A DNA stretch of 21,162 bases. Origin: a virus. The stretch is from the IMG/VR virus record IMGVR_UViG_3300020427_000011, positions 1 to 21,162 of that record, one strand, 5' to 3'. Made by a program: the position numbers and the translations under genes. Positions 1-21,162 of the stretch are shown one piece after another (positions within the stretch are counted from its first letter, which is position 1; the number at the start of each line of letters is the position of its first letter). Below the pieces are notes generated by a model. It saw only the letters and a list, made by a program, of their open reading frames with translations. It searched no databases and had not been told where the DNA came from.

Positions 1-450
1 ATCATAAACTTGTAATCCACCCGTTTGATAAAATATGGATTCATCTTCTACAAACATTACTTGAAATAAAGATCCAGTAGTAGGAAAATAAATTAGATCT
101 CCTTCAGCTGGTGCGTCCGCCCTTCCTTCACCTTGAACATTCAACTCTGCCCATCTGCGTCTTGCAACAGTAAAGGTAATTTGATCTTTTATTTGTAGTC
201 CAAATTTCGAAATAAAATCACCTTCTCCCTCAAATCCATCTACTGATTTAATATACATTTCAATTGTATGAGCACTATTATAAGATGAGGTATTATCATC
301 ACCCATCAATGTGTCTTCATCATTCAATGTTCTGGGACAATAATATACATCTGTTCCAAAAGTCTTTATTGCTTCAATATTTAAATTTTCTATTAATCTT
401 TGTTCTGGTGTATTTGTCCCATGAAGATTAAAATACTGATTTGTTGCCAT
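1..450 (-). CDS. 14: T4-like neck protein gp14 (C-terminus cut by window edge)
   Basis: The frame opens with ATG at 450 and stays open to base 1, giving 150 visible codons that begin MATNQYFNLHGT. Visible segments such as TFGTDVYYCPRTLNDED and the RRRW stretch fit the neck protein gp14 of marine T4-like phages. T4 gp14 is 256 residues, so roughly 100 residues lie outside the window. In the T4 family gp14 joins gp13 in the neck that seals the DNA-filled head and accepts the tail. The start is supported by an AGGA-type ribosome site in the 12 nt upstream and by a 3-nt gap from the gp13 stop. Being directly downstream of gp13 is the conserved order. The family call is from remembered similarity, not a search. 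Confidence 0.88.
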   Translation of the reverse strand, partial: MATNQYFNLHGTNTPEQRLIENLNIEAIKTFGTDVYYCPRTLNDEDTLMGDDNTSSYNSAHTIEMYIKSVDGFEGEGDFISKFGLQIKDQITFTVARRRWAELNVQGEGRADAPAEGDLIYFPTTGSLFQVMFVEDESIFYQTGGLQVYD

Positions 451-453
451 TTA

Positions 454-1461
454 TTATCCTATTAAATGATCTACCGGTAATTCGTACCGTAGTGACATTT
501 CTGTTTGAATGGTTTCTAACTCTGTAGTAGCATCATCATACAACTGTCTTCCATTCATCGTTACCCCACCGGGTAATTGCATACCCTCAAACTTGGTAAG
601 ATTTTGTCCCCATTGTTTTTTCATCAATGCAGTATTATATCTCTTAAGAAACATATCACTCCAAATATCGGCATACGTGGCCGGATCAATAATTTTGTCA
701 CACTCAACAACTATCCAATCATCTATACCAGCATCTGCTCCCCATGAAATGTCAAGAAATAATTTATCTTGATGGCGATTATATCTAAACATTGGAGTTC
801 CTGTAAACATTTCATTAAGCATCATTAAACGTTCTTGTGCCATTTGATAATTTACAAGTTGTCCACCTAATTGATGCATCTCCTGCAGAGCAAATTGATA
901 CTTAGAGGAAAACATAGAGTTGGATCTAGAATTATCATAGAAAGGAATAATTCTTCGAACTCCAATAATTGCCTCGGCTATCGATATGTATTTATTGTCA
1001 AAATCCCCTATTGCTGTAGCGGTTGATGCGTGAGTTGTTGCGGTTGCTGAACTAGAATCGCCTGTAATGGTTTCGCCTGTTGAAAAGGTAGTGGTAGTAT
1101 TTGCATAGTATGTATTACCATCTCCACCAGATTTAACTTCTGGATTTTTATATCTTAATGTAGTATTTGCACTATGATATTCATGAACTGTTGCTTGTAC
1201 TTCACTCGTTCCACCAGTAATTTTTTCACCGGCCGTAAAAGTTCCGGTGGGGGCTCCAGCTAGTTTAAGTGTCGAACCTGATATTTGATGTTTTAGAAAT
1301 GTGTTTTCGGTTGCATCAAAATGATATTCTTGAAAAAATTGAAGTGAATCATCAATACAGTCTTCTACTTGGTCATCATCAATATTCAATTCTACTACTG
1401 GCCATCCAAGTTTGCGTTTACAATAATCTTTAAAAGTTGATCTAGTAGTTGGTTGTGTCAT
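454..1461 (-). CDS. 13: T4-like neck protein gp13 with an inserted beta-repeat segment
   Basis: The protein has 335 residues; T4 gp13 has 309. The N-terminus (FKDYCKRKLGWPVVELNIDD, then ..QVEDCIDDSLQFFQEYHFD) and the segment after residue 153 (NKYISIAEAIIGVRRIIPF) are typical of gp13 of marine T4-like phages. gp13 acts with gp14 in the portal-neck complex that closes the filled head. Residues about 61-152 look foreign to the neck fold. They are Ser/Thr/Gly-rich and hold two degenerate copies of an F-x-x-G-E-x-I-T-G motif (near residues 75-83 and 126-134), a repeat type common in phage fibre and baseplate proteins. In simpler homologues as I remember them, KHQI runs almost directly into NKYI. 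The start codon overlaps the upstream stop as ATGA (1458-1461), which suggests translational coupling. Confidence 0.88.
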   Translation of the reverse strand: MTQPTTRSTFKDYCKRKLGWPVVELNIDDDQVEDCIDDSLQFFQEYHFDATENTFLKHQISGSTLKLAGAPTGTFTAGEKITGGTSEVQATVHEYHSANTTLRYKNPEVKSGGDGNTYYANTTTTFSTGETITGDSSSATATTHASTATAIGDFDNKYISIAEAIIGVRRIIPFYDNSRSNSMFSSKYQFALQEMHQLGGQLVNYQMAQERLMMLNEMFTGTPMFRYNRHQDKLFLDISWGADAGIDDWIVVECDKIIDPATYADIWSDMFLKRYNTALMKKQWGQNLTKFEGMQLPGGVTMNGRQLYDDATTELETIQTEMSLRYELPVDHLIG

Positions 1462-1802
1462 TTCGTTGCCTCCGCAGATATCGTTATAATTCCTTCTGCC
1501 AATCGTTCTACTATTGTACCACCTGATTGTGTATATTCAACATCGTAAACATAATTTCCAGGGGAAAGGGCCGCCGTCTGTGTCGCAGTTAAAGAAATTG
1601 TACAATTTGATCCTGCAACGGCGGTAGTTATAGTAGTAATATTATTTGATGAATAGTAAGATTGACGCATCTTAGCGGCACAAGTACCTGTAGAAATAGT
1701 GACATTCTGGCTAACAGAATTTTGTGCGGTAATTACTTTTTCAAACGTGCAACCTTGATCTAATGCAATGTTTACAGTTTGTTTTTGGAGGGTCAATGCC
1801 AC
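1458..1802 (-). CDS. Small phage structural protein (BppU-N-like beta domain)
   Basis: 114 residues beginning with a GTG start (1802-1800). The start is fixed by a strong AAGGAG ribosome site 7 nt upstream. Visible features are an N-terminal GCTFEK segment, a central CAAKMRQSYYS strand and a C-terminal ..LSPGNYVYDVEYTQSGG, then RLAEGIITIS. This layout recalls small beta-sandwich proteins found near baseplate or neck genes in many phages (BppU N-domain-like: a polarised input strand, an R-S motif, then G-x-Y-x-Y-D-x-E and a G-x-V-T-I-S end). Its exact virion location is unknown. It is the first gene after a late promoter and overlaps gp13 by 4 nt, so it is made with the neck proteins. The family call is tentative; that it is a real, expressed structural gene is well supported. 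Confidence 0.72.
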   Translation of the reverse strand: MALTLQKQTVNIALDQGCTFEKVITAQNSVSQNVTISTGTCAAKMRQSYYSSNNITTITTAVAGSNCTISLTATQTAALSPGNYVYDVEYTQSGGTIVERLAEGIITISAEATK

Positions 1803-1850
1803 AATCTTTCTCCTTTTAGAATAGTATTTTTTATATAGTTGTTACTATAC

Positions 1851-1858
1851 TATTTATA
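1851..1858 (-). promoter_or_regulatory. T4-type late promoter before the gp13-gp14 unit
   Basis: Read on the minus strand this is TATAAATA, the exact T4 late promoter box recognised by the gp55-type sigma factor. It lies in the 75-base gap 1803-1877, the largest gap on this side of the window, and points at the 114-residue structural gene. The start site would be near 1845, leaving a leader of about 40 nt that ends in the AAGGAG ribosome site. Nothing else, including no convincing hairpin terminator, is visible in the gap. It would let the neck genes be transcribed separately from the accessory cassette upstream. Confidence 0.75.
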
Positions 1859-1877
1859 TCATAGAGAAATCTGTGGC

Positions 1878-2441
1878 TCACTTTGTAATTATATAATTTC
1901 CCATAACTAATGTATCAATATTTGTGCCCATAAACGTTTTTAGTGCGTTTTCAGGAGATTCTATTATGGGCTCACCATCAACATTAAATGATGTATTTAA
2001 TAATATGGGAACATTAGTTTTTGTATTCCATTCGGTCAATAACTGAAAAATCGGTTTATTTAACTCTTCAGTTACAGTTTGTATTCTAGCTGAACCGTCT
2101 ACATGAATTACTGCTGGTACTCGACTTTCTTTCTCTGGCAAAATTTGAGCATTAAACAACATATATGGTGAAGAGTTTTTGGGAATATCAAACCAATCGT
2201 GTATATATTCTTCTAACATGATTGGTGCGTAAGGCCGCCAACCTTCCCTATGTTTTACTCTTTCATTAATATAGTCTTTATTATTTTTAATAATTGGATT
2301 TGCTAATATAGATCTATTTCCTAATGCTCTAGGACCAAATTCACTTTTACCTTGAAACCATCCGATTATTTTGTTTTCCAATAAATCTTCAACAATAAGT
2401 TGACACAATTTATTAAAATCTTCGTAACATGTGTAATTCAT
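1878..2441 (-). CDS. Split O-carbamoyltransferase, C-terminal (YrdC-like) half
   Basis: 187 residues matching only the C-terminal domain of the NodU/CmcH/TobZ carbamoyltransferase family. Visible motifs are GWFQGKSEFGPRALGNRSIL (residues 27-46), the K-RE-WRP cluster (63-70), HVDGSAR (113-119) and LLNTSFNVDGEP (147-158). In TobZ the YrdC-like domain makes carbamoyl-adenylate from ATP and carbamoyl phosphate, and the Kae1-like domain transfers the carbamoyl group to a hydroxyl. The Kae1-like half is a separate gene at 3363-4634. This fragment starts with MNYTCYEDF, where the other half stops (..ENYKE), so together they make about 610 residues, close to the usual full length. The start is 2 nt after the upstream stop with no clear ribosome site, which suggests coupling. 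Motifs look intact, so I call it a functional subunit rather than a pseudogene. Confidence 0.9.
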   Translation of the reverse strand: MNYTCYEDFNKLCQLIVEDLLENKIIGWFQGKSEFGPRALGNRSILANPIIKNNKDYINERVKHREGWRPYAPIMLEEYIHDWFDIPKNSSPYMLFNAQILPEKESRVPAVIHVDGSARIQTVTEELNKPIFQLLTEWNTKTNVPILLNTSFNVDGEPIIESPENALKTFMGTNIDTLVMGNYIITK

Positions 2442-2443
2442 TA

Positions 2444-3361
2444 TTAGTTCACTTGAGGTAATGTTTCTCCCATGACATTTCGTGGAGAAATGACGGGCCG
2501 ATTGTCACGCATAGGTTGCATCTCTGCTGGGTGAAAATTCCAAAATATAACTTGAGAAAGTCTTTTTATATCTATTAATTCTTTAATATCAAACAAAGCT
2601 GAATGAAACATTCCGCCCATATAAGATACCATTTGATTATATTTACCAGTAGACTCCCACAACAATTCCCATTCAGCATTATTTGCTAATATACATTCAT
2701 CATACTTTGGGCTCATGTCAGAATTTTTTAGTACTTCTTTTTTCATCTGCATTGTTGAATTATCAATGGGAGCTCCACCTTTTTTCTCACAATCAGTTAT
2801 CCAATCCGACTGTAAATCATCTTGAGGATAACCGACTAAATCAGATTTTCTGTGTCTATATATGCCTGTACCATTAGTTTCTAATTCATCATCCTTATTT
2901 AAATAAATTATAGAAGTAATAAGAGAAGGATCTGAATGTGGAGTATAAGATTCTTTTCTTTGTTCCTTTGTCACGCCATATTCTTTATCATTGTGAATAA
3001 CATTTACACAAAACTGATTATTATTAGTTGTTGTGTCGTATGATATCATATCCGTCATTTCTAATTTATGTAATAATAACATAGCTAATGTATTTAAAAA
3101 ATTCTCGTTTCCTATAAAATTATCAATCGTTACTCTATTACCATAATATTTTTCATAATTACAATTTGCGAGTGGTATAGGTAATGTATTTACAAAATCG
3201 TATATTCTATCTGGGTTTTTATATACATTATCTATAATAACAACCGGATATTTCCCCTCTCGATAACCTCCACCATGAGGATCTTCCCCACCAATCATTT
3301 CAACGCGAACAGTCATTTCTGAACCTAATTCGAACATTGATTCATTATCATAAAATTCCAT
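2444..3361 (-). CDS. DUF6445-like putative 2OG/Fe(II) oxygenase, lying between the carbamoyltransferase halves
   Basis: 305 residues resembling the DUF6445 family, which has a 2-oxoglutarate/Fe(II) dioxygenase-like core. The likely iron triad is H142-x-D144 in YTPHSDPSLITSIIYLN, then distal H253 in MGGMFHSALFD; R267, in DIKRLSQ, may bind 2-oxoglutarate. A GTGIYRH strand (165-170) matches the Gly-rich stretch that follows HxD in such enzymes. Residues 38-63 (YPVVIIDNVYKNPDRIYDFV) form the N-terminal strand-helix usual in these proteins. The substrate is unknown. The start has an AAGGA ribosome site, sits 1 nt after the stop of the N-terminal carbamoyltransferase half, and the gene ends 2 nt before the C-terminal half. 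Placement inside a split carbamoyltransferase suggests co-translation and perhaps a shared substrate. Confidence 0.75.
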   Translation of the reverse strand: MEFYDNESMFELGSEMTVRVEMIGGEDPHGGGYREGKYPVVIIDNVYKNPDRIYDFVNTLPIPLANCNYEKYYGNRVTIDNFIGNENFLNTLAMLLLHKLEMTDMISYDTTTNNNQFCVNVIHNDKEYGVTKEQRKESYTPHSDPSLITSIIYLNKDDELETNGTGIYRHRKSDLVGYPQDDLQSDWITDCEKKGGAPIDNSTMQMKKEVLKNSDMSPKYDECILANNAEWELLWESTGKYNQMVSYMGGMFHSALFDIKELIDIKRLSQVIFWNFHPAEMQPMRDNRPVISPRNVMGETLPQVN

Positions 3362-3362
3362 T

Positions 3363-4634
3363 TTATTCCTTATAATTTTCTAAACAAGTTTTTATATATT
3401 CATCACTATATGAACCACCTAAACATCCTTGATTCAAAGGCAATACTAAATCTTCTTCCATCTGTGAGGCGGCCCATGATGCTGCCCCAAAACTTAAGCC
3501 GTCATCATTAGGAGCAGTATTCACATGAACATCTTCATATATACCTTCAGAAATAATTTTAGAATTGGCTAATATATTTAACGCGCAACCTCCACCAAGA
3601 CATAATTTTTCCTTTTTAAATTCTTTAGGTATATTTTTTAATAATAAAAGTAAATATTTTTCAAAATTGTATTGTAACCAATCCGCCAAATCTTCTGGTA
3701 AATAGTCTTTACTATTTTGTATTATGTGTATTTTAGTGTCCTTGATAACCTTAATAATAGGAAAATCATCCTCATCAAAAATCAACTCATAGATATCTGG
3801 AGCATCTATATTTTCATGATTGCCGTATGCCGACAATCCCATAATTTTACCTGGATAAGTTTCTCGCAATTTTGGATTGTCATATATATCATCTTCAATA
3901 TTACTTTTATAATTAGTTATATCAACAAAATCAGAGAATGAATGTATATTCAATACCTTTTTCATAATTTGAGTATAATTTTCAGTAACTTGATCTACAT
4001 CCTCTTCAGACGGAATCACCCCATTGACTTTCATCTCATATATCATTATAGAATATTCTGAATAGACTCCCCCAAATGAATTTGTTCCCGCTTCGTTTAT
4101 ATAAGTATTGTGAATATTAGTAAGTGTTTTATCTTTTATACGTGAAGCATTATAGAAAGAAGTATTATTTAACTTAGGAGCATCCCATTGTTGGTCTGGA
4201 TGAAAATCACCGGCTCCATCAAATGTAAAAACATTGGCCTCTTCAAATTCTGATGTTAAGAAAGAGGCTGCTGCGTGAGCTACATGATGATCAACAGTTA
4301 TTATACGTGCATTGGGAAATAATTGTTTTAATCTTGTTGTTAAATATCCACGTAATTTTAATGCATAACACAATAATACCGCTCCCGAAACGTATGCTAC
4401 CACATCAACATCTTCATTTGTTAAATCATTATCTGTCAGAATTTTTTCTATTGCATTTTCAGGATAACGGCCATCATATTTAATTCTTGTCAGTCGTTCT
4501 TCAGATAATGCATTCTTTAATTCACCATCAATAAATAACGTAGCGCCTGATCCGTGAACCCAATAATCCACATCATTAATCATGCTCCAATTACCATCCC
4601 ATCCAACAGCTCCCGCTATTCCTAATATATTCAC
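3363..4634 (-). CDS. Split O-carbamoyltransferase, N-terminal (Kae1-like) half
   Basis: 423 residues matching the ASKHA/Kae1-like domain of NodU/CmcH/TobZ carbamoyltransferases. Visible motifs in order: SEERLTRIKYDGRYP (44-58), VDHHVAHAAASF (114-125, the metal/substrate His cluster), FTFDGAGD (136-143), KIMGLSAYG (263-271), LCLGGGCALN (344-353) and NTAPNDDGLSFGAA (372-385). This domain moves the carbamoyl group from carbamoyl-adenylate to an acceptor hydroxyl, usually on a sugar, antibiotic or Nod factor. The protein stops right after CLGGSYSDEYIKTCLENYKE, where full-length relatives continue into the YrdC-like domain; that half is encoded at 1878-2441. The start is GTG with GGAG about 8 nt upstream, 3 nt after the previous stop. 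No ORF damage is visible, so the split looks stable. Confidence 0.92.
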   Translation of the reverse strand: MNILGIAGAVGWDGNWSMINDVDYWVHGSGATLFIDGELKNALSEERLTRIKYDGRYPENAIEKILTDNDLTNEDVDVVAYVSGAVLLCYALKLRGYLTTRLKQLFPNARIITVDHHVAHAAASFLTSEFEEANVFTFDGAGDFHPDQQWDAPKLNNTSFYNASRIKDKTLTNIHNTYINEAGTNSFGGVYSEYSIMIYEMKVNGVIPSEEDVDQVTENYTQIMKKVLNIHSFSDFVDITNYKSNIEDDIYDNPKLRETYPGKIMGLSAYGNHENIDAPDIYELIFDEDDFPIIKVIKDTKIHIIQNSKDYLPEDLADWLQYNFEKYLLLLLKNIPKEFKKEKLCLGGGCALNILANSKIISEGIYEDVHVNTAPNDDGLSFGAASWAASQMEEDLVLPLNQGCLGGSYSDEYIKTCLENYKE

Positions 4635-4637
4635 AAA

Positions 4638-5240
4638 TTATCTCCAAGAGGGGCCGTATGACCAGCCATTAACTGCATATCTAATTCCGCTTGTTACATC
4701 AAGTACACGGTGTTTTAAAAAAGACGGAAACATTATCATTGATCCTTGTTTACGGCCATCATACTCAAGTTCACCATGTAGAGGATCAAATTCTACCTTA
4801 CCACCTTCAAAATCTTTATCTCCGTCACTAATTACAACAACTTGAGTAAGTTTTCTTATAAGATTTAGAGTTGGTTGTGTCCATACATCATCAGTATGCC
4901 AATCAAAATGTGGCAATGTACCAGCTGGTGCTTCAGATGGAGCGTATTTTATAACTTGTATATCAGCAAAATCGTCAGGAGTATCAACACCTTTATATAT
5001 ACTTCTATTAACCGATTTCAAATATGTGTTCATAATAACTCTTAGAGAATTTATCGATTGTATTTTGCACCCTGACTGCACTTGCATTGCTTCATCATTA
5101 ATAAAACAATTTCTTTTTTCATGATATGTTTGATTATTCAGTAGAGCCGGCATCCATTCTAAAGTCTCAAAATCTTTTTTTAATTGTTCACACAAATCTA
5201 TTGGTACAGCATTCAAATTTTCGTAAAAATATTGTTTCAT
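4638..5240 (-). CDS. 2-oxoglutarate/Fe(II) dioxygenase, prolyl-4-hydroxylase/PKHD-like
   Basis: 200 residues, about the size of small bacterial and phage prolyl-4-hydroxylase-like enzymes. The core reads HFDWHTDD (111-118), giving H115-x-D117 as the likely iron ligands. It continues with KLTQVVVISDGDKDFEGGKVEF (the DYEGG-type strand; 130-151), then FPSFLKHRVLDVTSGIRYAVNGW (171-193), with distal H177 and R187 as the 2-oxoglutarate salt bridge. All key residues are present. Such enzymes hydroxylate protein side chains or small molecules; the substrate is not visible here. ATG follows a weak ribosome site (TTAGG), 7 nt after the stop of the U32-like gene, and the gene ends 3 nt before the carbamoyltransferase N-half. 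One attractive inference is that it makes a hydroxyl that the carbamoyltransferase then uses. Confidence 0.87.
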   Translation of the reverse strand: MKQYFYENLNAVPIDLCEQLKKDFETLEWMPALLNNQTYHEKRNCFINDEAMQVQSGCKIQSINSLRVIMNTYLKSVNRSIYKGVDTPDDFADIQVIKYAPSEAPAGTLPHFDWHTDDVWTQPTLNLIRKLTQVVVISDGDKDFEGGKVEFDPLHGELEYDGRKQGSMIMFPSFLKHRVLDVTSGIRYAVNGWSYGPSWR

Positions 5241-5247
5241 TTTTTGC

Positions 5248-6489
5248 CTAAGTTACTCTGTTAAATCTTTCTTCTGCATCAATTTCATTTATTGAACTGT
5301 CATAATCTGGAACACCAAATGTTCTTTCACACTCATGACAATCATAACATTGTGACCTACAATTTAAAAGTATTCTATTCAATCTTTTACCCTTTTCAGA
5401 TAACCAAATCTCATCCCGTAAATGCATATCATGATATTTTTGATATCTGTCAACTGTTAAGTTTGCTTCTTCTCTTGTTGGTACAAGTACTAACCATTGA
5501 TCAAAAGGAATGGCATTTGTTTCATAAACACTACTAAAAGATGATGCAGTTAAAGGACCAAACTGTCTCATCAATTTTACATTCTGATTTTTAATGTCCT
5601 CCTCTGAATATGTATTGTATAACCGACCATCAAATCTACCAGAAGTTTTTAGTATGTCCACTCCTCCCATCTTCTTATCTAAATACTGATCCAACATTTC
5701 TTTATCAGTAGTAACCATGTCAATACCATTTCTTGGTAGCTTGTCCATTTCATCAGATTTCCAATTATTACATGAAAGAGATGAAAGGGCATTGTCACCA
5801 CCCCAATAGTTTGCACCTATAACTGTTGATGCCATATCATGTTCTAATTTAAAAGGACATCTATATAAACATCCTTCTGATACAAGAAGAGAAGTTTTTA
5901 TTGGTCTTGGTTGTCTTTGTACTAATTTATTTATGCGCCGTAACTCTTTGATGTTTCTATTTAATGAACGATCAAGAAGTATTGTGTTATATCCAATTCC
6001 TATTGTATCGGCTACTTGTTGTCCATCAGATATTATATGATTTACAGTATTCTTCCACTTCATCTTAGGACATCGATTTTGTAATTTCATTGTCCTCATC
6101 AAATGTTTGGAAGAGATAGTACAACTTCTTAATCCTTTATCATAATATCCCCCAACCCATTCTACAAACTCATCTTGTAATGCTTGGTCTAAAATTAATT
6201 CATCCGGCCAAACTGTTTGATTTATTGTAAGAGAAACTTCAACTCCAAATTCCTCTTGTATACGGAGAAGATTATCTATGTGTTCATCAGTTGCTTCCTG
6301 TCCCATAGCATTACCAAGAAACTTACGTTGTCTCCTATACGTATAATAAAAGTTTTTGCCAAAGTATATATCTTCTATTTCATCCAAAATAGATTTTGGA
6401 GTATTCTTAAAAATTAGATAATAATGATTTGGACAATTTTCCATATCTTTTTCAGGATGTGCAATCGAAAATCTTTTTGTAAAATCCAT
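5248..6489 (-). CDS. Peptidase-U32-like (UbiU/UbiV/TrhP-type) TIM-barrel Fe-S protein
   Basis: 413 residues. The fold clues are U32-like: VEVSLTIN (83-90), a lone YYDKGLRSCTISS strand (115-127), GYNTILLDRSLNRNIKELRR (166-185), SEGCLYRCPFKLEHD (204-218), and GVDILKTSGRFDGR (276-289), which parallels the LKIEGR motif of U32 proteins. C207, C211 and C240 fall where U32/UbiU-UbiV relatives bind an iron-sulfur cluster. A second group, C377-x3-C-x2-C-x2-C387, closes the protein and could hold another cluster. Characterised relatives act as O2-independent hydroxylases (UbiU/UbiV, TrhP, RlhA), so a hydroxylation role is possible but unproved. Classical radical-SAM CX3CX2C appears only at the far C-terminus, so I do not call it radical SAM. 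The ATG overlaps the previous stop by 1 nt and has a good AAGGAG site. Confidence 0.62.
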   Translation of the reverse strand: MDFTKRFSIAHPEKDMENCPNHYYLIFKNTPKSILDEIEDIYFGKNFYYTYRRQRKFLGNAMGQEATDEHIDNLLRIQEEFGVEVSLTINQTVWPDELILDQALQDEFVEWVGGYYDKGLRSCTISSKHLMRTMKLQNRCPKMKWKNTVNHIISDGQQVADTIGIGYNTILLDRSLNRNIKELRRINKLVQRQPRPIKTSLLVSEGCLYRCPFKLEHDMASTVIGANYWGGDNALSSLSCNNWKSDEMDKLPRNGIDMVTTDKEMLDQYLDKKMGGVDILKTSGRFDGRLYNTYSEEDIKNQNVKLMRQFGPLTASSFSSVYETNAIPFDQWLVLVPTREEANLTVDRYQKYHDMHLRDEIWLSEKGKRLNRILLNCRSQCYDCHECERTFGVPDYDSSINEIDAEERFNRVT

Positions 6490-7391
6490 TATTCTCCTTG
6501 AATATACTTCATATATGTTTCAATAGGTAAAATAGTAGGGGCGCCTTTTAACCAATTATCTTTTTCTTGTTGTATTTTAGGATCATCTGTACGCCAAACG
6601 ATATTGTTATTTAAAAATTCGTATAAGATTATATGATTCCATCTAAGATCGTTGTCATCGACCATGTGAATTAGTTCTTGAGTAAACTGTGTAGTTACAT
6701 CAGCAAAATATATATTTTGAATAATACGATAATTTTCTCTTTCCTTTTGTCTCTTAAAATCTACTGCATGATGAAACTGTCCATTGAACATAATAAAAGT
6801 ATTGGGCTCCCCATCTGTATGATATACTTCAGTATAATATTTATCTAAATAATTTTCATAATCTTGAGAGGTTTCAGGTTTTCCACTAGGAACACTAGTT
6901 AAGTTTGGTAACTCCTCTCCGTTATATTGATAAAATGATGTTCCACATCCGCCAGACAAATAAATTTGGCCGTTTACAAAATCGTCGCGATGTGGGGGAA
7001 CACAATTATTAGTTTCTTGTTCAGCTTTTTCGAATATTTCAGGAGTTATTATAGTAAATATTCCTAAAGAATCTAAGTTATTAGTGGTAGGCGGAAAAGG
7101 CATTGCCGTTTCCCTTACAATCTTCCTACCTACTTGAGTAGAAATATACTCTAACATACAATCATCAATATTAGCAATAGGAGCAAACGCTCTTATTATA
7201 TTTTGCATTTGAATTATACTTTTATGATCAGTATAATTACAAGATTCTACGTATGTAAGAACATCAACTATATTTTCATAATAATTTTCTACTTCAACAA
7301 TCCAATTATCATTATCAAAATATTCAATATAAAGATCTTCTTCTGTATAAGAAGTTTTAAATATTTCAGAAAGATCATGTATTGTAATCAT
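6489..7391 (-). CDS. Second DUF6445/2OG-Fe(II) oxygenase-like protein
   Basis: 300 residues with a putative 2OG/Fe(II) core: VPPHRDDF (131-138; H134-x-D136), a GQIYLSGGCGTSFYQY strand pair (141-156), then FIMFNGQFHHAVDF (199-212; distal H207 or H208) and R222 as a possible 2-oxoglutarate ligand. The layout, HxD followed by a G-T-x-F/Y strand then N/G-x-FHxAxDF, is like the 305-residue DUF6445-like protein at 2444-3361, though the sequences are far apart. The acidic N-terminus and the last ~70 residues are not recognised. It overlaps the GT9-like gene upstream by 4 nt (ATGA) and the U32-like gene downstream by 1 nt, placing it in a coupled series. The substrate is unknown. Confidence 0.65.
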   Translation of the reverse strand: MITIHDLSEIFKTSYTEEDLYIEYFDNDNWIVEVENYYENIVDVLTYVESCNYTDHKSIIQMQNIIRAFAPIANIDDCMLEYISTQVGRKIVRETAMPFPPTTNNLDSLGIFTIITPEIFEKAEQETNNCVPPHRDDFVNGQIYLSGGCGTSFYQYNGEELPNLTSVPSGKPETSQDYENYLDKYYTEVYHTDGEPNTFIMFNGQFHHAVDFKRQKERENYRIIQNIYFADVTTQFTQELIHMVDDNDLRWNHIILYEFLNNNIVWRTDDPKIQQEKDNWLKGAPTILPIETYMKYIQGE

Positions 7392-8218
7392 ACGTTTTCC
7401 ATTGTATCAAAAATTATATCAGGCGAAATATCATTACACATATCATTACTACATGATAAATTTATTTGAAAATCGTACCCTATCCTTTTGTGATTTTGTT
7501 GAGTTTCATTCCACAATACAATAACTTTGTTGTTGTTAGTAGTAGCCGCTAAATGCATCAATGCGGAATCTATACATACTATAAATTTGGCTCCATCTAT
7601 CAAAGGTATTATGTCTAATACCCCCTCTTCATCTTTTGATGTATATGTTATTGCTGCAGAAGGTTTATATTGATCATCACGCCGTAAACATATAACATCT
7701 AATTTCAAATTATTTTTAATTTTATGAACTAATTTTTCCGCCAAATCTGGTCGATAATCTCGTTTACCTATATTGTTTTTGTTATCACCAAAATTTGCAT
7801 CATAATAATTGGGTGCTCCTGAAAATTGTACAATACAATAATCATTTAATAACTCACTACTTAAATATTTATGCGCCTGGCCTATATCCAAATTATGATT
7901 CAAATAAGGTTTATTTATAACGTTTTTGATTCCATAAGCTTGAGCCCAACTTTCTAATACATGTTTATCTTTATATTTCAAGAAGTCAGAAAAATATGGT
8001 TCATGATAAATGATATCATCATATATTGTTAGTTGTTCATTAAATGGAAAATCTCTTAGGGGTTCTATGTGATCTATATTTTTATTATTATAAAACACAA
8101 AAGGCCACGGTGTCATCACAGAAATATTTTCCCCACATTTGACATTTAATTGTTCTATAAGTGATGTCCATATTATATTTTTTCCTAATCCACCAACGAC
8201 AACAAATAAATTTTTCAT
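7388..8218 (-). CDS. GT9 (heptosyltransferase)-like protein, copy A
   Basis: 276 residues resembling family 9 glycosyltransferases (ADP-heptose:LPS heptosyltransferase type, GT-B fold). The C-terminal donor-domain signature is clear: FIVCIDSALMHLAA (212-225), then VIVLWNETQ (232-240) and a Cys pair near 256-261. It is a close paralogue of the next gene upstream (8215-9057), sharing the MKNL.VV.GGLGK start, YDDIIYHEPY and RDYRPDL blocks. In heptosyltransferases the N-terminal loop normally has a conserved G-D, whose Asp is implicated in catalysis; here it is GLGK (11-13), with Lys in that place. Activity may therefore be altered or lost. ATGA overlap with its neighbour on both sides suggests translational coupling. 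No strong ribosome site is visible. Confidence 0.78.
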   Translation of the reverse strand: MKNLFVVVGGLGKNIIWTSLIEQLNVKCGENISVMTPWPFVFYNNKNIDHIEPLRDFPFNEQLTIYDDIIYHEPYFSDFLKYKDKHVLESWAQAYGIKNVINKPYLNHNLDIGQAHKYLSSELLNDYCIVQFSGAPNYYDANFGDNKNNIGKRDYRPDLAEKLVHKIKNNLKLDVICLRRDDQYKPSAAITYTSKDEEGVLDIIPLIDGAKFIVCIDSALMHLAATTNNNKVIVLWNETQQNHKRIGYDFQINLSCSNDMCNDISPDIIFDTMENV

Positions 8219-9057
8219 TTCATAATTTCTAATATCTTATCAAACACTTCATTGGCCGGAGTATCAATACACAGCTCAGTATCACAAAGAATATTTTCTT
8301 GAAAATCATAACCAATTCTATTAGGTGTGGTTTGGTTTGTATTCCAAAGAACAACTGTGGGTTTATCTTTTACATAGGCGGCAAAGTGCATTAGAGCGGA
8401 ATCTATACATATCACAAACTTTGCTTTTATTACTAAAGGTACGATTGCTAATACCCCCGATTCCATTTTAGATCTAAATGTTATAGTGCCTGATGGTCTA
8501 GGTTCATGTTCATATCTAAAACAAACACAATCTAAATTAAAATTGTTTTTTATTTTAGCATTTAATCTTTCTACTAAATCTGGCCTATAATCTCTTGGAC
8601 AAAGCTGGTTTTCACCTTGTCTCCCCATTCCACCAGTAAATTGTATTATATAATAGGGGGTTTCTAATCGTTCACTTAATTCAAAACTCTCATTTCCTGT
8701 TATCTTCAATCCGGAATATACACCGACTGGTGGATTTAATATTGGTCTTGGTGGTACTCTTTCTATACCATAAGCATCTGCCCAATTATCAAGCATGTGC
8801 TGATCTTTTTCTTTTAAATAATCTGATAGATAGGGTTCATGATATATGATTTTATCATATATTTCTAATTGGGGGAAATATCTAAAATCATAAAGAGGTT
8901 CATGATTCTCTATTAAATTGTGTTTATTAAAAAGGAAAGGCCATGGCGACATTACTGAGATTTTGTCAACTCCATCTTTTTTACAAAGACTAGGAATTAA
9001 GGAAGTCCAAAGTACGGCCTTCCCCAATCCTCCCATTACGACATATAAGTTTTTCAT
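8215..9057 (-). CDS. GT9 (heptosyltransferase)-like protein, copy B
   Basis: 280 residues, tandem paralogue of the gene at 7388-8218. Donor-domain features are FVICIDSALMHFAA (214-227), TVVLWNTNQT (234-243), a GYDF turn and C258/C263. Like copy A it begins MKNLYVVMGGLGK, with Lys where canonical GT9 enzymes have the Asp of the G-D loop. Blocks shared with copy A (YHEPYLSDYLK, NWADAYGI, RDYRPDLVERL) spread over the whole length, so this is a gene duplication followed by divergence. No usable Shine-Dalgarno is seen before the ATG, which lies inside the end of the upstream gene (ATGA overlap at 9054-9057). It likely acts on a glycan with copy A, or the pair forms a heteromer; acceptor and donor are not known. 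Confidence 0.8.
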   Translation of the reverse strand: MKNLYVVMGGLGKAVLWTSLIPSLCKKDGVDKISVMSPWPFLFNKHNLIENHEPLYDFRYFPQLEIYDKIIYHEPYLSDYLKEKDQHMLDNWADAYGIERVPPRPILNPPVGVYSGLKITGNESFELSERLETPYYIIQFTGGMGRQGENQLCPRDYRPDLVERLNAKIKNNFNLDCVCFRYEHEPRPSGTITFRSKMESGVLAIVPLVIKAKFVICIDSALMHFAAYVKDKPTVVLWNTNQTTPNRIGYDFQENILCDTELCIDTPANEVFDKILEIMK

Positions 9058-10025
9058 AATATTGAATTTATTTCGTATACTACTTCATCTACAAGAGGCC
9101 AAACATCTTTTCTGGCATTTTCTGGCATGAGACAACATCTTTGATTTAGATCATCTGGAACATAGAAACTTCCTTTATCAATACAAGGCGGTTGACCACA
9201 ATGCCGTATTGCTTCTAAATTTATATTGTGTTCATGTCCATGTGTTTTAGGATTAGAACTACCCCACAACACAATACCTTTTTTATTTGAATGTAATGAT
9301 ACGTGAGCAACAATTGAATCGATAGCAACAAATGTGTCTGTACATTCAAGCAAATATGCAACTTGTCTAATATTAATCATGTCTCTTAAGTCAAAACAAT
9401 TTTCAGCCTGAACATGAAAATCTGGAACTATTCTTGAAGGTTTGTCTTGAGGTGGTTCTTCTTTTGTTCCGACCTGAATAAAATTAGCATTAGGTAATTT
9501 TGTTGTTAACTCATGCCACCATTCATAATTAGGAGTTTTCCCATAAGGAAACTTATAAGGATGTCCCGTATGTAAAACTATAGTCGGCCCTTTAGCTGGT
9601 TGGAAACTTCCAGAAGAAAAGTAGATATCATTATTTAAAAATTCATCTACTAGATGTTTTTCTTCATCAGTTATATTTAAACGGAAGATATCGGGAAATT
9701 TATCTCTATCTAATGTAATATCTAAATTATCAGAAATAATTTCCCAGAAATGTTTTTTTGGGGGATAGAATAAGGTGATGCCGTGTTTTTGAATATCCCA
9801 ATTATAAACTCTATCAAAACGATTTATCGGATATTCAGTTTCAAAGGTGTTTATATAATTATCAAACCACTTTTTATTATATGCAATATTTTTTATTGAA
9901 TTGGTAGATAATAAGGTAATATTATCATCTTTGTATTTACTTCTTAGTGCATCAAATAAAGGGAACAACAGATAAAAATCACCTATACCACAAGAATCGT
10001 GGTAATAATATAAAATATTTTTCAT
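9054..10025 (-). CDS. GT9-like glycosyltransferase, third divergent member
   Basis: 323 residues. The N-terminus CGIGDFYLLFPLFDALR (12-28) carries the G-D loop typical of GT9 enzymes. The middle GPTIVLHTGHPYKFPYG (146-162) and the C-terminal FVAIDSIVAHVSLH (232-245), then GIVLWGSSNP (250-259), match the donor domain. HCGQPPCID and later Cys residues (275-297) form the Cys-rich tail often seen in this family. Unlike copies A and B it keeps the catalytic-loop Asp (D16), so it is the best candidate for an active transferase of the three. It is the first gene of the accessory cassette, 8 nt after the stop of the last chaperone-like gene, with an AT-rich leader and no clear Shine-Dalgarno. Sugar donor and acceptor are unknown. 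Confidence 0.8.
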   Translation of the reverse strand: MKNILYYYHDSCGIGDFYLLFPLFDALRSKYKDDNITLLSTNSIKNIAYNKKWFDNYINTFETEYPINRFDRVYNWDIQKHGITLFYPPKKHFWEIISDNLDITLDRDKFPDIFRLNITDEEKHLVDEFLNNDIYFSSGSFQPAKGPTIVLHTGHPYKFPYGKTPNYEWWHELTTKLPNANFIQVGTKEEPPQDKPSRIVPDFHVQAENCFDLRDMINIRQVAYLLECTDTFVAIDSIVAHVSLHSNKKGIVLWGSSNPKTHGHEHNINLEAIRHCGQPPCIDKGSFYVPDDLNQRCCLMPENARKDVWPLVDEVVYEINSIL

Positions 10026-10033
10026 AAAATAAT

Positions 10034-10483
10034 TTAATCGTCTTTAGATTCTCTCATGAATTGATTTCCTGTTTGCCAATTGCCATCCACATCAACAGAG
10101 TCTTTTTTTCTATATGCTGTTGGATCAGGAGGAAGTGTGGGATCATAAATATCAAAATCAGCAATACGACATGCTAAAGGAGGAATTTCACCTACTTGTT
10201 TCATTATTATAACCCATCCTTCGGGGTTATCAGGCCGATCAACTCCAACTATATCTTCACCCGTACCAGTAAAATTAATATTCTTTTTAGGACCGATAGC
10301 AATATCAACCCATGCTTTCCGATATGCTTTCCAATTCGCAATATCTGTTTCACTAAGCCCCCAGGGGTTATCATCAGCAATGAAAGACCTACTGATTTTC
10401 ATTTCACATCTAGCTATATGCAATAAAAGATGTAAGGTATATCCTTTATCTATTTTCCATTCAACTGCTGCAGGTGTGGCCAT
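10034..10483 (-). CDS. Tail-fibre-assembly-chaperone-like protein, copy 2
   Basis: 149 residues. The core DNPWGLSETDIANWKAYRKA (38-57), followed by W-V-D-I-A and a later NPEGWVII, resembles the small assembly proteins that accompany tail fibres or receptor-binding proteins in many phages, where an x-W-x-x-Y-R-x-A/W-R/V-D-I motif is followed by a P-x-x-W/G-W segment. It is a paralogue of the next gene upstream (10506-10904). Strong AGAGGAG ribosome site 9 nt before ATG; 22-nt gap. Position just after two paralogous putative receptor-binding proteins suggests it helps fold or trimerise them, perhaps one helper per adhesin. Function is inferred from motif and location; no enzyme signature is visible. 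Confidence 0.6.
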   Translation of the reverse strand: MATPAAVEWKIDKGYTLHLLLHIARCEMKISRSFIADDNPWGLSETDIANWKAYRKAWVDIAIGPKKNINFTGTGEDIVGVDRPDNPEGWVIIMKQVGEIPPLACRIADFDIYDPTLPPDPTAYRKKDSVDVDGNWQTGNQFMRESKDD

Positions 10484-10505
10484 TTTTTAATTCTCCTCTT
10501 ATGTG

Positions 10506-10904
10506 TTAAGCTACGCCAGATTGATCTTGAGTTTGTGACTCTTGTATTTCCGAATCAGGATCATAGCCATCTATATTAGTCCTAGTTAATACGGGTGGTA
10601 AGTCATCCTCTGCTCGTACAATAAAATCCCATCCATCTGGAACCTCTGGTATGTCTATACCACCTAACATCATGTCATTTTGCATAACGATAGATACGCC
10701 AGATAAATCTGATCTTGCAAGGTCACACCATGCCTTTCGGTAAGCCTTCCAAGAAGTTAATTCTGCTGCGGTGCACCCCCAGGGATTGTCTCCATCCACA
10801 ACGGATTGTGTCATTTCTAATTCCGCTTGGGCCCGAAGCATAAGTTTATATCTTATATCAGACATAAAATTTTTGACACCTTCGTTCTGTGTGTTCTCTG
10901 CCAT
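10506..10904 (-). CDS. Tail-fibre-assembly-chaperone-like protein, copy 1
   Basis: 132 residues sharing with its downstream paralogue the block DNPWG-x(8)-W-KAYRKAW-x-D-x-A (residues 39-63) and a later P-D/E-GW segment (88-91). The N-terminal part (residues 15-35) is helical and rich in charged residues, and the C-terminus is an acidic Gln-rich tail without structure clues. This is the pattern of small tail-fibre assembly or chaperone proteins. It begins after a GGGA-type ribosome site in a 27-nt AT-rich gap. It may serve the Cys/Gly-array proteins encoded immediately upstream. The family call is by motif recall only. Confidence 0.6.
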   Translation of the reverse strand: MAENTQNEGVKNFMSDIRYKLMLRAQAELEMTQSVVDGDNPWGCTAAELTSWKAYRKAWCDLARSDLSGVSIVMQNDMMLGGIDIPEVPDGWDFIVRAEDDLPPVLTRTNIDGYDPDSEIQESQTQDQSGVA

Positions 10905-10931
10905 GTTATATTCCCTTAATTTTTATTATTA

Positions 10932-11498
10932 TTAATAGTTTGATTCTTCTTCATAGTATAACCATGAAGTAACTGTAAATCCCGTAGGCACTACTTGAGT
11001 CCAAGATGTAGAACCATGTACTCCTATAGCCGTGCATGTTGCTGAGTATCCCCTTGCTGTACCATATCCGTATCCATAACCGAAACCATATCCATAACCA
11101 AAACCGTATCCATATCCACCTAAACCACAATATCTTGCACAGTAATGAGCACAGTATCTAGCACAGTAATGGGCACAATATCTTGCACATATATGGGGAA
11201 TCCACCCGCAATTCCAAAGGCTTCCTCCTGTAGTTCCACTATCTGCGGCTCCATCAGTACCACTATCTGCGTGTCCTTCTGTACCAAACATATTTGCTGT
11301 TGTTCCAGAACCGGTTGATGTTGCTTGTGTCGAACCAGTCGTTGCTGTTTCTCTAGCTTCTAATAATTTACAAACACCATGTGCCAACCAAGTTTTCCCT
11401 GCAGGAATCGTAGTACTAGCTGCAATCGTGGGTAAGGTTGCACTATTTATAGAGGCTTTGAATACTACACCTTCGCGGTGATCTACTGTTCCTGTCAT
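10932..11498 (-). CDS. Cys-tetrad/Gly-aromatic array protein, copy 2 (putative receptor-binding virion protein)
   Basis: 188 residues, not recognised as a known family. Three parts are visible. Residues 1-96 are Thr/Ser/Ala/Gly-rich, ending in HADSGTDGAADSG and CGWIP. Residues 104-124 form a strict tetrad array with Cys every fourth position and Ala-Arg-Tyr or Ala-His-Tyr between, six Cys in the series. Residues 125-146 alternate Gly with Tyr/Phe. The rest (147-188) ends ..TSWLYYEEE. The Cys/His spacing could bind metal or an Fe-S cluster, or form disulfides; the Gly-aromatic part recalls Gly-rich host-range motifs of T-even adhesins such as gp38, but with a different period. Close paralogue of 11517-12116. 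Location after the tail fibre and before chaperone-like genes favours an adhesin or fibre-tip role, which is inference. A GAGG site 6 nt upstream supports the ATG. Confidence 0.75.
   Translation of the reverse strand: MTGTVDHREGVVFKASINSATLPTIAASTTIPAGKTWLAHGVCKLLEARETATTGSTQATSTGSGTTANMFGTEGHADSGTDGAADSGTTGGSLWNCGWIPHICARYCAHYCARYCAHYCARYCGLGGYGYGFGYGYGFGYGYGYGTARGYSATCTAIGVHGSTSWTQVVPTGFTVTSWLYYEEESNY
11061..11192 (-). repeat. Cys tetrad array (12-bp period) and Gly-aromatic array in copy 2
   Basis: Within the gene at 10932-11498. Bases 11127-11192 encode the tetrad array: 12-bp units giving Cys-Ala-(Arg/His)-Tyr, with Arg and His alternating to give a 24-bp higher period. Bases 11061-11126 encode the Gly-Tyr/Phe dipeptide array with 6-bp units and a Phe roughly every six to eight residues. 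Codons vary between units (tgt/tgc, tat/tac), so the repeat is conserved at protein level more than DNA level. Confidence 0.92.
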
Positions 11499-11516
11499 TT
11501 TTTCCTCATCTTACTG

Positions 11517-12116
11517 TTAACATGTTTCTTCTTCATAGTACAACCATGAAACAACTGAAAATCCACTAGGTACTATCTGTGTCCAAGAACCGGAACCGTT
11601 TACTGCTATAGCTGTACAAGTGGCAGAAAATCCCCTTGCTGATCCATAACCGTATCCATAACCGAAACCATATCCATAACCAAAACCGTATCCGTAACCA
11701 CCTAAACCACAGTATCTAGCACAATAGTGTGCACAATATCTTGCACAATAATGTGAACAATATCTCGCACATATATAAGGTATCCATCCACATTGCCAAA
11801 AACTTCCTCCAGTATTACCACTATCTGCGGCTCCATCAGTACCACCATCTGCATGACTTTCTGTACCAAACATATTTGTAGTAGAAGCGATTCCTGTAGC
11901 TGTTCCTGTTGTAGCAGCTGTTCCAGTAAACTCTTTAGCTTCTACTAATTTACATACCCCTTGTGCAATCCATGTTCTTCCAACGGGAACACTTGATGCA
12001 CTTATACCTGGTAAAGATCCGCTGTTTATAGCAGCCTTAAATATTATCGCAGATGTGGAGGCATCGACTGCACCTGTGCCACCTTCTGTTCCTACTATAC
12101 CGGTAGTTCTTCCCAT
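11517..12116 (-). CDS. Cys-tetrad/Gly-aromatic array protein, copy 1 (putative receptor-binding virion protein)
   Basis: 199 residues, paralogue of the gene immediately downstream. Residues 24-60 (IIFKAAINSGSLPGISASS, then GRTWIAQGVCKLVEA) align closely with copy 2, as do NMFGTESHADGGTDGAADSG (81-100) and W-Q-CGWIP. Cys116, 120, 124, 128, 132 and 136 form the tetrad array, with one unit reading SHY rather than AHY. Residues 137-158 are the Gly-Tyr/Phe array. Extra Cys lie at 55, 109, 167 and 199; Cys199 is the last residue and is absent from copy 2. The N-terminal variable patch (61-80) differs in length and sequence from copy 2, as expected of duplicated host-range proteins. Tandem TAA stops of the upstream gene and a GGAG site fix the start. 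No signal peptide or membrane helix is visible. Function is unknown; virion tip or adhesin is my best inference. Confidence 0.75.
   Translation of the reverse strand: MGRTTGIVGTEGGTGAVDASTSAIIFKAAINSGSLPGISASSVPVGRTWIAQGVCKLVEAKEFTGTAATTGTATGIASTTNMFGTESHADGGTDGAADSGNTGGSFWQCGWIPYICARYCSHYCARYCAHYCARYCGLGGYGYGFGYGYGFGYGYGYGSARGFSATCTAIAVNGSGSWTQIVPSGFSVVSWLYYEEETC
11643..11774 (-). repeat. Cys tetrad array (12-bp period) and Gly-aromatic array in copy 1
   Basis: Same composite array as in the paralogue. Bases 11709-11774 encode the six-Cys tetrad run and bases 11643-11708 the Gly-Tyr/Phe run. Array length is identical in both genes (22 plus 22 codons), which argues for a length-constrained structure rather than a drifting microsatellite. 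Confidence 0.92.
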
Positions 12117-12119
12117 TTA

Positions 12120-12467
12120 TTAACTCCAGTCCTGATCAATATACGAGCAATAGATGTCTACATCACAAGTATCACCTACAGCAAGAGTTAATTCATCCAC
12201 TCCTGAAAGTACGATCCTGTCATTCCAGATAAACGTTTTGTTTGCTCCTATTGCCTGGTCAGAAAGAAGTTCGTAGGCTGTCCCTGATCCATTGTCTACA
12301 TACAAATTAAAAGTTTCAGATGCACCAGCAGTTTCACAAACTACGATACTTAAAACTGTGTATACATGGTCGGCGACTCCATCTATCAGCTTTTTCGCGC
12401 CGCTGTCTGTTGTTGTGGTTACACTTCTTTTCAGGACTTCTGTTCCTGAGCCACTTGGAATTGCCAT
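12120..12467 (-). CDS. Small beta-rich virion protein common beside marine T4-like tail fibres
   Basis: 115 residues beginning MAIPSGSGTEVLKRS, followed by strands HVYTVLSIVVCET, FNLYVDN, IGANKTFIWNDRIVL and a C-terminal CDVDIYCSYIDQDWS. I recognise this as a recurrent small protein of marine T4-like phages, predicted all-beta, encoded beside tail fibres. Its precise place in the virion is not known to me; a fibre or capsid surface role is plausible. It is the first gene after a late promoter box, has a very good AAGGAG ribosome site 8 nt before ATG, and ends 3 nt before the first Cys-array gene with two stop codons in a row. It lacks the Cys array itself but has two Cys near its C-terminus. 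Confidence 0.75.
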   Translation of the reverse strand: MAIPSGSGTEVLKRSVTTTTDSGAKKLIDGVADHVYTVLSIVVCETAGASETFNLYVDNGSGTAYELLSDQAIGANKTFIWNDRIVLSGVDELTLAVGDTCDVDIYCSYIDQDWS

Positions 12468-12500
12468 TGTTATATCTCCTTACAATTTGTTTTTCAATAC

Positions 12501-12508
12501 TATTTATA
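12501..12508 (-). promoter_or_regulatory. T4-type late promoter before the host-recognition module
   Basis: Minus-strand reading is TATAAATA, an exact late-promoter box, in the 54-base gap between the tail-fibre stop (12522) and the 115-residue gene (12467). The predicted start near 12495 leaves a leader of about 27 nt that includes the AAGGAG ribosome site. Its intergenic position and orientation, more than the 8-base match alone, make it credible. It should drive the Cys-array and chaperone-like genes and, by read-through, the accessory cassette. Confidence 0.75.
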
Positions 12509-12521
12509 ATGCGGCGAATCG

Positions 12522-14561
12522 TTAAAAGCCAAATACTAATGCAGCATGTGTAGGCTGGGCGATTGCCGCTCCTTTTTTGTTACTAAATTTTCCTGTTACT
12601 ATTAATTCATCTGCTGATTGATCCCATAACATACTTTTTCCGGCTGTATCACCAAAAAGTTGAAGATCATATCCAGTACCATCTACACCAACAGTAATTA
12701 TTCCAGTTTCATCAATTTTCATTCGTTGTGTACCGGCAGTATAGAAATCTAAATCATCATTATCTGCACCGGCTGAAGTTTCTGCTATAACATAAGTATC
12801 TTGGTCTACATCAATAAGTCCACCAAGACCGGCCCAGTTTGATCCACTATATCCTTCAAAAGAACTTGTTGTAGTATTATATCTTATACCACCTTGAATT
12901 GCATGTCCTCTATTAGAAGATGTTCCAACTGGAATAACTATTGTTGATGTTCCTGAAAACTTTGCTACTGCATTCGTAGAATCTTGTGTTACTACAAGTG
13001 GAACTGCGGCGACTGCCGAGGCGTGATCATTCTTAATACTTACTAAAGTTCTTGTTCCGGTGTCAGCTGAATCTGAAGTAAGAGCCATCATTGCACCAGT
13101 AGTTAATCCATCTGCTGATAGATTAATTGCTGTACCGGTAGTCGTTGGATCTACATTAATTTCAACTGTATTTGTTGTTGTCTGTTCTGAATCAATCTCA
13201 AGTGCTGGACCTCCTGCAGCGAGATTTGTGTCAATAAATAATCCTCTTCCTGCGTCTGCTACCAATGCCAAAGCTGTCGCACCTGTTGCTGATGCGTGAT
13301 TCTGAGTTATGCTTGCAATGTTTCTTGTGCCAGTAGAAGATGAATCTGAATCAATTACCAAAGCTGAACCAGTAGTTAGTCCGTCCATTGACATATTAAT
13401 ACCAGTACCAGTAGTAGCGGCATCTGCTGTAATGTCAAAAACTTTTCCTGTCAATACACCTGCATGGGAAACTTCTACTGTTGTTCCACCTGTTCCAACT
13501 GATGCAATTTTTGCTACATTAGTTGTGGTTTGTTCTGAATCAATTTCAAGTGAGTATCCACCTGCCGCAAGATTTGTGTCAATAAATAAACCTCTACCGG
13601 CATCGGCTTGTACTGCAAGAGCAGTTGAGCCTGTTGCTGATGCGTGATTTTGAATTATACTTGCAATACTTCTTGTACCAGTATCAGAAGAATCAGAATC
13701 AACTTTAAAGGCTGTACCTGTAACCAGTCCATCTGCTGATATACTCATAGCTGTAGCAGATGTTGCGGCATCAAAATTAAAATCTACTGCGGTTGTAGTA
13801 GCTTGTTCTGCATCAATTTCAAGTGCTGGGCCGCCTGCTGCTAAATCAGTATTAATGAATATACCTTTACCAGCATCTGCTTGTACAGTAAGTGCTGTTG
13901 CTCCAGTAGCGGATGCGTGATTTTGAATAACTTCTACGATACTTCTTGTACTAGTATCGCCTGAGTTTGAATCAATATAAAGTGCTGACCCAGTAGTAAG
14001 TGCATCAGCTGAAATATCAATAACTTTAGCCGCGGCTACAGAGTCTGCTGCAATATCAAGAACATCTGCGGTAGTTTGACTAGCGGTAATACTTAATGCT
14101 ATTTGATCTACATCTTCTGCGGTAATTGAAACGGCGGGTTTTCCTGCATCGGCTTTTTGTGTTACTCCTAAATGTCCTGTCCAAGTATTTGCCCATAACA
14201 TTGTAGTGTTACCGACATTAAAGGTGACATTGGCATTTGGAATTAAACTGGAATTAATATCTGCAGTAAAAGTTACTTGGTCTGTAGTTGCATCACCAAA
14301 AATAAGATTACCACTTATTGTAGTATCTCCATCAGTTATAACATTTCCATGTACTCTTAAATTCTCTCCTATCACTGCTGATTTTAATACGCCGATACCT
14401 CCTGCGGTGATAATTGAGCCAGTAGTATTACTTGTTGAGTTTGTGGTATCCAAAATCTTCAGGAAATTACTCATTCCGTCAGCTTGGGTCATCACCACAA
14501 CTTCATTTGTCTTGACTCTCCATTGGTCAAAGGTATCTGTTAAGGCGACATTAGCAGTCAT
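12522..14561 (-). CDS. Tail fibre protein with 91-residue repeats
   Basis: 679 residues. The N-terminal part (TDTFDQWRVKTNEVVVMTQ at 8-26, NSTSNTTGSIITAGGIGVLK at 41-60, then IGENLRVHGNV and TMLWANTWTGHLGVTQKADAG) is a signature of marine T4-like phage tail-fibre or virion attachment proteins. The middle holds three full and one partial repeat, each starting S-x-D-x-L-x-T-G and containing IQNHASATG, VQADAG-x-G and LAAGG-x-x-LEID. The C-terminal part (VGTSSNRGHAIQGGIRYNTT, then GLIDVDQDTYVIAE) is a typical terminal structural domain of such fibres. The composition (Ala, Thr, Ser, Asp, Gly; one or no Cys) suits a long trimeric beta fibre. AGGAG lies 9 nt before the ATG. Possible late promoter inside the upstream gene (14663-14670). 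Role: host attachment, inferred. Confidence 0.85.
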   Translation of the reverse strand: MTANVALTDTFDQWRVKTNEVVVMTQADGMSNFLKILDTTNSTSNTTGSIITAGGIGVLKSAVIGENLRVHGNVITDGDTTISGNLIFGDATTDQVTFTADINSSLIPNANVTFNVGNTTMLWANTWTGHLGVTQKADAGKPAVSITAEDVDQIALSITASQTTADVLDIAADSVAAAKVIDISADALTTGSALYIDSNSGDTSTRSIVEVIQNHASATGATALTVQADAGKGIFINTDLAAGGPALEIDAEQATTTAVDFNFDAATSATAMSISADGLVTGTAFKVDSDSSDTGTRSIASIIQNHASATGSTALAVQADAGRGLFIDTNLAAGGYSLEIDSEQTTTNVAKIASVGTGGTTVEVSHAGVLTGKVFDITADAATTGTGINMSMDGLTTGSALVIDSDSSSTGTRNIASITQNHASATGATALALVADAGRGLFIDTNLAAGGPALEIDSEQTTTNTVEINVDPTTTGTAINLSADGLTTGAMMALTSDSADTGTRTLVSIKNDHASAVAAVPLVVTQDSTNAVAKFSGTSTIVIPVGTSSNRGHAIQGGIRYNTTTSSFEGYSGSNWAGLGGLIDVDQDTYVIAETSAGADNDDLDFYTAGTQRMKIDETGIITVGVDGTGYDLQLFGDTAGKSMLWDQSADELIVTGKFSNKKGAAIAQPTHAALVFGF
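12957..14012 (-). repeat. Tail-fibre 91-codon tandem repeats (about 3.5 units)
   Basis: Unit starts are at residues 184, 275, 391 and 482, so spacings are 91, 116 and 91. The 116-residue unit is the standard unit plus about 25 residues (around VGTGGTTVEVSHAGV, 355-369). Core shared blocks are D-x-x-T-R-x-I, QNHASATG, ADAGRGLFI-x-T-x-LAAGG and EID-x-EQ-TT. The last unit is degenerate (NDHASAV). Nucleotide differences are often silent, so the copies are old enough to have drifted but are still selected at protein level. Confidence 0.88.
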
Positions 14562-14573
14562 GGTTCATAGCTC

Positions 14574-14801
14574 CTATTTGTTTAAAAATTCTGTAAGAAG
14601 AGTTTTAATCTCTAACATTTCTACTCTTATTGTTGTAAGTTCTTCGACTTGGCCTCTTAATATATTTATATCACTTTGTTGTTTCTGAAAATAACGTACT
14701 TCTCGTCTATGTTGTTGTAAAGCGTTGTAATCTGTATTCAATAATGCCTTAGAGTGAATATCTCTTATGAATCGTGGATCTTCTGTTTGTACACTTCCCA
14801 T
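14574..14801 (-). CDS. Small coiled-coil virion-associated protein
   Basis: 75 residues. N-terminus MGSVQTEDPRFIRDIHSKAL, then LLNTDYNALQQHRREVRYF, then a long amphipathic helix (INILRGQVEELTTIRVEMLE, 45-64) ending IKTLLTEFLNK, a likely short coiled coil. Similar small proteins sit between the DUF4815-type protein and the fibre in marine T4-like phages as I recall them; function is unknown to me. It begins 2 nt after the giant gene stops and ends 12 nt before the tail fibre start, so it is clearly part of the structural operon. A late-promoter-like box falls inside it. Confidence 0.7.
   Translation of the reverse strand: MGSVQTEDPRFIRDIHSKALLNTDYNALQQHRREVRYFQKQQSDINILRGQVEELTTIRVEMLEIKTLLTEFLNK
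14663..14670 (-). promoter_or_regulatory. Possible T4-type late promoter inside the coiled-coil gene
   Basis: Minus-strand TATAAATA lies within codons for Asp-Ile-Asn-Ile of the 75-residue protein, about 100 nt ahead of the tail fibre ATG (14561). An 8-base AT-rich word will occur by chance a few times in 21 kb, so the case is weaker than for the two intergenic boxes. Position just upstream of a highly expressed type of gene makes it worth listing. Confidence 0.4.
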
Positions 14802-14803
14802 AA

Positions 14804-17800
14804 TTAGTCTAACGCGATTGCTCGCATATCCTTTACTCTTGGCATATCGTAAGTAGTATCCGCAACCAATGCTATTTTAACTGCAAATATTTTAAAAGTT
14901 TCGTATCGTACACTATTCGATGTATATGCGGTAGTTTCGTTTGGAGTCTTAAAGATAAATTCTTGAATATCCTCTTTGCCTTTAGAAATTGTCCCAGTAG
15001 AAGTTTCTTGTGTCATCAATATATAGTTCTTCATATCAAAGTCATCTGGATCATCTCCGTTCTTAACCTTATAATATACATGAACATTTGTACCTAAAGG
15101 CTTATATGCATTTACAATAATTTTAATGTCTGATGCATCGAAACCATCTTTGAGAGTAACCCTCCGTGAAATATATTTTGCTGAAATTGGGCCACCACTA
15201 TTTCTTTCTTCTCCTGTACATTGTACTGCTGAATTAATTGAACCTGCTCCACTAACTGTTGAAATAGCAACTGTTGGATTAGTTTTATAACCCGATCCAG
15301 TATCAACTACTACAACATTTGAAACATGACCATTAGCAACTAAGACTGTCATCTTAGTATTACTTCCAGCTTGTCCAGTTACTGCATTTGTTTGTGCGTT
15401 TGGATTTGCCCAAATTAAACAACCATTGACAAATCCTCCGGAACCAGAAGTAGGAATAGTTTTATTATTTGCATTTGTTTTAATAGTAACAGAAGAAACG
15501 TTCTTTGAAACATCACCATCCAAGTGAGTAACCGCTGAAACAATTCCATAGATACCACTATTATTCGCGTTTACATCAACTGATGCAACATTACACATTA
15601 CAGCTTCACCGACAATAAACGCGGCGGGGTTACTGGCGTCAACCGTATATCCACCATTTCCACTTTGCAAAGTGGTAGAATTTGAATTAACGTTCATTGT
15701 CATTTCAACATGAACATTTGCTGTTGCGGCATTTGAACTTCCACCACTTGTTATAGTTGCGGTATATGCCGAAGACATAACATTAGAATAACCAGATCCT
15801 TTGGTTGTTATTGACATATCTGAATTTGAGAGTCCACCATTGTCAACAAAATTTTCGACAGAAACTAAATTCAAACGATCAATATCAATAACGGGTGATA
15901 CATGAGAATTAGAAGATTTCATTTCTGCTCTAACTCTAAATGAACCATTAGTATATGCGACTACTCTTTTTCGGTCTGTTAAAACATAGTTCTGATCTGG
16001 ACTAAATTTTACATAGGCTGCAGATCCTTCAGTACCATCAGCTAGTGTAAATGTTCCATTAGATGCTGCATATTTCCATTGAAGTTCTGTATCACTAAAA
16101 TCTACAGTAGAAGTACCAATTTTAATTACATCTGCCATCACGTTTGCTGTATTACCTGTGGCAGAATTTGCAGCGGTAATAAATTTAGCAAAGTTTGTAT
16201 CTCCACCTGTTCCTATATCGAAATCAGCTCTCTGCATATTAAACATTACATACTTATTTGGATCTGCTTCCCAAACTCCTGCGTTTTGTGGTTTGAAGAA
16301 TGAACCAACAAAGGAAGGTTTAGATATTTTGGCAATAGACCCTGAAGATGTCTTTCCTTCTTCTGCTAAGTGTAAAACATAATCAGTACTATTTGATGTA
16401 AGTACTAATGCATATTCATCAGGTGTCAAGTAGACAGGAGACTCAAAAGTAAATGTTGTCCTTGTAGATGTATTCGCTATTGCTGCGTTTGCTGTAGTTG
16501 AAGCTTGTACTTTATCTGGATTCAATATAACTTCACTAAATGGAAGTACCTTAGAAGCACTGGGGAATCCATTAATAATAGGTCTAAGCTGTAACTTAAT
16601 CGGAAGAACATTATCTTTTGAATAGAAATTTAAAGTAACATTTCTTAAGAACAATCCTTTTGGATAAGCATTTGGATCAATATGAAATGTTTGACATAAT
16701 GGGTTAATCCAATTTGATTTTTCTGTTGAACGTGATGTAGTATCTCTAACAATTGCTGTATCATTAGGAAGTTCTCTTTGATTTATAGTTTCTCTTGTCG
16801 AAATTAATAACTGTTCACGGTTCTGTAGAATTCCCTTTGATACAAATGTCGATTCTGATGCGGTAATAGTAGAGGTAACATTATTAAGTGCACTATCTGT
16901 AACTCTAAGAAGTTTATTTCCTGATCTCCAAGTTGCATCTGGAATATGGAATTCTCCTGCAATTGCACCACATTCATCCGTTTTCATAATACCATTGGCT
17001 ACACCAACTTCAAAATGTGTTCTCGTTGAAACGTTTGCTGTTGCTGTACTTGTTAATCCCTCTAAAGTATTTGCTACAGTAAACACATGAGTAGCATCAC
17101 CAATAGTTGCTGTTCCAAACGATTCACGTTGACCCTCTGGAAGAGAATTGGCTGATCCATAAGGTGAACCATCTGTAGAAGAAGTATTTCCAGTTACGTT
17201 TGCAATAAAGACAGTAGCGGTATTGTTAGTAGTATTAGACGCCAACATAATTGTTCCATAGTTATTTGCGCCATCCTTAAGTGTTTCTCCAACTTGAAAA
17301 GTTCCATTAACAGTAATGAGAGACAATTTACTTGCCGGTCTTACGTATGAGGATACATTACTTTCACTAAAAAATACGTAGACATTACTAAATGGTTGTA
17401 ATCCGGTTGCTGCAAATTGAACAGTTTGTCCTCTTACATACGGAACAACTGTTGTATCAACAACTTTATTACCTATTGTTTTAAGAACTGATTCTGGTGG
17501 AGTATTGGCACTAATTCCAATTCTTGATTTGGAATCTTGACTCTCTGCTGTACTTCTGTTTGCTTTTGCTGTCTTACCTACTTTGTCTACACCAGCTTGT
17601 GGTTGTTCTGTTACTTGTTTCCCTGTCCAGTTAGTACTCCAATCATCATACTGAGAACCAAATCCCATTCTACCAGTAGATGGACTTAATGCCCAATTAT
17701 CATTCTGGCCTTCTAAGTTTGTTGTAACATCAGGTCTAGATCCTTGTGAAAACCATGTATCAGAAGAAGGAAATGTTTGTATCTTACCCATCCAATTTGT

Positions 17801-20800
17801 AATATTGAAAGGATTGAGAGCTTGGGTATCACTTGAAAGTGGTTGTATAATAAAATCTACATCTGAATATGGAAGAGTTATCAAGTCACCCGTCTTTGTT
17901 ACGTTATTACTATATCCTAAACTATATGTAAATCTGTGATTATCATAGTAAAATCCTGGCCTCATTTCTTTGGTAGCATATTCAACTGAAACATTATAGT
18001 CATCATTCATTACATCACCTACTGAATGACCACTAAAGGAATCTACCAATATACCATTCTTAAATGCTGTCCCTGTTGGATTGAATAATGAATCTTTTGC
18101 ATTACCAGTAGAAAAATCTCTTGAAGCAGTATCTTTTTCTAGTATAGTCAAGGCAGTATAATATTCAATTCTTTCAATTCTCTTTTCCAACTTACCAATA
18201 TCTCTCATAGTAAATCGTTTGTTATCAATATACCTTGTGGTAATATCAGAGAGATTAAAAGTATATGCAGGAACATTCAATGTATATAATGTCATCGAAT
18301 CTTCATCATCTGGAGGCGCAACAGGAACGAGTCCCGATTCTCCTCTGAGTACTTTGAATTTTCTATCTTTGGTAAGTGCTATTTTATCTACTCTTGACAA
18401 ATAATAACTGAAAGATGAAGTAATTGTCCCATCTGGGTCAGGAGTTGGAATTCCTTCGATTGCCAATGTATCGTTCATATCATTTGTTGCGTTTTCCCTT
18501 CTTGGGCGCAAATCGACACAATCTCTCAGGGCAACTGAATCCCCTGTAGTTGGGCTAGTGAAATCTGGAATTGCACCATAATTAAACGTTAGAGTGCTTC
18601 CGGCGTCTACTTGATTATAAGCTCCAGATGTTGGATAAGAATCGACAGAGTGATAACCTTCTCCACCATCCCAATCAAAGTAATCAACGACAACCATAAT
18701 TTTTCCGGCGGGGCCGGGCTGTCCGGCCTTTAATTTAATAGAGGCGTGATCATAAAAGTTATCTTTTTGTCCTGATTCAAATGTGTATCTATCAGTAATG
18801 TTATTAGCAGTTGCTGCCATCATTGCTGCAGTAACATGAATAAATGGTTGTCCTGAATCGACAACTTTTACCAAATTAAATGAATCCGAAACAGGAATAG
18901 AATCTGTCCCCGTAGCTTCTTGATTTGGTGTTTCAAAATAAAACTGGCCGCCCGCTACAGAAGTTATAGGTACTGCGGGAGATCCAGTAGTTGCAACAAT
19001 AGCTGATCCATTTCCTGAAACCAATGTTTTCGTTCTTGGTCCGGGCTCTTTCTTTATAGAAGAACTTTCTACAGTATAAATAACATCTGCCACAAAAGTA
19101 GCATTTGTGTTACAATATATGTCTACTGTTTGTCTACTACCATTAACTTCAACTGGCCTAATCGTTGAGCCTACATCATTGACTGCTCCTAAGTCAAGAT
19201 AATCTCCTATTGATACGGCTCTTGCCTCTGTATTTGCCGCGCTTGGAATTGTCGCGACAGAAGAAACAGCATTAACAAAAGTTTGAGCGGAGTTATCGGT
19301 CTTGACAATTACAATAAAATTTTCTCTTGCGTTTGTTGTAGATAAAGTTCCACCACTCGGCATAAACCGATAGTTAGGATTGGATAATGTAATAGTTAGT
19401 TTTCCTGTAGAAGTTGATGATAGTGCCTTCTCAACTTTCTTGAACATATAGCTAACTGTATTACCTCCTCCTGCGGTTTCTTTAATTGGACTTTGAGGTA
19501 ACGGAAAGACAAGAGTATTCTTATCTGTATTAGATAAGATTGTATTACCTGAACTACTACTATTATATTTTCCAGTATCAGCAATATCGGCGTGTGTATT
19601 AATTGAAGGGGGATTACCTAATGTTGCAGTGGTTATAGTTTCTACATCTTTAATTTTGAAATCTATTTCGTAAGTAGTATTAGCTTGGGTTGCTTGAGAC
19701 AATACAGAATTGGCCACGACAAAATTTCCTGAATCCATCAATAATACTTTTTCATCATCTTCCAAAAGAATTATATCACCACTACTATCTTCATTCAAAA
19801 TAAAATTGACAACAGAATAATAATCATCTATAATTCTAACATCATTACTAACATCAATTCCACTTGTTGTATCAACTGTAATACTTGCACCAGTATATGC
19901 ATCATTTACATAAGAAGTAGAATCAGCATCCAATTGAACTATTCTTGTATTCGCCAATTCTTGGCTACCAACGGTACCTGTAATATTGTTTGAAGTATTA
20001 ACATCCCAAAGATATAGTCTGTAATTAGAATGGTTTGTGTCTGCGAATGCTATATTTCCAGAGGTTGCATCCCAATCCATACTGCGAACTCTTGCAGTTC
20101 CTACTTGTGTTGCTTGATACGTGGTATTATTAGTCAAGTTAATTGAAGCAAAAGGAACTGAGTGCATTTGACACACTTCAGATGCACCAATATCAAATAA
20201 ACTACTAGTAGTATCAACTACAAGATAATTTCCTATCTCTGAAGTCATACTATAATCAGTAGTAGTTTCGGTGTCTCTACCTTTATCTACATCAATATAC
20301 TGTGTATCAATACTCTCATATTCAAACCCCTTTACATAAGCTTTACCTGCGTCCATACCAGCAGAGATTTCAGACTCGTTGTAAATTATCGCATTGCCTA
20401 AATTCGTGGGAAGAGTTGTTTGTACTGTTAATCTTGTATTATTAGCAATTGCAGTAATAGTTGAGGTTGTGGTATTGGCTCCAAGATAAATTTTATCTCC
20501 AACATCTAGTTCAGTTAGGAAAAGAGTATTATTTCCGTGTACTGTAGTACCATTAATACCTGAAGATGCGGTTAGACCAGAAATTCCTCTATGAACTTTT
20601 AAGTCTAAATTAAATGGAGTGATTGTATAATCGCCGGATTCATCATGTGTTCTCCTTGCCAAAGTTTTTTCAAGTTCCCCATACATGGGATATTTAACTT
20701 CTTCATTCTTAACACCACTAATAACTTTTAACAGCTGAATAAAGTTTTCATCGGCAAGTTGTAAAACTGGATCTGTTGAGGTAAGTGCTTTACTCTTTAA

Positions 20801-21162
20801 TGCTAATGCAATTTTATATCTTGCTGCACCAGGTGCGGCAAAGTTATAAGTCCCTGAAGCGGGATCAAGTAAAGTATTATCATCATCGCTTGTTTCTGTT
20901 GATTCTGTAATTTCTAGTCCGACACGTCCAGAAGGAGTTTCGGAATAGGCATCCATAACTATAGTATTTGCGGGAGTGAAGAGAAAGAATCCACCAACAT
21001 AAAATACGCCTGTATCGACACTAACAACCGAACCATTACCAGTTGCACCCTCAATACCTGATGCTCCGGCCGCACTAACAACTGTTGCTTGTACTGTACC
21101 GGCTGCGACTGTTTCTCCATCATCGAAAGTATCACCTGACAAATAATGAAACATTAACGTAG
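14804..21162 (-). CDS. Giant DUF4815-type virion protein (N-terminus outside window)
   Basis: At least 2118 codons, open to the right edge. The visible Met at 21152-21154 is probably not the start: the two codons before it are open, no ribosome site precedes it, and DUF4815-type proteins as I know them carry an earlier N-terminal segment (a DPYYDDY/ARELTQLQT-like region) before this point. Blocks supporting the family: GVFYVGGFFLF, SGRVGLEI, APGAARYKIALAL, the LARRTHDESGDYT segment, and GAIPDFTSP then ALRDCVDLRPRR. Later parts hold beta-repeat motifs (GTFQVGETL, GTIMLAS; TTKGSGYSNV; VDTGSGYKTNP) and end ..RVKDMRAIALD. These proteins are thought to be tail/baseplate-associated structural or adhesion proteins. 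The gene is followed 2 nt later by the coiled-coil gene. Codon use and GC match the structural block, not the accessory cassette. Confidence 0.85.
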   Translation of the reverse strand, partial: TLMFHYLSGDTFDDGETVAAGTVQATVVSAAGASGIEGATGNGSVVSVDTGVFYVGGFFLFTPANTIVMDAYSETPSGRVGLEITESTETSDDDNTLLDPASGTYNFAAPGAARYKIALALKSKALTSTDPVLQLADENFIQLLKVISGVKNEEVKYPMYGELEKTLARRTHDESGDYTITPFNLDLKVHRGISGLTASSGINGTTVHGNNTLFLTELDVGDKIYLGANTTTSTITAIANNTRLTVQTTLPTNLGNAIIYNESEISAGMDAGKAYVKGFEYESIDTQYIDVDKGRDTETTTDYSMTSEIGNYLVVDTTSSLFDIGASEVCQMHSVPFASINLTNNTTYQATQVGTARVRSMDWDATSGNIAFADTNHSNYRLYLWDVNTSNNITGTVGSQELANTRIVQLDADSTSYVNDAYTGASITVDTTSGIDVSNDVRIIDDYYSVVNFILNEDSSGDIILLEDDEKVLLMDSGNFVVANSVLSQATQANTTYEIDFKIKDVETITTATLGNPPSINTHADIADTGKYNSSSSGNTILSNTDKNTLVFPLPQSPIKETAGGGNTVSYMFKKVEKALSSTSTGKLTITLSNPNYRFMPSGGTLSTTNARENFIVIVKTDNSAQTFVNAVSSVATIPSAANTEARAVSIGDYLDLGAVNDVGSTIRPVEVNGSRQTVDIYCNTNATFVADVIYTVESSSIKKEPGPRTKTLVSGNGSAIVATTGSPAVPITSVAGGQFYFETPNQEATGTDSIPVSDSFNLVKVVDSGQPFIHVTAAMMAATANNITDRYTFESGQKDNFYDHASIKLKAGQPGPAGKIMVVVDYFDWDGGEGYHSVDSYPTSGAYNQVDAGSTLTFNYGAIPDFTSPTTGDSVALRDCVDLRPRRENATNDMNDTLAIEGIPTPDPDGTITSSFSYYLSRVDKIALTKDRKFKVLRGESGLVPVAPPDDEDSMTLYTLNVPAYTFNLSDITTRYIDNKRFTMRDIGKLEKRIERIEYYTALTILEKDTASRDFSTGNAKDSLFNPTGTAFKNGILVDSFSGHSVGDVMNDDYNVSVEYATKEMRPGFYYDNHRFTYSLGYSNNVTKTGDLITLPYSDVDFIIQPLSSDTQALNPFNITNWMGKIQTFPSSDTWFSQGSRPDVTTNLEGQNDNWALSPSTGRMGFGSQYDDWSTNWTGKQVTEQPQAGVDKVGKTAKANRSTAESQDSKSRIGISANTPPESVLKTIGNKVVDTTVVPYVRGQTVQFAATGLQPFSNVYVFFSESNVSSYVRPASKLSLITVNGTFQVGETLKDGANNYGTIMLASNTTNNTATVFIANVTGNTSSTDGSPYGSANSLPEGQRESFGTATIGDATHVFTVANTLEGLTSTATANVSTRTHFEVGVANGIMKTDECGAIAGEFHIPDATWRSGNKLLRVTDSALNNVTSTITASESTFVSKGILQNREQLLISTRETINQRELPNDTAIVRDTTSRSTEKSNWINPLCQTFHIDPNAYPKGLFLRNVTLNFYSKDNVLPIKLQLRPIINGFPSASKVLPFSEVILNPDKVQASTTANAAIANTSTRTTFTFESPVYLTPDEYALVLTSNSTDYVLHLAEEGKTSSGSIAKISKPSFVGSFFKPQNAGVWEADPNKYVMFNMQRADFDIGTGGDTNFAKFITAANSATGNTANVMADVIKIGTSTVDFSDTELQWKYAASNGTFTLADGTEGSAAYVKFSPDQNYVLTDRKRVVAYTNGSFRVRAEMKSSNSHVSPVIDIDRLNLVSVENFVDNGGLSNSDMSITTKGSGYSNVMSSAYTATITSGGSSNAATANVHVEMTMNVNSNSTTLQSGNGGYTVDASNPAAFIVGEAVMCNVASVDVNANNSGIYGIVSAVTHLDGDVSKNVSSVTIKTNANNKTIPTSGSGGFVNGCLIWANPNAQTNAVTGQAGSNTKMTVLVANGHVSNVVVVDTGSGYKTNPTVAISTVSGAGSINSAVQCTGEERNSGGPISAKYISRRVTLKDGFDASDIKIIVNAYKPLGTNVHVYYKVKNGDDPDDFDMKNYILMTQETSTGTISKGKEDIQEFIFKTPNETTAYTSNSVRYETFKIFAVKIALVADTTYDMPRVKDMRAIALD

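Follow-up and report, generated by a model that had tools for sequence, protein, structure and literature searches.

Tandem proteins of a probably marine T4-like phage carry a Cys-Ala-Arg/His-Tyr tetrad array within a long insert in a predicted beta domain

Analysis of a 21,162-base virus contig (IMGVR_UViG_3300020427_000011), whose full length is referred to as the window, revealed two tandem genes at 10932-12116 on the minus strand, as proposed in an initial annotation of the same DNA. The translations of both genes, P0001 and P0002, also bore out six Cys residues at an exact spacing of four residues. In each protein, the Cys tetrad arm is followed by GLG and then by 19 strictly alternating residues, GYGYGFGYGYGFGYGYGYG. 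The Cys arm of P0002 differs from CARYCAHYCARYCAHYCARYC by a single Ala-to-Ser exchange (CSHY). Other parts of the description needed correction. The alternation of Arg and His at the third tetrad position is found in the window copies (R, H, R, H, R) but is broken in several relatives, and the Gly-Tyr/Phe array, annotated with 22 residues, does alternate strictly but comprises only 19, since the higher figure counts GLG. Equal array lengths in the two genes hold for the window pair but not across the family, in which the Cys array has 5, 6, 7 or 8 Cys, changing in whole units, and the Gly-Tyr/Phe array has 19 or 11 residues. The parts of both proteins and the neighboring genes are listed in Table 1.

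Table 1. Array proteins of the window, their parts, and adjacent features.
Feature	Position	Strand	Remarks
Array protein 1 (P0002), 199 aa	11517..12116	-	Orthologues in relatives
P0002 N-core, predicted strands 1-2 (aa 24-61)	11934..12047	-	AF2 pLDDT ~70-90; strands 24-32 and 47-57
P0002 Gly/Asp tetrad arm, 5 units (GTES HADG GTDG AADS GNTG)	11808..11867	-	
P0002 variable tip GSFWQCGWIPYI	11772..11807	-	Homogenised in each genome; divergent from genome to genome
P0002 Cys tetrad arm CARYCSHYCARYCAHYCARYC	11709..11771	-	
P0002 Gly-Tyr/Phe array, 19 aa	11643..11699	-	
P0002 C-core, predicted strands 3-5	11520..11639	-	AF2 pLDDT 70-92
Array protein 2 (P0001), 188 aa	10932..11498	-	
P0001 N-core	11352..11468	-	
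P0001 Gly/Asp tetrad arm, 5 units	11226..11285	-	
P0001 variable tip GSLWNCGWIPHI	11190..11225	-	
P0001 Cys tetrad arm CARYCAHYCARYCAHYCARYC	11127..11189	-	
P0001 Gly-Tyr/Phe array	11061..11117	-	
P0001 C-core	10935..11057	-	
T4-late-type promoter box TATAAATA	12501..12508	-	41 nt upstream of 115-aa gene; same place in relatives
115-aa conserved small protein, first gene of putative array operon	12120..12467	-	Synteny kept in 7 loci (53-72% identical)
679-aa repetitive fibre/structural protein, upstream	12522..14561	-	PHROG virion structural/baseplate matches
132-aa possible tail/fibre assembly chaperone	10506..10904	-	Weak PF16778 match
149-aa paralogue of the 132-aa protein	10034..10483	-	

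Among the other window proteins are a neck protein of T4 type (PF11649) and a DUF4815 protein of 2116 aa, the best isolate relatives of the latter being Pelagibacter phage HTVC008M and cyanophages (~27-36% identity). Together, these proteins point to a T4-like phage that is probably marine. No near DNA match to the window was found among 50,697 phage records. Two further window proteins were recorded. A neck/head-tail adaptor (phrog_211; 454-1461, minus strand) matches tail fibre phrog_693 and phrog_9851 over ~aa 43-164, so that this connector protein contains a fibre-like insertion. A 413-aa Cys-containing protein (phrog_1458; 5248-6489, minus strand) has distant relatives in 123 cyanophage records; in both of the records examined, the relative lies close to the tail-fibre region.

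Searching viral contigs revealed 11 related loci (L001 to L011). Eight of them are distinct with complete genes, each carrying two or three tandem array-gene copies, and these were used for the family comparison (20 distinct array proteins aligned over 223 columns). All 20 members of the family (window and L001 to L011) combine a five-strand core, Gly tetrads, a tip, Cys tetrads and a Gly-Tyr array. Pfam, PHROG and NCBIfam models gave no match to the array proteins, and tblastn searches of the 50,697 phage records with P0002 and with one member of the distant L166 group described below gave none either. The pattern CA[RH]Y matched genome contigs 22 times, in short or low-complexity frames, none of which looked related by translated context; in viral contigs, a looser C-x-x-aromatic pattern found, beyond the family, only unrelated low-complexity frames. 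A limited text search of the literature found no phage paper with such arrays. The earlier view that the array is undescribed in phage host-recognition modules thus stands, as no counterpart appeared in the libraries and papers searched.

AlphaFold2 (AF2) prediction on the family alignment was confident only at about residues 17-59 and 163-199, which form five strands, and pLDDT was <50 over residues 60-162. In the P0002 model, the arrays lie in an insert of ~100 residues that separates strand 2 from strand 3 in a small predicted beta domain. Prediction of an L166 homologue gave the same strand order and the same insert place. Because the two predictions agree, the arrays would form a long loop of this domain. 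Fold searches gave no significant match.

The Cys array was kept in 20 distinct proteins on 8 contigs, and 107 of 107 tetrads start with Cys. Position 2 of these tetrads is Ala, Ser or Gly, position 4 is Tyr, Phe or Trp, and position 3 is Arg (58), His (43), Gln (4), Leu (1) or Val (1). Between the window paralogues, 10 of the 21 Cys-array codons differ, with 10 synonymous changes and 1 nonsynonymous change. The array is therefore not a product of chance. Pooled Nei-Gojobori estimates, which are descriptive because the pooled sequence pairs are not independent, gave pN/pS values of 0.37 for the N-core, 0.66 for the linker, 0.12 for the Cys array, 0.06 for the Gly-Tyr array and 0.24 for the C-core, with pS at ~0.6-0.7 in all regions. 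Within the gene, constraint is strongest in the Cys and Gly-Tyr arrays, which are under strong purifying selection. The initial annotation had named random array length and lost Cys in homologues as signs against structural constraint. Half of this was found: length does vary, but it changes by complete tetrads and together with the length of a second array. Cys is never lost inside the family; the distant L166 group lacks the Cys array and has a His-rich stretch in that place.

The second array also has a period of four, lies upstream of the Cys array and has the form G/A-x-D/E-G/S. A mechanical count of Gly:Cys units in the 20 proteins gave 5:5 in ten, 8:8 in three (counting a TACY unit), 6:6 in two, 5:6 in two (the sixth unit begins with Glu), 5:4 in two and 3:4 in one. 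The unit numbers correlate with r = 0.91 over these 20 non-independent proteins. The correlation of lineage means was 0.68-0.98 over six unit definitions for the four independent lineages available, and the observed matching ranked best of 24 permutations under four definitions, 2/24 under one and 4/24 under the strictest (G..[GS]), all definitions having been set after the data were seen. This is a strong hint, not proof, that the near-equal unit numbers of the two arms co-vary. Given equal arm length and the opposition of Asp/Glu to Arg/His at the third position, the arms may pair, which suggests a two-arm stalk; the evidence for it is sequence periodicity, because AF2 confidence in the insert is <50. 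The length of the Gly-Tyr array does not follow that of the arms. A hairpin of the Cys array with the Gly-Tyr array was considered and dropped, as their lengths do not co-vary.

To compare the evolution of core and insert, five diverged genomes with two array copies each were analyzed. The N-core is more alike between orthologues of different genomes (identity, 0.72) than between paralogues within a genome (0.65). The tip shows the reverse, with 0.83 within genomes versus 0.37 between orthologues, an order reached by 2 of 120 permutations. The linker, Gly arm and Cys arm share this reversed order (4/120), and the C-core does not (64/120). The insert has therefore been exchanged or jointly selected between the copies, and the cores stay distinct. 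Such a joint insert would fit two subunits that occupy different seats in one tip and offer a common recognition surface, and a homogenised tip is as expected for a specificity tip. Gene conversion without selection could also account for the pattern.

Among the Gly-Tyr array matches listed were four tandem proteins of a further contig (L166). These proteins keep the core and the Gly-Tyr/Phe array, have neither Cys nor Gly tetrads, and carry at the place of the tetrad arms a stretch rich in His, Asn and Ser that includes HGH and HPH. In a search of 20,924 ORFs with a core-only profile (two cores without insert, Gly-Tyr runs masked), they were the best matches outside the family (E values of 1e-5, 0.0025, 0.0031 and 0.047). 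An independent search agreed in part, with 29% identity between L166 and L009 proteins (E = 3e-7; the alignment includes the Gly-Tyr run). The L166 proteins are distant homologues of the array family. Virion-like phage proteins of ~340-400 aa with long GYGYGYG loops were also observed in L129, L137, L150, L153, L176, L160 and L181. Their likeness consists of GYGYGY runs inserted in phage proteins; by sequence inspection they appear unrelated, with no Cys tetrads and no Phe-punctuated pattern.

In the window, L001, L003, L004 and L006, the box TATAAATA precedes the first operon gene by 39-64 nt; in L001 and L004 it is at -64, and a near match is found at -39. In L009, the box stands 44 nt ahead of the first array gene. 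Since the box is not enriched across the window (6 found, 4.6 expected), its repeated position constitutes the promoter evidence. The array operon comes after the fibre-like gene and a DUF4815/VrlC-like protein. The order in most relatives is fibre-like gene, 115-aa gene, array genes, one or two genes for 118- to 164-aa proteins, GT9 genes and further enzymes. In L009, three array copies lie between connector-type genes with no enzyme cassette beside them on this short fragment. Of 11 members of the family of the 132- and 149-aa proteins, two matched the tail-assembly-chaperone model PF16778, and only weakly (E = 0.027). Kinship of the 115-aa protein with the array family, suspected by eye, failed in profile comparison. 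The late promoter and the neighbors suggest a fibre-tip or adhesin module.

The downstream enzymes are GT9-like, 2OG-Fe(II) oxygenase and carbamoyltransferase proteins, joined in three other loci by a flavin halogenase. In the window, three tandem GT9-like glycosyltransferase genes (323, 280 and 276 aa) occupy 7388-10025 (minus strand). A NodU/Nol-type carbamoyltransferase is split over 1878-4634 (minus strand): a DUF6445 gene (2444-3361) separates its N part (3363-4634, PF02543) from its C part (1878-2441, PF16861). The parts are adjacent in L006 and form a single 561-aa ORF in L241. The flavin-dependent halogenase genes (PF04820, E values of 1e-66 to 3e-106) are located at L007:6360-7970, L008:10301-11866 and L166:1794-3473, close to array or Gly-Tyr proteins.

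We favor, at a probability of about 0.55, a reading in which P0001 and P0002 are late-expressed, fibre-tip or adhesin-like subunits whose paired-arm stalk presents a variable tip, and in which we infer the arm pairing, the receptor contact, the oligomer and the role of Cys. A small five-strand beta domain would have grown its strand 2-3 loop to ~100 residues. The loop would run outward on the Gly/Asp tetrad arm, turn at the short, aromatic, fast-evolving tip, return along the Cys-Ala-Arg/His-Tyr arm of near-equal unit number and reach the core again through the Gly-Tyr strand. Pairing of Asp/Glu with Arg/His and of Gly with large residues would make a stiff stalk, on which the tip would be presented to the receptor on the host. 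This stalk may be stabilized by the Cys ladder, through cross-strand or cross-chain disulfides formed after release or through bound metal. The earlier proposal that the array is structural, under constraint and part of a host-recognition module is supported by the late-type promoter, the fibre-gene neighborhood, the weak chaperone signal, purifying selection and the concerted tip. More tentatively, and with the doubts outweighing the support, the matched Gly-x-Asp-Gly and Cys-Ala-Arg/His-Tyr ladders may constitute an undescribed architecture, a modular needle of adjustable length that has a spine of thiols or metal, displays a swappable host-recognition tip and is inserted in a beta domain as one unit.

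The initial annotation had suggested metal or Fe-S binding or stacked disulfides in a trimeric tip. The Cys ladder may use metal or disulfides, and each has been considered as an explanation in its own right. A trimer with inward Cys (and His) ladders might bind metal ions in a row (Fe, Zn or Cu(I)), which would stiffen the tip and may also serve in mimicry of host iron uptake, an idea put forward for HxH fibres. HxH iron motifs have been described in the fibres of marine phages (PMC11705849), Cys retention in the family is absolute, and the His-rich stretch with HGH and HPH in the only Cys-less distant relative gives a slight lean to metal. HxH is, however, absent from the window proteins, Arg occupies the third position as often as His, the trimer is an assumption, and the PDB sequence search gave no metalloprotein match; we regard such a needle as rather improbable. 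A stalk locked by disulfides, in which thiols reduced in the host cytoplasm zip between arms or chains after lysis in oxic water, is no more than an outside candidate of similar standing. The regular Cys ladder in an extracellularly exposed element is consistent with it, and bovine ultralong CDR H3 likewise combines Gly-Tyr-rich germline segments with Cys, in a stalk and knob (PMC7366855). Because the partner Gly/Asp arm has no Cys, we lean against intra-arm disulfides, and only bonds between chains or within one strand would be left; the L166 relatives, moreover, lack Cys at that place.

That the insert is instead a chemically modified adhesive is unlikely. Its Tyr, Trp or Ser/Thr residues would be substrates of the neighboring enzymes, namely the GT9 glycosyltransferases, 2OG-Fe(II) oxygenases, flavin halogenase and carbamoyltransferase. 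A GT9-like gene does lie downstream of array or assembly genes in the window group, L006 to L008 and L166, and the halogenase is found in L007, L008 and L166. Marine virus AG-345-L05, however, has a comparable cassette (GT9, carbamoyltransferase, 2OG) beside unrelated, array-less proteins; the cassette is therefore not array specific, and this control weakened the case for its enzymes as array-specific modifiers. Halogenase and oxygenase genes are also widespread in cyanophages (PMC2984593), and the L009 fragment has arrays without an adjoining cassette.

A soluble, nonvirion metallothionein-like or copper-storing protein for host takeover is very improbable. The CxxxC spacing along a segment recalls Csp1/Csp3, copper storage proteins in which Cys residues line four-helix bundles (PMC5171941, PMC5519932), but the array proteins have a Gly-rich insert with a Cys-free partner arm, a T4-late promoter and a position in the fibre block, and the confident part of the AF2 model is beta, with the array region at pLDDT <50. 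Neutral low-complexity expansion by replication slippage, with no structural role, can hardly be credited. In its favor, the DNA is recognizably tandemly repeated and varies in unit number. Against it, the arrays change in whole units with both arms in step, synonymous sites are near saturation with amino acids fixed, and pN/pS in the arrays is below that of the cores.

If the favored reading of a paired-arm stalk is true, phages likely infecting marine bacteria would possess a compact stalk of tunable length, made of two tetrad repeats that match each other and bearing a variable tip. The family would provide a natural length experiment (5, 6 and 8 units) and a clear structure target, and a Cys-based type would be added to the His-based metal needles of marine phage-iron work. 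The array proteins may also provide a setting for the halogenase and oxygenase genes that marine T4-like phages carry and that are so far unexplained.

Adhesins of the T2/S16 gp38 type are small proteins encoded after the fibre gene, in which conserved Gly-rich segments scaffold variable receptor loops. The array proteins share this organization (a place next to fibre genes, a conserved scaffold, a variable tip), not descent: their repeats have periods of 4 and 2 rather than GGX polyglycine-II, they carry a Cys ladder, and there is no profile match. The T4 gp37 needle and other HxH tips, including that of Alteromonas phage R22Y, likewise present periodic potential metal ligands in an elongated fibre-tip element, and as a precedent gp37 holds in this functional sense. 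It does not extend to sequence or fold, as P0001 and P0002 have no HxH, are small and tandem rather than a long fibre and would use Cys with Arg/His as ligands; a profile search of PDB sequences yielded nothing credible, and Foldseek, run with a low-confidence model, found nothing. Bovine ultralong CDR H3, with its stalk and knob (PMC7366855), resembles the insert as a beta-sandwich loop turned into a stalk, with Gly-Tyr alternation, a Cys-rich distal part and a variable binding end. This is analogy only: Cys lies in the diverse knob of CDR H3 and in a strict one-arm ladder here, and no Pfam or fold match to an immunoglobulin V domain was obtained. In their working, the array proteins are thus somewhat analogous to gp37 needles, gp38 adhesins and CDR H3, and they tested as a member of none; new here are the position of the insert, the matched Gly/Asp arm, the tip homogenised within genomes and the L166 homologue.
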